64,000 nt of DNA from Anaeromyxobacter terrae. Lineage in GTDB: Bacteria > Myxococcota > Myxococcia > Myxococcales > Anaeromyxobacteraceae. Of the stretch, positions 1 through 64,000 are shown piece by piece (position 1 is the first letter of the stretch; every line of letters starts with the position of its first letter). The position numbers and the translations under genes are program-made. The stretch spans positions 1 through 64,000 of the forward strand of contig NZ_JALCYY010000013.1 of assembly GCF_022690685.1 (NCBI RefSeq), in the 5' to 3' direction. The notes under the pieces were generated by a model. It worked only from the letters and a program-made list of their open reading frames with translations, made no database searches and was not told where the DNA came from.

Positions 1-170
1 GCCCGCGCGCGCCGGCCGGCGGCCGGGGCTGCGGCGAGCTCCCGGGCGCGCGGCGTGCCGACGGCGACCAGCGCCGCCTCGAGCGCCGCCACGACGGCGC
101 GGACCGCGAGGAGCGCAGCGGCCGCGCCGGCGAGGACGACGAACTGGCGGATGGCGGCGTCGGGGTGCAT
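1..170 (-). CDS. N-terminal fragment of a CNNM/DUF21-like membrane protein
   Basis: The reading frame opens at an ATG (complement of 168-170) and runs off the left edge, giving about 56 residues. A short N-terminal tail is followed by a hydrophobic helix rich in Ala, Val and Leu, then by [18 protein letters not shown]. That segment resembles the first helix of hemolysin-like CNNM/DUF21 (CorC-type) transporters, which often read AAEAALLALSxxRLRxLA. It is divergent from purS, 65 bases away. The assignment rests on one short motif, so the family is tentative; a different polytopic membrane protein is possible. Confidence 0.5.
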
Positions 171-235
171 TTCGCGCCGGGACCCTAGCAAAAGGGCGGG
201 ATCGCGGCGGGGGCGGATCTGTTATAAAGCCGCGC

Positions 236-481
236 ATGGCGAAGAAGGCGCGGGTGTACGTCACGCTCAAGCGGGGGGTGCTCGACCCGCAGGGCTCGGC
301 GGTGAACCGGGCGCTCCACGCGATGGGCTACGGCGAGGTCTCCGACGTCCGCCTCGGGAAGTACATCGAGGTCACGATCGACGAGCAGGCGCCGGAGGCG
401 GAGGAGCGCAAGCGGCTCGAGGAGATGTGCAGGAAGCTCCTCGCGAACACGGTCATCGAGGACTACCGGATCGAGCTGTGA
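236..481 (+). CDS. purS: Phosphoribosylformylglycinamidine synthase subunit PurS
   Basis: Small subunit (81 residues, the usual PurS length) of the multi-subunit FGAM synthase, which converts FGAR to FGAM in de novo purine synthesis. The sequence has the PurS pattern: [25 protein letters not shown] near the N-terminus, the conserved VRLGKYIE segment in the middle, and a closing run ending [14 protein letters not shown]. PurS bridges PurQ and PurL and helps channel ammonia. Its TGA stop (479-481) shares one base with the purQ ATG, so the two genes are translationally coupled. No purL is present in the window. The short upstream stretch holds a TATAAA-like block at 223-228 that could be part of the promoter. 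Confidence 0.95.
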
Positions 482-1137
482 TGAAAGTCGGAATCGTCAC
501 CTTCCCCGGCTCGAACTGCGACCACGACGTCTACCACGTGGTGAAGCACGTCTGCGGCGCGCCGGCCGAGTACGTCTGGCACAAGGACCGGCTCCCCGCC
601 GGGCTCGACGCCGTGATCCTCCCCGGCGGCTTCAGCTACGGCGACTACCTCCGCTGCGGGGCGCTCGCGCGCTTCTCGCCGGTGATGGAGGACGTGGTCG
701 AGTTCGCGAAGCAGGGCCGGCCCGTCCTCGGCATCTGCAACGGCTTCCAGATCCTCTGCGAGTCGGGGCTCCTCCCCGGCGTCCTCATGCGGAACGCGTC
801 GCTCAAGTTCATCTGCCGCGACGTCACGCTCCGCGTCGAGGGCGGCGAGACGCCGCTCACCCGCGGGCTCGCGGGCAGGACGCTCACGATGCCGGTGGCG
901 CACGCGGAGGGGAACTACTTCGCGGACCCGGAGACGCTCGACCGGCTCGAGGGCGAGGGCAGCGTCGTGTTCCGCTACGTGGGCGGAGCGCCGAACGGCG
1001 CCGCGCGAGACATCGCCGGCATCTGCGGCGGCCCGCGCCGCAACGTCGTCGGGCTCATGCCGCACCCGGAGCGCGCCGCCGAGCCGATCCTCGGGCGCGA
1101 CGACGGACGGCGGCTGTTCGAGTCGCTGCTCTCCTGA
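481..1137 (+). CDS. purQ: Phosphoribosylformylglycinamidine synthase subunit PurQ (glutaminase)
   Basis: Class I glutamine amidotransferase of 218 residues that hydrolyses glutamine and supplies ammonia to PurL. Visible features: N-terminal [28 protein letters not shown] (about 47-60); the nucleophile elbow GICNGFQ with Cys86; and the catalytic His-Glu pair in MPHPE near residue 194. This start is chosen because it overlaps the purS stop by one base and places the protein at the family's normal length; the open frame extends much further upstream but only as a shadow of purS. It is followed by a 59-base gap with a GC-rich inverted stretch, then an unrelated hydrolase. Confidence 0.95.
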
Positions 1138-1196
1138 CCGCGCGGCGGGCCGGCTCCCGGGCCGGCCGCGCGACGAGCCCCTCGGAGGCGTCGCGA

Positions 1197-1856
1197 GTGC
1201 AGGTCGACATCCAAGGACCCGCGGGTCGGCTGGATGCGCTCGTCGAGGAGCCCCTCGGCGACGTCGGCGCGCCGCGCTTCGCCGCGATGGTCTGCCACCC
1301 TCACCCGCGCTTCGGCGGCACGATGCACACGCACGCCGCCCACCGGCTCGCGAAGGCGGTCCGTGCCGCGGGCGGCGTCGCGCTCCGCTTCGACTTCCGC
1401 GGCGTGGGTCGCAGCGCCGGCGTCTACGACGGCGGCCGGGGCGAGGCGGACGACGCGCGCGCCGCGCTCGCCTGGCTCGCGCGCGAGCGCCCGGAGCTCC
1501 CCCGCCTCGCGGCCGGCTTCTCCTTCGGCGCGTGGATGGCGGTGCTCGCGGGCGGTGACGACCCCGGCGTCCGCGGCCTGCTCCTCGCCGGCCTCGCCCT
1601 CCGCTCCGCCGATCTCGACCTCGTCCGCGACACGGCGCAGGTGACCGCGGTGGAGAAGCCGATCGCCGTCGTGCAGGCGGCGAACGACGAGTTCGGCACG
1701 CCCGACGAGGTGCGGCTCGCGCTCGCCGGCTCGCGCGGCCCGCGCCTGATCGCGGTGGTGCCGAACGCCTCGCACCTCTTCACCGAGGATCTGGCGGCGC
1801 TGCAGCGCGAGGCCGAGACGGCGATCGCCTGGTTGCTGGGGGACGGGCAGCGCTGA
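1197..1856 (+). CDS. Alpha/beta hydrolase, COG2945-like
   Basis: A 219-residue soluble alpha/beta hydrolase. It carries the CHPHPRFGGTMHTH segment (33-46) typical of the small COG2945/dienelactone-hydrolase-like family, then RFDFRGVGRS (64-73), the nucleophile elbow GFSFG with Ser109, and a late histidine in NASHLF as the probable catalytic base. The substrate cannot be told from sequence. Translation starts at a GTG; the next in-frame ATG would remove the first strand. It lies alone downstream of purQ and converges on the response regulator gene, 22 bases apart. Confidence 0.85.
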   Translation: MQVDIQGPAGRLDALVEEPLGDVGAPRFAAMVCHPHPRFGGTMHTHAAHRLAKAVRAAGGVALRFDFRGVGRSAGVYDGGRGEADDARAALAWLARERPELPRLAAGFSFGAWMAVLAGGDDPGVRGLLLAGLALRSADLDLVRDTAQVTAVEKPIAVVQAANDEFGTPDEVRLALAGSRGPRLIAVVPNASHLFTEDLAALQREAETAIAWLLGDGQR

Positions 1857-1878
1857 CCGCGCGGTGCGTCGTGGGCGG

Positions 1879-2274
1879 CTACATCGGCGCGTGGGGCGAG
1901 TCGATCCGCCCGCCGTTGCCGCCGGCGTGACCGTCGGCATACTCGCGGACCGCGTCGAGCAGCTCCTCGAGATCGAAGGGCTTCTGGATGAAGCCCGCCG
2001 CGTCCATGCCGGCCACCCGGCCGAGCGCGGAGAGCACGACCACGGGGATGTCGGAGAGCTCCGGATCGCCCTTCTGCGCGGCGCGGAACTCCCAGCCGTT
2101 CATGCCCGGCATCATGAGGTCGAGCAGGACGATGTTCGGGTGCACGGCGCGCGCCTTGCGCAGCGCCTCGGCGCCGTCGCCGGCGCCGTGCACCACATAG
2201 CCCTCGTCCGCCAGGACCTCGGCCACGGCCTCTCGGATGTCGCTCTCGTCGTCCACCACAAGTACGGAGACCAT
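1879..2274 (-). CDS. Stand-alone response regulator receiver domain
   Basis: A 131-residue single-domain CheY-like receiver. It has the acidic pocket D8-D9, phospho-acceptor Asp52 in LLDLMMPGMNGWE, the switch Ser82 in VVLSALG, and Lys98 in FIQKPF. There is no output domain; after about residue 118 only a Gly/His-rich tail remains. No histidine kinase is adjacent, so it is an orphan regulator. In myxobacteria such proteins usually signal through protein-protein contacts, but its partner cannot be inferred here. Confidence 0.93.
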   Translation of the reverse strand: MVSVLVVDDESDIREAVAEVLADEGYVVHGAGDGAEALRKARAVHPNIVLLDLMMPGMNGWEFRAAQKGDPELSDIPVVVLSALGRVAGMDAAGFIQKPFDLEELLDAVREYADGHAGGNGGRIDSPHAPM

Positions 2275-2522
2275 TCTGGATAAGAATTACGGACGGTTGG
2301 AACGAGAGGCAAATCGGCGGCGCGCGGAGGGTCGGGTACGCCCCAAACGGCTGATGGAAGTCCGGCGGCTGTCCTCGACAGGGACCGGCCGAGCGCGCGC
2401 CTTGCGCGGGCTCTCCGGCGGCGCGGCCGATCGGACGCGAGCCGGGGACGTACACGCTCTGTCCGTACGCCAGTCCCTCGACTCCGGGTCCGGCCCCGTG
2501 CCGCGGACTCCCCGTACGTGCT
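2275..2522. other. Intergenic stretch with no recognisable gene
   Basis: This 248-base stretch lies upstream of the response regulator and downstream of the pmbA/tldE stop. It is somewhat less GC-biased at the regulator end, where its promoter probably lies. Open frames here have no recognisable family. I see no tRNA, repeat or clear terminator. Confidence 0.4.
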
Positions 2523-3845
2523 TCACGTACCGGCGAACTGGACCCCTTCGAAGACGAGCGTCGGCGTCCGCATTGCCGAGTAGGGGTACGGGTCGTTGCC
2601 CACCGCGGTGAGCCGGTTCCAGAGCTCGAGGTGGTTGCCCGACACGTTCATCTCCCCCACCGGCTCGGCGAGCCGGCCGCCGCGCACGCGGAAGCCGCGC
2701 ACGCCGAGCGAGAAGTCCCCGGTCGTACCGTTCGAGTTTCCGCCCAGGAAGCCCGTGACGAGCACGCCCTCGCCGAGGTCGGCGAGGAGCTGGGCCTGCG
2801 ACCTTCCGCCCAGCGCCCAGGCGAGGTTCGAGCTGCGCGAGGTGGTGGGCGGGATGCCGAGCTTCCGGCCGTAGTAGGTGTCGACGTAGTAGCTCTTCAG
2901 CACGCCCTGCTCGAAGACCGGGAACGGGCGGGCGGCGATGCCCTCGCCGTCGTAGAGACGCGAGCCGAGCCCGCGCGGCACGAGCGGATCGTCCTTCACG
3001 TGGAGGCGCGCGCTGCCGACCTGCACGCCGAGCTTGCCCTCCAGGAACGAGCGCTTCTGCTGGATGGCTGCCGCGGCGAGCGGGCCGAACAGCATGCCGA
3101 CCATCCTGCCGGAGGCGCGGTTGTCGAGCGCCATCGTCAGCACCGCCGACTCGCCCTTGCGGGTCCCGATGCGGGCGATGGCCCGCTCGGCGGCCCGGCG
3201 GCCGATCGCCTCGGGCGCCTCCATCGCGCTGCGGAACCGGCCGCCCGACGCCGCGTACTCCTCCGGCCTCCGGCCGTCGGGATCCTGGACCGCCACCTCC
3301 GCGCCGATCCAGAAGTCGGTCCCCTGCCGCTCGCCCTCGAAGCCGTTCGTCTGCACGAGCGCGCTCTCGGAGCGCGTGTCGGAGACGCTCGTCGTGACGG
3401 ACAGGATCGCGCTCGCGCCGGGCACGGCGCGCGCCGCGGTCTCGATCGCCTCCGCCTCGGCGCGGCGCCGGGTGGCGTCGACCTTGGAGTAGTCGGGATC
3501 GTCGAGCTCCAGATCGACCTTCGCCTGGCCGCGGTAGAGCTCGGGGTCGGGGAGCCGCCGGTGCGGATCGGGCGCGAGCGTGCGGGCGAGGGCGACGGCG
3601 TCCTCGACGAAGCGGTCGAGCGCGTCGGGGCGCAGGTCGCTCGTGGAGACCGCGGCGTAGCGGCCGTCGACGTAGAGGTCGAGGCCGAGGCCGCGCGTCG
3701 TCGCCTCGGACACCTTCTCCACCTTGCCGTCGCGCCAGGCGACCTCGACGTGGCGGGCGCGGTAGGAACCGGCGGACGCGTCGGTCGCGCCCTTCTCGCG
3801 CGCGAGCGCGGCGGCGCGGCGGGTGATCTCCAGGAGGTCGGACAT
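2523..3845 (-). CDS. pmbA: TldD/PmbA family protein, PmbA (TldE) subunit
   Basis: A 440-residue protein of the TldD/PmbA family. It partners TldD to form a heterodimeric peptidase that in E. coli trims peptide substrates such as the microcin B17 precursor and degrades CcdA. It lacks HExxxH, as expected for the non-catalytic subunit. Family marks include GLGLDLYVDGRYAAVSTSDL near the N-terminus, YYVDTYYGRKLGIPPTTSRS around the two-thirds point, and a C-terminal GEMNVSGNHLELWNRLTAVGND block. The ATG at 3843-3845 gives the usual length. It lies downstream of tldD in the same orientation, separated by 158 bases with two hairpin repeats, so the pair was probably one operon interrupted by repeats. 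Confidence 0.93.
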   Translation of the reverse strand: MSDLLEITRRAAALAREKGATDASAGSYRARHVEVAWRDGKVEKVSEATTRGLGLDLYVDGRYAAVSTSDLRPDALDRFVEDAVALARTLAPDPHRRLPDPELYRGQAKVDLELDDPDYSKVDATRRRAEAEAIETAARAVPGASAILSVTTSVSDTRSESALVQTNGFEGERQGTDFWIGAEVAVQDPDGRRPEEYAASGGRFRSAMEAPEAIGRRAAERAIARIGTRKGESAVLTMALDNRASGRMVGMLFGPLAAAAIQQKRSFLEGKLGVQVGSARLHVKDDPLVPRGLGSRLYDGEGIAARPFPVFEQGVLKSYYVDTYYGRKLGIPPTTSRSSNLAWALGGRSQAQLLADLGEGVLVTGFLGGNSNGTTGDFSLGVRGFRVRGGRLAEPVGEMNVSGNHLELWNRLTAVGNDPYPYSAMRTPTLVFEGVQFAGT

Positions 3846-3864
3846 GGGAGGGACCGTTCCTTCG

Positions 3865-3893
3865 GCTCGCCCTTCGACGGGCTCAGGGCGAGC
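3865..3893. repeat. Dispersed hairpin, copy 1 (9-bp stem, 11-nt loop)
   Basis: GCTCGCCCT (3865-3873) pairs perfectly with AGGGCGAGC (3885-3893) around the loop TCGACGGGCTC. The loop is nearly identical to those of the other copies in this window while the stem differs, so it belongs to a REP-like intergenic family. It sits just upstream of the pmbA start. Confidence 0.75.
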
Positions 3894-3912
3894 GGAGCAG
3901 TGCAGCGATGGG

Positions 3913-3957
3913 CCGCTCGTGGTGACCCCTCGACAGGCTCGGGGGAACCACGAGCGG
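3913..3957. repeat. Dispersed hairpin, copy 2 (11-bp outer stem plus inner stem)
   Basis: CCGCTCGTGGT (3913-3923) pairs with ACCACGAGCGG (3947-3957). An inner CCCC/GGGG stem encloses the loop TCGACAGGCTC (3930-3940). It is adjacent to copy 1, making a pair of hairpins between tldD and pmbA. Confidence 0.75.
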
Positions 3958-4033
3958 GGAGAGGGTCATGAGCCGCGGCCGCCGACGGCCATGGAGGAGA
4001 GGGTCATGAGCCGCGGCCGCCGACGGTCATGGA
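3958..4033. repeat. 38-bp tandem duplication at the 3' end of tldD
   Basis: Two head-to-tail copies (3958-3995 and 3996-4033) differ at one base (3989 C versus 4027 T). The copy unit contains the last codons and stop of tldD. Because 38 is not a multiple of three, the second unit is not in frame. The extra copy lies just past the functional stop at 4004-4006, so the protein is unaffected. Confidence 0.85.
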
Positions 4034-5473
4034 GGAGACGCGCACGGTGGGGAGGCCCTGGGAGACGGGCACGCTCTGCCCGTCCTTGCCGCAGGTCCAG
4101 CCGCCCTCGTCGATGGCGAGGTCGTCCGAGACCATGTCGACGCGCTCGAGCGCCTGCGGGCCGTTGCCGATGATGTTCACGTCCTTCACCGGCCGCGTGA
4201 GCTTGCCGTCCTCGATGAGGTAGCCGTTCTTCACGTAGAACGTGAAGTCGCCCGCGCCGATGTTCACCTGGCCGTTCGAGAAGTTCATGCAGTAGATGCC
4301 CTTCTTCACCGAGCGGATGATCTCCTCCGTGCGGTGCGGACCGGGCAGCATGTAGGTGGAGCGCATGCGCGGCAGCGGCGCGTGGCGGTAGCTCTCGCGC
4401 CGGCCGTTGCCGGTGGGCCGGACGCCGAAGTGGCGCGCGGAGATCGCGTCGTGCAGGTAGGTCGTGAGCACGCCGTCCTGCACGAGGTGCGTCGTGCCGG
4501 CGTCGTTGCCCTCGTCGTCCACGTTGATCGCGCCGCGCGCCCCTGCGTTCGCGGCGTCGTCGACGATCTGCACGAACGGCTGGGCGATCCGCTTGCCGAT
4601 CTTGTCGGCGTAGATCGACACGCCCTTGCGGTTGAAGTCGGCCTCCATGCCGTGGCCGATCGCCTCGTGGAGGAGGATGCCGGACGAGCCGGCGGCGAGG
4701 ACCACCGGCATCTCGCCGGCGGGTGGCGTCACCGCGTCGAACAGGATGGTGGTGCGGGCGACCGCCTCGCGCACCACGCGGTCGAGCCGCTCCGGCGAGT
4801 AGAAGTCGAAGCCCGCGCGGCCGGCGACGTTGTAGCCATTCTGCTCGCGGCGGCCGTTCGCCTCGGCGAGCACGGAGAGGTAGAGGAGCGTCATCGGCTG
4901 ACGGTCCTCGACGATGCGGCCGGAGGAGTCGGCGATGAGGATCGCGCCCGACTCGTCGCGCAGGAAGAGGTTCACCTTCTTGATGCGCTCGTCCGCCGCG
5001 AACGCGCGCTCGTTGAGGCCCGCCAGGAGCGGCAGCTTCTCCTGGGGCCGGATCTCCTCCCAGGGACGGATGAGCGGGTAGCGATCGGGCAGGCCGGCCC
5101 GGACGTGGAGCCGCTCCGGGATGGGCCGCGAGGGGCCGTCCGCGATCGCCGCCGCGGTGCGGGCGCACTCGAGGAGCGCCGGCAGGGAGAGGTCCTCCGT
5201 GTAGCCGTAGCCCGTCTGGTCGCCCTTCACGACGCGCACGCCGACGCCCAGCTCGACCGTCGCGTAGGCGCGGTTCACCGCGCCGTCCTCGAGGCCGAGG
5301 TCGGACCCCACGCGGTGCTGGAAGAAGACGTCCGCGTGCTCGCCGCCCCGCGCGAGCGCGGTCGCGAGCGTCTGCGCGATCATCCGCTCGGTCACGCCGA
5401 AGCGCGCGAAGTAGCCGATGCCCTCGCTCGTCCCCGCCTGGGTGGCCGGACGAGCAGCCGTATCCTGGTTCAT
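4004..5473 (-). CDS. tldD: Metalloprotease TldD
   Basis: A 489-residue TldD, the catalytic subunit of the TldD/TldE peptidase. The zinc-binding HExxxH is H269-E-A-I-G-H274, inside GILLHEAIGHGMEADFNRKG. Further family blocks are SIYADKIGKRIA, GAINVDDEGN and the C-terminal ERVDMVSDDLAIDEGGWTCG. The long open frame continues upstream, but I take the ATG at 5471-5473 because AAGGAA lies about six bases before it and the extension to 5692 has no family similarity. Its own 3' end is tandemly duplicated. It probably acts with pmbA directly downstream. Confidence 0.95.
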   Translation of the reverse strand: MNQDTAARPATQAGTSEGIGYFARFGVTERMIAQTLATALARGGEHADVFFQHRVGSDLGLEDGAVNRAYATVELGVGVRVVKGDQTGYGYTEDLSLPALLECARTAAAIADGPSRPIPERLHVRAGLPDRYPLIRPWEEIRPQEKLPLLAGLNERAFAADERIKKVNLFLRDESGAILIADSSGRIVEDRQPMTLLYLSVLAEANGRREQNGYNVAGRAGFDFYSPERLDRVVREAVARTTILFDAVTPPAGEMPVVLAAGSSGILLHEAIGHGMEADFNRKGVSIYADKIGKRIAQPFVQIVDDAANAGARGAINVDDEGNDAGTTHLVQDGVLTTYLHDAISARHFGVRPTGNGRRESYRHAPLPRMRSTYMLPGPHRTEEIIRSVKKGIYCMNFSNGQVNIGAGDFTFYVKNGYLIEDGKLTRPVKDVNIIGNGPQALERVDMVSDDLAIDEGGWTCGKDGQSVPVSQGLPTVRVSSMTVGGRGS

Positions 5474-5598
5474 CCCGTTCCTTGCTCCGTCGAAGGTCGC
5501 GACGGCGGCTACATTCATAACCGTCCCGGCCGAACTTGGCCGCTCGGCGTCATCCGCGTCTCCCCGCGGGCCGAGGATGCGCGGCCCCTCCCCTCCCG

Positions 5599-5625
5599 CT
5601 CGGGCTGGGCCTGTCGAAGCCCGAG
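5599..5625. repeat. Dispersed hairpin, copy 3 (8-bp stem, 11-nt loop)
   Basis: CTCGGGCT (5599-5606) pairs with AGCCCGAG (5618-5625) around GGGCCTGTCGA, which is the complement of a TCGACAGGC-type loop. It lies between divergent tldD and the hydrolase starting at 5698. Confidence 0.7.
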
Positions 5626-5697
5626 GGACGGAGCAGCCGCAGCCCGGCCCCCCAGGGATCCGAGGCAACCCGGCCGAAAAGGGATAAACCAATCGTC

Positions 5698-6492
5698 ATG
5701 CCCACCGCTCACGTGAACGGCACAGAGCTCCACTACCGCGACGCCGGCACCGGCAACAAGGACGTGCTGCTCCTCCTGCACGCGTTCCCGCTCCACTCCG
5801 GCATGTGGCAGCGGCAGATCGCGGCGCTCGAGGGGCGCTGGCGCGTCATCGCGCCGGACTACCGCGGCCTGGGCCAGTCCACGCCGCGCGGCGAGGCGTC
5901 CACGATGCAGGTCCTCGCCGAGGACGTGCGGGCGCTGCTCGCGCACGTGCGCGTCGAGCGCGCGGCGGTGGCCGGGCTTTCGATGGGCGGCTACCTGTCG
6001 CTCGAGCTGTACCGCCAGATGCCCGGGTTCTTCCGCGGGCTCGCGCTCTGCGACACGAAGGCGACGGCCGACACGGACGAGGCGAAGGCCACGCGAGAGA
6101 AGTTCGCCAAGACCGCGCTCGAGAAGGGCCTCGAGTGGGTGGCGGACGAGATGATCCCGAAGCTCCTCCGCCCCGACCCCGACCCGGCGGTCGTGAAGGA
6201 GGTGCGCGACCTCATCCGCCGCGGCACGCCCGCCGGCGTCGCCGCCGCGCAGCGCGGGATGGCCCAGCGGCCGGACTCGACCCCGACGCTCGCGAAGATC
6301 ACCTGCCCGACCCTCGTCATCGTGGGCGAGCAGGATTCGCTCACGCCGCCCGCCGAGTCCGAGAAGATGGCCAAGGCGGTGAAGGGCGCGAAGCTCGTCA
6401 AGGTGAAGAAGGCGGGGCACCTCGCGAACCTGGAGGCGACCGAGGGGTTCAACGCGGCGCTGCAGAAGTTCCTGGACGCGTTGCCGGCGTAG
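5698..6492 (+). CDS. Alpha/beta fold hydrolase
   Basis: A 264-residue alpha/beta hydrolase of the 3-oxoadipate enol-lactonase/haloperoxidase-like group. It shows the oxyanion segment LLLHAFPLHSGMW (25-37), PDYRGLGQS (53-61), nucleophile elbow GLSMGG with Ser95, the acid region VGEQDSLTP, and the catalytic histidine in KKAGHLANLE near the C-terminus. I place the start at the ATG at 5698: homology begins there and the in-frame extension upstream runs through the hairpin repeat. It is divergent from tldD. The substrate is unknown; a generic esterase or lactonase role is the safest reading. Confidence 0.88.
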   Translation: MPTAHVNGTELHYRDAGTGNKDVLLLLHAFPLHSGMWQRQIAALEGRWRVIAPDYRGLGQSTPRGEASTMQVLAEDVRALLAHVRVERAAVAGLSMGGYLSLELYRQMPGFFRGLALCDTKATADTDEAKATREKFAKTALEKGLEWVADEMIPKLLRPDPDPAVVKEVRDLIRRGTPAGVAAAQRGMAQRPDSTPTLAKITCPTLVIVGEQDSLTPPAESEKMAKAVKGAKLVKVKKAGHLANLEATEGFNAALQKFLDALPA

Positions 6493-6502
6493 GCACGAGC
6501 CG

Positions 6503-8140
6503 TCACCTCGCGCGTGCCAGCGCGCTACGGCGGTAGAGCGATCCCGCCGCGCTCGTCGCCGCGACCGTCCAGCGGCCGTCGCGCTCGAGGTAGCGCTGGA
6601 GGAGCGAGCCGTTCTGCACGAGCGCGAGGCTCACGCCGGAGCGGGTCACCCAGCCATCGAGCCACGCGGCGTCCGCGCGGACGTAGCCGAGCATGAACTC
6701 GTCGCCGTAGAGCTCCCAGCGGTCGTCCACGAAGACGCGTAGCCCGGGAGCTTCGTACGCGACGAACGCGCCGAACGGCATGTCGTTCAGGATGGGCGCG
6801 CCGGCCGGCGCCTCCCGCTCGGCCTCGACGAGCGCCGGGACGAGGTCGACGGGCCAGCGGCGCTCGTCGAGGCGCGCGAGGAGCGGCGACCGACCCGATG
6901 CGGCCGCGACGATCGCGACCGCCGCGACCGCGGCCGCGATGCCGCCGACGCCGACCAAGGCGAAGCGCGGCCCCGGCGGCGTACGCGGAGCGCTGCGCAC
7001 CCGGAAGCCACGGCGCGCGAGGGCGTCCGCCCAGCGAGCCGAGGGGAGGAGCTCCGCGAGCGCGAGGGCCGCAGCGATCGCGAAGAAGGGCGCGTGGCGG
7101 ATGCGATCGAACGCGAGGACGAGCCAGACGAGCGGTACGAGCGTCGAGGCCCGCAGCGCGGTGCGCGACGCCCCCGCGAGCGCCGCCGCGTAGAGGGCCA
7201 CGAGCGCGATCACCTGCCACGATCCGGTCCGCGCCAGCGACGCGTGCTCCACGATGAAGCGGGGGAGTCCGGGCGAGGCGAGGATCGCGAACCAGGCGCG
7301 CGCCGTGTCGAGGCCGTAGGGAGTGACGGGGATCGTGGCCACGCTCGCCACGGCGAGCGCGCACACCCCGACCGCCTCCCGCCGGCTCCGGATCGGAGAC
7401 CGCGCTCCCGCCACCCACGTACCGAGCCACGCCAGGGCGAACAGCGCGAGCGTCGCGAGCCCACCCACGACCGCGCCGTGCGCGTTCACCCACGCGAGGA
7501 ACACGATCGGAACCGGCCAGAGCGCGATGAGCCCGCGGCGTCCGGCGTCCACGTCGGCGAGCCGCGCGTACAGCCACGCGAACGCGAACATCGACAGCAT
7601 GTGCGGCCGGACGTGGAAGTGGTGCGCGCTCGCCACGACGGTGAGCGCCACGACGAGCAGCGCCCAGAGGGCGCTCACGCCCGCGGCGACGAGGCGGGCA
7701 TGGATCCAGGCGAGGAGGAGCGCGATCCCGCCGGCGGTCGCGACGACGAGCGCGTCGAGCCCGCCCAGCCGGTGGAGCGCGGCCATGAGACATTCCCCGA
7801 GCCACTGGTGCGCGATCCAGGGCCGGCCGCCGAACGTGAAGCTGAGCCAGTCCTCCCGCGGAAAGCCGTGCGCGAAGATCCGCTCTCCCGCGAGGGTGTG
7901 CCAGAGCGTCCCAGGGTCCTGCAGGAGCCTCGAGCTTCCGGCGAGCGCGACGGCCGCGAAGGTCAGCGCGAACACGAGGCCGGCGCTCGCCCTCCGGCGC
8001 TCCGGCTCCCCCCGCCCGGCTCCCCCGCGTTCGGCTCCCAGCGACGGCGCGCCTCTCGACCCGGAGCCGACGAGGGCCCCGCGGGCCCGGACGCGGCGGA
8101 GGCTCGCTCGTAGAGCCGCCAGGCTCGTCACGGCGGCCAC
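6503..8140 (-). CDS. Polytopic membrane protein at the end of the Tad operon
   Basis: A 545-residue integral membrane protein with a cytoplasmic-looking Arg/Gly-rich N-terminus and about ten hydrophobic segments. A C-terminal soluble domain of about 110 residues follows, containing NDMPFGAFVAYEAPGLRVFVDDRWELYGDEFM. The early short loop WHTLAGERIFAHGFPREDW and the GRPWIAHQWLGE motif resemble membrane GT-C glycosyltransferase-like proteins of unknown substrate. It starts at a GTG overlapping the second pilin gene by 13 bases, so it is the last gene of the Tad operon. A role in modifying pilin or an exported glycan is possible but unproven. Confidence 0.7.
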   Translation of the reverse strand: MAAVTSLAALRASLRRVRARGALVGSGSRGAPSLGAERGGAGRGEPERRRASAGLVFALTFAAVALAGSSRLLQDPGTLWHTLAGERIFAHGFPREDWLSFTFGGRPWIAHQWLGECLMAALHRLGGLDALVVATAGGIALLLAWIHARLVAAGVSALWALLVVALTVVASAHHFHVRPHMLSMFAFAWLYARLADVDAGRRGLIALWPVPIVFLAWVNAHGAVVGGLATLALFALAWLGTWVAGARSPIRSRREAVGVCALAVASVATIPVTPYGLDTARAWFAILASPGLPRFIVEHASLARTGSWQVIALVALYAAALAGASRTALRASTLVPLVWLVLAFDRIRHAPFFAIAAALALAELLPSARWADALARRGFRVRSAPRTPPGPRFALVGVGGIAAAVAAVAIVAAASGRSPLLARLDERRWPVDLVPALVEAEREAPAGAPILNDMPFGAFVAYEAPGLRVFVDDRWELYGDEFMLGYVRADAAWLDGWVTRSGVSLALVQNGSLLQRYLERDGRWTVAATSAAGSLYRRSALARAR

Positions 8141-8310
8141 TTCGCGACGACGTTCGCGAACAGGCCGTTGACCGCCTCACCGAAACTGACGACCGTCGCG
8201 AAGATGGCAACCGCGATCCCCGCGAGCATGATCGCGTACTCGGCAGCGGTCGGGGCAGTCTCGTCGTTCCACAATGCGCGAAGCACTGCGCGGCATTCGG
8301 CGGGGACCAT
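8128..8310 (-). CDS. Flp-family pilin (second copy)
   Basis: A 60-residue Flp-type prepilin: short charged leader, then LWNDETAPTAAEYAIMLAG and a hydrophobic helix. The Glu-Tyr pair of the Flp motif is present. The residue before the expected cleavage site is Ala rather than the usual Gly, as in the first pilin of this operon. It is separated from the first flp gene by about 10 kb of Tad genes and lies directly downstream of the TadG-like gene. It could be a minor pilin or a diverged duplicate of the major one. Confidence 0.85.
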   Translation of the reverse strand: MVPAECRAVLRALWNDETAPTAAEYAIMLAGIAVAIFATVVSFGEAVNGLFANVVAKWPP

Positions 8311-8324
8311 CGAGCGCCTCCCGA

Positions 8325-9443
8325 TCACTTGACCAGCTTCGGCGGCGGGAGCAGCCCGAAGAACTCGCAGCCGGCCGTCGCCTTCGTCGGAACGTCGCAG
8401 TGGAGCGTCAGCACGAGCACCTTCGAGTTCTTGCTCCAGCACTCGGAGCCCGGCGGCAGCGGCTGATCCGTGGGGAAGTCCCTCACGAGTCCCGCGTAGG
8501 CGACCGTAACGCTCGCGAACCCGACGAGCGGCGCAGCCTTCACGAACTTCGAGTCCGTGCCCCCCGTCGTCGTGCACGTGCCGGAGGGGGGTGGGGCCTC
8601 GCACGGAAGCTCCATGATGGGAACCGGGTACGGCCCCTTCCCGACGAGGTACGCGAAGTCGTCGATCGTCGGGTTCAGGTTCGAGCCGTTCGCGACCTCG
8701 ACGAGGACGTTGGGGTCCGCGAACACCGGCGACCCGCACGTCGGCGGATCGGTCTTGAAGCCATCCAGCATCATCCGGATGTAGCTCGTGCTGACGTCCG
8801 GATACTGGTTCATCACCGTGAACCCGATGTTGTCGGCCGAGTCGCTGTGGAAGTAGAGCGGCAGACCTTCCTCGCAGGTCTTGAGGCCGCCGGTCTGGTT
8901 CAGGATCTGGCACTTGGCGAACGCGAGCGGAAGGCCGCACTGCTCGACGCACGGGCCTCCGCGCACGGCGATCGCGTCTGCCCCCACGTCGGCGGTGTTC
9001 TTGTCGCCGAGGAACACCGGGAAGAAGACCGGAGCCGCGTTGCTCCCGGCTCGCGTCGTAGTGACGTGCACGGCGTTCGTCGCGTTGAGGAGCTCCGGCG
9101 TCGAGGTCGGGTCGGAGATCGGGAAGAACTTCTTCGAGTTGACGCTCCAGTAGCCGAACTCGACGATCGTGTCCGAGTTCTTGATCGGCTCGAAGTCCGT
9201 CGCGTGCCTTCCCGCATAGTCGAGCGCAGCGACCCGCGCCTTCGCGATGCCGTCGGCGGTGCCGTTCAGGTCCCACGCACCCGCGAGCGCGCCTGAGTCG
9301 CTCGCGTTCTGCAGCTCGCCTCGTACCGACATCAGGTGCCCGACGTTGAGCGACAGCGCCATGAACCCGCCGAGCACGAGCAGCATGATCGCGACGATGA
9401 CCGCGACCGCCCCTCGCTCACGTCTCCCGCCCTGGGCGCGCAT
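8325..9443 (-). CDS. TadG-like protein (putative Flp pilus-assembly TadE/G domain)
   Basis: A 372-residue protein with one N-terminal transmembrane helix, in the order RRERGAVAVIVAIMLLVLGGFMALSLNVGHLM. This is the hallmark of TadE/TadG-like pseudopilins, and is followed by RGELQNASDSGALAGA. The rest is an extracytoplasmic domain with several paired cysteines (for example CVEQC, and a cluster near the C-terminus), consistent with an exported, disulfide-stabilised region. It lies between a small lipoprotein gene and the second pilin gene in the Tad operon. It probably acts as a minor pilin or surface part of the Flp apparatus. Confidence 0.85.
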   Translation of the reverse strand: MRAQGGRRERGAVAVIVAIMLLVLGGFMALSLNVGHLMSVRGELQNASDSGALAGAWDLNGTADGIAKARVAALDYAGRHATDFEPIKNSDTIVEFGYWSVNSKKFFPISDPTSTPELLNATNAVHVTTTRAGSNAAPVFFPVFLGDKNTADVGADAIAVRGGPCVEQCGLPLAFAKCQILNQTGGLKTCEEGLPLYFHSDSADNIGFTVMNQYPDVSTSYIRMMLDGFKTDPPTCGSPVFADPNVLVEVANGSNLNPTIDDFAYLVGKGPYPVPIMELPCEAPPPSGTCTTTGGTDSKFVKAAPLVGFASVTVAYAGLVRDFPTDQPLPPGSECWSKNSKVLVLTLHCDVPTKATAGCEFFGLLPPPKLVK

Positions 9444-9452
9444 CTCGTCCTC

Positions 9453-9770
9453 CTACCTCGCAGGCGGCACCGACGGCGCAAGCGGCCGCTGCCGATCCCG
9501 GTTCGCTTGCGGCGAGAGGAGCAGGACCGGCGGCTCCTCGACCCGCTCGCCCTTCGGAGCGAGGCTCTTCCGGTACGTCTCGGCGATGATGGTCGCCTCC
9601 TGCGAGTCGAGCCCGTCGAGCGCGGCCGGTGCGGGCCCGCGCGGAGCGGCGGGGTTCGCGCGCTGCGCCGTCATGATCTCGCGCATGGCGCGGCCATGCG
9701 TCTCCGTCAGGTGCTCCCTCGCGCATCCGGCGGCGAGCACGACCAGCGCCGCCACGACGACCGTCTTCAT
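9453..9770 (-). CDS. Small lipoprotein in the Tad operon
   Basis: A 105-residue protein starting MKTVVVAALVVLAAGC. The lipobox LAAGC gives a lipidated Cys16 and an otherwise soluble, Pro-rich periplasmic part. No catalytic motif or known domain is visible. The ATG overlaps the stop of the TPR lipoprotein gene by four bases (ATGA at 9767-9770), which fixes the start. It is probably an accessory or anchoring component of the Tad machine specific to this lineage. Confidence 0.75.
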   Translation of the reverse strand: MKTVVVAALVVLAAGCAREHLTETHGRAMREIMTAQRANPAAPRGPAPAALDGLDSQEATIIAETYRKSLAPKGERVEEPPVLLLSPQANRDRQRPLAPSVPPAR

Positions 9771-10561
9771 TGCAGCCTCCCCGAGGGCACCTTCTCCGGC
9801 CGCGCCGGCTCCGACGGAACCGCGCGGTTGAGCTTGCGGGCGACCTCTTCCAGATTTGCGCGAGCTCGCGCGAGCCCCGGCGCGAGCCGCACCGCGTCCG
9901 AGTACGCCTCGAAGGCCTGCGGCAGGTTGCCGGCGAGCTCGTACGCGTAGCCGAGGTTGTTCTTCGCCTCGGCGGGCGGGCCACCGACGCCGAACTGCTG
10001 CGCCGCGCGCGTGAAGTCCCCGGCGCGCGCGTACGCGAAGCCGAGGTTGTTGTGATAGCGCGCCGGCAGCGGGTCGAGCCGCAGCGCCTGCTGCAGGCGT
10101 GTGAGCGCGTCCTGGGTGCGGCCCTGCCGGTAGAGGGCCCAGCCCCAGTCGTTCAGGTACGACGCGTTCAGCGGGTCGAGCTCCGTCGAGCGCCGGTGGT
10201 GCTTCTCGCCGTCCGCCCAGCGCTTCGCCTCGTCGTGCACGATCGCGAGCGCGGCGTGCGCCGGGGCGTAGTTGCGGTCGAGGCGCAGCGCCTCGCGGAG
10301 GTCGTTCTCGGCGTCGTCCGTGAGGCCCTGCCCGCGGTACGCGCGGGACCGGAGCGTCAGGGTGGGCGCGGAGCGCCCGTCGCTGTCGTGGATCGCCTGG
10401 ATCGCGGCGAGCGCATCGCCGTACTGGTGGCGGTCGACGAGGTCGCGCGCGACGGCGAGCCGGACGCCGGAGACGCCGCCCGTTCCGGCGTGTCGCGCCG
10501 TCGCACACGCCGCCAGGAGGACGACCGCGGAGAGCAACGCCAGGGAGCTCATCCGGCTCAT
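9767..10561 (-). CDS. tadD: TPR lipoprotein, TadD-like
   Basis: A 264-residue protein beginning MSRMSSLALLSAVVLLAACA, a signal peptide with lipobox LAAC. Consecutive TPR repeats follow, with recognisable cores such as APAHAALAIVHDEAKRW, ASYLNDWGWALYRQGR, ARYHNNLGFAYARAGD and AKNNLGYAYELAGN. TadD proteins are outer-membrane or periplasmic TPR lipoproteins that support secretin assembly in Tad systems. The start overlaps the tadC stop in an ATGA, supporting translational coupling. The larger open frame upstream is a tadC shadow. Confidence 0.88.
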   Translation of the reverse strand: MSRMSSLALLSAVVLLAACATARHAGTGGVSGVRLAVARDLVDRHQYGDALAAIQAIHDSDGRSAPTLTLRSRAYRGQGLTDDAENDLREALRLDRNYAPAHAALAIVHDEAKRWADGEKHHRRSTELDPLNASYLNDWGWALYRQGRTQDALTRLQQALRLDPLPARYHNNLGFAYARAGDFTRAAQQFGVGGPPAEAKNNLGYAYELAGNLPQAFEAYSDAVRLAPGLARARANLEEVARKLNRAVPSEPARPEKVPSGRLQ

Positions 10562-11496
10562 CGCGTCCCCCCGAGCATGGGCAGCAGGGTCTTCGAGATG
10601 TTCACTGCGGCGGGGCCGATGATGATGGCGAACAGCGCGGGCAGGATGCACAGCACGAGCGGGAGCGTCATCTTGACCGCGACGTAGGCCGCCCGCTCCT
10701 CCGCGCGCTGCATGCGGCGGATGCGGATACTCTCCGCCTGCACGCGCAGCGCCGCGGCGATGCTCGTGCCGAAGAGCTCGGTCTGCGTGAGGGTCGCCGC
10801 CAGCGCCCGCAGCTCGGGGGAGCCGGTGCGCGCCGCGAGCCGGCGGAAGCCGTCCATGCGCGGGATGCCCGCCTTCACCTCCAGGAACGTGAGCCGCAGC
10901 TCGCTCGAGAGGAGCCGCCACGCGAGCGCGATCTCCGCGGAGACTCGCTGCAGCGCCGCGTCCAGGCCCAGGCCCGCCTCGACGCACGTGACGAGGAGAT
11001 CGAGCGCATCGGGCAGGGCGCGGTCGATCTGACGCAGGCGGTTCGCGACGCGCGAGGACAGCCAGAGGTTCGGCAGGAAGAAGCCAGCGCCGCCGAGCCA
11101 GATGGCGATCCCGAGCGCGAACGGGAAGGGCTCGGCGCGCGTCGCGTTCACGAACAGGAATCCGAGCAGCAGCCCGAAGGACAGGATCGCCTTCGTCGCG
11201 ACGAAGATCGTGGGCGCACGCATCGAGCGGAACCCCGCCCAGACGAGCTGTCGCCGCAGGCGCGACTCCGCGTCGTCGCCGTTCGTCGCGGAGCTCCGGC
11301 GCGCGGCGGCGTTGTCGAGACGCTCGCCTGAGACGACCGCCGCGACCGGCGTGGCGTGGGGGTCCGGCGCCGCGGCGCGGAGCCGCCGCACGGCGGGATC
11401 CCGGTCCGAGCTGAAGGACCGCGCCGCGGCGGCGAGCGAGCCGATTGCGACGGTGACGAGGCATCCCATCGCGAGCGTGAGCGGATCGAGCAGCAT
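10558..11496 (-). CDS. tadC: Tad pilus inner-membrane platform protein TadC
   Basis: A 312-residue type II secretion F (GspF)-domain protein. It has an N-terminal transmembrane segment, a central hydrophobic pair, and the cytoplasmic domain with PDALDLLVTCVEAGLGLDAA and LRALAATLTQTELFGTSIA. Two C-terminal hydrophobic segments (VAVKMTLPLVLCILPALFAIII) finish the domain. Together with TadB it forms the inner-membrane platform on which the TadA ATPase acts. It is four bases downstream of tadB and overlaps tadD by four bases. Confidence 0.94.
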   Translation of the reverse strand: MLLDPLTLAMGCLVTVAIGSLAAAARSFSSDRDPAVRRLRAAAPDPHATPVAAVVSGERLDNAAARRSSATNGDDAESRLRRQLVWAGFRSMRAPTIFVATKAILSFGLLLGFLFVNATRAEPFPFALGIAIWLGGAGFFLPNLWLSSRVANRLRQIDRALPDALDLLVTCVEAGLGLDAALQRVSAEIALAWRLLSSELRLTFLEVKAGIPRMDGFRRLAARTGSPELRALAATLTQTELFGTSIAAALRVQAESIRIRRMQRAEERAAYVAVKMTLPLVLCILPALFAIIIGPAAVNISKTLLPMLGGTR

Positions 11497-11499
11497 GCG

Positions 11500-12462
11500 C
11501 TAGACCTCCAGCTGCGTGAGGCTCCTCAACCACACGATCCCCGCGGCCCAGCTCGCGATCGCGTAGCCGACGATCCAGTGTCCGGACGGGTTCTCGGCGA
11601 GCGTGCGCAGGTATCCCGGGTTCATCACCGACACCGCGAGCGCGACGATGATCGGCAGGACGCCGAGGACCCATGCCGAGGCGCGGCCCTCCCCGGTGAG
11701 CGCGCGCAGCTTGCCGTAGAAGCGGTACCGCTGCCGGATGGTGTCCGCGATCTTCTCGAGGATCTCGGCCAGGTTCCCGCCGGTCTCCCGCTGGATCACC
11801 GCCGAGACGGCGAAGATCTTCACGTCCGAGTTGCCAGGGCAGCGCTCCGCCATGTGGAGGACGGCCTGCTCGAGCGAGAGCCCCAGGCGCTGCTCGTCGT
11901 ACGAGCGCGCGAACTCGATGCAGACCGGCTCGGGCATCTCGCCGGCGACGACCTGGAACGCCGAGGTGAGCGCGTGCCCGGCCCGCAACGAGCGCGCCAT
12001 CATCTCGAGCGCCTCGGGCAGCTGCTCGGACACCTTGCGGCTTCGGCGGCTGCGCGCGGAGAGCACGGACAGGAGCGGCGCGCCGGCGCCCACGACGCCC
12101 AGCAGCAACGCGACCGGCACCCCGAGCCGCAGGACGAGGCCGAGCAGCACGCCGGTCCCCGCGGCCCCCGCGGAGATCGCGACGAGCTGCGCGACCGTCC
12201 AGCGCGAGTCGGCCTGCTCGAGGAACTGCTCGATCGACCGCGCGCCCGGGATCGGCGCGATGAGCCCCTCCGCCCAGGCCTGGCGCGCGATGCGGCCGCG
12301 GCGCAGCAGCTCGGCGTCGAGCGCGCCCTCCTTGCCGATGGCGCGGAGGCGGCGGCGGAGCTCGGCCCGGCGGCGGTCGCCGACGAACTGGAGCCCGTAG
12401 TAGATCGCCTCGACGGCCGCGAAGATGGCGAACGCGACGGCCGCGAACAGGAGCTCGCGCAT
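11500..12462 (-). CDS. tadB: Tad pilus inner-membrane platform protein TadB
   Basis: A 320-residue GspF-domain protein. It has an N-terminal hydrophobic segment, a second hydrophobic pair near residues 85-120, and the conserved cytoplasmic core LPEALEMMARSLRAGHALTSAF plus AVIQRETGGNLAEILEKIADTIR. Two C-terminal membrane helices follow. TadB is the partner of TadC. Its ATG shares one base with the tadA stop at 12462, and tadC follows after three bases. Confidence 0.94.
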   Translation of the reverse strand: MRELLFAAVAFAIFAAVEAIYYGLQFVGDRRRAELRRRLRAIGKEGALDAELLRRGRIARQAWAEGLIAPIPGARSIEQFLEQADSRWTVAQLVAISAGAAGTGVLLGLVLRLGVPVALLLGVVGAGAPLLSVLSARSRRSRKVSEQLPEALEMMARSLRAGHALTSAFQVVAGEMPEPVCIEFARSYDEQRLGLSLEQAVLHMAERCPGNSDVKIFAVSAVIQRETGGNLAEILEKIADTIRQRYRFYGKLRALTGEGRASAWVLGVLPIIVALAVSVMNPGYLRTLAENPSGHWIVGYAIASWAAGIVWLRSLTQLEV

Positions 12463-13814
12463 CAGCGCTCCTCCAGCACGTGCGCGGCGATCGCCGCGGG
12501 GTCGACGCCGAACTGCGCGATCCGCGTCATGGCGCGGGCACGGATCCCGGTCGGGATGAACTCGCCGATGACCTTGCCGGTCGCGTCCACGCCGCTCTGC
12601 TCGAACCGGTAGATCTCCTGCATGGTGATGGCGGCGCCCTCGGTGCCGGTGATCTCGGCGATCGACATGATGCGGCGGCGGCCGTCGGTACCGCGGTTGA
12701 GCTGGGCGATGATGTTGAGCGCGCGGGAGATCGTCGCGCGGGTCGCGCCCTCGCTGAGCGGCACGCCGCTCATGCCGATCATGGCCTCGATGCGGGAGAG
12801 CGCGTCGCGCGGCGTGTTCGCGTGGACGGTCGTCATCGAGCCCTCGTGGCCCGTGTTCATCGCCTGCAGCATGTCGAGCACCTCGCCGCCGCGGACCTCG
12901 CCGACGACGATGCGGTCCGGGCGCATGCGGAGCGCGTTCTTCACGAGGTCGCGGGCGAGGATCTCGCCCCTCCCCTCGATGTTGGGGGGCCGCGTCTCGA
13001 GCCGGACCACGTGCCGCTGCTGGAGCTGGAGCTCGGCGGAGTCCTCGATGGTGACGATGCGCTCGGAGTCGGGGATGAACGACGAGAGCGCGTTGAGGAG
13101 CGTCGTCTTGCCGGCGCCCGTGCCGCCGCTGATGAGGACGTTCAGCTTCGCCTTCACGCAGGCACCCAGGAAGCCGACCGCCTCCGGGGTGAGCGCGTTG
13201 TTCGCCACGAGGTCGCGGATCTTGAGCGGCGACACGCCGAAGCGGCGGATCGACAGGATGGGGCCGTCGATCGCGAGCGGCGGGATGATGGCGTTGACGC
13301 GGGAGCCGTCGGCGAGGCGCGCGTCCACCATCGGAGACGTCTCGTCGACCCGGCGGCCGACCTGCGCCACGATGCGGTTGATGATCTGCTGCAGGTGCCC
13401 GTTCGAGCCGAACCGGACCTGCGTCAGCTCGAGCTTGCCGCGCCGCTCGACGTACACGGTCGAGTAGGTGTTGACGAGGATGTCGGAGATGGTCGAGTCG
13501 GCGAGGAGCGGCTCGAGGGGCCCGAGGCCGGTGAGCTCGTCGAGGAGCTCCCCCACCATGCGCTCGCGCTCGAGTTGGTTGAGCGGCAGCTCCGACCGGC
13601 CGATCTCGCCGGACAGCACGGCCCGCAGCTCGTCCCTGCGGCGCTCCGGCGGGAGCCGCTCGAACGCCTGGAGGTCGAGCTTGTCGATGATGCGGCGATG
13701 CAGCTCGGTCTTCAGGTCGTGGAACACCTCGGGCGCGGACTCCGGCGCGAGCGCCGACGCCGCGGCCGGGGTGGCCGAGCTCGCGCGCTGGCGCAGCCGC
13801 TCACCGAGTCCCAC
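12462..13814 (-). CDS. tadA: Tad pilus ATPase TadA/CpaF
   Basis: A 450-residue secretion ATPase of the CpaF/TadA type, powering Flp pilus assembly from the cytoplasm. Visible motifs: the N-terminal helical domain; [20 protein letters not shown]; Walker [13 protein letters not shown] (around residue 230); the Asp box around [10 protein letters not shown]; Walker B-like [18 protein letters not shown]; and the His box [19 protein letters not shown]. The start codon is GTG, 14 bases inside the end of cpaE. The C-terminus matches the usual length. Confidence 0.96.
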
Positions 13815-14949
13815 GTGCGCCTCCCGTCAGCCGCCGCCACCACGGCGTGCGAGCGTCGGGCTTCGGACCGTCGGGTCCGAGCAACGCCGCGACTGCCTTG
13901 ACGTCACGCGTGATCGGCGCGCGCGGGCCGACCTCGGCGAGGGTCGCGCCGCGCCCGACGGCCTTCGCGAGCAGGGCGAAGTCGTTCGCGACCGTCGCGG
14001 TGACCGGCAGCCCGACCGTGTCCGCGATCACCTCGCGCGTGACGTTCGAGCGCGCCTGGTAGCGGTTGACGACGAGGAGCAGCTTCGCGTCGTCGTAGCC
14101 GAGCTTCCGGAAGATCTCGACCGTGCGCTGGGCGTTCCGGACCGCCGGGACCTCCTGCGTCACGATCACGACCACGCGGTCGGAGGCGTCGAGCGCGGCG
14201 AGCGAGCGCTCGTCGAAGCCGTGCAGCCCGTCGAGGAGCACGCTGCCGTAGTGCTGGCGCAGGAACCCGACGAGCTGCGTGATCGCGGGCGCGTCGATCT
14301 TGTCGGCCTCGTCGAGCCGGTCGCCCTGCGCGAGCACGCTCATCCCGGCGCGGTGCCTCGCGACCGAGCTGTCGAGCAGGTCGCGATCGAGCCGGCGCAG
14401 GTTCGCGAGCACGTCGGAGACGGTGTAGGTGCTCTGAAGGTCGAGCAGGGACATGGCGTCCCCGAGCTGCAGCTCGAGGTCCACGAGGCACGCGCGCGCG
14501 CCGCTCGCCGCGACCGCCGCGGCCGCGTTCGCGGCGATCGTCGTCGCCCCCATGCCGCCCTTCGCCGGGAAGAACGCCGTCACCGAGCTCGTCGCCCCCG
14601 TCTGCGTGGGGCGCACCAGCGCGCGGACGGCCACCTCGAGCCGCTCGGCCTCGCCCGCGACGACGTACTCGCGCGCGCCGGATCGCATCGCGCGCAGGAT
14701 GAGGTCCGGGTCCTTCGACTCGCCGACCACCGCGACGCGCACGCCGCCCGCCGCGAGCCCGGAGATCGAGCGGAACGCCGTCTCGGGGTCGCCGTTCAGG
14801 CCCACCACCGCGATGGCCGGCTTGCCGGGCTCGGCGACCGCGCGCGCGGCGTCGCTGACGTTCCGCAGGGGGAGGTCGTCCAGCGCCGAGAGCAGCGTGC
14901 TCTGCGCGCTCGCCTCGAGCCCAGTGACGTAGAACGGGATCGGATCCAT
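13801..14949 (-). CDS. cpaE: Tad pilus localisation ATPase CpaE/TadZ
   Basis: A MinD/ParA-like protein with an N-terminal receiver-like domain (about residues 1-120) that lacks a convincing phospho-acceptor. The ATPase domain has the deviant Walker [17 protein letters not shown] and the later [17 protein letters not shown] segment. CpaE/TadZ proteins mark the site of Tad assembly. I prefer the ATG at 14947-14949, which has GGGAG about seven bases upstream. A GTG at 14962-14964 overlapping the cpaC stop would add five residues. Confidence 0.93.
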
Positions 14950-14960
14950 GGTCGCTCCCT

Positions 14961-16433
14961 TCACTGGCTGAAGCCGCTCTGCCCGGAGGGCCCGCGCCCG
15001 GCGCTCGGCGGCTGCTTGCGATCCGCGAGCTCGGCCCGCGTCCCCTGGCTCCCGAGCAGGTAGAACTGCAGGTCGCCCGGGTCGTTCATCTCGTACTCGG
15101 TGGGGAGCGGCGGCAGCTCGTGAGGCGCGACGGGCTTCACGAGGTGCGCCGTCACGACGACAATGAGCTCGCTCTCATCGCGCTGGAACGCCTGCGACCG
15201 GAACAGCGCCCCCACGATCGGGACGGACCCGAGCAACGGGAACTTCGCCACCTGGGAGCGGATCCGGTCCGCGACGAGCCCCGCGATCGCGAAGCTCTGC
15301 CCGTCCGCGAGGCGGATGCTGGTCTCGCTCTGGCGCGACGTCAGGCCGGGGACGCTCGTCCCCGCGATCGTCACGGCGAGGCTCGGATCGATGTCGCTCA
15401 CCTCCGTCTTCATCGAGAGGTGGATCGCGTCGCCGATCACGGTCGGCGTGAACTGGAGCTGGATGCCGAACCGCTTCCACTCGACCGAGGTCTGTCCGAA
15501 CGAGGACGCGATCGGGATCGGGAGCTCGCCGCCCGCGAGGAAGCGCGCGTCCTGGCCCGAGAGCGCGACCAGCGTGGGCTCGGCGAGCGACTTCGCGAGG
15601 TTGTTCTGCTCGAGCAGGTTCAGCATGACGCTGAACGGGAAGTCGCCCATGTGCGACAGGAACACCGAGAACGCGTTCTGGAAGCTCCCCGCCGGCACGT
15701 CCGGCGGGAAGCCGTTTCCGGCGAGCCCACGCGGGCCCGTGCCCGGGATCGATGGGTTCTGGTTCGTGTTGAGGAAGTCGCCCGGCAGCGTGCGGTTGCT
15801 GAAGAACCCGGCGACGTTCTTGAAGTCGTCCGACTTGTGGAAGAAGTTGACCCCGAGCTCCCGGAGGCCGGTCCGCGCGACCTCCGCGAAGCGGACCTGC
15901 AGCTGCACCTGCTGCACGCCCGACACCTGGATGAGGTTCGCGACCTTCTCCGCCTGCAGCCGCGCGACCTCTGCCACGCGCTCCGGCAGCCGGACGTCCG
16001 TGACCTGCCCCGAGAGCACGACGAGATCGCCGCTCGCGGTGATGTTCACGTTCTCGCCCGGGAAGAGCTGCTTCACCTGACTGCGCAGCGCCTCGAGGTT
16101 GCGGCCCACCTGGAGCGCGATCACGAGCGGCTGGTTGTCGCGGTTCCAGAGGGTGAGGTCGGTCGTCCCGACACCCTTCGCGGTGAGCAGCACCTGGTTC
16201 GGCGTCACGACCTTGAGGTCCGCGACGTCGGGGTTCGCGACGGCGATGCGGCCGATCTGCTCCGAGAGGATGAGGAGCCGGTTCTGCCCGGCCTCGAGCG
16301 TCATCTCGCGGGCGGCGCCCAGCTCGCGATCGATGCGGAGCGCAGGCGTCGCGTGCGCCTGATCCTGCGCTGCCGCGGGCCCGGCGGCGACGAGGAGCGT
16401 GACGAGGAGAGCGCGGGCGCGGTGCGGGGTCAT
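14961..16433 (-). CDS. cpaC: Tad pilus secretin CpaC/RcpA
   Basis: A 490-residue outer-membrane secretin. A cleavable signal peptide (RALLVTLLVAAGPAAAQ) is followed by the BON/pilus-formation N domain with GRIAVANPDVADLKVVTPNQVLLTAKGVGTTDLTLW. The secretin core then contains VQLQVRFAEVARTGLRELGVNF and the C-terminal SIRLADGQSFAIAGLV...FPLLGSVPIVGALFRS block. It forms the outer-membrane pore for the Flp pilus. A GTG/ATG choice is not an issue: its ATG at 16433 overlaps the cpaB stop by four bases. Confidence 0.95.
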   Translation of the reverse strand: MTPHRARALLVTLLVAAGPAAAQDQAHATPALRIDRELGAAREMTLEAGQNRLLILSEQIGRIAVANPDVADLKVVTPNQVLLTAKGVGTTDLTLWNRDNQPLVIALQVGRNLEALRSQVKQLFPGENVNITASGDLVVLSGQVTDVRLPERVAEVARLQAEKVANLIQVSGVQQVQLQVRFAEVARTGLRELGVNFFHKSDDFKNVAGFFSNRTLPGDFLNTNQNPSIPGTGPRGLAGNGFPPDVPAGSFQNAFSVFLSHMGDFPFSVMLNLLEQNNLAKSLAEPTLVALSGQDARFLAGGELPIPIASSFGQTSVEWKRFGIQLQFTPTVIGDAIHLSMKTEVSDIDPSLAVTIAGTSVPGLTSRQSETSIRLADGQSFAIAGLVADRIRSQVAKFPLLGSVPIVGALFRSQAFQRDESELIVVVTAHLVKPVAPHELPPLPTEYEMNDPGDLQFYLLGSQGTRAELADRKQPPSAGRGPSGQSGFSQ

Positions 16434-17413
16434 TGGCGCGATTCCTTCTCGAAGTCGCGGCGCTCGAAGACGTCGCCGCGGAGGATCTCGACGGTCTGCT
16501 TCTCGGCGGGGGCGGGCCTCACCTCGACGACCGGTGCGCGCGCGCGGTGGCGCGAGGACACGGGCGTGACCTTGGGGCCCGGCGCGGGCGTCGCCGTCGC
16601 CGGCGCAGCGGGACGCTCCGGCTCGCGTCCGCCCGCGAGGAGGACCGGCGGCGTGATCCCCGGGGTCGAGAGCATGTCGTCGTCCGCGCCGCTCCGGAGG
16701 CTGAGCAGGATCTGGCCCTTCGTGGCCGCGAGCGCGAGCTTCTCGGACTGCTCGCCGTCGACCATCAGCGTCGCGACGGTCGCGGGCATCGCCTTGTCGA
16801 AGTTGCGGTCCGCGCGCTCGACCTCCTTGCCGACGGCGAGCACGCGCACGTTCTGGAGGACGATCTTGGACATCGGCGGCTGAGTGGAGGCGTCCGACGG
16901 CTTCATCGTCACGATCACGTCCACTGCATCCCCGGGGTGCAGGAACCCGGCGACCCCGACGACGTCGTCCACCCGGACCGCGACGGCGCGCATGCCCGCG
17001 GGCAGGATCGCGGCGAGGCCGGCGGCCGTGCCGGGCGCCGCGAGCCGACTCTCCAGGATGGGCTCGCCCTTCGAGACCGCCGACGTGACGACCCGCCCGA
17101 CGAGCGCGGCCGCGTCGGACGAGGTGCCCTCGGGCGTCGACGCCGCGGGCCAGTCGATGACGGCGAGCGACTCCGCCCGGAGCGCCGTCGCCGAGGGCAT
17201 GTTCACCGCCGCGACGACGACCTTCGCGGTCGGGAGCCGCGCCGCCGAGGCCTTCGCCTCGAGGTAGCGCGTGAACAGGAAGGCCGTTCCGATCGCAGCG
17301 ATCGCCGCGAGCCCCAGGAAGAGCGCCGCGCGCAGGCCGGTCCGGCGCGATCCTCGCTCCGCCGCCCGCTTCAGGGTGCTGCTCGCCCGATCCCCAGCGC
17401 CCGAGCTCGTCAT
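16430..17413 (-). CDS. cpaB: Tad pilus assembly protein CpaB/RcpC
   Basis: A 327-residue protein with one N-terminal transmembrane helix (LFLGLAAIAAIGTAFLFTRYL), then an SAF domain (VVVAAVNMPSATALRAESLAVIDWP). The RcpC-type domain has LPAGMRAVAVRVDDVVGVAGFLHPGDAVDVIVT. A Pro/Ala-rich basic tail follows. CpaB/RcpC is periplasmic and stabilises the secretin. It is separated from tadE by 25 bases and overlaps cpaC by four, within the same operon. Confidence 0.93.
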   Translation of the reverse strand: MTSSGAGDRASSTLKRAAERGSRRTGLRAALFLGLAAIAAIGTAFLFTRYLEAKASAARLPTAKVVVAAVNMPSATALRAESLAVIDWPAASTPEGTSSDAAALVGRVVTSAVSKGEPILESRLAAPGTAAGLAAILPAGMRAVAVRVDDVVGVAGFLHPGDAVDVIVTMKPSDASTQPPMSKIVLQNVRVLAVGKEVERADRNFDKAMPATVATLMVDGEQSEKLALAATKGQILLSLRSGADDDMLSTPGITPPVLLAGGREPERPAAPATATPAPGPKVTPVSSRHRARAPVVEVRPAPAEKQTVEILRGDVFERRDFEKESRQ

Positions 17414-17438
17414 CGTCGATTCCCCCTGCTGCGCGCGC

Positions 17439-17825
17439 TCAGCGGCGCATCTCGGCCGTCGCGACGATCCGCGCCGGCATGAGGTCGTTGAACAGAAGCG
17501 TGAACGAGCCGCCCTGACAGTCGACCGCCACCCGGACGGACGTGACCACCTCGGGGATGTCGATCGTGCAGGTGGCGGCGTTGATGCCCGCGACGGACAG
17601 GTACTCGCGAGCCCGCGCCACCGCGACGCCGGCCGCGTCGGTGTCGGCGATGCTGCCGGCGCGCGCCCCCTCGCGGGCGGCGTTGACGATGATCTCGCGC
17701 TGGAAGAAGTGGAATCCCCACTCGATCGCGCCCAGGCAGAGCAGCATCAGGACCGGCAGCACGAGCGCGAACTCGACCGCAGCGGCACCGCTCGCGCGCT
17801 CGCTGCGTGATCTCGAAGCGGTCAC
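17439..17825 (-). CDS. tadE: TadE-like pseudopilin
   Basis: A 128-residue pseudopilin starting at a GTG that overlaps the prepilin peptidase stop (GTGA at 17822-17825). The leader is Arg/Ser-rich, then SGAAAVEFALVLPVLMLLCLGAIEWGF gives the TadE motif with the conserved Glu-Phe and the hydrophobic helix, followed by REIIVNAAREGAR. Two cysteines lie in the exported domain. TadE is a minor pilin processed by the adjacent TadV. Confidence 0.92.
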   Translation of the reverse strand: MTASRSRSERASGAAAVEFALVLPVLMLLCLGAIEWGFHFFQREIIVNAAREGARAGSIADTDAAGVAVARAREYLSVAGINAATCTIDIPEVVTSVRVAVDCQGGSFTLLFNDLMPARIVATAEMRR

Positions 17826-18343
17826 GGCGTCCCTCCGATGACGAGCGCGATCAGCGCGCTCACCGCAAACGCGGCCCCCGCGGGGACGACGACGCGGCCC
17901 CGCTCCGCGGTGAGAGGCACGCCCGCGACGTTGGCGCCGAGCGCGAGCGCGACGACGTTGCTGCGCATCTCGGAGCGTGCGCGCAGCGACGACCTCGCGT
18001 AGGCGATGCACGCGAGCGCGCCCATCACGACCGCCGCCGAGACGAGGTACGTCGGGACGCGCTCGAGGCCGACCCACGCCGCCGCGGCGGCGGCGAGCTT
18101 CAGGTCGCCACCGCCGATCATCCGGCGCGACCACGCGGGCCAGATCACGGCCGCGACGATGACCGAAGCCGCGAGGCCCGTCCCGGCAGCGAGCGTCCCG
18201 TGGACCACCGCCTGCGCAGAGATCCCCCCGACGGCGACGGCGACCGCCACCTCGTTCGAGATCCGGTGGCGCGCGACGTCCGACGCGGCGGCGATCGCGA
18301 GCAGTGCGCTCAGGAGCGCGAATAGCGAGGCGGGGTAGGTCAT
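17822..18343 (-). CDS. tadV: Prepilin peptidase TadV/CpaA
   Basis: A 173-residue A24-family aspartic peptidase with about six hydrophobic segments. The two catalytic aspartates are in ASDVARHRISN (about residue 22) and GGGDLKLAAA (about residue 80). The short single-domain form without an N-methylase domain is typical of Tad systems. It cleaves the Flp and TadE/TadG leaders. It lies 51 bases downstream of the first pilin gene, the usual Tad order. Confidence 0.94.
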   Translation of the reverse strand: MTYPASLFALLSALLAIAAASDVARHRISNEVAVAVAVGGISAQAVVHGTLAAGTGLAASVIVAAVIWPAWSRRMIGGGDLKLAAAAAAWVGLERVPTYLVSAAVVMGALACIAYARSSLRARSEMRSNVVALALGANVAGVPLTAERGRVVVPAGAAFAVSALIALVIGGTP

Positions 18344-18394
18344 TGATCTCGCGCCGGCCGGGGCATCCCTCGGCCGGCGCCCGAGAAGATTCGG

Positions 18395-18568
18395 CTACGC
18401 CGCCGGCGTCATCTTGGTGTTCACGGTCGTGAACGTGGTGTTCAGAGTTCCACCGAGCGTCTGAACGGCCACGATGATGACGACCGCAATGAGCGCCACC
18501 ATGATCCCGTACTCGACGGCGGTCGGCGCCTCCTGGTCGTTCCACAGCTTCATCAGCATCTGCTTCAT
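18395..18568 (-). CDS. flp: Flp-family major pilin
   Basis: A 57-residue prepilin reading MKQMLMKLWNDQEAPTAVEY then a hydrophobic helix ending in VQTLGGTLNTTFTTVN. It is first in the operon, as expected for the highly expressed major Flp pilin. The Glu-Tyr pair is present, but the residue before the predicted cleavage point is Ala and the +1 residue is Pro, where classical Flp has Gly and Ala. Purine-rich AGGGGC lies a few bases before the ATG. The pattern shared with the second pilin suggests a lineage-specific processing site. Confidence 0.92.
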   Translation of the reverse strand: MKQMLMKLWNDQEAPTAVEYGIMVALIAVVIIVAVQTLGGTLNTTFTTVNTKMTPAA

Positions 18569-19100
18569 GGGATTGCCCCTTTCACGTCGCGCGGGCGGAT
18601 TCCGCCGCGCATGATCACCGCACCCGCTGGACTTGCCGTGCTCGCGCGCGCCCCCAGCCAGGCGCACGGAGCGATCCCGGAGCGCCCTCGGCGCCGGGAA
18701 ATTTCGCGTGGGTTCCACCCCCTGCAGGTCGCCGTCACGGGGACCGAAAATGCTGCCTCTCGGTACCTGCGTCTCGTCGTCCTGCCCGGCCGCTTCCCCC
18801 TCGTGCTTTCGGTCGCTTTGCCGAGTTGCGGACGATTGCTTTTCACCGGAAGTCGGGCGTCCGCGGGACACTCGTGCGAGACGCATGACCGACCGGGTCG
18901 AAGCGAGTGCTCAACGGTTCGATTGGCGGCGAAAAAGCACGCGTTCTCCTGCCAGGGACCAGGACGAGCGAACCCCAGAGGTCACGTGAAGCCCCCTCTC
19001 GGCGCTCGAAACAGCGAGCTCGTCGCACCGATGGCGCCAGGTCGGCTCGCTCGGGGCGCCCGGACCGAGAGTGGAAGCCTCCGTGCTAGCATCCGACCGC
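18569..19100. promoter_or_regulatory. Intergenic region holding the Tad operon promoter
   Basis: About 530 bases separate the divergent flp gene and the methyltransferase gene. No open frame here resembles a protein. Unlike the core genes, parts of it are AT-richer (around 18695-18760 and 18835-18960), as promoter DNA often is. It should contain the promoter for the long minus-strand Tad operon. I did not find a convincing sigma-54 (GG-N10-GC) or sigma-70 pair, so no site is assigned. Confidence 0.4.
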
Positions 19101-19718
19101 ATGCGCGACCGGATCACCTCGTCGGGGCTCGCGACCGCCTTCACGAACCTCTCGCTCGCCGTCCTGTACACCGCGTTTGCGTTCTCGCACCTGCAGGAGT
19201 TCCGGAGCCAGCCCCGCGCGAGCGTCCTGCTCTTCGTCCTGCTCGAGACGCTGTTCGCGCTGTTCTTCGTCGCTCGCCGCCAGGCCTCCGCGAGCTCGAC
19301 CTCGCTCACCGCATGGGCGAGCACGCTCGCCGGTACGTTCCTGCCCCTGCTCCTGCGGCCCGCTCCGGGCGCCGAGGACGTGCTCGTGGGGCAGGTCGTA
19401 CAGGCGGCAGGGACCGCGCTGGGCGTCAGCGGCGTTCTCTCGCTCAACCGGAGCCTGGGGCTCCTGCCAGCGAATCGCGGCGTGCGCTCCGGCGGAGCGT
19501 ACCGCCTCGTGCGGCACCCGCTGTATGCCTCCTACGTCGTGACGCACGCCGGGTATCTCACGAGCAACTTCACGGGCTGGAACGTCGGCATCGCGCTCGC
19601 GGCGTTCGCGGCGCAGGTCGTCCGGATCTCCGGCGAGGAGGCCGTCCTGTCGCGCGACCCCGAGTACGTCGCCTACAAGGCGCGGACGCGCTGGCGGCTC
19701 CTCCCGTTCGTCTACTGA
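19101..19718 (+). CDS. Isoprenylcysteine/phospholipid methyltransferase-like membrane protein
   Basis: A roughly 205-residue integral membrane protein with five or six hydrophobic segments. The C-terminal signature is GAYRLVRHPLYASYVVTHAGY...EEAVLSRDPEYVAYKARTRWRLLPFVY. The RHPLY and the E-x2-L-x6-Y-x3-Y pattern define the ICMT/PEMT-like SAM-dependent methyltransferases, which bind SAM at the C-terminal helices. The substrate cannot be told. The ATG at 19101 follows the less GC-biased leader; an upstream GTG at 19071 is an alternative start. The alpha/beta hydrolase follows 17 bases later. Confidence 0.8.
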   Translation: MRDRITSSGLATAFTNLSLAVLYTAFAFSHLQEFRSQPRASVLLFVLLETLFALFFVARRQASASSTSLTAWASTLAGTFLPLLLRPAPGAEDVLVGQVVQAAGTALGVSGVLSLNRSLGLLPANRGVRSGGAYRLVRHPLYASYVVTHAGYLTSNFTGWNVGIALAAFAAQVVRISGEEAVLSRDPEYVAYKARTRWRLLPFVY

Positions 19719-19735
19719 CGCCTGGCGGAGCGAAG

Positions 19736-21322
19736 ATGGCCGCGGCGCAGTCCAGCGGGGGAACCATCGCGACGATGACCCGCCCCGCGCTGCGCGTCGC
19801 GGTGCTCGTCGCGTCAATCGCGGCGCTCCTCGCGCCGGCGCTGTGGCAGGCAGCGAGAGGCGAGACCCGGGTTCGCCACCTCCGGACGGAGTCGCCGTCG
19901 CGCCTCCCGCTCCTCGAGATCACGCGCGGCGCACCCGATCCCCGCAGGCCGGCGGCGCTCCTCGTGCACGGGTTCCAGTGCAACAAGTCGATGATGGTGC
20001 CTCTCGCGCGGCGGCTCGCGGGGGCGGGGATCGACGTCTACGCCGTGGATCTCCCCGGGCATGGCGCCTCGCACGAGCGGTTCTCGGAGGAGCGCGCCGA
20101 GGCGGCGGTGCGCGAGGCGCTGGAGAGCATCTCGGCGGCGCGCGGGGTGGCGAGTGAAGGGCTCGCCCTGGTGGGGCACTCGTACGGCGCGAACGTGCTG
20201 GCGCGAGTCGCGGGCGAGCGGCGAGGGAACACCCGACTCGTCATGATCGGCCCCGGCTACGCAGGCGGGCTCTCCCCGACGACCGGCAACCTCCTCGTCC
20301 TCACGGCGGAGCGGGACTACCCGTACATCACCGCGTTCGCGCGCGACATGCTGCGCGACGCCACGGCGGGCGCGATCGTCGCGCCGGGACAGGCGATCGG
20401 AGCTCCCGATCGCGGAGACGCGCGCGCGTGGCGCGTCGTCCCGGGCGAGAACCACCTCTCCTTGCTCCTCAGCGACACCGTCTCGACGGAGGTGCTCACC
20501 TGGATCGCCGGCGCGCTCGCGCGGACGTCTGCTCCGGACGCGGCGCCCCACGTCGCGCTCGCGCTCGCGGTCCTGGCGATCGTCGGCGCAGGCGTCCTCT
20601 CGACCCTCGCTGCCAGCGCCCGTACGTGCGCCCGGGCCGCGCCGCCTGCCGACGACGCCGTCGCGACGCTCGCCTCGCGCACCGCGATCTGCGTCGCCGC
20701 GGTCGCGATCGCGGCCCCGATCGCACGCTTCGCTCCACCGCTCGCCTTCCTGCGTCTCCTCGAAGGAGGCCAGATAGCCTCCCTCATCGTGGTCGCGGGG
20801 CTCCTCGCGAATGGCGCGCACCTCGTCATCTGGCGGCGCACCCCGGTCCCGACCGTCCCGCAGCTCGCGCGCGCCGTCCCGCTGGCGCTCGGCGCGTTCG
20901 CGCTCCACTACGGCGCGGCGGCGCTGGGACTCGACGGCGAGCTCTACCACGTGTCACTCGCGGATGCCCCGCCGGAGCGACCTGCCGCGGCGGTCCTCCT
21001 CTCCCTCGCGCTGCTCCCGTTCTTCGCGCTCGTCCAGGGGCTCTCCAGCGACCCTCGCGGCGGCCCCGGGGCTCGAGCGCGCTGGCGCCGGATCGTCGGA
21101 GCGGCATGCGCCGTGGCCGCGCTGTACGGAGCGATCGCCGTGGCGCTGCCGCTCCTCGGACCCCTCGCCGGGAGATTCGGCCTCTCCATCCTGACGATCG
21201 GCGCGTTCTGCGCCGTCGTCGGTGCCCTCCTCGGCCGGGCATCGCGGAATCCGGCCGTGGGCGTCATGTTCTCCGCCATGACGACGGCGTGGGCGATCGC
21301 CGTCGGCTTCGTCCGGTACTGA
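19736..21322 (+). CDS. Membrane-anchored alpha/beta hydrolase with C-terminal polytopic domain
   Basis: About 528 residues. An N-terminal signal-anchor is followed by an alpha/beta hydrolase domain: LLVHGFQCNKSMM, VDLPGHGASHERF, nucleophile elbow GHSYGAN, and the histidine in GENHLSLL. About seven hydrophobic segments fill the second half. The hydrolase domain most resembles lysophospholipase-type enzymes and would face outside. GGAG lies about seven bases before the ATG at 19736; an ATG at 19775 is the alternative. The C-terminal membrane domain is unusual for the family. It lies between two small membrane-protein genes in one apparent operon. Confidence 0.75.
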   Translation: MAAAQSSGGTIATMTRPALRVAVLVASIAALLAPALWQAARGETRVRHLRTESPSRLPLLEITRGAPDPRRPAALLVHGFQCNKSMMVPLARRLAGAGIDVYAVDLPGHGASHERFSEERAEAAVREALESISAARGVASEGLALVGHSYGANVLARVAGERRGNTRLVMIGPGYAGGLSPTTGNLLVLTAERDYPYITAFARDMLRDATAGAIVAPGQAIGAPDRGDARAWRVVPGENHLSLLLSDTVSTEVLTWIAGALARTSAPDAAPHVALALAVLAIVGAGVLSTLAASARTCARAAPPADDAVATLASRTAICVAAVAIAAPIARFAPPLAFLRLLEGGQIASLIVVAGLLANGAHLVIWRRTPVPTVPQLARAVPLALGAFALHYGAAALGLDGELYHVSLADAPPERPAAAVLLSLALLPFFALVQGLSSDPRGGPGARARWRRIVGAACAVAALYGAIAVALPLLGPLAGRFGLSILTIGAFCAVVGALLGRASRNPAVGVMFSAMTTAWAIAVGFVRY

Positions 21323-21324
21323 CC

Positions 21325-21924
21325 ATGTCCACCTTCGTCGGACACAGCCTCGCCGCCGCCGCGATCGCCTCCTGCGCGCGCCGGACGGTGCGCTCCGAGC
21401 GGCCCGTGATCGTGACGACGCTCGCGGTCGCGGCGGCGCTCCTCCCGGACCTCGACGTGCTGTTCCTCGCCGTGCTCGGGCCGGGCGCCGTCGCCCACCG
21501 TGGGGTGTCGCACGGGCTCCTCTTCGCGGTCGCGACCGCCGGCGCGCTCACCGTCGCGGCGCGTCCGCTCGCGCGTGCGCCTGCAACGCGCCTGTTCGCG
21601 GTGCTGCTGCTCGCAGGCCTCTCGCACCTCCTGCTCGACTTCCTCATGGGCGCCGGTCCGCCAGTCCGCCCGTTCGCGCCGTTCGACGACCGCGGGTTCC
21701 TCGCGCCGATACGGCTCCTCCCGATCGCCTACTACGCGCGGGCCGCCGAGGGGTACCGCTCGCTCGCGTTCTGGAGGCTCAACGCCGTCGCGGCGACGCT
21801 CGAGGCGCTCATCCTCGCGCCCGCGCTCCTCGTCGCGAATCCCGGCGGCCGGGCGCGCACGCGCGCGCTCGCGGCCACGCTCAGCGTCGCCACCCTCGCG
21901 GTGACGCTCGCGCTCTACAACTGA
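21325..21924 (+). CDS. YdjM/LexA-binding-type membrane hydrolase (DUF457-like)
   Basis: A 199-residue membrane protein with the DUF457/YdjM pattern. The N-terminus reads TFVGHSLAAAAIAS, then LLPDLDVLFLAVLGPGAVAHRGVSHGLLFA and LSHLLLDFLMGAGPPVRPFAPFD. The His and Asp residues (GHS, DLD, HRGVSH, HLLLD) are those thought to bind metal in this family. The biochemical role is not established. It starts two bases after the hydrolase stop, so the two are coupled. Confidence 0.85.
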   Translation: MSTFVGHSLAAAAIASCARRTVRSERPVIVTTLAVAAALLPDLDVLFLAVLGPGAVAHRGVSHGLLFAVATAGALTVAARPLARAPATRLFAVLLLAGLSHLLLDFLMGAGPPVRPFAPFDDRGFLAPIRLLPIAYYARAAEGYRSLAFWRLNAVAATLEALILAPALLVANPGGRARTRALAATLSVATLAVTLALYN

Positions 21925-21954
21925 GGACGCCGCGCCAGCGGCGCACGCGCGTAC

Positions 21955-22767
21955 CTACGACAGCTCGCTCACCGCCCCCTCCAGCGCCCCCGCCACCGTC
22001 GCGAGCGTCCGCTCCACCTGGGCCCGCGCCTCCGGCGTGAACTCCCGGTCCTCGTCCGCGAGCAGGTCGAGCTGCTCCGAGACGTAGGACGCGAGGGCCG
22101 GCTGGGACGACTCGAGCGCGGCGGGCTCCTGCTCGAGCGTGCGCAGCTCGCTGAAGTCCACCGCGGCGAGGCGATCGCCGAAGGCCTGGTCGAACATCGC
22201 CCAGGTCTCGAAGGCGAGCTCCTGCGCGGCGCCCGCGCCGGACTCGGGGAGCGGCGCGGCCTCGAGCCAGGCGACGAGGTCGGGCTGCACGTTCATGAAG
22301 CGATCGCGCCGGCGCTGGACCTCGCGCGGCGCCTGGGCGGCGAGGCGGCGCCAGACGGCGTCCACGAGCTCGGGCGCGAGCTCGGTGCCGCTCTGCGAGC
22401 CGCGGTCGGGCAGCTCGGGCAGCGGCTCCTGCGCGGCGACCACGTTCGCCGGCGGCGGCGACTCCTCCTCGGGGCCGCCGCCCGCGGCGACGCGCGCCCA
22501 CAGGCCGAAGAGGTTGGCGTAGAGCCGGCGCGCCTCGTCGGGCGTCGCGAAGTGCGGCTCGCCGGAGAAGACGCTCGGGATCACCGACGAGCGCGGCTCG
22601 CCCGCCGCCTGCGCGCGCCGGAACGCCTCGGCGACCTCCTCGGCGCTGTGGCGCGAGCCCGCGCGGGTGAGCAGCGCGGTCAGCACCTCGGCGCCCTCGT
22701 AGGCGGGGGCGACGCCCTGCGCGGCGTCGCGGTCGCGATCGCGATCCTTCGGGGAACGGCGGCTCAT
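21955..22767 (-). CDS. Conserved hypothetical, soluble and acidic
   Basis: A 270-residue protein. The highly charged start (SRRSPKDRDRDRD) is followed by an alpha-helical, Ala/Glu-rich body without signal peptide or membrane segment. No known domain is visible. Its ATG overlaps the stop of the dehydrogenase gene (ATGA at 22764-22767), so it is translated after it. I cannot propose a function beyond cytoplasmic location and co-expression with the short-chain dehydrogenase. Confidence 0.65.
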   Translation of the reverse strand: MSRRSPKDRDRDRDAAQGVAPAYEGAEVLTALLTRAGSRHSAEEVAEAFRRAQAAGEPRSSVIPSVFSGEPHFATPDEARRLYANLFGLWARVAAGGGPEEESPPPANVVAAQEPLPELPDRGSQSGTELAPELVDAVWRRLAAQAPREVQRRRDRFMNVQPDLVAWLEAAPLPESGAGAAQELAFETWAMFDQAFGDRLAAVDFSELRTLEQEPAALESSQPALASYVSEQLDLLADEDREFTPEARAQVERTLATVAGALEGAVSELS

Positions 22768-23558
22768 TTCTCCTCCCGGTGCGCGAGCGCGGCGAGACGG
22801 CGGACGACCGCGCGCGGCATGAAGCGGACGGCGGTCGAGGTGAAGCGGTACATGGCGGTGGGCACGTGGACGACGGCGCGCCGGTCGATCTGGGCGAGCG
22901 CCTCGCGCGCAGCCTCGTCCGCGGTGAGCACGGCCGGCACGCGCTCGAAGCGGCTCCCCGTGCCGGCCACCTCGCCGAACTCGGTCGAGACGGGCCCCGG
23001 GCAGTAGGCGCCCACGTATACCCCCGTGCCGCGCAGCTCCTCGGCGAGCCCCTCCGAGAACGACAGCACGAACGCCTTGGTCGCGCCGTAGACGCTCATG
23101 TAGGGCGTCGCCTGGAAGGCCGCGGCGGACGCGACGTTGAGGAGGACGCCGTCGCCGGCGGCGCGCAGGTCGGGCAGGAGCGCGTGCGAGAGGAGGACGA
23201 GCGTCTCGCAGTTCAGCCGGATCATCTCGCGCACCCGGGCCGGGTCGAGCCGCTCGAAGTGGCCGTAGGCGCCGAAGCCGGCGTTGTTCACGAGCCAGGC
23301 GGCGCCCCCGTGCTCGCGCGCGGCGGCCGCGACCTGCTCGGGCCCACCCTCGCGGGCGAGATCGACAGCGCAGGGGATGATCTCGGCCTGGCCGAGCGCG
23401 CGCGCCTCGGCGGCGAGCGACTGGAGCCGCTCGATGCGGCGGGCGACCGCGAGCACCGGGCGGCCGCGGCGGGAGATGTCGCGGGCGAGGGAGGCGCCGA
23501 TGCCGGCGGAGGCGCCGGTGACGACGGCCAGCGTGGGGCGGGGATCGGTCGGGGGCAT
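22764..23558 (-). CDS. Short-chain dehydrogenase/reductase
   Basis: A 264-residue SDR. The cofactor motif is VTGASAGIGASLARD (TGxxxGIG); then NNAGFG, the catalytic Ser in NVASAAAF, Tyr and Lys in YGATKAF, and PGPVSTEF after the active site. It most resembles the DltE/YqjQ-type SDRs that act on lipophilic carbonyls. The ATG at 23556-23558 gives a canonical N-terminus; the longer open frame upstream is a shadow of the Spy-like gene region. It forms a two-gene operon with the unknown protein downstream. Confidence 0.88.
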   Translation of the reverse strand: MPPTDPRPTLAVVTGASAGIGASLARDISRRGRPVLAVARRIERLQSLAAEARALGQAEIIPCAVDLAREGGPEQVAAAAREHGGAAWLVNNAGFGAYGHFERLDPARVREMIRLNCETLVLLSHALLPDLRAAGDGVLLNVASAAAFQATPYMSVYGATKAFVLSFSEGLAEELRGTGVYVGAYCPGPVSTEFGEVAGTGSRFERVPAVLTADEAAREALAQIDRRAVVHVPTAMYRFTSTAVRFMPRAVVRRLAALAHREEK

Positions 23559-23667
23559 GCGCGCGGCAAGGATAATGGCGATCGGGCGCGGAGGCGCGGG
23601 GGCGACCGCATTTCTCCTGCCGCCCGCGGCGGACGCCGCGCCGGGCGGGCGAACGCCGGTCGAGCCG

Positions 23668-23696
23668 GCTCGTGCCTCGACAGGCTCGGCACGAGC
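23668..23696. repeat. Dispersed hairpin, copy 4 (9-bp stem, 11-nt loop)
   Basis: GCTCGTGCC (23668-23676) pairs with GGCACGAGC (23688-23696) around TCGACAGGCTC, exactly the loop of copy 2. It lies between the Spy-like gene and the dehydrogenase gene. Confidence 0.75.
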
Positions 23697-23713
23697 GGGC
23701 CCAATGGCGCGAG

Positions 23714-23736
23714 CCCGCTTCGACGGCTCCAGCGGG
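23714..23736. repeat. Dispersed hairpin, copy 5 (6-bp stem, 11-nt loop)
   Basis: CCCGCT (23714-23719) pairs with AGCGGG (23731-23736) around TCGACGGCTCC. It is 17 bases from copy 4, giving a second hairpin pair like copies 1 and 2. A further GC-rich inverted repeat near 23795-23823 may act as terminator. Confidence 0.6.
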
Positions 23737-23839
23737 TCACATGAGCACCGGCTCGCTCCACCCCCACGAGCGGGGCCCACAGCGCGATACCCCCTCCCCC
23801 GCGCTGGTGCGGGAGAGGGGGCGTGGGCTTGCGGAGATC

Positions 23840-24580
23840 CTAGTTGTCGTCGTCCCCGTCCGGCCCGTTCATCGGACAGTTCGGGTTGGGGCAGTCGCCG
23901 GCCATCATGCCCATCCCCATCCCGCCGGGCCCCATGCCCATGCCGCCGGGGCCCATGCCCATACCGCCGTTCCCCATGCCCATCCCCATGCCGCCGCCGC
24001 GCATCATGCCGCGGCCGCCGCCCATGCCGGGGCCGGGGCCGTGCCCGAAGTGCCGCTGGAAGCGCTCGAGGAAGAGCACCGCGCGGGCGCGCTTGTCGGG
24101 GGTGAGGTCCTTCACGAGCGCCTGCGTCGCGTCGCGATCGATCGACTCGAGCTGGCCGCGGGCGGCGTAGAGCCGCTGGATGGCCTGATCGACCTCGGCG
24201 GCGGTGACCTTCTCGCCCGACGCCGCGCGGCGCAGGGTCTGGTTCGCCTCCATGAGCTGCTTGTGCGCCGCGAGGCGCTTCTCGTCGGACTTGGCGAGCT
24301 GCTCGGAGAGCTTCACCGCCTCGGCCGGCTCGAGGTCGAGCGCCTCGGCGAGCCCGAGCGTGCGCGCGACGCGCATGCGCCGCTCCATCCGCTCCGGATC
24401 GGGCTGGCCCATGCCCATCCCGCGGCCCTGCCCGCGCATCGGTCCCGCCCCGGGGCCCGGCGGCTGGGCCTGCTGCGCGCCGCCTGGCTTCGGCGGCGGT
24501 GGTTGCTGCTTCTGCGGCTGTCCCGCCTGCGCAAAGGCGGCGAGCGGGAACACGAGTGCCGCGATGAGGAGCTTCCTCAT
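23840..24580 (-). CDS. Spy/CpxP-like periplasmic protein with Met/Gly-rich tail
   Basis: A 246-residue exported protein with signal peptide MRKLLIAALVFPLAAFA and a Pro/Gln/Gly-rich linker. A helical central domain with LTPDKRARAVLFLERFQRHFG resembles the LTxxQ repeats of Spy/CpxP sensors. The C-terminus, about 55 residues, is almost only Met and Gly with CPNPNCPMNGPDGDDDN at the end. Met-rich tails with Cys and Asp often bind copper or other soft metals. It is downstream of the anti-sigma gene (49 bases), so it probably acts as a periplasmic chaperone or metal sensor within that sigma regulon. Confidence 0.8.
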   Translation of the reverse strand: MRKLLIAALVFPLAAFAQAGQPQKQQPPPPKPGGAQQAQPPGPGAGPMRGQGRGMGMGQPDPERMERRMRVARTLGLAEALDLEPAEAVKLSEQLAKSDEKRLAAHKQLMEANQTLRRAASGEKVTAAEVDQAIQRLYAARGQLESIDRDATQALVKDLTPDKRARAVLFLERFQRHFGHGPGPGMGGGRGMMRGGGMGMGMGNGGMGMGPGGMGMGPGGMGMGMMAGDCPNPNCPMNGPDGDDDN

Positions 24581-24629
24581 ACGTCTCTCCCTTCGTTGTC
24601 GAACGGGCCACGGCCGAGGTGGCCGTGCC

Positions 24630-25243
24630 TCATTGCATCGCGGCTTCTGCCGCGAACGTCGTCTCCTCGAGATCGCCGAGGGACTGGAGGACGGTGCTGT
24701 CCTCCCACAGGTCGTCGGGATCCGGCTCCTGCCAGCTCGCCGCCTGCACTGCGACCGCTCCCGAGCCGGTCGCGGAGGCGAGCTGCGGGTGCTCTCCGCC
24801 GGTGGAGCGATCGAGCGCGAGGGCCGGCCCGCGCAGCTCGACCGCGGTGCCGAGGTGGGAGCCCGAGACGTCGCTCACCCGCGGCAGATCGCCGAGCTGC
24901 GGCCGCCGCGTCCCCGTCACGAACGGCAGGAGCGGCACGAGGGAGAGCGCCGCCACCGCGCTCATGGCGAGCGCGATGCGCCGGACCACCCCGCGCCGCC
25001 GCTCGCCCTGGCGCACCGCCTCGACGGCGCGCTCCGGCAGGTCGGCGAGGACGCGCCGCTCCGCCGGCGTCGGCGCGGGCAGCCGCGCGAGCCGGAGCAC
25101 CTCGGCGCTCGCCTCGACGTCGTCGCGGCAGGCCGGGCAGCTCGCGAGGTGCGCCTCGAGGCGGGCGCGCTCCTCGCCGCGCAGCGCGTTCGCCGCGTGG
25201 AGCGAGAGGAGCAGGTCGTACTCGCTGCAGGGGGGCGCGGAGC

Positions 25244-25247
<4 letters not shown>
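24630..25247 (-). CDS. Anti-sigma factor with zinc-binding HxxxCxxC domain
   Basis: A 205-residue anti-sigma factor. An N-terminal ZAS domain carries H33-type HLASCPACRD (the HxxxCxxC motif), a single transmembrane helix is near residues 90-112 (VVRRIALAMSAVAALSLVPLLPFV), and the rest is a periplasmic region. It binds and holds the ECF sigma factor of the gene before it. Its ATG overlaps the sigma stop (ATGA at 25244-25247). The zinc site suggests that redox or metal conditions may set release of the sigma factor. Confidence 0.9.
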
Positions 25248-27300
<2,053 letters not shown>

Positions 27301-27396
27301 CGGGCAGCGGTCCGCGGCGGTCCGAAAGCCGCCTGTCGAAGGGCGAGCGGCCTTGGTCCGGGGCAGACCGGGCGGTCGCCGGCCCCCCCGAAGGCC

Positions 27397-27429
27397 CCGC
27401 TCACCCTGAGCCTGTCGAAGGGTGAGCGG
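27397..27429. repeat. Dispersed hairpin, copy 6 (11-bp stem), with half-copy at 27331-27350
   Basis: CCGCTCACCCT (27397-27407) pairs with AGGGTGAGCGG (27419-27429) around GAGCCTGTCGA, the complement of TCGACAGGCTC. A half element (GCCTGTCGAAGGGCGAGCGG at 27331-27350) lacks the left arm. Both lie between serS and the tRNA genes, and could act as a transcription terminator for serS. Confidence 0.75.
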
Positions 27430-27550
27430 ACCGGGTCCCCTTCCCTCTGCTTCTCCCCTTGATCCCCGCCCGCCGGTGCCGTATATGGGCCGTCCGCTCG
27501 CGCGCGCCGGCAGGCGTCCGGGGGCAAGGTTTTGGAACGAGGACGGATTC

Positions 27551-27640
27551 GGAGGAGTGGCCGAGCGGTTTAAGGCGGCGGTCTTGAAAACCGCAGAGGG
27601 TTCACGCCCTCCGAAGGTTCGAATCCTTCCTCCTCCGCCA
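27551..27640 (+). tRNA. tRNA-Ser (anticodon UGA)
   Basis: A 90-base type II tRNA including the encoded CCA. The acceptor arms GGAGGAG and CTCCTCC pair. The anticodon loop CTTGAAA gives UGA (reads UCA). The long variable arm and the T-arm GGTTCGAATCC are intact. It lies 250 bases after serS. Confidence 0.96.
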
Positions 27641-27661
27641 GGTGAAGGGGAACGAGGGTTC

Positions 27662-27753
27662 GGAAAGGTGGCCGAGAGGCCGAAGGCGCTGGTTTGCTAA
27701 ACCAGTATACGGGGTGACCTGTATCGAGGGTTCGAATCCCTCCCTTTCCGCCA
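27662..27753 (+). tRNA. tRNA-Ser (anticodon GCU)
   Basis: A 92-base type II tRNA with GGAAAGG/CCTTTCC acceptor arms and encoded CCA. The anticodon loop TTGCTAA gives GCU (reads AGC and AGU). It has a long variable arm and T-loop GGTTCGAATCC. It follows tRNA-Ser(UGA) by 21 bases. Confidence 0.96.
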
Positions 27754-27816
27754 GTAGAAGGACCTGCAGCACTCCGACCCAGCGCACCGCGGTCGGCACA
27801 GTCGAATAGGCTTCAA

Positions 27817-27893
27817 GGGCCCTTAGCTCAGTTGGATAGAGCGTCGGACTACGAATCCGAAGGCCAGAGGTTCAAATCCTCTAGGGCCCGCCA
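27817..27893 (+). tRNA. tRNA-Arg (anticodon ACG), probable island insertion site
   Basis: A 77-base tRNA with GGGCCCT/AGGGCCC acceptor arms and encoded CCA. The anticodon loop CTACGAA gives ACG, with A34 expected to become inosine. It is the last core gene before the integrase-bearing island. tRNA-Arg 3' ends are frequent targets of tyrosine integrases, so its 3' half is the likely attB core; no second copy of the 3' end was found within the window. Confidence 0.95.
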
Positions 27894-27900
27894 AAACGTA

Positions 27901-27935
27901 AGGCCTCACGGTGACTTAACCGTGAGGCCTTTCGC
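27901..27935 (+). terminator. Rho-independent terminator after the tRNA-Arg gene
   Basis: AGGCCTCACGGT (27901-27912) pairs perfectly with ACCGTGAGGCCT (27919-27930) around GACTTA. It is followed by a short T-containing run (TTCGCTTTAC). It lies eight bases after the tRNA CCA, where a tRNA-operon terminator is expected. Confidence 0.8.
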
Positions 27936-28187
27936 TTTACCCGAACGGGTCACGTCGATTTTGACGGAATCTTGCCGCAACTTGGGCCGTGTCCTGGCGA
28001 GTTCTGTGGAGTCGCCTCGGCGCGGGCGTGACGCTCAGATGTCGAGCGGATCGCTCACGGAGAGGTCCGTTCCCGATCGGCCGATCGGAGGGGAGACCGC
28101 TCACGCGTGGGGTAGAGGCATGTTTACTCGCACGCGCTGTCGGACTAGACGATCGCCGTCTCCCGACATCCTCGAGAGGGCCTGCTC

Positions 28188-30692
28188 GTGGTGGACTTCA
28201 ACAAGCTCGTAAAGAAGAAGCCGTTGCCGCAGTCGATCGATCCGCTCGAGATCTTCGGTGAGCTCGATCGGAAGGCGTCGCACGTCTCGCTACGGCTTCC
28301 CCAGCAGGAAGTCCTTCGAGCACTGCACGCGACTCGGAAGCAACACGATCACGTGCTGAAGATGCCGACGGGGACCGGGAAGTCGGCGGTCGGCCTGCTC
28401 TACTTGGTGTCGTACATGAGGGCGGTCTCCAAGCCCGTCGTGTACCTGTGCCCGACCGTCCAGCTCGTTCTTCAGGTGATCGCGGAGGCGTCGAAACTTG
28501 GGATCGAAGCGCACGCATACTCCGCGGGCGAGCGCCACCCGCACCCGCGGTGCCTCGCCGCGCAGGCCGTGATCGTCTGCACGTACGACAAGCTCTTCAA
28601 CGCGTTGACGACGTTCGACCGTGAGGAGGTTGCGTTCACGCCTGCCGCGATCGCTCTCGACGACGTTCACTCCGGCGTCGAAGAGGTACGTGACGCGTTC
28701 ACCGTTCGCGTGACGGATGGGAAGCCGTACGACGCGCTTATGGCCGTCCTCGACGGCCCCGGTCGGGCTGTTTCTCCTGGTCTGTGGGACGACATCCGAG
28801 CGGGCCGACCGGAATCCGTGATGGAGATCCCGTACTGGGGGTGGCGCAGCATCCTGGAGGACGTCCGCGGCGTCCTGCAGCAGCACTCAGAGGCGGCCGG
28901 AGTGAAGTTTCGCTGGCCCTTCCTCCGCGACGCACTTCGGTGGTGCCGCTGCGTCGTGAGCGATCGCGGCGTGGAGATCGCCCCTCTCGTGCCGCTCGTC
29001 GACGGAGTTCGTGCATTCACGGACGCAGAGCACCGGTTGTTCATGTCAGCCACGCTCGCGGATGACTCCGTTCTCGTCAGGGAGCTCGGTTGCGACGCGG
29101 CGGCAGCTCAGAAACCGGTGGTTCCCACTTCCGACACCGGGCTCGGCGAGCGGATGGTGCTCGCGCCGTCTCTGCTCGGAACCCAGCTGGAGCGTGCCTG
29201 GATCACGAAGTGGGCTGCCAAGAGTGCCAAGAAGCACAACGTGGTGGTCCTTTGCTCGTCGGAGAAGCAGGCGCGCGACTGGGAAGCCGCCGGAGCTCGT
29301 GTCGCGCTTACGAACGACATCCTCGCTGTGGTCGACGAGCTCAAGGCGGGGACCCTGAAGTTCGCCGCGTTTGCACAACGATACGACGGCATCGACCTGC
29401 CCGACGACGCGTGCCGCGTGTTGATCCTCGATGGTGTACCGTTCGGTAGCGGGATCATCGACCAGCACGACAGTGGCAACCCGGCGCTCCCCGGCGGCGT
29501 TCGAAATCGCACCCTGAACAGGATCGAGCAGGGAATGGGGCGTGCGGTGAGATCGAATGCGGACTACGCCGTCTGCGTCCTCGCCGGGCCCGAGCTCGCG
29601 AGCTTCATCACGAGGCGAGACGTTCAGGACCGAATGAGCCCCGACGTGAGAATCCAGCTGCAGCTCGCAAAGGAACTCGCGGAACTGGCAAGCGACGATC
29701 CGTCCAGCTCGCCAGAAGATGCGTTCCAGGACCTGGTCCGCAAAAGCCTGACTCGCGACGCTGGGTGGAAGACCTTCTACGATCAGCGCGTCCGGCAGGA
29801 GGTCGTTGCGCATGTTGGCGCAGGAACGGACGCATCGCTGATCCGGCTCGCAGAAGCGGAGCGCAAGGCGATCACCGCAGCGGTCGATGGCGATGCTCCC
29901 GGAGGTTTCACGACGCTCAACGACGCACAGCGGTTCGCTGATCTGGACGAACGTGTACGCGCTGGGTACCTCCAGGTTCTCGCGAATTTGACCTTCGAGT
30001 CGGACCCCGGCGAGGCGGCAAAGCTCCAGAAGGCAGCGTTCGACAAGCACAAGGGGCTGCTTCGCCCTCCACCGGGTACGGTGATTCGACCCCTCGATCC
30101 CGGGCGTTGGGAGGTCGCCGCGGTCGTCATCAAGACGTACGACACGTACGCGACTGGAAATGGTCTGCTCGCGGCGTTCCAGGCGCTCAAGCCGTCGCTC
30201 GCGTTCGGCGTGCCGGCCCATCGCTTCGAGGAGGCGTTCTGCCAGGCTCTGGGGCTCATCGGCGCGGATTCGACTCGCCCGGAGCACGACTTCGGGGAAG
30301 GACCGGACAACCTCGTCCTGTGGCCCTCGTTGAGCCTCGTAGTGGAGGCGAAGAACGAGGCAGCCTACAAGGTGATCCCGAAGAAGGACGCGGAGCAACT
30401 ACTCCACAGCGCACAGTGGTTCAAGCGCGAGTACTCGATGCGCACCGGAACGCCCGTCTTCGTCGGCCCCTCCATCGAGCCCGACGAGGGGATCCATCCA
30501 CCCGATGGGACGCGAGTGATCACGCCTAAGAAGCTCAGCGGCCTCACCGATGCACTCGAGGGGTTCCTGACGAAGCTGGCGGGTCGAACCGTCAAGGAAT
30601 GGGACGTGAAGTCCGTGGACCGTCTCCTCATCGAGCACGGGCTCTCCTCGACCAATTTCGTCGAGCGACACACGGTTGCATGCAAGACGTAG
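28188..30692 (+). CDS. SF2 helicase fused to a C-terminal PD-(D/E)XK-like nuclease domain
   Basis: An 834-residue protein. A Q-like LRLPQQEVLRAL (35-46) precedes Walker A MPTGTGKS (59-66). Motif II reads ALDDVH rather than DEAH, motif III-like MSATLADD follows, and the C-terminal RecA-like lobe ends in motif VI EQGMGRAVRSN. About 200 residues of helical linker come next. Around residues 704-725 PDNLVLWPSLSLVVEAKNEA gives the D...ExK pattern of PD-(D/E)XK nucleases. The helicase half resembles DEAD/DEAH (XPD-like) enzymes; the nuclease half suggests DNA cleavage. It is next to tRNA-Arg and converges on the integrase gene, so it is probably island cargo and a possible single-gene defence factor. 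It starts at tandem GTG codons; the first is listed. Confidence 0.75.
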   Translation: MVDFNKLVKKKPLPQSIDPLEIFGELDRKASHVSLRLPQQEVLRALHATRKQHDHVLKMPTGTGKSAVGLLYLVSYMRAVSKPVVYLCPTVQLVLQVIAEASKLGIEAHAYSAGERHPHPRCLAAQAVIVCTYDKLFNALTTFDREEVAFTPAAIALDDVHSGVEEVRDAFTVRVTDGKPYDALMAVLDGPGRAVSPGLWDDIRAGRPESVMEIPYWGWRSILEDVRGVLQQHSEAAGVKFRWPFLRDALRWCRCVVSDRGVEIAPLVPLVDGVRAFTDAEHRLFMSATLADDSVLVRELGCDAAAAQKPVVPTSDTGLGERMVLAPSLLGTQLERAWITKWAAKSAKKHNVVVLCSSEKQARDWEAAGARVALTNDILAVVDELKAGTLKFAAFAQRYDGIDLPDDACRVLILDGVPFGSGIIDQHDSGNPALPGGVRNRTLNRIEQGMGRAVRSNADYAVCVLAGPELASFITRRDVQDRMSPDVRIQLQLAKELAELASDDPSSSPEDAFQDLVRKSLTRDAGWKTFYDQRVRQEVVAHVGAGTDASLIRLAEAERKAITAAVDGDAPGGFTTLNDAQRFADLDERVRAGYLQVLANLTFESDPGEAAKLQKAAFDKHKGLLRPPPGTVIRPLDPGRWEVAAVVIKTYDTYATGNGLLAAFQALKPSLAFGVPAHRFEEAFCQALGLIGADSTRPEHDFGEGPDNLVLWPSLSLVVEAKNEAAYKVIPKKDAEQLLHSAQWFKREYSMRTGTPVFVGPSIEPDEGIHPPDGTRVITPKKLSGLTDALEGFLTKLAGRTVKEWDVKSVDRLLIEHGLSSTNFVERHTVACKT

Positions 30693-30727
30693 CGGCGGCC
30701 TCGCTGCACGCTAACGACTCGCGGTAT

Positions 30728-31867
30728 CTACTCGCGAGGCGGCTTCGTGTCGGCGGACGTGGCTCCGCGCGTGCGGCGGCGTCGTGCCTCGTCCGGCCCC
30801 GCGTCGGCTAGTTCCAGTGCTGCACCGGCCTCAAGCCGCCGGATGACCTCCCGGGCGTCCGCCTCGTCGACGATGTTGTACCGGTCGAACGTGCTTCTGG
30901 TCGTGTGCCCGGTGACCTTCATCACCTCCGACTCGGACGAGCCGCGCCGGCGCGCGTTCGTGCTGAAGCTCCGGCGCGTGTCGTGGAGCCAGACGCCCTC
31001 GATTCCGAGCTGCTTGCACACCCGCTTGAAGACTCGGTACGGGTCATCCCAGGGCGCGCCCGTCTCGGGGTTCACGAACACGTACTCGCCTCCGAGCGGC
31101 ATCGGGAGCGAGCGGATGGCGGCGACGACGCGATCGGTAAGCGGCACGACACGCGCCCTCCCCGTCTTGGTGTCCTCTGGGCGGAGGCGGATCGTTTTGC
31201 GCTCTAGATCGAGCGCCGCGGTGCGGAGGAGCCGGAGCTCCGTCTTCCGCATGCCCGTGTCGTAGTACGCGAGGAACATGGGCCCGAGGTGCGGCCCGGC
31301 AGCCGCCGCGATCTGTGCGATCTCCGCTTCCGTTATGGTGCGCTGCCGGACGTTGCTCTCCTCGAGCATCGGCACGTGGGCGATCGGGCTGTGCGGGATC
31401 CTCTCGCACTCGACCGCGTACGAATACATGCGCTTGAGGAGCGCGACCTCGCGGTTCAGCGTCGAATGGGACGGGGCCTTGCCCCGACGAGTCTCCTCGC
31501 CGAGTCGGGCCTCGCGGTACTCCTCGACGTCGACGCGGGTGAGCGTCATGACCTCGCGATTACCGAGGTGACGGAGGACGTGCTCGGCCCTACCGCGGTC
31601 GGAGTTGTAGGAGCTGTTGTCCCGGCGGGTGATGGGCTCGTACTGCTCCCAGAGGTCGCGCACGGTGAGCGACATCGTGCGGCGTCGCTCGAGATACGTG
31701 TTGTCGAAGATCTCCTGCAGCGTCTTCGCCTCGAGCGCCTTCGCCTGCTCCCTCGTCGGGATCTTCCGCTTCCTGAACCGGACCTCCTGCCCGTTCGGCA
31801 GCTTCGCGGTGAGGTCGACCATCCATGCGGTCTTGCCTCCTGGTGTCGTGTACTTCTCAACGCCCAT
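30728..31867 (-). CDS. int: Tyrosine-type site-specific integrase
   Basis: A 379-residue phage-type integrase. The N-terminal arm-binding region (YTTPGGKTAWMVDL) is followed by a SAM-like core-binding domain (TVRDLWEQYEPITRRDNSS). The catalytic domain has the first Arg in YYDTGMRKTELRLL (about 207), HxxR in WLHDTRRSF (about 298-301), His in TGHTTRSTFDRYNI, and the nucleophilic Tyr in DRYN (about 328). A basic tail follows. The gene converges on the helicase gene and is downstream of the excisionase-like gene (42 bases). It probably catalysed insertion at tRNA-Arg. Confidence 0.95.
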   Translation of the reverse strand: MGVEKYTTPGGKTAWMVDLTAKLPNGQEVRFRKRKIPTREQAKALEAKTLQEIFDNTYLERRRTMSLTVRDLWEQYEPITRRDNSSYNSDRGRAEHVLRHLGNREVMTLTRVDVEEYREARLGEETRRGKAPSHSTLNREVALLKRMYSYAVECERIPHSPIAHVPMLEESNVRQRTITEAEIAQIAAAAGPHLGPMFLAYYDTGMRKTELRLLRTAALDLERKTIRLRPEDTKTGRARVVPLTDRVVAAIRSLPMPLGGEYVFVNPETGAPWDDPYRVFKRVCKQLGIEGVWLHDTRRSFSTNARRRGSSESEVMKVTGHTTRSTFDRYNIVDEADAREVIRRLEAGAALELADAGPDEARRRRTRGATSADTKPPRE

Positions 31868-31909
31868 GGCTCACGTCCTCTCGTGGAGGCGTGCGTCGTC
31901 TCCAAGCGT

Positions 31910-32311
31910 CTAGCGACCACGCGACCGCGACGCGATGAACTTCTCTAGGTCGACGCGACGGAAGAGCATGACGCGCGCGCCGCGACGCGCATGCGGAATC
32001 CCGTATCGATGGACAGCCTGGTAGAAGGCCTTCATCGACGTGAAGCGCAGGAACCAGGCCGCTTCAGCGGCGTCGAAGTTCGGCTGAGCGGGGTCGGTGG
32101 GGGCGTGCGGGGCGAGATGTTCACCCTTCGTGCGCTCCTCCTCACGCGAACCGGCGGAGCCGGCGTCCTGCTCGCGCGTTTCGGACGCAACAACCGACAG
32201 CGGGGCCGACGCCGGCACCTGGATCTGCGTCCCGACTTGGGCGCGAACCTCCTCCGCCACGATCTCCCGCATCTCCTTGACGAGTTTCCGGACAGCGCTG
32301 TCCATCCCCAT
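31910..32311 (-). CDS. Excisionase-like DNA-binding protein
   Basis: A 133-residue protein. An N-terminal helix with AVRKLVKEMREIVAEEVRAQV is followed by a low-complexity, Ala/Glu/Pro-rich linker. The C-terminal winged-helix-like domain reads AEAAWFLRFTSMKAFYQAVHRYGIPHARRGARVMLFRRVDLEKFI, the pattern of helix-turn-helix excisionases. It lies 42 bases before int in the same direction, typical of xis-int pairs. The N-terminal half may add oligomerisation. Confidence 0.8.
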   Translation of the reverse strand: MGMDSAVRKLVKEMREIVAEEVRAQVGTQIQVPASAPLSVVASETREQDAGSAGSREEERTKGEHLAPHAPTDPAQPNFDAAEAAWFLRFTSMKAFYQAVHRYGIPHARRGARVMLFRRVDLEKFIASRSRGR

Positions 32312-32373
32312 AGCGATCCCCTCGAACGTCGATACCGATCGCGAACGACGGCATCATCGCTCCCTTCTGGGGC

Positions 32374-32396
32374 GATGTAGGCGTGTCGCCTACATC
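32374..32396. promoter_or_regulatory. Perfect inverted repeat upstream of xis-like gene
   Basis: GATGTAGGCG and CGCCTACATC form a perfect 10-bp inverted repeat with TGT between. It lies about 63-85 bases before the xis-like start. It shares the TGTAG/CTACA word with the second repeat at 32433-32450 and with the GTGTAGATG block at 32418-32426, suggesting operator sites for a regulator. Confidence 0.5.
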
Positions 32397-32424
32397 CACG
32401 GAGACTGGCATGCGCCGGTGTAGA

Positions 32425-32450
32425 TGTCAACAGGATGCTACATAGCATCC
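32425..32450 (-). promoter_or_regulatory. Possible promoter -35 box beside a second inverted repeat
   Basis: On the minus strand a consensus TTGACA (complement of 32425-32430) lies beside GGATGCT-ACAT-AGCATCC (32433-32450), a perfect 7-bp inverted repeat. The -10 element is not obvious at 16-18 bases. The site may be the xis-int promoter with an overlapping operator, or only a binding site. Confidence 0.35.
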
Positions 32451-32536
32451 GCCATGCACGCTTGGCCGTCCAGACGCGACGATGCGGACGCTGCCGCACA
32501 GGCATCCGCCGGTGAAGCGCTCGGGTCCTTCCACGC

Positions 32537-33091
32537 TCATCCCGCTTTGCGACGGAAGTGGAGCGCCTGCACGCCGGACTTGAACCGCTGCGTCGATAGG
32601 AGCTGGAGATGCCGCGCACTCGACAGGCCATGAAACAACGTCGGCCCGCGTCCACTGATGATGGGATGAACGACGATGCGGTACTCGTCGATGAGCCCCA
32701 ACTCCTCGAGCGCAGCCGCGAGCTTGGGCGCTCCGACGAGGACACCCCGCTCGGTCTTCGCTTTCAGCGCCGAGATCGCCTCGCGAAGGTCACCCTCCAC
32801 CTTGATCGTGTTCTGCCACGGAAAGTCGCTCCGCGAGCCCGACACGACGTACTTCGCCTTCGCCTCGAGCTTCTGTGCCCACTCGCGCATCGCGCGCGGC
32901 GCCTTTTCGTCGCGTGCCACCGCGGGCCAGGCTCCCTCCATCAGCTCGTAGGTGTTGCGCCCGAAGAGCATCGCCCCGCTCTGATCCATGAGCTGCGTCC
33001 AATAGTCGTGCAGCTCGTCGTCCACGATCCCCTGGGTGTGATCGGTGCACCCGTCCACAGTCACGTTGAGACCGAAGGTGAGGAGGCCCAT
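32537..33091 (-). CDS. Dihydrofolate reductase/RibD C-terminal family protein
   Basis: A 184-residue cytosolic reductase-like protein. It begins MGLLTFGLNVTVDGCTDH. It has MLFGRNTYELMEGAWP (residues 37-55), then KYVVSGSRSDFPWQNTIKVEGDL, VLVGAPKLAAALEELGLIDEYRIVVHPIISGRG near the C-terminus. That is the RibD_C/YyaP layout, presumably NADPH-binding. The biological substrate is unknown; such genes are frequent passengers in accessory DNA. It stands alone, 445 bases after CoiA-like gene's end in the same orientation. Confidence 0.85.
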   Translation of the reverse strand: MGLLTFGLNVTVDGCTDHTQGIVDDELHDYWTQLMDQSGAMLFGRNTYELMEGAWPAVARDEKAPRAMREWAQKLEAKAKYVVSGSRSDFPWQNTIKVEGDLREAISALKAKTERGVLVGAPKLAAALEELGLIDEYRIVVHPIISGRGPTLFHGLSSARHLQLLSTQRFKSGVQALHFRRKAG

Positions 33092-33375
33092 GGCGTGGGA
33101 TTCTATGCGGAAGCGCGAGCAGACAGGAGACCTACGTCAACACGACCATTCCCGGCCGGTTTACAGACATCTGGCACGAAGATCCGGCGACGTTCCGCGT
33201 GAGCGCGGGAGCCGGGGGGTGCCACGCGAGTACGCGCGCAGCGTGCGCGGGACAGCAAAGCGCGCGACTCCCCGACCGGTGACCCCACAGCAGCTTGCGG
33301 GCGCGCGCGAGCAGCGGACCGGAATCGCCCAGCCCGCGCGAGCGCATGGCGCGCTACGCGGGGTCGGTGCGACGG

Positions 33376-34263
33376 TTACGTCTCCTCCTCGCGTTCCGCC
33401 AGGCGCCCACTGCTGTGCCACTCGAACACTTCGTGCTCGGCAGGTTTCCAGGCGGTGCGCCAGCGCTCCAGCTGCGCTCCCGTCGCAAACTCACGCCAGC
33501 GCCGCGAGGGCCCCTTGTCGTTCCAGTGGAAGCCTGGACGGTCCTGGGCCCGGCCGTGGTCCTTGGGTAGGTAGCGCACCAGGAGGCTGAGGACGCGCTC
33601 CTCCTCGGTGGTGTCGAGTGGGCGCAGGCCCGCGCGATTGAGGAAGTGGTCGCGCCTCTCCATGCGGCCGAGCAGGAGAAACCCCTCCTTGCGGGACGCC
33701 TGCTTGTCGGCCACCTCCAGGACCTCCTCGCCCAAATCGATAAAGAGCCGCTTCTTGGCCGCGAGGAACGACGTCCGCGGGCGCCGCCACAACCAGTACG
33801 CGAAGCCGGCAGGCGGGGGCGGCAGCCCGCCCCATGGCGGCACATCGACTCGCTCGATGCGCGCCACGTCGTCGAGGCCGAACTCATTGAGGCCGAACAC
33901 CATCCTGCGGCCATCCAGGAGCCAAATCATTCGGCCGTAGAACGCCTCGCGCTCGCGAATCTCCTCCGGGGCGATGGGCGAGTGCTGTAACTCGATGACG
34001 CCCTTGGGCGTGCGGATGTCCGCGCGGTGCTCGCCCATCACCACCTCGCGCTGATCCGGCTCCGCGCGCAGCTTCCACCAGTGGTGCCAGGGCGTCTCGC
34101 TCTCCGCCCACGTGTCGCATGAGGCGCCTCGTTCGTGCGCCCAGTACCAGTCGACAACTTCTCCACACCGGGCTCGCACCACCCGCCGGCACAAGGGGCA
34201 CACCGCGCTCGCTTTCGGCCACGCCTCCACGCGCGCGCCGCTGCCGTCGTCCGCGAAGAACAT
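33376..34263 (-). CDS. CoiA-like competence/nuclease-domain protein
   Basis: About 295 residues. The N-terminal zinc-ribbon-like segment has CPLCRRVVRARCGEVVDWYWAH (about residues 22-43), then HHWWKLRAEP, MGEHRADIRTPKGVIELQHSPIAPEEIREREAFY. This HRADI...IELQ.S core is the CoiA nuclease motif (PD-(D/E)XK-like). The second half is a distinct helical/WH-like region ending in REEET. The ATG at 34261-34263 begins directly at MFFADDGSG, where the family starts; the open frame extends upstream without similarity. CoiA proteins act on incoming DNA in competence, but similar domains occur in island genes, so the role here is unclear. Confidence 0.7.
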   Translation of the reverse strand: MFFADDGSGARVEAWPKASAVCPLCRRVVRARCGEVVDWYWAHERGASCDTWAESETPWHHWWKLRAEPDQREVVMGEHRADIRTPKGVIELQHSPIAPEEIREREAFYGRMIWLLDGRRMVFGLNEFGLDDVARIERVDVPPWGGLPPPPAGFAYWLWRRPRTSFLAAKKRLFIDLGEEVLEVADKQASRKEGFLLLGRMERRDHFLNRAGLRPLDTTEEERVLSLLVRYLPKDHGRAQDRPGFHWNDKGPSRRWREFATGAQLERWRTAWKPAEHEVFEWHSSGRLAEREEET

Positions 34264-34385
34264 CGGCCCGCCCTCCTGCGGGTGCCGCGCACGCTCCCTG
34301 TGAGCGCCCGGGCCGCTTCGTCGTGGTGATGATATCAGTCGCGACCAAGGCCCTCGAGCTACGCCAGCCGAGGTTCGTCGGGCTG

Positions 34386-35114
34386 TTACTGCACGCTCGC
34401 GGTTGGCAGGTGGTACGAGCGGCGTCCGTCGTCTGGGAGCCATCCGCGCGATCGGTCCACGTCGCATGTGCCGTGGTCGGGCAGATCGTCCGCCGCGGAC
34501 ATGGCCTTCTCCTGCAGGTCCCACGTGCCCTTCTCGATGCTCCGCTTCATGCTTCGGGAGTACTCCAAGACCTCGCCTTGGCACCTATCGAACGACCAAG
34601 TGTCTCTCGGGAAGAACTCTTGCTTTTTGATGCACAGCGGCGGCACATCCCGGGCATCCAGGTTGTAGTAACGGTCGATCGGGACATCGACCTCTGCGCA
34701 CTGCACAACAGCAGCCTGCTCGACTCGCCTTCCGCTCGAAGCACCCGCGTTCAAGCATTCGAGGGTGCTCCGGGAACGATCAACGAACACGTTGAAGTTC
34801 GTCCGCAGGTCCTCGATAACGCACTCGCACCACTGATCAAGCGCGGCCGCGAAGCTCTGCATATCGATCCTGCACGCCGCGAACTGGTCGTTGTACTTGA
34901 ACCCACCGTCGAAACTCGCCGACGTGTGGCATATCGGCTCCATCGGCATCATCGGAATCGGACAGGTGCTCGGGTAACTCTGCGTAGGCCATGGCCTGCT
35001 CACCATCGGCACGCACGCGTTGTTGCCCAGCACGACGCACACAGAGGCGATCAGGAAGCGTCCGTATCGCCAGTCACACGTCTGCAACGGCCCTCCGCGC
35101 CTCGGTGAAAACAC
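34386..35114 (-). CDS. Unknown exported, cysteine-rich protein at the end of the Hsp70 operon
   Basis: A 242-residue protein with a basic N-terminal segment, then a hydrophobic run RFLIASVCVVLGNNAC that could be a signal peptide with a lipobox-like Cys. A Pro/Met-rich stretch and about ten cysteines in the mature part (for example RIDMQSFAAALDQWCECVIEDL) suggest disulfides and export. No catalytic motif. The open frame starts 41 bases inside the preceding gene; a later start is possible. Codon composition is plainly less GC-biased than in the core genome. It is the last gene of the operon in this orientation. Confidence 0.6.
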   Translation of the reverse strand: MFSPRRGGPLQTCDWRYGRFLIASVCVVLGNNACVPMVSRPWPTQSYPSTCPIPMMPMEPICHTSASFDGGFKYNDQFAACRIDMQSFAAALDQWCECVIEDLRTNFNVFVDRSRSTLECLNAGASSGRRVEQAAVVQCAEVDVPIDRYYNLDARDVPPLCIKKQEFFPRDTWSFDRCQGEVLEYSRSMKRSIEKGTWDLQEKAMSAADDLPDHGTCDVDRSRGWLPDDGRRSYHLPTASVQ

Positions 35115-35673
35115 GGGTCAGGACGGCTCCGTAGCGGCGCTCCAGCTCCTCGGCGTCCCCCCGGCCACCGAAGGAGGGCATGAGATCATCGTACGCAGCC
35201 TGGAAGGGACGAGGTGCGTTGGCGCGAACCGCGGCCGTGAGTTCGGCGATGCACCTTTCGGCGGACGAGAACCGACTGTCGACGAGAGATCGCATCGGCT
35301 CGCGTTCGCTGGGAGTGGGCGGAATGTACGGAAGCGGCTTCTTTCCCTCCTCAACCATCATCGCGTTCATGAGCTGCGACATCCGCTGATGCCGTGCGAG
35401 CTGCTGTCTTGCCAGCAATTCCTTGAACCAATCTGCAAACGTAGCGAGGACTTTGACGCGACTGTCGTTTCGAACCGCGTACGCAGAGGCAGCCATCACG
35501 TAGCCCAGCCTGATAGCGCAGTCCGATGGGTGGATCATGATGGCAAGCATCGCCTCGTGTTCCGACACGATTCCTCGCTCAAGCGCATCCAATAGGAACG
35601 CTTTGCCGACAGTCTTAGCGCACGCGTAGAGTTGCCGCGCTTTCACTCGCTCACGACCGCCCAAGGAACTCAT
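35074..35673 (-). CDS. Unknown helical cytoplasmic protein of the Hsp70 operon
   Basis: A 199-residue protein, helical and without signal peptide or membrane segment. Notable segments are ACAKTVGKAFLLDALERGIVSEHEAMLAIMIHPSDCAIRLGYV and HQRMSQLMNAMMVEEGKKPLPYIPPTP. No known family is recognised. Its ATG overlaps the stop of the membrane-protein gene (ATGA at 35670-35673), so translation is coupled. Given the setting it may be a client adaptor or structural subunit, but nothing in the sequence proves this. Confidence 0.6.
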   Translation of the reverse strand: MSSLGGRERVKARQLYACAKTVGKAFLLDALERGIVSEHEAMLAIMIHPSDCAIRLGYVMAASAYAVRNDSRVKVLATFADWFKELLARQQLARHQRMSQLMNAMMVEEGKKPLPYIPPTPSEREPMRSLVDSRFSSAERCIAELTAAVRANAPRPFQAAYDDLMPSFGGRGDAEELERRYGAVLTRVFTEARRAVADV

Positions 35674-36425
35674 TCCGTGCGACCCTCCACCGCGCCCGCG
35701 CGCTTGCGGCCGGACCTCAGCCTGGCGCGCGCTTCTGCGGACAGCTGCGCGTCTCGTTCGGTTGCCTGCTTCCGGACGGATTCCAGCGTGCCCCGCGTGT
35801 ACTGGAAGCTCCCGCAGCGGCTGTTGTAGTCCTCGACGAAGCGATTGAAGGCGGCGACCTGCGCGTTGTTGAGGACCAGGGGCTCCATCTTCGAGATGCG
35901 AGTGTCCTCGAAGACGCAGTACCTCACCTCAGCCGTCGAGAGCCTCAGATTGCGTCCGACCTGCGGACGGTTTTCAGAGTAGTCCTCCACTGGAGGGGTG
36001 TACGGAACCGCTGAGGTGCTACGCACAGCAGGAGATGGGGCAGCACCTGTCGACGAGGAGTAGCTGCTGGCGTAGCTCGTCGGGCTGCTCGATTTCCGTG
36101 AGCCAGACTCACACATGCTGAACAGGCTGATGGCTCCGCCGACGAGGATCACCCACCCGTACGGCATCCGCAGAATGAAGACGAAGAACCCCACGATACC
36201 CTGGAGCACCGCAGCCGCGGGCGCTTTCCTTGGCGCGCGGCCATGCAGAAAGTTCGTCGCCCACCGCTCGTCGTCGATGTCGTCAGGCCATTCGTCCGCC
36301 ATCCCCTCGCCGGCTGCAACGACCGCAGCTCGCAGGTCGATCCCGATATCCGAGACAAGCTCTGCGAGCCCCGCGAAACCTTGCGGTGGCTCGAGCTCAC
36401 TGCGGACCATCCCCTCGGCCGTCAT
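35670..36425 (-). CDS. Membrane protein with conserved C-terminal Cys/Asn motif, Hsp70 operon
   Basis: A 251-residue protein. The soluble N-terminal domain (about 70 residues) has an acidic patch PDDIDDERW. It is followed by a hydrophobic region of one or two segments (VLQGIVGFFVFILRMPYGWVILVGGAISLFSMC), a Ser/Pro-rich linker and a C-terminal domain. That domain reads RLSTAEVRYCVFEDTRI...NNAQVAAFNRFVEDYNSRCGSFQYTRG. The YC...FN..V.DYNSRC pattern is one I associate with membrane proteins found beside Hsp70/J-like genes, but I know no function. Its start is 12 bases after the J-like stop. It may anchor the chaperone complex to the membrane. Confidence 0.65.
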   Translation of the reverse strand: MTAEGMVRSELEPPQGFAGLAELVSDIGIDLRAAVVAAGEGMADEWPDDIDDERWATNFLHGRAPRKAPAAAVLQGIVGFFVFILRMPYGWVILVGGAISLFSMCESGSRKSSSPTSYASSYSSSTGAAPSPAVRSTSAVPYTPPVEDYSENRPQVGRNLRLSTAEVRYCVFEDTRISKMEPLVLNNAQVAAFNRFVEDYNSRCGSFQYTRGTLESVRKQATERDAQLSAEARARLRSGRKRAGAVEGRTE

Positions 36426-36437
36426 GAATGCCCCTAT

Positions 36438-37475
36438 TCACGCCTTTGCCGCTCGCGCGAGCCTTTCGAGCGCTTCCATGTCCTTGCTAATCAGCTCGAC
36501 GATACGCGGGACTTCTGCGAAGACATCTCGCACGAGCTTCGTGAGCTCCTCGGCTGCCCACCGCATCCCGTGCTCGTTGTTGAGCTGCAGCGCCACGTTC
36601 CGGACGCTCGTCGCAACGTCGAAGCTCAGCGCGTGGTCCATGCCGCGACTCATCGCGCTCAACTGAATCGGCTGCGCGACTGAGTCCCAGTTTCTGAGTA
36701 CTCGCTTCACGCCGCGCAACAGCTTGGTCACGTTCTCTCTCGAGGCACCTGCTTCCGCTGCCTTCCGTATCGCCTCGAACAGTCGCTCGAGGTTCTCCGC
36801 TTCCCGCTCTAGGAAGGCCTTGGCCTCGCCCTCGAATGTATCGACGAGGTTGTCAACCAGCAGCGGCGCGTGCGATCGCCCCTTCTGCGAAGACTGCTCC
36901 ACGACTCGCGTCACAACAGCGACGATGTCCCGGCTCGTCATGCGGTCGAGAGCGGTCCTGATCGCGGCGCGGTAATACTCCCGGCGCTCGGAAAGGGCGT
37001 GGTCCAGAAGCGCGTCATCGGTGATCGGCGGAAACCCTGCTGCTGCGCGATCCTCATTCAGAAGGGCTCGAATGTGACCGCGATCCGCGCGCTCGTCAGC
37101 CAGCGCTAGGGCTCGAATGCGTTCGACGGCCTCGTCGACGGATAGCGACGTCTTGCAGCGACCGAGCATCGAAGCGATGAAGTTCGCCGCTCCGAGCGGA
37201 GTAAGTTCCCCACGCCGGGCACTCTCCCTGGCTGGTCCGCTCGAGCCAGCCTCGAGGGCCCGCAATAGCTCTCGGACCTTGTCGGCAGGCGTGCCGGGAA
37301 GCCACGCAATCTCCGCGGCCACTCGATTCCGAGGGTTCGTCAGGTCCGCGCGCGCCTTGGAACACACGCCAGGATCGCCAGACAAGGCTCGTTCTTCGGC
37401 GAGTTCCAGCACTCGCCGCCGATCGTCCCTGGTCGTGGCTCCGAGGAGATGGAACGGGTTCTCGAGCAAGTTCAT
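36438..37475 (-). CDS. J-domain-like protein lacking the HPD motif
   Basis: A 345-residue cytoplasmic protein. It opens LLENPFHLLGATTRDDRRRVLELAEERALSGDP and continues with ARADLTNPRNRVAAEIAWLPG. This is the outline of a divergent J-like domain: NPF-x-LLG, an amphipathic helix, then the DPRxR-type segment. The His-Pro-Asp tripeptide that stimulates Hsp70 ATPase is not seen. The rest is a long helical domain with VVTRVVEQSSQKGRSHAPLLVDNL and a C-terminal helix. Its ATG overlaps the AAA+ stop (ATGA at 37472-37475). In context it is the natural co-chaperone of the Hsp70 in this operon, with a possibly altered stimulation mechanism. Confidence 0.6.
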   Translation of the reverse strand: MNLLENPFHLLGATTRDDRRRVLELAEERALSGDPGVCSKARADLTNPRNRVAAEIAWLPGTPADKVRELLRALEAGSSGPARESARRGELTPLGAANFIASMLGRCKTSLSVDEAVERIRALALADERADRGHIRALLNEDRAAAGFPPITDDALLDHALSERREYYRAAIRTALDRMTSRDIVAVVTRVVEQSSQKGRSHAPLLVDNLVDTFEGEAKAFLEREAENLERLFEAIRKAAEAGASRENVTKLLRGVKRVLRNWDSVAQPIQLSAMSRGMDHALSFDVATSVRNVALQLNNEHGMRWAAEELTKLVRDVFAEVPRIVELISKDMEALERLARAAKA

Positions 37476-38923
37476 TCGCGTCTGAATCCGATTGGGTTCG
37501 CAGCGGCACTGATGTCTGATCGCGGAGGTAGCGACCGCAGCGCGTCCTCCAAGCTCCTCTGATCCAGGGACGTCCTGCCACTCCTTGCCGCCAGGCGGGC
37601 AGCCTCCCGGACGGCGAAGGAGACGTCGGACAAAGGGCGTCCCAGAAGCGCTGGCACGAGCGCGGTGGTGTTCACCGCCGCTCCACCCGGACGCCCTTCC
37701 AAGAGCGAGGCGAGAAGGGATCGGACCTCCTCCTCACTGGGCATTCCAACCTGAATGACGTGATCGAAGCGGCCCCGTCTCAAAATCGCCGGGTCGATCA
37801 TCTCGATCCGGTTCGTCATACCGATGAGCAGCACGTGGTTCTTGATCGCGTCCGGGATCCGCCGCAGGAACTCGGCCACTTCTTCGACGTGGTGAAGTCC
37901 CTGGCTGCCCCCGAGCTGCCGATCCGACAGGAACGACTCCATCTCGTCGATGACGACTACGGCGGGCGAAGCCTTGAGCGCATCCTCGAACGCCTTCGCG
38001 ATCTTCTTTCCAGTTTCGTGAATGTAGGGACTGCCGATCGTGCTCGAGTCGATGGAGAAGCTCGGCCATCCGAGGTACTCGACCACCCGCTCGACGGCAA
38101 AGGTCTTGCCGCACCCTGGTGGTCCGTGGAGCACGACAGGCGACGGGAAGTCGATCCCGAGCGCCCGATAGGTTTCCGCGTTCTCGACGATGTCGACGAC
38201 GTGCTCTCGAAAGAACCGCTCGAGGTCGGCGCGCCCGGGTAGGCGAAACGGCACCTTCGTCTCGCGCTCCTGCGCATGCGGGTCTCGGACAGCAGCTGGA
38301 CGGATTGACTCCGCCGCGACGGGGCCGACCGAAATTGCCACTCCCGCGTCGGTCCCGGGAACAGCGTATCCCCCAGCCTCCAGCAGCGCGCGCAGGTCCA
38401 TCGGGGTGAGCCAACTCAGGAGGGACACCAACCGCCTGAATGACCTCGCAGACACTCGCACGCCGCCGGACAACCACCTGCCAAGGACGAGATCGTCCGG
38501 CGCCGCCTCGGAGAGCGACCAAGTCGGAAGCAGGCGCGACAAGCGCTCGACGTAGATGCTGTCGTGGAGAGGGGCGGACGGAAGGACGCGGCGCGTCTCG
38601 CGCAGCGAGACGGCAAAAGCGATTGCCTCAGCTTGGCTCGACGGCGACGTAGCCGACTCGAGCGGCACCAGCGTGTGACGCGGCTCGCTCAGAAGGACCT
38701 GAAATACGTCGTTTCCAAAGCGAATAGGAGACAGCGTTCCTTCACTGAGCACGCCCTCAGAGACCCACCTCGTCGCGAGCGCGTCCTTCGCGATCAGCGC
38801 CCTGCCCCCGGATGTCGTCTCGAACACCTGCCAGTCCTGACCCTCGTACAAGGCCGCCCGGCACGCTGCCCCCCCGGGGAGGTTCAGGCCGACAGGGAAC
38901 CAGGGATCAGAGACCACGCTCAC
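37472..38923 (-). CDS. AAA+ ATPase (Cdc48/FtsH-type module) coupled to Hsp70
   Basis: About 483 residues. The N-terminal region (about 1-235) is of unknown fold. The AAA+ module has Walker A HGPPGCGKT (about 266-273), Walker B VVVIDEMESF (about 323-332), sensor 1 LLIGMTNR, and the arginine finger in AILRRGRFDHVI. The lid has GRPLSDVSFAVREAARLA. The pattern fits the Cdc48/FtsH/proteasomal-type clade, so unfolding or remodelling is likely. The GTG start at 38921-38923 overlaps the Hsp70 stop by four bases (GTGA), which decides it; the longer open frame upstream overlaps Hsp70 and has no family signal. Confidence 0.8.
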   Translation of the reverse strand: MSVVSDPWFPVGLNLPGGAACRAALYEGQDWQVFETTSGGRALIAKDALATRWVSEGVLSEGTLSPIRFGNDVFQVLLSEPRHTLVPLESATSPSSQAEAIAFAVSLRETRRVLPSAPLHDSIYVERLSRLLPTWSLSEAAPDDLVLGRWLSGGVRVSARSFRRLVSLLSWLTPMDLRALLEAGGYAVPGTDAGVAISVGPVAAESIRPAAVRDPHAQERETKVPFRLPGRADLERFFREHVVDIVENAETYRALGIDFPSPVVLHGPPGCGKTFAVERVVEYLGWPSFSIDSSTIGSPYIHETGKKIAKAFEDALKASPAVVVIDEMESFLSDRQLGGSQGLHHVEEVAEFLRRIPDAIKNHVLLIGMTNRIEMIDPAILRRGRFDHVIQVGMPSEEEVRSLLASLLEGRPGGAAVNTTALVPALLGRPLSDVSFAVREAARLAARSGRTSLDQRSLEDALRSLPPRSDISAAANPIGFRRE

Positions 38924-41415
38924 CCTCGAAGAACGTTTGCGACGTCGAACATCTCGTCGTCCGCGACCGCAGAGATCCGGATCTGGTTCAGCTCGCGAAC
39001 GACACCGCGCAACCGATCGATGTCGTCCTCGTTCAGAGCGGCCAGGCCTCGCTGGACGAGCTCCCGGTGCCGTCCGCGGTCCGAGAACGCGCCGGGCTCC
39101 TGTGCCATCGACTTGAACCGATCCACCACGAACCAGTCCTGGCGCCAAAGGATCTCGAACCCCCTGCCGCGGATCTCGTCGAGAACGTTTTCGAAGTCGC
39201 GATCCGTTCGGTCGATCGCGCGCTGCGCCGTCTTGAAAAGGTTCTCGATCGCGGAGAGCTCCGTGGGCCTCGCGAACTTCTGGATGAACTTGCCGAACGA
39301 ATCCTTCAGGCCGTCTAGCTCGAGTTGCCGGATCTCCTTCAGGTGGCTCTTGCGAACCTCCGAGATCAGGCGCTTTGCCTCGAGGACATCATCCATCGCC
39401 TGCTTCGCTGCCTCGGCGTCCACACGGTCAGGTTTGACCTCAGCGGCGGACGACAGCCGGTTCTTTGCGGCATCCAGCTTGGGATCGTCGATTCGCTCCG
39501 CCAGCTCCTCGACGCGACCCTTCGTCACCTCGCTCTCGCGGACGATCTGCGCGGTGTCCGCGGTGAAGTCGAACTGGCCCTCCTGTCTCGAATAGAAGTT
39601 GCGTCCTGAGTGGAACGCGGCGCCGATGCTGGGGACCGATACCTCGAGAATCACCGCACCCGAGTCGGAGAGCTCATACTCGCACACAAGTTCCGCCTCC
39701 GCCGCGATGACTCCCTCCTCGAAATCGGCCCCCGTCAGCTTCATGATGCCGATGAAGCGATTGTCCGAGACTGGATCTTCGATCTCCCCTTCCCAGAGCT
39801 TCAGGTTCAACGCTCCGTCGGAACCTGCCCTCAACGACTCGGCCGCCCTGAAGGTCAGTCTTCCCCGCTTGGGCAGCGGATCGCCCGCCCTCGCGAGCCA
39901 CACGAGGCTGGGCCTACCTCCTCGGCGATCGGCGACTTCTACGCCCACGGAGTGGGATGCCGGGATCGCATCGACCGTGGCCGCCGTCCGCGTCATTACG
40001 ATTCGGCTCGTCTCGAGCTGGATCGGGTTGCCCGTGCCGTCGAAGGCGAAGACCTTGAAGACGTGCTCTCCGTGCTTCTGGAGCTGCACGTCGATCGAAG
40101 CACCATCCTTCAGCGGCACCCGTCCCGAAGTCCACCCCGTGTCGACGCTGTCGACCTGGAACTCCATCCCGGCTGAACCGCCAGCTCCGAGCTTCGCAAC
40201 GATCCGCGCCTTCGCGTCCGGCGTCCTCGCGGTGTACGAAAACGCCACCTGGACCGGGCCGCTCGCAGCCAAGGTTCCCTTCGACGTCTTGCGCCCGCGG
40301 CTCGCATCCTCCCAATCGATCGACTCCGCGAAGAGGGCCGCTCCCTCCGCCACGGCAGTCATCGGGTTCACCTCGGTGCTGCCCTCGATTCCGAGCTTCG
40401 ATGTCACCTGATCCCGAAGAGGCTTGTAGTGCGTCGGGCCCCCGACGAACACAATCCGCTCCACGTCTTCCGGAGCGTAGCCAGCCCTGGCGATCGTCTC
40501 CCGGGTGGCCTCGATCGAATCCTGAACCTTGGGTCCGACGATCCGGTCCACGTCCTCGCGCCGCAGCGGAACCTCCAGGTAGATCTCGGTCCCCTGCGTG
40601 TCCCGGGTGCGGACCTCGGTTTCCTGGAGCGCGACGATGGCTTCCTGCTTGGCCGAAAGCTCGATCTTCGCCCTCTCCGTGGCCCACGTCGCGAGCCTGG
40701 AGAGCGTCAGGTACTCTGGTTCATGCAGAAACGTCTCCGGCAAGTCGAAGTGCTCGAGCAACCACGGCGCAACGACCTGCTCGACGAGCAGCCGGTCGAA
40801 GTCGCGACCGCCACACATCGCGATGCCACCGTGGGCGAGAAGGCTCACCCTGCCCGCGATGCTCTCCGCCACTGCGACGTCGAGCGTTCCGCCCCCGAGG
40901 TCGTACACGACGAAGATCCCGTCCGCCTTGCGGCCGCGCATCACGCTCATGACGGCCGCGACGGGCTCCTGCATGAGAGCGACCTTCCCGAAGCCGGCCA
41001 TCTCCGCTGCCTGGAGGGTGGCATCCTTCGCCATCTGGTTGAACGCCGCGGGCACGGTGATGACAGTCCCGGCGTCCTCGGCCGCCCTCGCCTCCTCGGG
41101 CAGATACCCGTAGAGCGCCTTCAGTATCTCTGCGGAGCACTGCTCAGGCGTCATCGTGACGTTCACGGCCTTGAGGACGACGGGCGTGCTGCTTCCCATG
41201 AGCCGCTTGAAAAGCACCGCCGCGTTGTCGGGGGTGTGCGGGGCAGAATCGTAGGCGCGCCTGCCGACGTGCTTGTTCCCACGCCGGTCCATGTAGATCG
41301 CCGACGGCGTCACGTCGTTCTGGTCCGGGCTCTTCCAGAGGCGGAGGTTCTCCCCGTCGTACGAGCAGATCGCGCTGTTCGTAGTTCCGAGATCGATCCC
41401 GACGTACTGCTTCAT
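38920..41415 (-). CDS. Divergent long Hsp70-family chaperone
   Basis: An 831-residue Hsp70-like protein. Phosphate-1 GIDLGTTNS is residues 6-14, phosphate-2 VYDLGGGTLDVAV about 170-182, and the adenosine motif FVGGPTHYK about 320-328. The nucleotide-binding domain ends near 370. The substrate-binding part is diverged: no typical VLLLDVTPLSLG linker is visible, and the C-terminus carries some 200 more residues than DnaK, including long coiled-coil helices (DDVLEAKRLISEVRKSHLKEIRQLELDGLK). It sits between a GrpE-like gene and an AAA+ gene, overlapping both by four bases. A dedicated, island-borne chaperone system is the simplest reading. Confidence 0.92.
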   Translation of the reverse strand: MKQYVGIDLGTTNSAICSYDGENLRLWKSPDQNDVTPSAIYMDRRGNKHVGRRAYDSAPHTPDNAAVLFKRLMGSSTPVVLKAVNVTMTPEQCSAEILKALYGYLPEEARAAEDAGTVITVPAAFNQMAKDATLQAAEMAGFGKVALMQEPVAAVMSVMRGRKADGIFVVYDLGGGTLDVAVAESIAGRVSLLAHGGIAMCGGRDFDRLLVEQVVAPWLLEHFDLPETFLHEPEYLTLSRLATWATERAKIELSAKQEAIVALQETEVRTRDTQGTEIYLEVPLRREDVDRIVGPKVQDSIEATRETIARAGYAPEDVERIVFVGGPTHYKPLRDQVTSKLGIEGSTEVNPMTAVAEGAALFAESIDWEDASRGRKTSKGTLAASGPVQVAFSYTARTPDAKARIVAKLGAGGSAGMEFQVDSVDTGWTSGRVPLKDGASIDVQLQKHGEHVFKVFAFDGTGNPIQLETSRIVMTRTAATVDAIPASHSVGVEVADRRGGRPSLVWLARAGDPLPKRGRLTFRAAESLRAGSDGALNLKLWEGEIEDPVSDNRFIGIMKLTGADFEEGVIAAEAELVCEYELSDSGAVILEVSVPSIGAAFHSGRNFYSRQEGQFDFTADTAQIVRESEVTKGRVEELAERIDDPKLDAAKNRLSSAAEVKPDRVDAEAAKQAMDDVLEAKRLISEVRKSHLKEIRQLELDGLKDSFGKFIQKFARPTELSAIENLFKTAQRAIDRTDRDFENVLDEIRGRGFEILWRQDWFVVDRFKSMAQEPGAFSDRGRHRELVQRGLAALNEDDIDRLRGVVRELNQIRISAVADDEMFDVANVLRG

Positions 41416-41786
41416 GTCGTCACCTTCCGCAGGAGAACCGTTCCGGTGCGCACGACGCCGTTCGGCCCCATTATGATCGGCTCGAGCATCTGGTCGACCA
41501 CGAGGGTGTCGTCCGGCCCGAAGTCGGCCGCGTTGATCGCGGTTGCCGCGATCCCGGGATCGAAAGCCTGCTCCTCGATGTTGACGATCCGCAGGCCTGC
41601 GGCGTCCAGCGATTCGCCAAGCCGCTTCAGATACCAGCGGAGCTGGCTGTCGAACCGACCCTTCTCACCCGCGTCGAGCTTCGCCATCATCCGCAGGAAG
41701 ACGCGGCTGAAGCGCCAGGAGTCGATCGCGAGATCGACGAGAGCGCTCTTACCGGGTTCGGTCATGTGCGGGGGCCTCTCGGTCAC
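41412..41786 (-). CDS. GrpE-like nucleotide exchange factor
   Basis: A 124-residue small protein. The helical first half (about residues 10-60) is followed by a beta-rich C-terminus: LRIVNIEEQAFDPGIAATAINAADF, then LVVDQMLEPIIMGPNGVVRTGTVLLRK. The FDP..., and the final LEP...R.GTV.L.K run match the beta-wing of GrpE, which opens the Hsp70 nucleotide cleft. The helix is shorter than in housekeeping GrpE. The GTG start (41784-41786) overlaps the upstream stop by four bases and the Hsp70 ATG overlaps its own stop; an ATG at 41763-41765 would also work. The position directly before Hsp70 supports the assignment. Confidence 0.6.
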   Translation of the reverse strand: MTERPPHMTEPGKSALVDLAIDSWRFSRVFLRMMAKLDAGEKGRFDSQLRWYLKRLGESLDAAGLRIVNIEEQAFDPGIAATAINAADFGPDDTLVVDQMLEPIIMGPNGVVRTGTVLLRKVTT

Positions 41787-42172
41787 CGCAGGTACATGAC
41801 CTGAATCTCGAGGTTGCTCACCCTACGCTCGAGACCCTGAAGCTCATCGTGGGCGCGTTCGGCCTCAGCAGACGCCGCCTTCGCGTCCTCCGCGGCAGAG
41901 CTCACGTCCCATCCGAGCGCCTCGGCCCGGTGGCTTAGGTGCCCGAGTAGGACAACGAGAACCACGAGCCCGAGACCCTTCTTCAGAATTTGATCGGCGC
42001 TCTGCGATGCCGCCGACCTGTCGCGGAGCAAGTAGATCGCGAGCACGCCCACGATCAGGACCGGTAGGAAGTACGCGAACAGCCACTCCTCGGCCTCGAG
42101 CCCGTGATACGCGGAGACTCCCGCGAGGAGCACGGCCACCACCGCGAGTGTAATCTCCTGCCGACGGTTCAT
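41783..42172 (-). CDS. Three-segment membrane protein with C-terminal coiled coil, first gene of the Hsp70 operon
   Basis: A 129-residue protein. Hydrophobic segments are LAVVAVLLAGVSAYHGL (about 10-26), WLFAYFLPVLIVGVLAIYLL (about 31-50) and LGLVVLVVLLGHLSH (about 70-84). A coiled coil follows, AEDAKAASAEAERAHDELQGLERRVSNLEIQVMYLR, with heptad-like Leu and Val. The ATG at 42170-42172 is chosen over an upstream extension that lacks similarity. It overlaps the GrpE-like gene by four bases. It may anchor or oligomerise the chaperone proteins at the inner membrane. Confidence 0.7.
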   Translation of the reverse strand: MNRRQEITLAVVAVLLAGVSAYHGLEAEEWLFAYFLPVLIVGVLAIYLLRDRSAASQSADQILKKGLGLVVLVVLLGHLSHRAEALGWDVSSAAEDAKAASAEAERAHDELQGLERRVSNLEIQVMYLR

Positions 42173-42390
42173 CGCCCCCCCGCTCTGCGTTCCATTCTGC
42201 GAGACACACGGACACGAGCCCAGAAGCCAGCACGCTTTACGGCTTCTCGAGTTGCGCTGCCTCAAGGTTCTCGGAGCGTCGTGGGGTATCGTAGCACCGG
42301 ACATAGCCGGGACAGTGTCGTGCGTGTTCGGTACCTGCATGCAGAGCGCAGGAACGTTCGCCTGCGCTTCGCTCACCATTGTTGGGCCCC
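42173..42390 (-). promoter_or_regulatory. Upstream region of the Hsp70 operon
   Basis: This 218-base stretch precedes the first gene of the Hsp70 operon and follows the end of the nuclease gene at 42391. A CTTGAGG block occurs on the minus strand (about 42267-42273 complement), but no matching heat-shock -10 (CCCCATNT) or good sigma-70 -10 was found at normal spacing. The operon promoter probably lies here, unassigned. Confidence 0.4.
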
Positions 42391-43491
42391 CTACGTCGCC
42401 GCTCGCGCGCCCCATCGATAGCGATCGCGTTGGTAGGCGTACCAAGCCGCCAATGCAGGATCACGGATCGCTTCCGCCGCAGCGAAGACGTCCTCGTACG
42501 CGGCGCTCCGATAACGGCTCGGCTGGGTGAGCAGCGAACCCCAGACCTCAGCAACCGTCGCTCCCGCCGATTGAAGAGCCGGAGCCGTGATGACCTCGTG
42601 AAACGCTCGATTCGCACGCGGGCAGACGTGGACGCAGGTCACGGTCGAGAGCCCGAGCTCGCCGTCCTGCTCGGCTGCCGCGGCAAGGAGCTGTTGCCGG
42701 AGATGCTGGTCGAACGGTTCGATCAGCAAGTCCGGTACGGTGAGCGCCCCTTCGCGACGGAAGGGGCTCCAGGGACTTGCGAACGCCGGCTCGTATATCT
42801 GGATGCGGCTAGTTCCAAACGGACTCCGGGGCTGGAATGCTGCATCCCGGTAATCCTCGGTGTACTTTGACTCGAGCAGGATTCCGTGTCGCTGGCCTGA
42901 GCGATCCCGGTACACGAAGAGGAGATCCGCGCTTGTGGCGAACTTGCCTCGTCTTCGATGCCTTCCCTTCTCACCGAGGTAGTTGGTCCCGCTTCGGCCG
43001 ATCCACTCAGGCTCTGCGAGTGCGCCGCTAGGACCCGGCGGTTCCACACCCACGAGTTCCGGAACGATGGTGCGGAGCGTCGCAGCCAATGCCGCCGGAC
43101 TCCTCGCCAGTCCCCACCAGAAGTTCAGCGCGCAGACCTGAGAATCCAGGAGGTTCGGCGACGGGCCTCGTGACGTGCGCGTTCCGTAGTCCTTTGTGTC
43201 TTCTTCATGCCAGGCAATGTCGTATGTCTCGAAGAACGACAGCAGTTCGTCTCTGATGGCCAGCCACAAGTTGCAGTTCGCGGATGAGGCAGGAAGGAAG
43301 TAGTCCTGCTCAATCCCCCGCCAGGTGCCTTTCTGGCGCGCGTCGAGCGGCATCTCTTCGCGAGATGCGACCTCGAGTTTCCATCGGCCTTGGGCTCGAC
43401 GCTCGGCAGTCTTGTATGCCGTCGCCGGCGATTTCGCACCGGGCCTACTGCGTACGCCGCCGCTTCGCTCCGGCATTGGTGGCTTCTCCAT
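42391..43491 (-). CDS. Putative restriction endonuclease-like protein, PD-(D/E)XK fold
   Basis: A 366-residue protein. The first 100 residues are basic then aromatic-rich (YFLPASSANCNLWLAIRDEL). LLDSQVCALNFWWGLARSP (115-132) is a block found in PGN_0703-type putative restriction endonucleases. The nuclease core shows Asp189 in ATSADLLFVYRD and Glu207-x-Lys209 in GILLESKYTEDY. It is the next gene upstream of the Hsp70 operon in the same orientation, after 218 bases. The role in degrading foreign DNA is likely by family resemblance but not shown here. Confidence 0.65.
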   Translation of the reverse strand: MEKPPMPERSGGVRSRPGAKSPATAYKTAERRAQGRWKLEVASREEMPLDARQKGTWRGIEQDYFLPASSANCNLWLAIRDELLSFFETYDIAWHEEDTKDYGTRTSRGPSPNLLDSQVCALNFWWGLARSPAALAATLRTIVPELVGVEPPGPSGALAEPEWIGRSGTNYLGEKGRHRRRGKFATSADLLFVYRDRSGQRHGILLESKYTEDYRDAAFQPRSPFGTSRIQIYEPAFASPWSPFRREGALTVPDLLIEPFDQHLRQQLLAAAAEQDGELGLSTVTCVHVCPRANRAFHEVITAPALQSAGATVAEVWGSLLTQPSRYRSAAYEDVFAAAEAIRDPALAAWYAYQRDRYRWGARAAT

Positions 43492-43531
43492 GGGTCTGCG
43501 CGCGAGGGCCCAGAGTGGACTTGGAAGGCCT

Positions 43532-44041
43532 CTACGTCACCAAGAACTCCACGACTCGGTCGATCATCTCGTCCCACGTCACGTACCGGTCAGCGAATGC
43601 CATTATGCGGAGGTTGTTCTGCTTCCCCCTCGCCACTGCACCGCCGGACGCTGCCGAGCGAAGTTCCGCGCAGTCAAACATCGCATATCGAGCCGACCCT
43701 CGGGGGCGGGTCGTGTCGAGAAGGACCCAGCGCACCGCACCGCTGATCACAGCGAGCTCCTCAGAAGGACGCAGAAGCATCTCGACCTGCGTGCCACCGC
43801 CGGCGTCGTTGCCGATGCCGATGCGCCCCGCGGCCGCGCTGAAGCACTTCGCCTCGAGGAAACGCACACGCGTTCCTGTCGCATGTCGCATAAATACCGC
43901 GATGTCGAGGCCGAATTTCGGAAGAACCGAAGCATCCACGCCCGTTTGCTTCAGGCGTAGCCGAATAGTGGCCACGAGCGCGGCTTCGAACGCTTTCTCG
44001 TTTTCGACGAACGGATCGCCTGATATAGGCATCTTGGACAT
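43532..44041 (-). CDS. Small PD-(D/E)XK nuclease-like protein
   Basis: A 169-residue protein. The ATG at 44039-44041 begins MSKMPISGDPFVENEKAF; the frame extends upstream without similarity. Asp46 in KFGLDIAVFMRH and Glu63-x-Lys65 in VRFLEAKCFS, then GRIGIGNDAGGGTQVEMLL, fit the D...ExK nuclease core. The rest is a short helix-rich C-terminus (WVLLDTTRPRGSARYAMFDC). It lies 40 bases before the larger nuclease gene in the same direction. The two may work together, or one may only be a structural relative. Confidence 0.6.
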   Translation of the reverse strand: MSKMPISGDPFVENEKAFEAALVATIRLRLKQTGVDASVLPKFGLDIAVFMRHATGTRVRFLEAKCFSAAAGRIGIGNDAGGGTQVEMLLRPSEELAVISGAVRWVLLDTTRPRGSARYAMFDCAELRSAASGGAVARGKQNNLRIMAFADRYVTWDEMIDRVVEFLVT

Positions 44042-44136
44042 AGCGCCCCTGCACTCACGCGGGCTCACACGTCGAGGGTATCTGCCTAGCCGCGACGTTC
44101 CGACCAGCTCTACCGTGTCGTAGCCCTGGCCCACGT

Positions 44137-45396
44137 CTACGGCGAAGAGGATGCTCGTTTGCGGCGCGGCGGCATGTTCTCGGTCTGCCGCGCTGAAGAA
44201 CGACACCCCGTCTCCTCCGGCTTCTCGAAGGACCAGTCGAATCCGGCCTTGTTCGCGGCAGCGCACGCGTTGATCAGGTCCGCAAGCTCCAGGTGTTCCT
44301 GTTTCTCTGCGTCCGTTGCCGCTCGCCACTGCTGCACGTCGTCCGTCACGTCCTTCGTCGTGACCTTCCTGATCGAGCAGGCTTCCGTCAGGTACGCGAG
44401 CGCCCACGTTTCGCGGACCTCGTAGACACTCTTGCAGTGTTCTTTGGCCATCCCGCCGCACCATTCCCTAGACTGCTCGACGATCTTCTTAACGTCCTCG
44501 TCCTCCGGGAACTGCTGCGACAACGCGACCAAGCGAGCGTGAACGGGGTTCACGTCGCGCGGCGTAGAGCAATGCTTCTGGAAGTCTTTGAACTCTCTCG
44601 CCCAGAGGACGAAGTGAAGCCGCTGCCTCTGAACGACGTGGACGTTCGTCGGCTCGAACTTGGTCAGCTCGCTCACCAAGCGGCACGAATCGAAGGCAAG
44701 CGCCTCTTTTTCGGCCAGCGCTGAGTCAGCGTCCGAGGGGATCTTCTCGAATCCCTCGTACCGAAACTGTCTCGGTGAGTCGATCCGGGTCTTCGCGATC
44801 TCGAATTCGCTCGACAGGTCGTACCGGAACAACCCGTCGGCATCGGCGCCGATGTCATCGGAGCAGCTCAAGAGCGTGGTGCACTCCGCTGGGGCCGGCG
44901 AGATCTGGTTGCCGAGCGCCTCACCACACGTTCTTGCGCGTCTCAGCCAGGCACGGGCGATGTCTGCTCTTCCCCGGAGCTCCTTCGGGTCGGTTACGAA
45001 TCCTTCGAAACGATAGCCTTTGAAGATTCCGATCGCCGCCAGTGCGGGATACTTCTTGAAGACCTTCGACTCGGCCGCTTCGTTGTCGGCTTTCTGCTCC
45101 TCCTCCGCCTGCAATGCGGAGAGGTGCTTCGACACCTCGCGCATCCGCGGGTAGATTTCGTCGATGGCGCTGCTGAGCTTCTGGATGTGCGACAGCGCGG
45201 ACCGTCTGACTTCGTGAAACCGCTGCGGGTCTTGAGGTGAAGGTAGCTTGAGGGCCCCCTTGGCCGGGAACGCGGCTCGGGGATCTTGGGCACTCGCTGG
45301 CGAGAACGCCACGATGGCCAGGAGCGATGCGAGCGTCTTCCCCCTCCGGCACATAGACTTCTGAGAGCGCGCATCTCCGCCTCGGGTGTTCTTCAT
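44137..45396 (-). CDS. Unknown secreted protein with signal peptide
   Basis: About 419 residues. The N-terminus after the ATG at 45394-45396 carries RRGKTLASLLAIVAFSPASAQ, a clear signal peptide. The mature part is long, helical and moderately Cys-containing, with QRFHEVRRSALSHIQKLSSAIDEIYPRMREVSKHLSALQAEEEQK at its start. No conserved enzyme motif was recognised. The tail ends ARQTENMPPRRKRASSSP. It is close to the small exported 98-residue protein, both on the minus strand and both of unknown role. Composition here is visibly less GC-biased. Confidence 0.6.
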   Translation of the reverse strand: MKNTRGGDARSQKSMCRRGKTLASLLAIVAFSPASAQDPRAAFPAKGALKLPSPQDPQRFHEVRRSALSHIQKLSSAIDEIYPRMREVSKHLSALQAEEEQKADNEAAESKVFKKYPALAAIGIFKGYRFEGFVTDPKELRGRADIARAWLRRARTCGEALGNQISPAPAECTTLLSCSDDIGADADGLFRYDLSSEFEIAKTRIDSPRQFRYEGFEKIPSDADSALAEKEALAFDSCRLVSELTKFEPTNVHVVQRQRLHFVLWAREFKDFQKHCSTPRDVNPVHARLVALSQQFPEDEDVKKIVEQSREWCGGMAKEHCKSVYEVRETWALAYLTEACSIRKVTTKDVTDDVQQWRAATDAEKQEHLELADLINACAAANKAGFDWSFEKPEETGCRSSARQTENMPPRRKRASSSP

Positions 45397-45469
45397 CGGT
45401 CCCCCGCGCTGGGCGGTATCAATCGCCACGCGCACGAGCTTCAGCTGGTCGTTGCTTGTGCCGTCTCCG

Positions 45470-45766
45470 TCACCGCAGCTCTAGCCGCACGAACGAGTTC
45501 CACTCGTCGATCGCTTCACTCCCGGCCTCCTGGTGAGTTCGGGCCGCCTCCTTCTGCTCGCTGACGAACTCCTTGATGCACTCTCCGTATCGCTCCACTT
45601 CGTCCTTGAAGGACTCGAGCTCACTTTCAGAGCTGAAGCGGTACGGCTTGTAGGGCTTTCTGCAGTGATGTGACGGCGCGAAGTCGTCGGCCAACGTGCT
45701 GACCGCGGCTCCAGCACCAAGCACGAACATTGCGGCCATCAGCGCCGGTCTAAGGCAGTGGCTCAC
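45470..45766 (-). CDS. Unknown small exported protein
   Basis: A 98-residue protein with a signal peptide (LMAAMFVLGAGAAVSTLADD) and a helical mature part SELESFKDEVERYGECIKEFVSEQKEAARTHQEAGSEAID. The pattern of aromatic and charged residues suggests a short helical bundle. No known family. It is 26 bases downstream of the DUF262 fusion gene and 73 bases before the larger secreted protein gene. Whether it belongs to a defence module is unknown. Confidence 0.6.
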   Translation of the reverse strand: MSHCLRPALMAAMFVLGAGAAVSTLADDFAPSHHCRKPYKPYRFSSESELESFKDEVERYGECIKEFVSEQKEAARTHQEAGSEAIDEWNSFVRLELR

Positions 45767-45792
45767 GGGTCCTCCCTATGCCTGCGCTCCAG

Positions 45793-48039
45793 TCACTTGA
45801 ATCGTTGCTGGATGAACTGCTGCATCTGGTGCCCCGACAGTTCCGCCGTGGACGCTCCCGCTCGCACGAAGAAGCGCTGATTGTCGCCCTCCTTCAGGAA
45901 CGCCGGAGACCCCGCTGGCTTCGCATCAATCACGAGGACGCGCTTGTCCTCGTAGCTGGTGAAGTGCGGATGGATGTACAGCGTGAACTGGCCACCGATG
46001 CGGTCCTTAAGAAGATTGTCGAAGTGAAGGAGCATCTTGTCCTCTGACTCGAACCCGTCTTCCTCCACGCCGACAGGGGCCCCGTCGTCGGCGACGCCGA
46101 TGACGAGCGTCCCTCCCGACGCTGCGTTCAGGAACCCGGCGATCGTGCGCAGAACGGTGAACTCCATCTTGGGATCAGGCTTCCGCGTGTGGAGGTTGGT
46201 GCGGAGCGTCGACTTGAACTCCGTCGTGACGCCCTCGCCACCCTTCACGAGAGCCGGAACATCGAGAACCTTCGGCTTCGCGTGCTCGTGCGCACCGACG
46301 AGTCGCGCGTAGCCATCCCGGATGACCCGCGCCATGATCTCCCGGCGCTTCTCGAGAAACTCTGAGTACTGCATCGCCGCCCACCCGTCCGGCAGGGCAT
46401 GCCAGCGGTGCATGTCCAGCAGTTCCTGGGCGGCGAGCCCCTTCGAAAGGGCGGGGAGGTACTTCGCCGGCGCGTCCTTCGAAATCTTCGCGTTGTCACC
46501 CCACTCCACCAGGGCGTAGTTCGCGATCTGGTTCGTATCCCGCGCCGATGCGATTCCGACTGAGGCGAGGTGCCCCTTGGGGAAGAGGTGGTGCTTCTCG
46601 ATGGCGTTCCTCGGGCCGCTCACCGACGGGTCGAGCAAGTCGGAGACCGTCTGTTTCGAGAAGAGGACGCGCGCATCGAGCAACACCAGCGCCGCGTAAT
46701 AGGCGAACAGCGCCGGGCTGCGCGCAGCGGACGTTGCTAGCTTGCCGGGCAGCGTGATCGACCAGAAATCGCCGGTCAGCTCCTCGTCGCAGGCGGCCTG
46801 AAGCGTCTTCACGAACCCATCTGCGTCTTTCACCCCGCGCAGTCTCGCGAGGTCGAACTCCATCGTGGACTCGGGAGAGCTGCTGTAGCGCGCCGTGAGG
46901 CTGCTCATGAAGAACCACTGCGCGATCAGCTTCCGGAGGCTACCCTCGTCGACCTTGAACTTCGAACGGCCGAGCAGGTACAGCACGTAGCTGTAGACCA
47001 GGGCCGTCTCCGAACTCACCATCGAGTCGTTTCGATAGCCGGCCTGCCGGATCGCGTTGAAGAAGCCGTGCCAGTGTGCCAGGTCGAGCGTCTCCGCCTG
47101 CGCACCCTTGAACGTCTCGAACTGCTCCGCGCGCCGCTCAGCGGTCACCGCACCGGTGTCGAGGTCCTTCCCTCTCAGAAGGGAGTACACGTGCTTCAGC
47201 CGGGCGCGCTGGAACCCGAGCCCAACTGCGATTCGCAGAAGCTGATCCGGCGACGGCTTGATGAAGTGGTTGTGAGGTGACTTCGCCTTGGGAGCCTTCG
47301 CGTCGCGACAGAACTGCTCGAGCTGAGTGCGCCCTTCGTCCCAGTAGACGCTCATTAGCGTGAGGATGAAGTCCGACTGGACGAGCGACTTGCCCTGACT
47401 GTTGATGCGCACGAACACTTCGGCGACCTGGTCGTCCTCCACCGTGGAGGCGAGCTCGAGCGCGGTGAACGGGTATGCTCGCAGCGAATACAGGCGCTGT
47501 ATCGCCTGCTCTACTCGCTGCCGTTCGCCGTCATCGAGCTGACGCACAGTCGCGATGCTCTGGAAGTACGTCTTGACCAAGTCAAAGAGGCTTAGGTGGT
47601 TGCTCCAGAGAACGGAGATGTCCGGTAGGACCGTCTTGTCTTTTCGGGTCGCCGCGTCTCCGACCTGGAACTCCTGGGTCAGCGGATTGAACGCGATCTC
47701 GATCTTCTCAGGCGTGTAGTCCTCTCGCACGACTGGCACGCCACGCAGCACCGCGTACAGCGATGTGAGCCGCTGTTGCCCGTCGACGATGAGAAGGCGC
47801 GCGGGCTTCTGTTTGCCCTCCGTGCCGATCGCCTTCGCGTCGGTGGCAAGCGCGTTTTGCCAGAACAGCAGGTAGCCCACCGGGTACCCGCGGTACATCG
47901 AATCGAACAGGTCGCGGACCTTCGCATTTGACCAGACGAAAGGTCGCTGGAGATCGGGCAGCGCGAGTTCCCCGAGCTCGATGAACTTCACGAGCGCCTC
48001 GAGGTCGTATCGGACTTCCGTGAAGAGAGTCTTGCTCAT
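45793..48039 (-). CDS. GmrSD-like DUF262-DUF1524 protein fused to an AlbA_2 (Schlafen) domain
   Basis: A 748-residue protein in three parts. DUF262 spans about residues 1-220 with LPDLQRPFVWSN (27-38), the MYRGYPVGYLLFW block and VDGQQRLTSLY (85-95). A helical middle leads to a DUF1524-like HNH region with IEKHHLFPKGHLAS (about 480-493). From about residue 600 a Schlafen AlbA_2 domain shows VTTEFKSTLRTNL and FLNAASGGTLVIGVADDG, ending VRAGASTAEL. DUF262/DUF1524 enzymes such as GmrSD restrict DNA with modified bases. AlbA_2 is a nucleic-acid-binding ATPase-like domain. The fusion suggests a modified-DNA-dependent restriction enzyme with added control. Confidence 0.85.
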   Translation of the reverse strand: MSKTLFTEVRYDLEALVKFIELGELALPDLQRPFVWSNAKVRDLFDSMYRGYPVGYLLFWQNALATDAKAIGTEGKQKPARLLIVDGQQRLTSLYAVLRGVPVVREDYTPEKIEIAFNPLTQEFQVGDAATRKDKTVLPDISVLWSNHLSLFDLVKTYFQSIATVRQLDDGERQRVEQAIQRLYSLRAYPFTALELASTVEDDQVAEVFVRINSQGKSLVQSDFILTLMSVYWDEGRTQLEQFCRDAKAPKAKSPHNHFIKPSPDQLLRIAVGLGFQRARLKHVYSLLRGKDLDTGAVTAERRAEQFETFKGAQAETLDLAHWHGFFNAIRQAGYRNDSMVSSETALVYSYVLYLLGRSKFKVDEGSLRKLIAQWFFMSSLTARYSSSPESTMEFDLARLRGVKDADGFVKTLQAACDEELTGDFWSITLPGKLATSAARSPALFAYYAALVLLDARVLFSKQTVSDLLDPSVSGPRNAIEKHHLFPKGHLASVGIASARDTNQIANYALVEWGDNAKISKDAPAKYLPALSKGLAAQELLDMHRWHALPDGWAAMQYSEFLEKRREIMARVIRDGYARLVGAHEHAKPKVLDVPALVKGGEGVTTEFKSTLRTNLHTRKPDPKMEFTVLRTIAGFLNAASGGTLVIGVADDGAPVGVEEDGFESEDKMLLHFDNLLKDRIGGQFTLYIHPHFTSYEDKRVLVIDAKPAGSPAFLKEGDNQRFFVRAGASTAELSGHQMQQFIQQRFK

Positions 48040-48108
48040 GTTGTCACCGTGTACAGCGCATCTGGTTCGTCAGTGGTTCGGGCACAAGTGGGGTGCCGCA
48101 GGAGGGGC

Positions 48109-48753
48109 TCACGCTCGTCTGCGACTTACGAATCGTCCAAGAAGCACGACACCGGGGTAGCGGTACGAGGTGATCGGCGAGCGTGGCCACGGTGGCGGCG
48201 AGAACCACCACGCGGCGAAGTCGTGAGGTGTCTTCCGGATCTGATGAACAACTTCTAGAGCGGCGAAAGCGTCGAAGTGCTTCGGAGCAACGTCCGGCAC
48301 GGCGAACACAACCCCAGCGCGCTGTGGTGCAGCGCTGTAGGGCAGACATCGAGCATCACGTACGGCCTCGGCCATTGCTCCTCTGACGCAATCCTGCCGC
48401 TGCGCGCCGACGATGGTAGGCCACGCCTGCTTCGCCTCGAGTCCCAGTTCGAGCGAGCCCACGCGGATCCACAGGTCCGCTCGCCCGTTCCCGACGTCGC
48501 CTCTCGGCCCCGCCCGCTTCGGTGACGAGTACTCCTCGAGCGCGATCCCACCGCTGGCCCAGGCGGCAGCCGCTACCATGCTCAGGGTCGCACGCTCGTT
48601 GTACCAGTACGGAAGATCATTTGGCTGCGTCTGACAGTACTTGCCGATGAGCGTGTTCCATGAGTCGAGGACCGGGCCGAGGCTTCGGGCCCGAGGGGAC
48701 GTCCACACGCCCGAGTAACTCCGAACCGGCGAAATCTTGGTGACCGCCGTCAT
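48109..48753 (-). CDS. Unknown protein with PD-(D/E)XK-like ExK motif
   Basis: A 214-residue protein. GNGRADLWIRVG (Asp93) and LELGLEAKQAWP (Glu106-x-Lys108) suggest a PD-(D/E)XK nuclease fold. VFAVPDVAPKHFDAF follows. The first part has WNTLIGKYCQTQPNDLPYWYNERATLSMVAAAAW. No exact family was recognised. It is 70 bases upstream of the DUF262 fusion gene's start in the same orientation and 73 bases downstream of the ASCH gene. It may form a unit with the DUF262 protein. Confidence 0.6.
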   Translation of the reverse strand: MTAVTKISPVRSYSGVWTSPRARSLGPVLDSWNTLIGKYCQTQPNDLPYWYNERATLSMVAAAAWASGGIALEEYSSPKRAGPRGDVGNGRADLWIRVGSLELGLEAKQAWPTIVGAQRQDCVRGAMAEAVRDARCLPYSAAPQRAGVVFAVPDVAPKHFDAFAALEVVHQIRKTPHDFAAWWFSPPPWPRSPITSYRYPGVVLLGRFVSRRRA

Positions 48754-48825
48754 CTGGCTATCTCCTCGTCAGTGTTCAGCGGTGCGGCAAACATCCTGGG
48801 TTCCGGTGGAGCCTTTCGCGAGCGG

Positions 48826-49278
48826 TCATGAACGCACGCGCTCGATGTGCACCGCGCGACGTCGCGGAAGCAACCGCGTCACGGCCGGCGTAAGTCGGAC
48901 CCAGATAATCGCGCCGCGCGGATGCCGATACGCCACCGGCGCGCGCAGCCTCCGGGCGCTGCTGACGATCCATGCATACGAGCCGGGCGCCGGAGCAGTT
49001 CCGCGTGAGAACCCCGCTCGGCGAGCGTTGCGCTGGCAGTCCGCGCGCGTCAGCGGGCCGACACATCCGGTGATCGTGCAGGTACCTACGATGGTACCGG
49101 ACCCGCTCTCGATCAACGCCACGGGTCCGCGAACGGCAGTGGCGCGAGACCGAATCTCCAGCGTCTTCGTGCCGGCCAGGATCTTGTCGAGCGGCCCGGG
49201 GAGGATGATGAGTCCGCGTGAGATCGCCGCTCGTTCCTGAATTGCGCCCCTCCTCTTCGAGCGCGCATGCGGACTCAT
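48826..49278 (-). CDS. ASCH-domain protein
   Basis: A 150-residue protein. After an Arg-rich start comes RGLIILPGPLDKILAGTKTLEIRSRATAVRGPVALIESGSGTIVGTCTITGCVGPLT, the ASCH (PUA-like) pattern with the basic groove residues. The C-terminus ends YRHPRGAIIWVRLTPAVTRLL. ASCH domains bind RNA or modified DNA; some are hydrolases. The gene is 83 bases after the third HNH gene, on the same strand, and is probably part of the same operon. A role in sensing nucleic-acid modification would fit. Confidence 0.75.
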   Translation of the reverse strand: MSPHARSKRRGAIQERAAISRGLIILPGPLDKILAGTKTLEIRSRATAVRGPVALIESGSGTIVGTCTITGCVGPLTRADCQRNARRAGFSRGTAPAPGSYAWIVSSARRLRAPVAYRHPRGAIIWVRLTPAVTRLLPRRRAVHIERVRS

Positions 49279-49360
49279 CGGCAGTTGTCCTTCCTGGAAG
49301 CGAACAGGAACGGCCAGGCGACCTTACCAGCCTTCCGCGGTGAGATCCCCCGCCTCCGCA

Positions 49361-50818
49361 TCACATCATGTCCCGGCGGTGGGCCAGAGCGTCTAGCGAT
49401 GGCCGCGAAGCCTCGTTCGTGGGAAGCGCGATCGCCTTCCCCTCGTATTCCCAGTACGGCGTGTGGCGCAGGCTTCGGTCCAGCCGGACGCGCCATTCGG
49501 TGTCGAGCTCGAGAAGTCGCAGGTCAAAGAGCGTGTGCAGGTCAGCCCTGAGAAGTAGACCGTTCTGGACGTGATTGGTCTCCTCGCCGCGGAAGGGCAC
49601 GATGTGAGCGGCCTCGAGGACCTCCGGCACGTCACAGCCCGTGATCGCGCACGTCGAGCCGTATGCGCACAGCAGTGAGTCGCGGAACGGGCCTTGTCCC
49701 TGCCGACGGACGATCGCCGCCATCACCGTTCGGCGCCCGTCGGGTAGGTCTTTGGGATCGAACGGCTCGATCTCTGGTGCGGCCTGCGAGGCGGCCTCGG
49801 AAGCCGGGGGCGCCGCCTCCCGCACCGAGACAGCCCCAGGACACAGGGAATGCGGCACCTCGAACCCCAGCACCCTCAGGTACTCAATCAACTCCGGCGA
49901 GTACCCGACGTGCGGGGTAACCGGCTGCCGCTGCGCTGCGATCTCCATCGCAGCCACGTGGCTCCTCCACGCTCGTCCGTGGACCTCCGCGAGCGAGCCC
50001 AGAGGGAACCTGAGCGCGAGCGTTCCAGGCGCGCTCCCGAAGACTTGGCCTTCCTGGACGGCGAGACCAGCGCTCTTGAGCGCGCCGGGCAGCCCGTCCT
50101 CGCTCCTAACGATGATCTGGCACCCGTCCGGCGCGAGCGTCAGCGCGTACGGCATCCCCACGTTGAGCCGGACGAAGCTCGGCGCGAACGTGACGGTCCA
50201 GCAGGTCCCCCCGAGCGCGTTCGCCGACAGGATGGACCGGGAGAGCATCCGCGCGGCGTCTCGCCGAATCCCGGCGTCGGGGAACAGTGCGGCCCAGCGC
50301 GCCGCAGCGTCCCGGTCGCTCTCCCGAGAAATTTCAGCCTGATCGTCTTCGCGCGCGATGCCCGCGGCACTTCCCCCCCGCTGGCGCTCGTCCGCGCCAC
50401 CGAGCCGTTCAACCGCGCGGTCCCAGAGCGCGAGCAGGGCTTTTTTCGACCAGGGATTCCTTTCGGCCATCTCGAGCAGGAGCCGCCTCGCGGCCTCGTC
50501 CTGCTGGATCTCGGTTGGGTTTGGTCCGAACCACTTTGCCTTGCCCCGCGAGTCGAATCCCAGGTGAACGCCATCGTCCTGGATCGGCACGGGGACCTTC
50601 AACGGTACGTCGCCCGCCATGACGCCCATGAAGACGCCGCGGCTTCCGGGCGGCGCGACCGCGTCGGGATCCTGCATGTAGGCAAACACGATGCCGTCGG
50701 CCGTCGCCGGCATGACCTGCCCCGTCCTCCCGTTCTTCAGCCGGTACGTCGACATGCTGGGCTTCAGCAGGTGGAAGTTCTCCTCGAATGGGCCGTAGTA
50801 GACGGCCACGTGTCTCAT
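49361..50818 (-). CDS. HNH endonuclease (HNH_2 type), third of three
   Basis: About 485 residues. The ATG at 50816-50818 overlaps the stop of the second HNH gene (ATGA), deciding the start. The N-terminal domain reads AVYYGPFEENFHLLKPSMSTYRLKNG. The middle is of unknown fold with an acidic/Ala segment. The C-terminal HNH has LLCAYGSTCAITGCDVPEVLEAAHIVPFRGEETNHVQNGLLLRADLHTLFD (CAITG...HI.P...N...LH.LFD), the McrA/HNH_2 arrangement. The large N-terminal half probably recognises DNA or a co-factor protein. It ends the HNH trio. Confidence 0.8.
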   Translation of the reverse strand: MRHVAVYYGPFEENFHLLKPSMSTYRLKNGRTGQVMPATADGIVFAYMQDPDAVAPPGSRGVFMGVMAGDVPLKVPVPIQDDGVHLGFDSRGKAKWFGPNPTEIQQDEAARRLLLEMAERNPWSKKALLALWDRAVERLGGADERQRGGSAAGIAREDDQAEISRESDRDAAARWAALFPDAGIRRDAARMLSRSILSANALGGTCWTVTFAPSFVRLNVGMPYALTLAPDGCQIIVRSEDGLPGALKSAGLAVQEGQVFGSAPGTLALRFPLGSLAEVHGRAWRSHVAAMEIAAQRQPVTPHVGYSPELIEYLRVLGFEVPHSLCPGAVSVREAAPPASEAASQAAPEIEPFDPKDLPDGRRTVMAAIVRRQGQGPFRDSLLCAYGSTCAITGCDVPEVLEAAHIVPFRGEETNHVQNGLLLRADLHTLFDLRLLELDTEWRVRLDRSLRHTPYWEYEGKAIALPTNEASRPSLDALAHRRDMM

Positions 50819-51591
50819 CGGTTCGCCTCCGCTCGGCGGAACTCCTTGAGTCGATGCCAAGTCAGGTACGTCCGGTGCTCCGGCGCGAGACGCCCGACCC
50901 GCAAGCGAGCGTCGAGCCCGAGCCATCTTCGATCGGGAACGGACAAGTGCGGGGAGACCAGGATCTCGCCGTCATCCGCGACAGTGATGAAGCCGGCGTC
51001 GAAGGCGGCATCGAGGTGCGGTGCGAGCAGGAGCCCGTTGTAGACGTCGAGCCGCTCGGCGTCCGTGCCGCACGCCGCCCACGGCTTGATGTGGCTCGCG
51101 CGGAGTAGCTCGGGGACGGTCAGGCCGGTCACGGCGCACCGGCCCTCCCAGTACTCCATCAGCCCGGCGCGGAAGACGTCCTGGCCTACCCGCTGGACGA
51201 CAAGCCGCTCGGCTTCGGTGGCGCGCGGGAGCGCCTTCGTCTTTTCCTCAAAGACGTGCAGGAGCTCGTCCGGCAGGGTGCGCGCGAGCTGGTATGCCCG
51301 GCGCAACAACTCGTGCAGGACGTCGAAGCCTGGCGTCATCCGCGCAGCCGCAGCCCCGGGGGGCAGCCCGACAGTAGTCGTCGTGCCGAGCGCGCCAAGC
51401 GCGCGGTCCACGTCCATCCGGGAGAGCGCGACGACGGGCTGGCCGGCCTTGGCGACGCCGAGCCACACGCGAAGCGGCGCGTGATTGCTTCCGAACGCGA
51501 GCCAGTCGCCATGCGCGCCTCGCGGACGGTCGAACCCGTTGTCCGCCGCAGCCTTCTCGAGCCGTGTGGCCGTCAGGGGAGCCAGGCTCAC
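50815..51591 (-). CDS. HNH endonuclease (HNH_2 type), second of three
   Basis: A 258-residue protein. The N-terminal domain (about 1-130, MSLAPLTATRLEKAAADNGFD) is of unknown fold. The HNH part reads EGRCAVTGLTVPELLRASHIKPWAACGTDAERLDVYNGLLLAPHLDAAFDAGFI (CAVTG...SHIKP...N...HLDAAFD), then the active-site metal-binding layout. This is the HNH_2 class often found as a lone restriction nuclease. It overlaps both neighbouring HNH genes by four bases, so all three are coupled. Confidence 0.85.
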   Translation of the reverse strand: MSLAPLTATRLEKAAADNGFDRPRGAHGDWLAFGSNHAPLRVWLGVAKAGQPVVALSRMDVDRALGALGTTTTVGLPPGAAAARMTPGFDVLHELLRRAYQLARTLPDELLHVFEEKTKALPRATEAERLVVQRVGQDVFRAGLMEYWEGRCAVTGLTVPELLRASHIKPWAACGTDAERLDVYNGLLLAPHLDAAFDAGFITVADDGEILVSPHLSVPDRRWLGLDARLRVGRLAPEHRTYLTWHRLKEFRRAEANR

Positions 51592-52397
51592 GTCGCGGCT
51601 CCTCGCCTACCCTTCTGTAGGATCCGGCGGAGCTCCTCGATAGCCATGGGAATCTCCCGGCCATGGTGCACGACGCGATGGCACGTCGCGCAGAGCAGCG
51701 CGAAGGCGTCCGTCCCCTTGGGCACCTGCGGCCCCTTGCTGAGCGGGATGCGGTGGTGCACCTCGAGGACCTCGGCGTGCGAATCGCCGTACCGAGCGCC
51801 GACGTCGATGCCGCACGCATCGCAGCGGAGCGCTCCGACAGCCGCGCGAACCTGCAGGAGCCTTTGGCGGTTCGCCGCGTTGCGCTCGGTTGCCACGTGC
51901 GTCCGCAGCACCTTCCGCCCTTCCGGCGCGAGCTGAAGGTCGCCGACCTGCTCATCCACGATGGCATCGAGCGTGGGACGCGTCAGCTTGCGGGCACGGA
52001 CGTTTCGTCCCCGCGTTGGGGAGCACCGGTCCGCTTCCCGGAGCAGGGCATTCAGGCGGCTCGCGATCTCGGCGGGAGGAGTGGCGTAGCTCCGCGGATA
52101 CCGAAGCCACGCCCATTCCGGGATGCTGCGCCGGACGTCCTCGAGCTCAAGTGGGCGCTGCAGCAGCTTCAGTTCTCCGACCAACGACCTGAATGCAGGA
52201 CGGTTGCCAAACAGGCCGCGCGTGGGCTCGTCCTCGATGACACCAGTCGCGGTGAACTGCGATCTATTGAAGAGGAAGACTGCATCGTTCCCCGGTTGTG
52301 CGTCTTTCGGCACGATCCAGCCAATCGGCTTGCCGCGGCGTGCCGCCCGCTGTAGGGCATTCTTCGCAGTGTTCTCTCCGACCAGAACCCGCAGCAT
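51588..52397 (-). CDS. HNH endonuclease with N-terminal PUA-like domain, first of three
   Basis: A 269-residue protein. The N-terminal 60-70 residues (PGNDAVFLFNRSQFTATGVIEDEPTRG) resemble a PUA/EVE-like domain, here only suggested. A helical linker with RKLTRPTLDAIVDEQVGDLQLAPEGRKVLRTHVATERN follows. The HNH motif is LRCDACGIDVGARYGDSHAEVLEVHHRIPLSKGPQVPKGTDAFALLCATCHRVVHHG (C-x2-C...VHH...L...C-x2-CH). The classical HNH type differs from the two HNH_2 genes after it. It starts 11 bases after the methyltransferase gene's stop, so it belongs to the same operon. Confidence 0.85.
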   Translation of the reverse strand: MLRVLVGENTAKNALQRAARRGKPIGWIVPKDAQPGNDAVFLFNRSQFTATGVIEDEPTRGLFGNRPAFRSLVGELKLLQRPLELEDVRRSIPEWAWLRYPRSYATPPAEIASRLNALLREADRCSPTRGRNVRARKLTRPTLDAIVDEQVGDLQLAPEGRKVLRTHVATERNAANRQRLLQVRAAVGALRCDACGIDVGARYGDSHAEVLEVHHRIPLSKGPQVPKGTDAFALLCATCHRVVHHGREIPMAIEELRRILQKGRRGAAT

Positions 52398-52408
52398 CTC
52401 CCCCCCTA

Positions 52409-55400
52409 TCAGTTCTTGCGTCGTGCCGCCTTGCGGCCCGTCTCCTCACGAGGCGGGTGCGCGACACGAGGATCCGCCGGAGACGGGTCGAGCCGCGTTC
52501 GGTACGGGCGGCGGGTACGGATAGCGTCCGCCATTGCGGCGTACACCTCCAGGATCACGCGCTTGGTGCGGTACTCCCCGTAGGCCTTCTCATCGTTCTT
52601 CCGTACGATAGGGAAAGTGTCGAGGATGTACTCGGCGTCCTCGTGGGAGATGCCGTAAAGATGGAAGAAGGCCGCGTCGAGCTCGCAGCGAAGCGCGAAG
52701 CGCCGATCGGGATCCCAGCGGAAAGGGGGGCCGCCATAGCCCAGATCGTTCGCAAAGCCCTCCAGGTCCCACGCTGTGTATGTGAGCTCAAGGACGTGAG
52801 GGCGCAGCCACTCAGCGACTGTCAGGCCCGCTCCCCAAGCCGCTGGCTCGGTGTACGCTTCCGGTCGCAGTACAGGAAGCTGTTTCAGTATGAAATAGGT
52901 AAGGGAGGTCCCACCGACCTTCTGGCGCGCCGTGTAGTCGAACGGAAGCGCACAGAGATTCGCGTACAGCGCTGCAACGAGCCGGGGGTCCGCACTGGAC
53001 ATCATCAAAGGAAACTTATGCCCTACGGCCGCACACGGGAGCACCGAAGCAACGACGGTCCTCTCGTTGTAGCTCTTGGACACGTCTCGCCAGCCCAGCA
53101 GCCACCCGGATGCCTTCGACTGCCCGAGACGCGCTGACACGTCCTCCGCTGCGACCCAGTATCGCGGCGATGGAGAGTAGTAGGGATCGGTGAGCTTCGT
53201 GAGTGGCACGTCTGGAAGAGCGCGTGTATCCGTCCCCTCCTTCTCCGCGGGGCGATCCGCGTAGTCGCCATACCTGTGATCGAAGTGGTGCAGCATCTTC
53301 CCTTCGATCAGCGGCAGGTAGCGAGTCCCGTTCCCGACGTATCCGCTCCCGTCACGCGCACACCCGCTTGACTCTAAATCCGCTCGAGAACGGAATAGTT
53401 CCGAGTCATTCGCCATGTGAAACATGGTCATGAACCGAAGTGCCCACGGATTGCCGAGCGGATCTTGTTCGCGCCAAAGGACACCTACCCTCCGATACAG
53501 CGCTAAGTTGATGTTCGCGTCGCGCCCTGATCGGAAGGTAGGACAAGTCCTCGTGTTGGGATTGACGACGCGAAAGTCGGCTGCCGCAAGCGAGAAGTGC
53601 CGTAGCGGATTACTGAGATCAGCCACCTGGTACGCAAAGAAGAGTAAGTCGGCCCGCTCCCGACCCGATCCGATAGTGAGCAGTGAGAACTTCGTCTGCC
53701 TTGCCACGTCGACGAAGATGCCGTCTTTGTTCTCAAAGTCGTAGATAGAACGCAGTTGATCGGCGTCGACCAGCGCACAGAAGTATTCTTTTGTTGTATC
53801 GTCCGTTGCGATTCCAGTCGGCACAATGAAGCCGGCGCGCCCCGACGGTCCGAGAATGGTCCGGTTATGCTCGGCAAAGAGCGTGTACGTGTTCACGTCT
53901 CCCTTCCCGCACAGCGGGAACCGGCCTGAGTTGCGAGCCAGGTGGCTTTGACCTTCGGCCTCCCGGCTCGCCGCCTTCCAGTCGCTCCACAGGGCGGGGT
54001 CGATCCTGGGCAGGGCGCTTATGAGCTTCTTGCGGGACGCAGCATTGGGAGCATCCGCGATCTCGGGGCTGCGCGAGGCGAAGAACTCCTGTTCCTGAAG
54101 CTTCACCCGCTCCCACGGTGGGTTTCCAATAACGACGTCGAATCCTCCCCGCGCAAAGATTTGAGGGAACGCAAGGTGCCAGTGAAAGAATCGGTACTGG
54201 CTCGATAGGTCTTGCACCGACTTCTCGGTGAGCGGCGGCTGACCCCTTCCATCACGAATCTGCCTCCACAACTCGTTCGTCGGTGCTGCCTCCACAATCG
54301 GGGAGGGCTTCTTTGGTTCTAGAGGTGGCTTGGGCCAAACAAATGCCGCGCACCAAGCATCGGCCACAAGCCGTTGGTGCCGGTAGGCAGCGGAGGCGCG
54401 AAGATCTTCCCAGCGAGCTTCCTTGCTAGCCACGGCTGCTAGATCCGCATCGGGAGCCTCGTCGAGCGCGGCAACTGCTTTGGCTACCTCAGCGGACTCC
54501 CGCTCGCCAACCGGCGCTTTCGACAGATCAAACGCTCGCTGCCCTTCTGCGGCAGCCTTGTTTTTCTTCTTGAGGAGGCTCGCCGTCTTCTTGTCGTCCC
54601 CCTCGATGGGCTCGAAGGCGGCATCGGGCACACCCCTCTTCATCAACTCCGGCGTCGCACCGAGGAGCGCATTCCCGCGTTGGACGTGAGAGTCGAGGAA
54701 CGAGAGCGGTTGCCCGGGCTCGACGGCCTCCATCCAAAGACTCACGCGGCAGAGTTCCACCGCCATCGGGTTCACGTCGACACCAAAGACGCACCGACTT
54801 ATGACTTGGCGGAGCGCGTGGCGGTACTCCGCGGGCAAGGGAGTTCCCTCGGCTTGGAGCCGCGCCACCTGCGCCGCGAGGCGGCGCGCAGCAGCGAGAA
54901 GGAAGTGACCGCTGCCGCACGCTGGATCGACGATGGCGAGGCGGAGGAGCGCCTCCGCTGGGCTCGCGGGGTTTGCCGCGATGGTCTGCTGCACCACGGG
55001 TTCAAGCGCGGTATCGAGTAGAACCTGCACGAGCGAATCGGGGGTATAGTAGCTGCCCGTCGTCTTCCGAGCGTTCCCCTTTGTCTCGGCTCCCGTAGCG
55101 AACGTGAAGCCTCTTCCTCCTCCAACGATGCGCGGCACTAGCTCGAGGAGGCTCTCATAGACGCTGCCGAGCTCCTCAGGCCCCATGTCGCGCCAGTTCA
55201 CGCGCGAGAGCCCGGAGTCCTCGCGCAGCCATGAGAGCTTGAATAGCGCCAAGAGAATGGCGCGGTTCTCAAGCCTCGCGGAGTCCAGGTGAGGACACTG
55301 GTGCGCGGCGAAGATGCCACCGAGTGCGGGCAGGGCGAGTCGCGGCTCGCCGGTAGCCACGCCGCGCAGTACGACCTTCAGTCCCTCCCACAGGTCTGAG

Positions 55401-56443
55401 AAGCGATCGTGTGCGCTTCGCTTGAGCGACCGATCGCGGACTCGGCGAAGGGCGTACCCGTCCGCGTAGAGCTTGCGCTGGGCTTCGTCCGCGCCGTCGG
55501 GGTGCAGCACCCCGCGCTCCTCGACGGTCAGGAGGAAGATGATCCGGTAGACGAGGCGGAGCAGTTCCTGGAAGTAGGCCTGTGTCGTCAGATTCCCGGC
55601 GTGCAGCGCCTCGCGTAGGCCTGCGTTTCCAGGGTGTGCGAGGAAGCCCGTCCCGAGCGCGACAAGAGCGTCCTCCACCCCGTTCCGCAGGTGCTCCCGA
55701 GCACGCGTGCCCTCCTCGCGACCGGCCGCGCGCCACGCCTCGAGGGCACACTCGGCCGCCGGAGTCCCGTGCCTGCCGAAGCGGGTTTCGTGTGCGACGA
55801 GCCACAGGGCGGCGAAGTCGGCGTAGCGGGTCTCGGTGAAGATCCGCTCGAGGTCGGCCTCGAGCCAGGTCGGGCGCGTGAGGCTCGCGTTGTCACGGAG
55901 CACGCGGAGCGTGACCCCATCGCTGGCGATCCCCCACATCGCGCCGTCCGAGGCGTTCAGGTACTCCTGGGCGAGCCCGAAAGCACTTCGTCGACGCGCA
56001 CCGTCGCCGAACACCGGGTTGGGCCGGTCCAGACCCGAGCCCGCAGAACCGATCACGACGGGCACGCGACCGCCAAGCGCGACATGGCCGAGGGGGTACA
56101 TCCTCCCCTCCACCTCGAGCGATCCTGTCGCGGCGAGCGACGCAAAGCCGAATGCCTCGCGCAGGAGCGCAGTCACGAAGCGCTCCGCGAGCGCCTTCGG
56201 GTCCGCGCCCGCGGCCTTCCCGGCGGCGAACTCCGCCCAGTGCGCCTGCGCGATGCGCCAGTAGCGGCCGATCTCGTCCCGGACGTTGAGGCCCTTCGGG
56301 ATCCGATAGTCCGCCTCTCCCTGCTGGTCCGCCAGGAGCTGTGCCACGCGCGCGAGCCACTCGGGCGAGAGGAGCCCACCTTCGATGGTGAGCGCCTCGA
56401 ACGCGATCTGGACGTCACGGTCGCGGCGGCGACGGGGGGCCAT
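52409..56443 (-). CDS. Large Eco57I-type N6-adenine DNA methyltransferase (DrmMI/PglX-like)
   Basis: A 1344-residue protein. A long N-terminal region of about 480 residues precedes the methyltransferase core. Motif I is DPACGSGHFLLAAARRLA (about 505), VFGVDVNPMAVELCRVSLWMEA follows, and the N6-adenine motif IV is FDVVIGNPPWERVK (about 775). The C-terminal 500 residues look like a target-recognition and specificity domain. Size and layout match DISARM class 1 methyltransferase or BREX PglX. Its start overlaps nothing but follows the SNF2 helicase stop by one base, so both are coupled. It presumably marks host DNA for self-protection. Confidence 0.9.
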   Translation of the reverse strand: MAPRRRRDRDVQIAFEALTIEGGLLSPEWLARVAQLLADQQGEADYRIPKGLNVRDEIGRYWRIAQAHWAEFAAGKAAGADPKALAERFVTALLREAFGFASLAATGSLEVEGRMYPLGHVALGGRVPVVIGSAGSGLDRPNPVFGDGARRRSAFGLAQEYLNASDGAMWGIASDGVTLRVLRDNASLTRPTWLEADLERIFTETRYADFAALWLVAHETRFGRHGTPAAECALEAWRAAGREEGTRAREHLRNGVEDALVALGTGFLAHPGNAGLREALHAGNLTTQAYFQELLRLVYRIIFLLTVEERGVLHPDGADEAQRKLYADGYALRRVRDRSLKRSAHDRFSDLWEGLKVVLRGVATGEPRLALPALGGIFAAHQCPHLDSARLENRAILLALFKLSWLREDSGLSRVNWRDMGPEELGSVYESLLELVPRIVGGGRGFTFATGAETKGNARKTTGSYYTPDSLVQVLLDTALEPVVQQTIAANPASPAEALLRLAIVDPACGSGHFLLAAARRLAAQVARLQAEGTPLPAEYRHALRQVISRCVFGVDVNPMAVELCRVSLWMEAVEPGQPLSFLDSHVQRGNALLGATPELMKRGVPDAAFEPIEGDDKKTASLLKKKNKAAAEGQRAFDLSKAPVGERESAEVAKAVAALDEAPDADLAAVASKEARWEDLRASAAYRHQRLVADAWCAAFVWPKPPLEPKKPSPIVEAAPTNELWRQIRDGRGQPPLTEKSVQDLSSQYRFFHWHLAFPQIFARGGFDVVIGNPPWERVKLQEQEFFASRSPEIADAPNAASRKKLISALPRIDPALWSDWKAASREAEGQSHLARNSGRFPLCGKGDVNTYTLFAEHNRTILGPSGRAGFIVPTGIATDDTTKEYFCALVDADQLRSIYDFENKDGIFVDVARQTKFSLLTIGSGRERADLLFFAYQVADLSNPLRHFSLAAADFRVVNPNTRTCPTFRSGRDANINLALYRRVGVLWREQDPLGNPWALRFMTMFHMANDSELFRSRADLESSGCARDGSGYVGNGTRYLPLIEGKMLHHFDHRYGDYADRPAEKEGTDTRALPDVPLTKLTDPYYSPSPRYWVAAEDVSARLGQSKASGWLLGWRDVSKSYNERTVVASVLPCAAVGHKFPLMMSSADPRLVAALYANLCALPFDYTARQKVGGTSLTYFILKQLPVLRPEAYTEPAAWGAGLTVAEWLRPHVLELTYTAWDLEGFANDLGYGGPPFRWDPDRRFALRCELDAAFFHLYGISHEDAEYILDTFPIVRKNDEKAYGEYRTKRVILEVYAAMADAIRTRRPYRTRLDPSPADPRVAHPPREETGRKAARRKN

Positions 56444-56444
56444 C

Positions 56445-59273
56445 TCAGCGATCTCCCGGGAGGAGGACGTAGACCCCTACGACATCGGGCGGAAGGAGCG
56501 CCTTCACCGACCACGAGCCGCGTGCATCCGCCGCCTCGCGGACCCGCCTGTGATCAGCGAGGAGCGCCTCGGCACGACGCCGCGTGAAGGCTTCCAGCTC
56601 CGCGATCCGGTCGGAGAGCAGATTGACGGCCTTCGCGAGAACGCGCTCCACCACCCGCGCCGGCGGGTCCTTTAGCGGGGCGAGCGTCAGGAGCTTGAGG
56701 GCGTCCAGTCCCTCGACGACCCGCGGGGACTCGACACCGCCCCAGGCGAGAGCGGCGGCCTCCTCGACCAGCAGGGTGGAAACCCGTCCCCTCCTCGCGG
56801 TCAGCTGGTGGCGCAGCCGCAGTAGCGCCACGGTGGTCTGCTCCGAGACGTCCTTAGAGACCCAGCAGCCGATGCGGCCCAGCACGCCGGCATCGGGGGC
56901 CTCGCCGTTCCCGGCGTCGTCGCGAACGTCTGCGAGCGTCCGCTCTAGGAGAGTCTCCGCAAGGATCGCGACGAGTGGGTGGCTACGCTGCACGGCCCTG
57001 CACCGCGGCGCAGGAGGGGTCGCGAAGTCCACGAGCGGGGCTCCCGTCAGCCCCTCCGCCTCCAACCGTTCCCGCACGTCCTCGGGGAGCGGCGCGAGCG
57101 CCGCCTTGAAGCCCCGGCGCTTCGTCGACGAGAGGGGCTCGAGCCCGGACCCGAGGCGGGCGAGAGAACGACCCGTGAACCGCTCCACGTCCCCCTCTCC
57201 GCCGATCGCGGAGAGGGTCTTCTGCCACTCGGGGAGGACGTCGTCGGGCCTGAGGCGGCGCTGGGCGAAGACGGTGCGGTTCGCCTTTGCGACAATGGCG
57301 GCATCGCGCCAGCGATCGTCGATCGCTCTGGCCTCCGGCGTCTCGCTGAAGTCGAGCACGCGCTGCTTGCGATCGGACTTGTGTCGCAAGAAGACTGCAC
57401 GCATCAACGCCTGCGTGAGTGAGTGGCTCTCGTCCGGCAGCGGGACCGGGACGCCCAACTCCTGCCGGATCTTCTCGGCCTTCCGTAGGATGACCTCGAG
57501 GACGGCGCCGTCGACCGGGTTGTTCGCGCCGTAAATGAGCGTCGCGCGGACGACGGGGCTCTTCTGGCCGAAGCGGTCCACCCGTCCCTCGCGTTGCTCA
57601 TGACGAGTGGGGTTCCAGGAGAGGTCGTAGTGAACCACCGCGTCGAAGTGACCTTGCAGGTTGACGCCCTCTGACAGGCAGTCGGTCGCAACGAGGAGGC
57701 GCCGCTCCGCTTCGCCCATGTCCTCGACCCGCTCCTTGCGCTCGTCCGACGTCAGCTCGCCCGTCACGACGGCCAGCTTCACGCCACCGAAGCGCCCTTC
57801 GAGGTGCTTCGCGAGGTAGTGCGCGGTAGCGATGTACCGGCAGAAGACGACCGGGTTGAAGCCATCGTCGATGAGCTTGCCGAGGTGGTCGGTCAGGAGC
57901 TTCAGCTTGGGATCGCCGGACTGGCCAGCCAGCTTCTCGGCTTCGTCGATCAGGCCGGCCAGCGCGCGATCCTCGATCTCGAGAGGAGGCTCTACGTCGT
58001 CCTCGACCAGTACATCGCTCGAGCCATCGAAGATCCGCTCTTCGAGAGCATCCTCTTCGAACTCCCCTTCGCCTGCTCGGGCGCGGCTGCGGAGCGCCTG
58101 CGCTCCGGCGGCCGGGCTCGAGGCGACGCAGCGCATCAGCGCGAGCGTGCCCCAGAAGTTCAGGCGTCGCCGGCGCTCGTCACCGCCGGCGGCCTCCACC
58201 ACCGCAGCGCAGTAGTCCAGTACGCCCTCGAAGAAGCGGTCCCAGGCACCAGTCAGCTGGTAGGTGAGCTCCTTCGTTTCGCGCTTGGGGAAGGTGTGCC
58301 CTTCCTTCCACTCGTCGAGGTCCGGCCTGCGCCGTTGAACGAAGTGGCGCGACAGCGCCTCGCGGAGTTCCTCCCGCTCCTTCCCACTCGCGTCCTTGAG
58401 CGTCCCGAACCGCGCGTCGATGAGACCGAGGAGACGATAGAAAGCGTCCTCGTCGCCGCTGTGCGGCGTGGCGGTGAGCATCACGAGGTGGCGGGCAATC
58501 GCCGCCGCGCCGCTCGCGACCAGACCCTTGAGCAGCTCGTAGCGCTGGTGCCGCCCCGCTCCGGGTGCCGCGCACGTATGCGCTTCGTCCACGATGACGA
58601 GCTCGGGGCACGCCCGCAGGAAGTCGTCCCGGCGCCGATCGCTCTTGATGTAGTCGAGGCTCACGACGGTGAAGCGGTGGACAGAGAAGATGCTCTCCGT
58701 CTGCGGCAGGTCGCGCTCGAGCCGGTTCGCCGTGCCGGCGGTCACGGCGACCGCTCGGATGTGGAAGCGGTCCTCGAGTTCCGCAAGCCACTGGTCGACG
58801 AGGTGGGGCGGACAGAGCACCGTGAACCGCTCGATCTCCCCGCGATCGAGGAGCTCTCGCGCCACCAGCCCCGCTTCGATGGTCTTGCCGATGCCCACGT
58901 CGTCGCCGATGAGAAGGCGAACGGGGTCGAGCTTCAGCGCCATGAGCAGCGGCACGAGCTGGTAAGCGCGGGGCTCGACCGAGATCTGGCCGAAGCTGCG
59001 GAATGGGCCCGCGCCGCGGCGGAGCGAGAGCAGGAGTGCGTCGCGGAGGAGGAGCGCCGAGTCCTGTCCGCCCTGCTGGGCCAAGGCCGGAACCGGGAAG
59101 GTCGCGTCGGTGACTGGCTCGGCCTCGAGGCCGAGGTGCACGACGGCGAAGTCCTCCTCGGAGCCCGAGACGGGCCGCAGCCTGAGAACCTCCGCATCGC
59201 TTCCCGTGAGGACGATCCACTCGCGCCCCCGGGCGCGCACGAGGCTGCCCGGGCTGTACTGGACGTTGGGCAT
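56445..59273 (-). CDS. SNF2-type helicase, DISARM DrmD-like
   Basis: A 942-residue protein. An N-terminal beta-rich region (GSLVRARGREWIVLTGSDAEVLRLRPV) precedes Walker A LLIGDDVGIGKTIEAG (121-135). Motif II LVIVDEAHTC is near residue 230. The C-terminal lobe has VHYDLSWNPTRHEQREGRVDRFGQ (motifs V/VI, SNF2-like). A tail with LTARRGRVSTLLVEEAAALAWGG may be regulatory. DrmD-type helicases accompany DrmMI-type methyltransferases in class 1 DISARM. The ATG starts three bases after the DUF1998 gene's stop, so the three large genes form an operon. Confidence 0.9.
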   Translation of the reverse strand: MPNVQYSPGSLVRARGREWIVLTGSDAEVLRLRPVSGSEEDFAVVHLGLEAEPVTDATFPVPALAQQGGQDSALLLRDALLLSLRRGAGPFRSFGQISVEPRAYQLVPLLMALKLDPVRLLIGDDVGIGKTIEAGLVARELLDRGEIERFTVLCPPHLVDQWLAELEDRFHIRAVAVTAGTANRLERDLPQTESIFSVHRFTVVSLDYIKSDRRRDDFLRACPELVIVDEAHTCAAPGAGRHQRYELLKGLVASGAAAIARHLVMLTATPHSGDEDAFYRLLGLIDARFGTLKDASGKEREELREALSRHFVQRRRPDLDEWKEGHTFPKRETKELTYQLTGAWDRFFEGVLDYCAAVVEAAGGDERRRRLNFWGTLALMRCVASSPAAGAQALRSRARAGEGEFEEDALEERIFDGSSDVLVEDDVEPPLEIEDRALAGLIDEAEKLAGQSGDPKLKLLTDHLGKLIDDGFNPVVFCRYIATAHYLAKHLEGRFGGVKLAVVTGELTSDERKERVEDMGEAERRLLVATDCLSEGVNLQGHFDAVVHYDLSWNPTRHEQREGRVDRFGQKSPVVRATLIYGANNPVDGAVLEVILRKAEKIRQELGVPVPLPDESHSLTQALMRAVFLRHKSDRKQRVLDFSETPEARAIDDRWRDAAIVAKANRTVFAQRRLRPDDVLPEWQKTLSAIGGEGDVERFTGRSLARLGSGLEPLSSTKRRGFKAALAPLPEDVRERLEAEGLTGAPLVDFATPPAPRCRAVQRSHPLVAILAETLLERTLADVRDDAGNGEAPDAGVLGRIGCWVSKDVSEQTTVALLRLRHQLTARRGRVSTLLVEEAAALAWGGVESPRVVEGLDALKLLTLAPLKDPPARVVERVLAKAVNLLSDRIAELEAFTRRRAEALLADHRRVREAADARGSWSVKALLPPDVVGVYVLLPGDR

Positions 59274-59276
59274 GCG

Positions 59277-62200
59277 CTAACCCCGGAGTTCCTTCGCGAG
59301 ACGCTCGAACGGCTCGCCCCAGCGGTCCTCGGTTCCTTCGAAGGCGATCACCTCGTACCCGCGGTCACGCAGCGGGCCAGCCTGCGAGGCGTCGCCGAGC
59401 ACGACCGCGACGAAGAGGTCGCGCCAGACGAGCGGGTACGTCTCGCCGTTCGCGGCGAGCGGCTCCGGATCGGGGCGCGGCAGATCCCGATCGAGCGCGA
59501 GCGCGAGCCACCGGGCGACCGCGGGAGACGCGGATGGGCCTCGAGGAGAAGCCGGGGCGGCGGGCTCGGTGGACGGATCCTCCACCTGCTGGGCGAGGCC
59601 CTCCACCCTGGCTGACGCGAGCCTCCAGAGAATCTCGCGCGCCTTCTCGTCGCGGCGGTCGAGTAGCTCGTGGTCGGGCTGGTTGTAGTACGACATCACG
59701 CACCGGTAGCACGCCGCCACGCAGCGCGTCCCCGCCACGTCCCGGAGCTTCTGCGGATCCGGGGGCAGCGTCCGGCCGTCGGGGCCGAGGTCGAAGTGCA
59801 GGATCCGAAGCGCGCGGAGCGCGATCTGCGCGACCGACTCCGGCTCCGCTACGAGCCGGGTGAGCACGCCCGCGCCGCCCTCCGTCGCCTCGTAGAGCAG
59901 GAACCCCTTGCGGTCGTCGCGGGTCGGCATCGGCTCCGCGAGGATCTCGCTCTCCTCGAGTTGGAAGACCGACTCGATGCCGCGCAGCAGCGCGTGCTGG
60001 ACCGTCGCGAGCGTCTTCTCGTCGAGGCTCGTCTCGGCCGGCTTCACGAGAAGCGCGTTCTTGCGGTCGAGCACCCACGGCACGATCCGCTGACGAGGCG
60101 CCGCGGTGGGATCGCCGGTCCCGTCGCCCTCGTCCTCGTTCTTCGCCCAGTAGCCCGTGACCGGGTCGATGAGGAACCCGAGCTGCTTCCGGTTCGCGCG
60201 ACGCCGGAGCCCCTTGTTGATGCGAGAGATGGTGGCCCCGGGGCCGTAGACCAGCCGGACGACCTCCCCGTGTCCGTCCGCCGCCGCGCCCTTCCGGAAG
60301 TCGAGGACGCCCTCGCGTCGCGCCCACTCGAAGGTCGTCTGGAGCTCGAAGCCCTGGCGCTGACGCTCCTCGTCGTTGGCGGTGATCCGCTCCGCCTGGA
60401 GAGTCGCCACGTTCTCGATCCGGTAGATGCTGTTCACGATCTCGGCGTCACCCAGCGGAACGCCGCAGGCGTGGCACACGGAGGTCCTGTCATCGAAGTG
60501 TCCCCCGCCGCACTCCCTGCAGATCCGGACGGTCTTCGTCGGCAGCATGGAGTCGGGCGTCGCGCTCTCCTTCTGGTTGAGCGCGAGCAGCGCCCGGACG
60601 ACGCGATAGGCGCGGCCCTCGTGGTAGACGAGGCTCCGCGGCCCGAACTCAGAGAGCGCGAGGAAACGGGGACGCTGCAGATATGTCTGCTTGCCGCGTC
60701 CGTCTGCGGTGGCCGGCACGTAGGCCATGAGCGGCAGCCGCGGGAAGTTGTACCCGGGAAGGAAGCCCTCGGTGGCGAGGTATCGGTATGTGTAGAAGTC
60801 ACTCGAGAACGTGCTCGAGCCCTTCTGCAGCAGGTTGATCTGGTCGAATGCCTGCGCGTGGCGACTCTTCGCCGCCAGCCGGTCCTGGTTGGACGCCGAG
60901 TAGTCGTCCATCATCCGTCGGGAGGCGTCGCGCTGCGCCTCGGCCGCGGCGAGAAGGTCGCGCCAGCGGTCGAATGCCTTCGAGAGCTCGTCCAGGGCGC
61001 GGCCAGCCACCTGCTCCGCGAACGCCTCGCGGCCGGGGTACCAGGGCGCGGCCTCGCGCGTCAGCTCCGGGTCGACGAGCTCCAGCAGGCGGCGAATGCG
61101 CGCGGTGGCCTCCTGCGTGACACGTGGCTCGGCCATCGGCTTTCGCACGTCCTCGCGCATCGGCCGCGCGGGGTCTGAGAGGACGAGGATGTCCGCGATG
61201 GACGGATCGAGCGGCTGCTCGGTGCAGGCGAGCCAGATCGCCTGCAGGTGGCTCTCGACCAGCTCGCGGTTCGCGAGGTCGAGGAGCGGCGGGCGAACCT
61301 CTCCGTACACCATCGCCTTCGGATCGCTGAAGAAGTACTGATCGTGCGGGCTCTGCGCCGCGCAGTAGGTGAGCACGAGCGCGGCCTGGCCGCTGCGCCC
61401 GGCGCGCCCGCTGCGCTGCGCGTAGTTTGCGGGGGTGGGCGGCACGTTGCGGAGGTAGACGGCGTTCAACGCGGAGATGTCCACGCCGAGCTCCATCGTG
61501 GGCGAGCAGAAGAGCACCGGCAGGAATCTCGTCGCCTCACCCATCTGTCGGAGCTGATCGGCCGCCGTCTTCAGCTCCTCCCGCTCCTTGTCGCCGTAGC
61601 GGAAGCGCTTCTCGCGGATGACGCGCTTGTCGCCCTCGACCTGCGCCGTGTGCTCGCGCGCCTCGAAGCCGAAGAGCGGGTGCGCCGGCGAGCGGAGTAG
61701 ATCGGCGAGGGTGCCGTAGAACTCCTCGAAGTAGGGATTCCTGACGACGGCCGACTTCTTCCGCCGCTTGCGGCGCGGCTGCGCCGGGTCGTCCTGCCGG
61801 AAGAGGACGCAGTCCTCGTTGAGCCGCCAGCCGGTCACGTCGCCGAAGGGCGTCGCCTCCTCGGAGACCAGCCCGTGCTCTCTCGCCGCGCGGAGGATCC
61901 CGACGATGAGCTTCTCCATCTCGTCGGTCTTGAGCTGCCGAACGGCGCCGCTATCCCAGAGCTCCGTGTCTCGGAGGATGCGGCCCAGCGCGCTCCGGGC
62001 GCCACCGCGCACGACGAGATCCTCGTCGCGCAGCGCGATGTCGCGCCGGCTGAGGGGCGCTACGATCAGCCAGCGTGCGCGCCGCGGCTGCTCGTCCTCG
62101 CCAAAACCCCAGGGCGGACGCAGCCGTGCGAACGATCGGGCGCGGAGCGACTCTACGTTGCTCGCGTCCAGCACGACGCTGCGGATCGCCATCCACTTCC

Positions 62201-64000
62201 GGAGGTGATCGAGGACCTCGCGGTAGACCTCGCGACGCACATTGACGCTCGCCGCCTTCAGGATCGGGCTCGCCTTCGCGATCTCCTCCTCGTCCGCGAT
62301 GAGCTCCTCGAGGCCGAGGTACTCGACGTCCACGAGCCCCAGCTGCTCGAGGTTTGGGTTCGTGTAGCGCCACCCGCGCCGCTGGTCGAACCAGATGCGG
62401 TAGGCGAGCACCTCGCGGAGCGTCTTCTCCGCCTCCTGCAGGTTGAAGCCCTTGAGGCTCGGCTCGAGCAGCCACTCTGCCCTGATCTCCTGGATGGGCC
62501 GATCGAACCCGAGTGACTTCTGCTGCGCGTCGCCCAGCCGGTCGCTTCGCAGGCCCGCTTCCCCCGCCGCCTCGAGGGCGCCCAGGAATCCGCCGCGGAG
62601 GAGGCTCGCGAAGAGGAAGTCGTTGAAATGCCCGGACTGAAGCGCGGCGTCCTGCCGGTTGTCGGTGAAACCGAGCAGCTTCCGCTTGAACGCATCGAGC
62701 CCGGATTCCTCGCCGTGCATCCATCGGAGCGAGCTTGCGACGAGGACCGTGGTCGCGGAGCTGCGGCCCTCCGCGGAGAGCGAGGCCAGCCGGTTGCGGT
62801 CCCGGGCGGCCGTGCCCTGCGTCTCCTTGCAGCGGAGGCACAGGCGGAAGCGCCCGGGCATGAACCAGGCCCGGTTGCCCGAGCCCACCTTGCCGGTAGG
62901 CTCGACCCGAAGCTCTTGGGCGCGGTTCGCGCGGTAGTGTGGCTTGAGGCGCGGCGTCTGGTTGGCGTCGTACTCCAGCCAGTTCTCTGGGTAGTCCTCC
63001 ACCTGATCTGAGAACGCGAACTCGGCGTCCGGTGGGTGGAGGGTGAGGAACCCGAACACCTCGCCGTCGAGCACACCCTCGGTCTCGTCGGACGCCTCCG
63101 CCTTCTCGTCTCCCTCGGGCTTCGGCGGTGCGGCGTCGTCGATGTCCCGCGCGAGCACCGTGCGGTCGCCGGCCTCGGTCTTCAGGCGCACCGGGTGATA
63201 CTCCTGCCCGCACGTCCTGCAGAAGTGGAGGGGGTAGAGCCGCTTGTCGGGGTGGCCGGGCAGGAACTGCTGGCCGTCAACAGTGACGACCCGCTGTCCG
63301 GTTGGCTCGACCGTCGCGAAGGCGTGACCCGCGCCCGAGATGAACTGGTGGAGCTTGAAGGCGAAGAAGCTCGCTTCCTTTCCTCCCGGCCCCGTTCGCT
63401 CGACCTCGGGTACGCTCGAGACCATGAGGAGGTTCCGGAGCGCGGTGCGGCACGCGGCCTCTTCCTTTCCCGAGTCGCGCGCGAGCGTCGTCACGGCTTC
63501 GCTCACCGTGAGTGGCTGCGCCCGGACGAGGCGTTGGTCTGGCTCCGACCACGTCACTCCGAGGCGGGTCTCGACCCAGATCGCGAGCGGGTGAACACGC
63601 AGCGCGTCGTCGGAGATGTCGGCGGGGATCGGCGTGTCGATCGCCACCGCGAGCGCGTCCTTCACCCGGTCGGCGTCCCGGTCCGGATCGGTGACTCGCT
63701 CGAGCTTCTCGGTGATGACGTTGTTCGGCGTCACCTTGACTGAGAAGAGCTTCGAGGCGACCCGCGCAACGGCCGCGTTCTTGTCCTCCTGCGAGCCTCC
63801 CGAGGCCATCGTGGCCGACGTGCCCACGCACTGGAGGCCGGCCCGGGCGAGGCGTTCCCGGACGCGTCGAACGAGGAGCGCCACGTCCGCGCCCTGCCGA
63901 CCGCGGTACGTGTGCAGCTCGTCGAGCACGAGAAACCGCAGACCGTGGCAGTTGCCGATGACCTTCTTGTCGAGCGGGTCCTGACGCGTCATCAGGAGCT
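59277..64000 (-). CDS. Large DEAD/DEAH helicase with C-terminal DUF1998 (MrfA/DruE-like), 5' end outside window
   Basis: At least 1574 residues; the start and Walker A are beyond the right edge. Motif II is in [31 protein letters not shown]. The helicase C-terminal lobe has [53 protein letters not shown]. A zinc ribbon-like [26 protein letters not shown] lies in the middle. The DUF1998 end has [28 protein letters not shown] (C-x3-C-x2-C). Related helicases are MrfA, DISARM DrmA/DrmB and Druantia DruE; the length favours a DruE-like or DrmA-DrmB-like fusion. It lies first in the visible defence operon, upstream of the SNF2 gene. Confidence 0.85.
   Translation of the reverse strand, partial: [1573 protein letters not shown]

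Follow-up and report, generated by a model that had tools for sequence, protein, structure and literature searches.

An ARMADA Type I-like operon of Anaeromyxobacter terrae with a degenerate Vsr-type domain and a conserved HNH nuclease that probably cuts in its place

The window analysed here, the first 64,000 nucleotides of contig NZ_JALCYY010000013.1 of the soil bacterium Anaeromyxobacter terrae, ends within an operon encoded entirely on the minus strand. The order of transcription is helicase, SNF2 helicase, methyltransferase, and three HNH genes designated HNH_a, HNH_b, and HNH_c. The features and the evidence for each are as follows:

59277..64000, minus strand: ArmC-like YprA/DUF1998 helicase, C-terminal 1573 of 1782 residues in the window (MZB, Helicase_C; tree)
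59280..59579, minus strand: degenerate Vsr/DUF559-type nuclease domain, last 100 residues of the helicase (alignments, Pfam, AF2 model)
56445..59273, minus strand: ArmA-like SNF2 (BrxHII/DrmD-related) helicase, 942 aa (profiles, intact motifs)
52409..56443, minus strand: ArmB-like (PglX/Eco57I-type) N6-adenine DNA methyltransferase, 1344 aa (profiles, intact motifs)
51588..52397, minus strand: HNH_a, 269 aa, McrA-type HNH domain (PF01844/PF13391, mREase_IV, 6GHC match)
50815..51591, minus strand: HNH_b, 258 aa, conserved fourth component, VcaM4I-type HNH domain (conservation, structure match, alignment)
49361..50818, minus strand: HNH_c, 485 aa (521 aa from an upstream ATG), HNH_2 nuclease (Pfam)

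Re-reading of the coordinates confirms the gene content, strand, and spacing given in an earlier note on this DNA: 3 bases separate the end of the helicase gene (59277) from the SNF2 gene, 1 base separates the latter from the methyltransferase gene, and 4-base overlaps join HNH_a to HNH_b and HNH_b to the ATG of the 485-residue form of HNH_c. All three HNH proteins (3/3) score above a curated Pfam threshold for HNH domains (PF01844 or PF13391). The helicase gene runs past the end of the window: its start lies at contig position 64625, and it encodes 1782 residues with no internal stops. The genes upstream of the operon are CBASS genes. Anaeromyxobacter soli SG29 carries the same operon with 99-100% protein identity, so the HNH trio counts as one observation, not two.

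The helicase carries MZB and Helicase_C domains (Pfam), a Walker A motif (GSGKS) at 117, and LDELH at 234. The motifs of the SNF2 helicase (GIGKT at 127, DEAH at 229) and of the methyltransferase (DPACGSG at 506, NPPW at 774) are likewise intact; the methyltransferase is a short form that lacks a C-terminal extension. These two proteins match the PADLOC BrxH, DrmD, and DrmMI profiles and the NCBIfam PglX and DrmD profiles, in every case below the NCBIfam cut-offs. The SNF2 gene also matches the PADLOC 'DpdE' model at 628 bits, and annotators should be aware that loci of this type may be labelled Dpd or DISARM.

By gene set, gene order, and tree position, the operon fits the recently described ARMADA Type I (Bell et al., 2025 preprint; PMC12458937). 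As in the Type I systems outlined there, a YprA-like helicase with a fused DUF1998 module, here a single 1782-residue protein, comes first, a BrxHII-like SNF2 helicase second, and a PglX-like methyltransferase third; assignment of the latter two rests on profiles and motifs, and the order is the same in nearly all relatives. The helicase groups with the Deinococcus, Streptomyces, and Planktothrix systems (support 100) in a 17-row ARMADA-I-type clade (support 100) that leaves the ARMADA II and Druantia III rows outside, on a tree of our own that is distinct from the published ARMADA tree, was built by a quick method, and has long branches among the outsiders. ARMADA Type II, exemplified by an E. 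coli plasmid system (L158), has three homologous core proteins but differs in their order (ArmA-ArmB-ArmC, followed by ArmD, a UvrD-type helicase of the RelE/UvrD kind), lacks HNH_b, and has a helicase of about 2113 residues that is separate on the tree; no UvrD-type helicase is found among the genes scanned around the present operon. The experiments described in the main text of the preprint concern Type II and not Type I, and that text names no HNH nuclease in ARMADA.

The earlier note had read the locus as a DISARM/Druantia hybrid. It was right that a helicase-helicase-methyltransferase defense core related to both systems is present, with profile matches to each, and that the PLD nuclease gene drmC is not visible, none turning up in the genes scanned near the operon. 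The hybrid itself is rejected in favor of ARMADA I, which the core and its order match. DISARM Class 1 shares a related SNF2 helicase and a related DrmMI-like methyltransferase, but the DrmD match of 293 bits is far under the curated cut-off of 610, and drmA and drmB are split there where the present operon has one fused helicase. Druantia supplies the best PADLOC matches of the helicase (DruE profiles, 210 bits, partial), but the DruE row falls outside its clade, and no DruH, DruABCD, or DruMFG partners were found among the downstream genes. Reading to the right of position 64000, as the note had proposed, recovered the start of the helicase but no further DISARM or Druantia genes; separate drmA/drmB and drmC genes outside the window were not found.

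The operon departs from Type I at the C-terminus of the helicase. Basal relatives keep an intact Vsr-type nuclease there, and Pfam DUF559 scores above its cut-off in such relatives; it gives no match to the C-terminus of the A. terrae helicase, where alignment to the intact proteins shows the catalytic aspartate and the GPHH segment to be missing. The AF2 model of the degenerate domain has a pLDDT of 87. Its best VIA-align 2 matches, 3HRL (Z 8.5) and I-Bth0305I (3R3P, Z 7.6), are both near background level and Foldseek alone finds nothing significant, so the assignment of a Vsr fold leans on the sequence alignment. In place of the predicted active nuclease expected of Type I, the domain thus appears to retain the fold with its catalytic residues gone; in this branch it is, by alignment, a predicted pseudo-nuclease, which could have kept some other role. 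The operon is filed as a Type I variant because of this loss, and it further differs from described Type I systems in having a dedicated HNH gene.

That gene is HNH_b, the sole HNH gene retained alongside the core across Myxococcota, Proteobacteria, Verrucomicrobia, Spirochaetes, and other groups, and present in nearly all intact relatives of the branch. Full-length HNH_b occurs in 11 of 195 Myxococcota genomes (nine with ArmA, two with a decayed ARMADA locus), and no copy was found in these 195 genomes outside ARMADA loci or their remains. HNH_b is a dedicated family and a conserved component of the operon.

HNH_b is linked to the state of the Vsr domain. Where the Vsr active site is lost, all 50 decidable loci have HNH_b (46 within the operon; four at another site of the draft genome, including one fragment at a contig edge); 12 further Vsr-lost loci from a small draft sample are undecided and stand outside the 50. 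Two loci that end at contig edges in draft genomes showing no HNH_b (L091, L104) are counted as undecided. A single locus (L115), in which an aconitase gene follows the ATPase gene, is shown to be Vsr-lost without HNH_b; it is rejected as an exception, since a frameshift and an insertion disrupt its methyltransferase gene and the operon is decayed. Among Vsr-intact loci, seven of 24 carry HNH_b. On the tree the states are nested (Vsr intact without HNH_b, then both, then HNH_b with Vsr lost), placing the gain of HNH_b before the decay of Vsr, and parsimony gives a single switch in the state of Vsr against two for HNH_b. Fisher's test on the raw counts gives p 2e-11 but is set aside as proof of an exchange; with one Vsr change, the association is one event with no independent replicates. 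That HNH_b took over cutting from the fused Vsr-type nuclease is thus strongly suggested by these comparisons, not proven. Nor need HNH_b have arisen as a substitute, because both nucleases persist in seven systems and HNH_b is lacking from 17 Vsr-intact ones. The earlier proposal that HNH proteins replace DrmC as effectors survives to the extent that HNH_b is probably a nuclease effector; the part replaced is more likely the fused Vsr domain than DrmC.

HNH_b consists of a new N-terminal domain (residues 1-110) and a VcaM4I-type HNH nuclease domain (121-254). The latter aligns with VcaM4I, an EVE-HNH endonuclease, over 131 residues (6YEX; Z 17.4, 38% identity), and H167, D194, and D198, invariant in a 21-row alignment, correspond to the catalytic H224, D250, and D254, whose change to alanine impairs cleavage by VcaM4I (PMC7897488). 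Only the HNH part aligns; the N-terminal domain appears to differ from the EVE modified-base reader, neither an EVE nor an SRA domain nor any other known reader is recognised in HNH_b, and the N-terminal fold matches are weak (Z about 7) and unrelated.

The most probable reading is that the ARMADA Type I-like, putatively anti-phage operon of this branch has outsourced DNA cleavage to HNH_b. The YprA helicase, the SNF2 helicase, and the methyltransferase would recognise foreign DNA and process it; the methyltransferase probably marks the cell's own DNA. The ancestral helicase would have cut DNA through its fused Vsr-type domain; in this branch HNH_b, last in the conserved operon, would supply the cut. 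A different N-terminal domain has seemingly replaced the modified-base reader, and HNH_b is therefore probably both recruited and licensed by the helicase complex, not by a mark on the DNA. HNH_a would be an accessory nuclease and HNH_c a further, unlinked nuclease.

Kinship of the HNH domain to a Type IV enzyme would also suit a modification-dependent or classical restriction nuclease that travels with ARMADA and forms a restriction-modification pair with the methyltransferase, the helicases acting independently. The PADLOC and NCBIfam matches of HNH_b are indeed restriction-type HNH models, and in nine loci the gene immediately follows that of the methyltransferase. This is nevertheless unlikely, given the lack of a recognised reader domain, the confinement of HNH_b in Myxococcota to ARMADA loci or remains, and the loss of Vsr, among decidable loci, only where HNH_b is present. 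HNH_b might instead be a back-up or abortive-infection effector deployed when the core is blocked, Vsr having drifted once the helicase core alone sufficed. Stripped of its linker helix, the HNH domain of VcaM4I on its own cleaves non-specifically and is toxic (PMC7897488), so HNH_b might be kept silent until a trigger arrives, and the branch retaining both nucleases (seven loci) accords with such a role; but ARMADA II works without abortive death according to the main text of Bell et al. (PMC12458937), and retention in every decidable Vsr-lost locus points to a main role, making a back-up function improbable. Hardly credible is a single effector set of three nucleases each specific for its own DNA modification, for although the three genes are contiguous with 4-base overlaps in A. 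terrae and A. soli, no relative has HNH_a or HNH_c in place, and the trio has been observed once, in a single species group.

Should HNH_b prove to be the effector, a large helicase defense complex would have switched from a built-in to a separately encoded cutter, and relatives with neither, both, or one of the nucleases make the exchange directly testable.

The trio, which the earlier note took as a unit and proposed to survey in relatives, breaks up there: HNH_b stays linked to the core, HNH_c is unlinked to the operon, and no HNH_a homologue was found in relatives' operons. HNH_a, whose HNH domain is McrA-like (PADLOC mREase_IV; EcoKMcrA 6GHC, E 4e-5), sits alone in the slot that separates the methyltransferase gene from HNH_b. 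Its N-terminal domain recurs on other HNH proteins and resembles EVE/PUA by eye only, a PDB profile search with this domain giving no match; a scan of viral contigs with HNH_a found no relative. In relatives, the slot holds Septu, AbiL, a Lamassu-like ATPase, DprA-PRTase, the YhcG nuclease, and more. Presence of the LmuB-like ATPase always goes together with an additional stretch of about 130 residues at the C-terminus of the methyltransferase; this extension matches no Pfam or PADLOC family and is, at a guess, an ABC-3C middle component. Tentatively, the methyltransferase-HNH_b junction could be a docking slot, most clearly so for the LmuB-like ATPase, at which guests are exchanged and perhaps join the core as alternative sensors or effectors, adding a rule for the placement of guest defense genes inside a defense operon.

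All six genes of the operon lie on the minus strand at the positions assigned in the earlier note; in order of transcription they are:

59277 to beyond the window edge, minus strand: YprA/DUF1998 helicase
56445-59273, minus strand: SNF2 helicase
52409-56443, minus strand: methyltransferase
51588-52397, minus strand: HNH_a
50815-51591, minus strand: HNH_b
49361-50818, minus strand: HNH_c

The helicase crosses the edge of the window (G000:C35:1-64000 in contig terms) and the adjoining contig shows it to be one uninterrupted 1782-residue reading frame with its start at 64625. The same operon is found in Anaeromyxobacter soli SG29 at 99-100% identity.

Pfam, PADLOC, and NCBIfam profiles assign the first gene to the YprA/DUF1998 (MZB) helicases and the third to the Eco57I/PglX/DrmMI-type methyltransferases; the nearest profiles to the SNF2 helicase are DrmD, BrxH, and DpdE. 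ARMADA Type I consists, in order, of a YprA-like helicase with a predicted active Vsr-type nuclease at its C-terminus, a BrxHII-like helicase, and a PglX-like methyltransferase (Bell et al., 2025; PMC12458937), the same gene set and order as in the window. In a helicase tree including three ARMADA Type II loci (two from E. coli plasmids, one from a Martelella plasmid) and one Druantia III locus, the window joins Type I-like systems of Deinococcus, Streptomyces, Planktothrix, and proteobacteria with support of 100, separate from the Type II and Druantia III loci; the tree was built by a quick method and its outside branches are long, so that it shows where the window belongs (with Type I-like systems) but gives no order for the outside groups. 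Gene content, gene order, and this separation from Druantia III led us to drop the earlier reading of a DISARM/Druantia hybrid. The operon is an ARMADA Type I variant with a conserved HNH gene as probable replacement nuclease and a slot for guest genes. The SNF2 helicase (56445-59273) also matches the PADLOC model PDLC02853 'DpdE' over its full length (628 bits); since no other Dpd gene was found, that model probably takes in ARMADA proteins.

The helicase of the window has lost its Vsr-type nuclease motif. The Vsr/DUF559 motif (D..GPHH) is intact in basal relatives, three of which score above the Pfam DUF559 cut-off; the window helicase has no match to DUF559. Members of the window's branch have another residue in place of the catalytic D and lack a stretch of about 10 residues that includes GPHH; the predicted fold of the degenerate domain still bears a weak likeness to Vsr/DUF559-type endonucleases.

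All three HNH proteins had been proposed as possible effectors, an idea that survives for HNH_b alone. The relatives compared were 16 more Myxococcota genomes that carry the SNF2 gene, together with 80 loci from various phyla; they were picked by SNF2 query, so their choice is unbiased by the HNH genes. Neither HNH_a nor HNH_c recurs in them. HNH_b does recur, as a distinct family (at least 149 bits; HNH_c scores 54) encoded on the operon strand downstream of the methyltransferase, at distances of up to 5.5 kb. Full-length HNH_b is present in 11 of 195 Myxococcota genomes, nine with the SNF2 gene and two with decayed ARMADA remnants. In the decayed ARMADA loci L135 (genome G011) and L136 (G099) the core has large internal deletions and the HNH_b frame is still open. 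A 489-aa frame in another genome of the genus (locus L142) joins an HNH_a-like N-terminal domain to an HNH_c-like nuclease part, indicating that parts of these two types have been swapped between HNH proteins.

HNH_b accompanies all 50 decidable Vsr-lost loci (12 more were left outside this count): 42 times within the fetched locus, four times just past it at coordinates that fit the same contig, and four times elsewhere in the draft genome, once as a fragment at a contig edge. It accompanies seven of the 24 decidable Vsr-intact loci, which take in four Gammaproteobacteria from a later separate search (all Vsr-intact, none with HNH_b). L115, the sole Vsr-lost locus shown to be without HNH_b, has a broken methyltransferase gene. 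States on the SNF2 tree are nested, from neither change through HNH_b gain to Vsr loss, the order expected under replacement; the exchange is a single event, which precludes an independent-contrast test. On this evidence HNH_b rather likely substitutes for the lost Vsr nuclease.

The AlphaFold2 model of HNH_b (mean pLDDT 95.7) matches VcaM4I (6YEX) over residues 121-254 (Z 17.4, rmsd 3.0, 131 aligned, 38% identity). The residues that VcaM4I requires, H224, D250, and D254 (PMC7897488), correspond, counted along the alignment, to H167, D194, and D198 of HNH_b, all three unchanged across the 21 aligned members. Only the HNH part aligns with 6YEX: the reader domain of VcaM4I appears to be absent from HNH_b, whose residues 1-110 gave no clear match. 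The HNH domain of VcaM4I is toxic and cuts non-specifically when its linker helix is missing (PMC7897488), so HNH_b, apparently reader-less, plausibly relies on a partner for targeting.

The guest slot is the junction between methyltransferase and HNH_b, which in 39 of 48 loci is longer by over 500 bases, against 4/84 and 7/78 at the other two junctions. Its contents are mostly defence genes: an LmuB-like ATPase (L031, L039, L046, L048, L078, L082, L098, L103, L111, L124, and other loci), Septu PtuA/PtuB, AbiLi/AbiLii, AAA ATPases of candidate systems, a YhcG nuclease, a Schlafen-AlbA protein, GmrSD, a kinase, and a DprA-like protein with a phosphoribosyltransferase. In the window the occupant is HNH_a. 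The LmuB-like ATPase (~650 aa) goes together with a C-terminal methyltransferase extension (~130 aa) that matches no known family: of 59 loci, 27 have both and 32 have neither. The tree shows 14 independent changes, every one of them in one direction (p = 1.2e-4). Both are lacking in the window.

Further genes surround the operon. Immediately upstream of the helicase on the same strand, outside the window (C35 65044-67786; L008:5044-7786), are a SLATT-domain gene and a tandem pair of CBASS-type cyclase genes, with conjugation-type genes further upstream. At 45793-48039 is a 748-aa fusion of a GmrSD N-terminal domain and a Schlafen-AlbA_2 domain; relatives of this protein are found downstream of the core in L065 and as slot occupants in L099 and L107. 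Adjoining the HNH genes, at 48826-49278, is a small ASCH-domain protein, barely above the Pfam cut-off.
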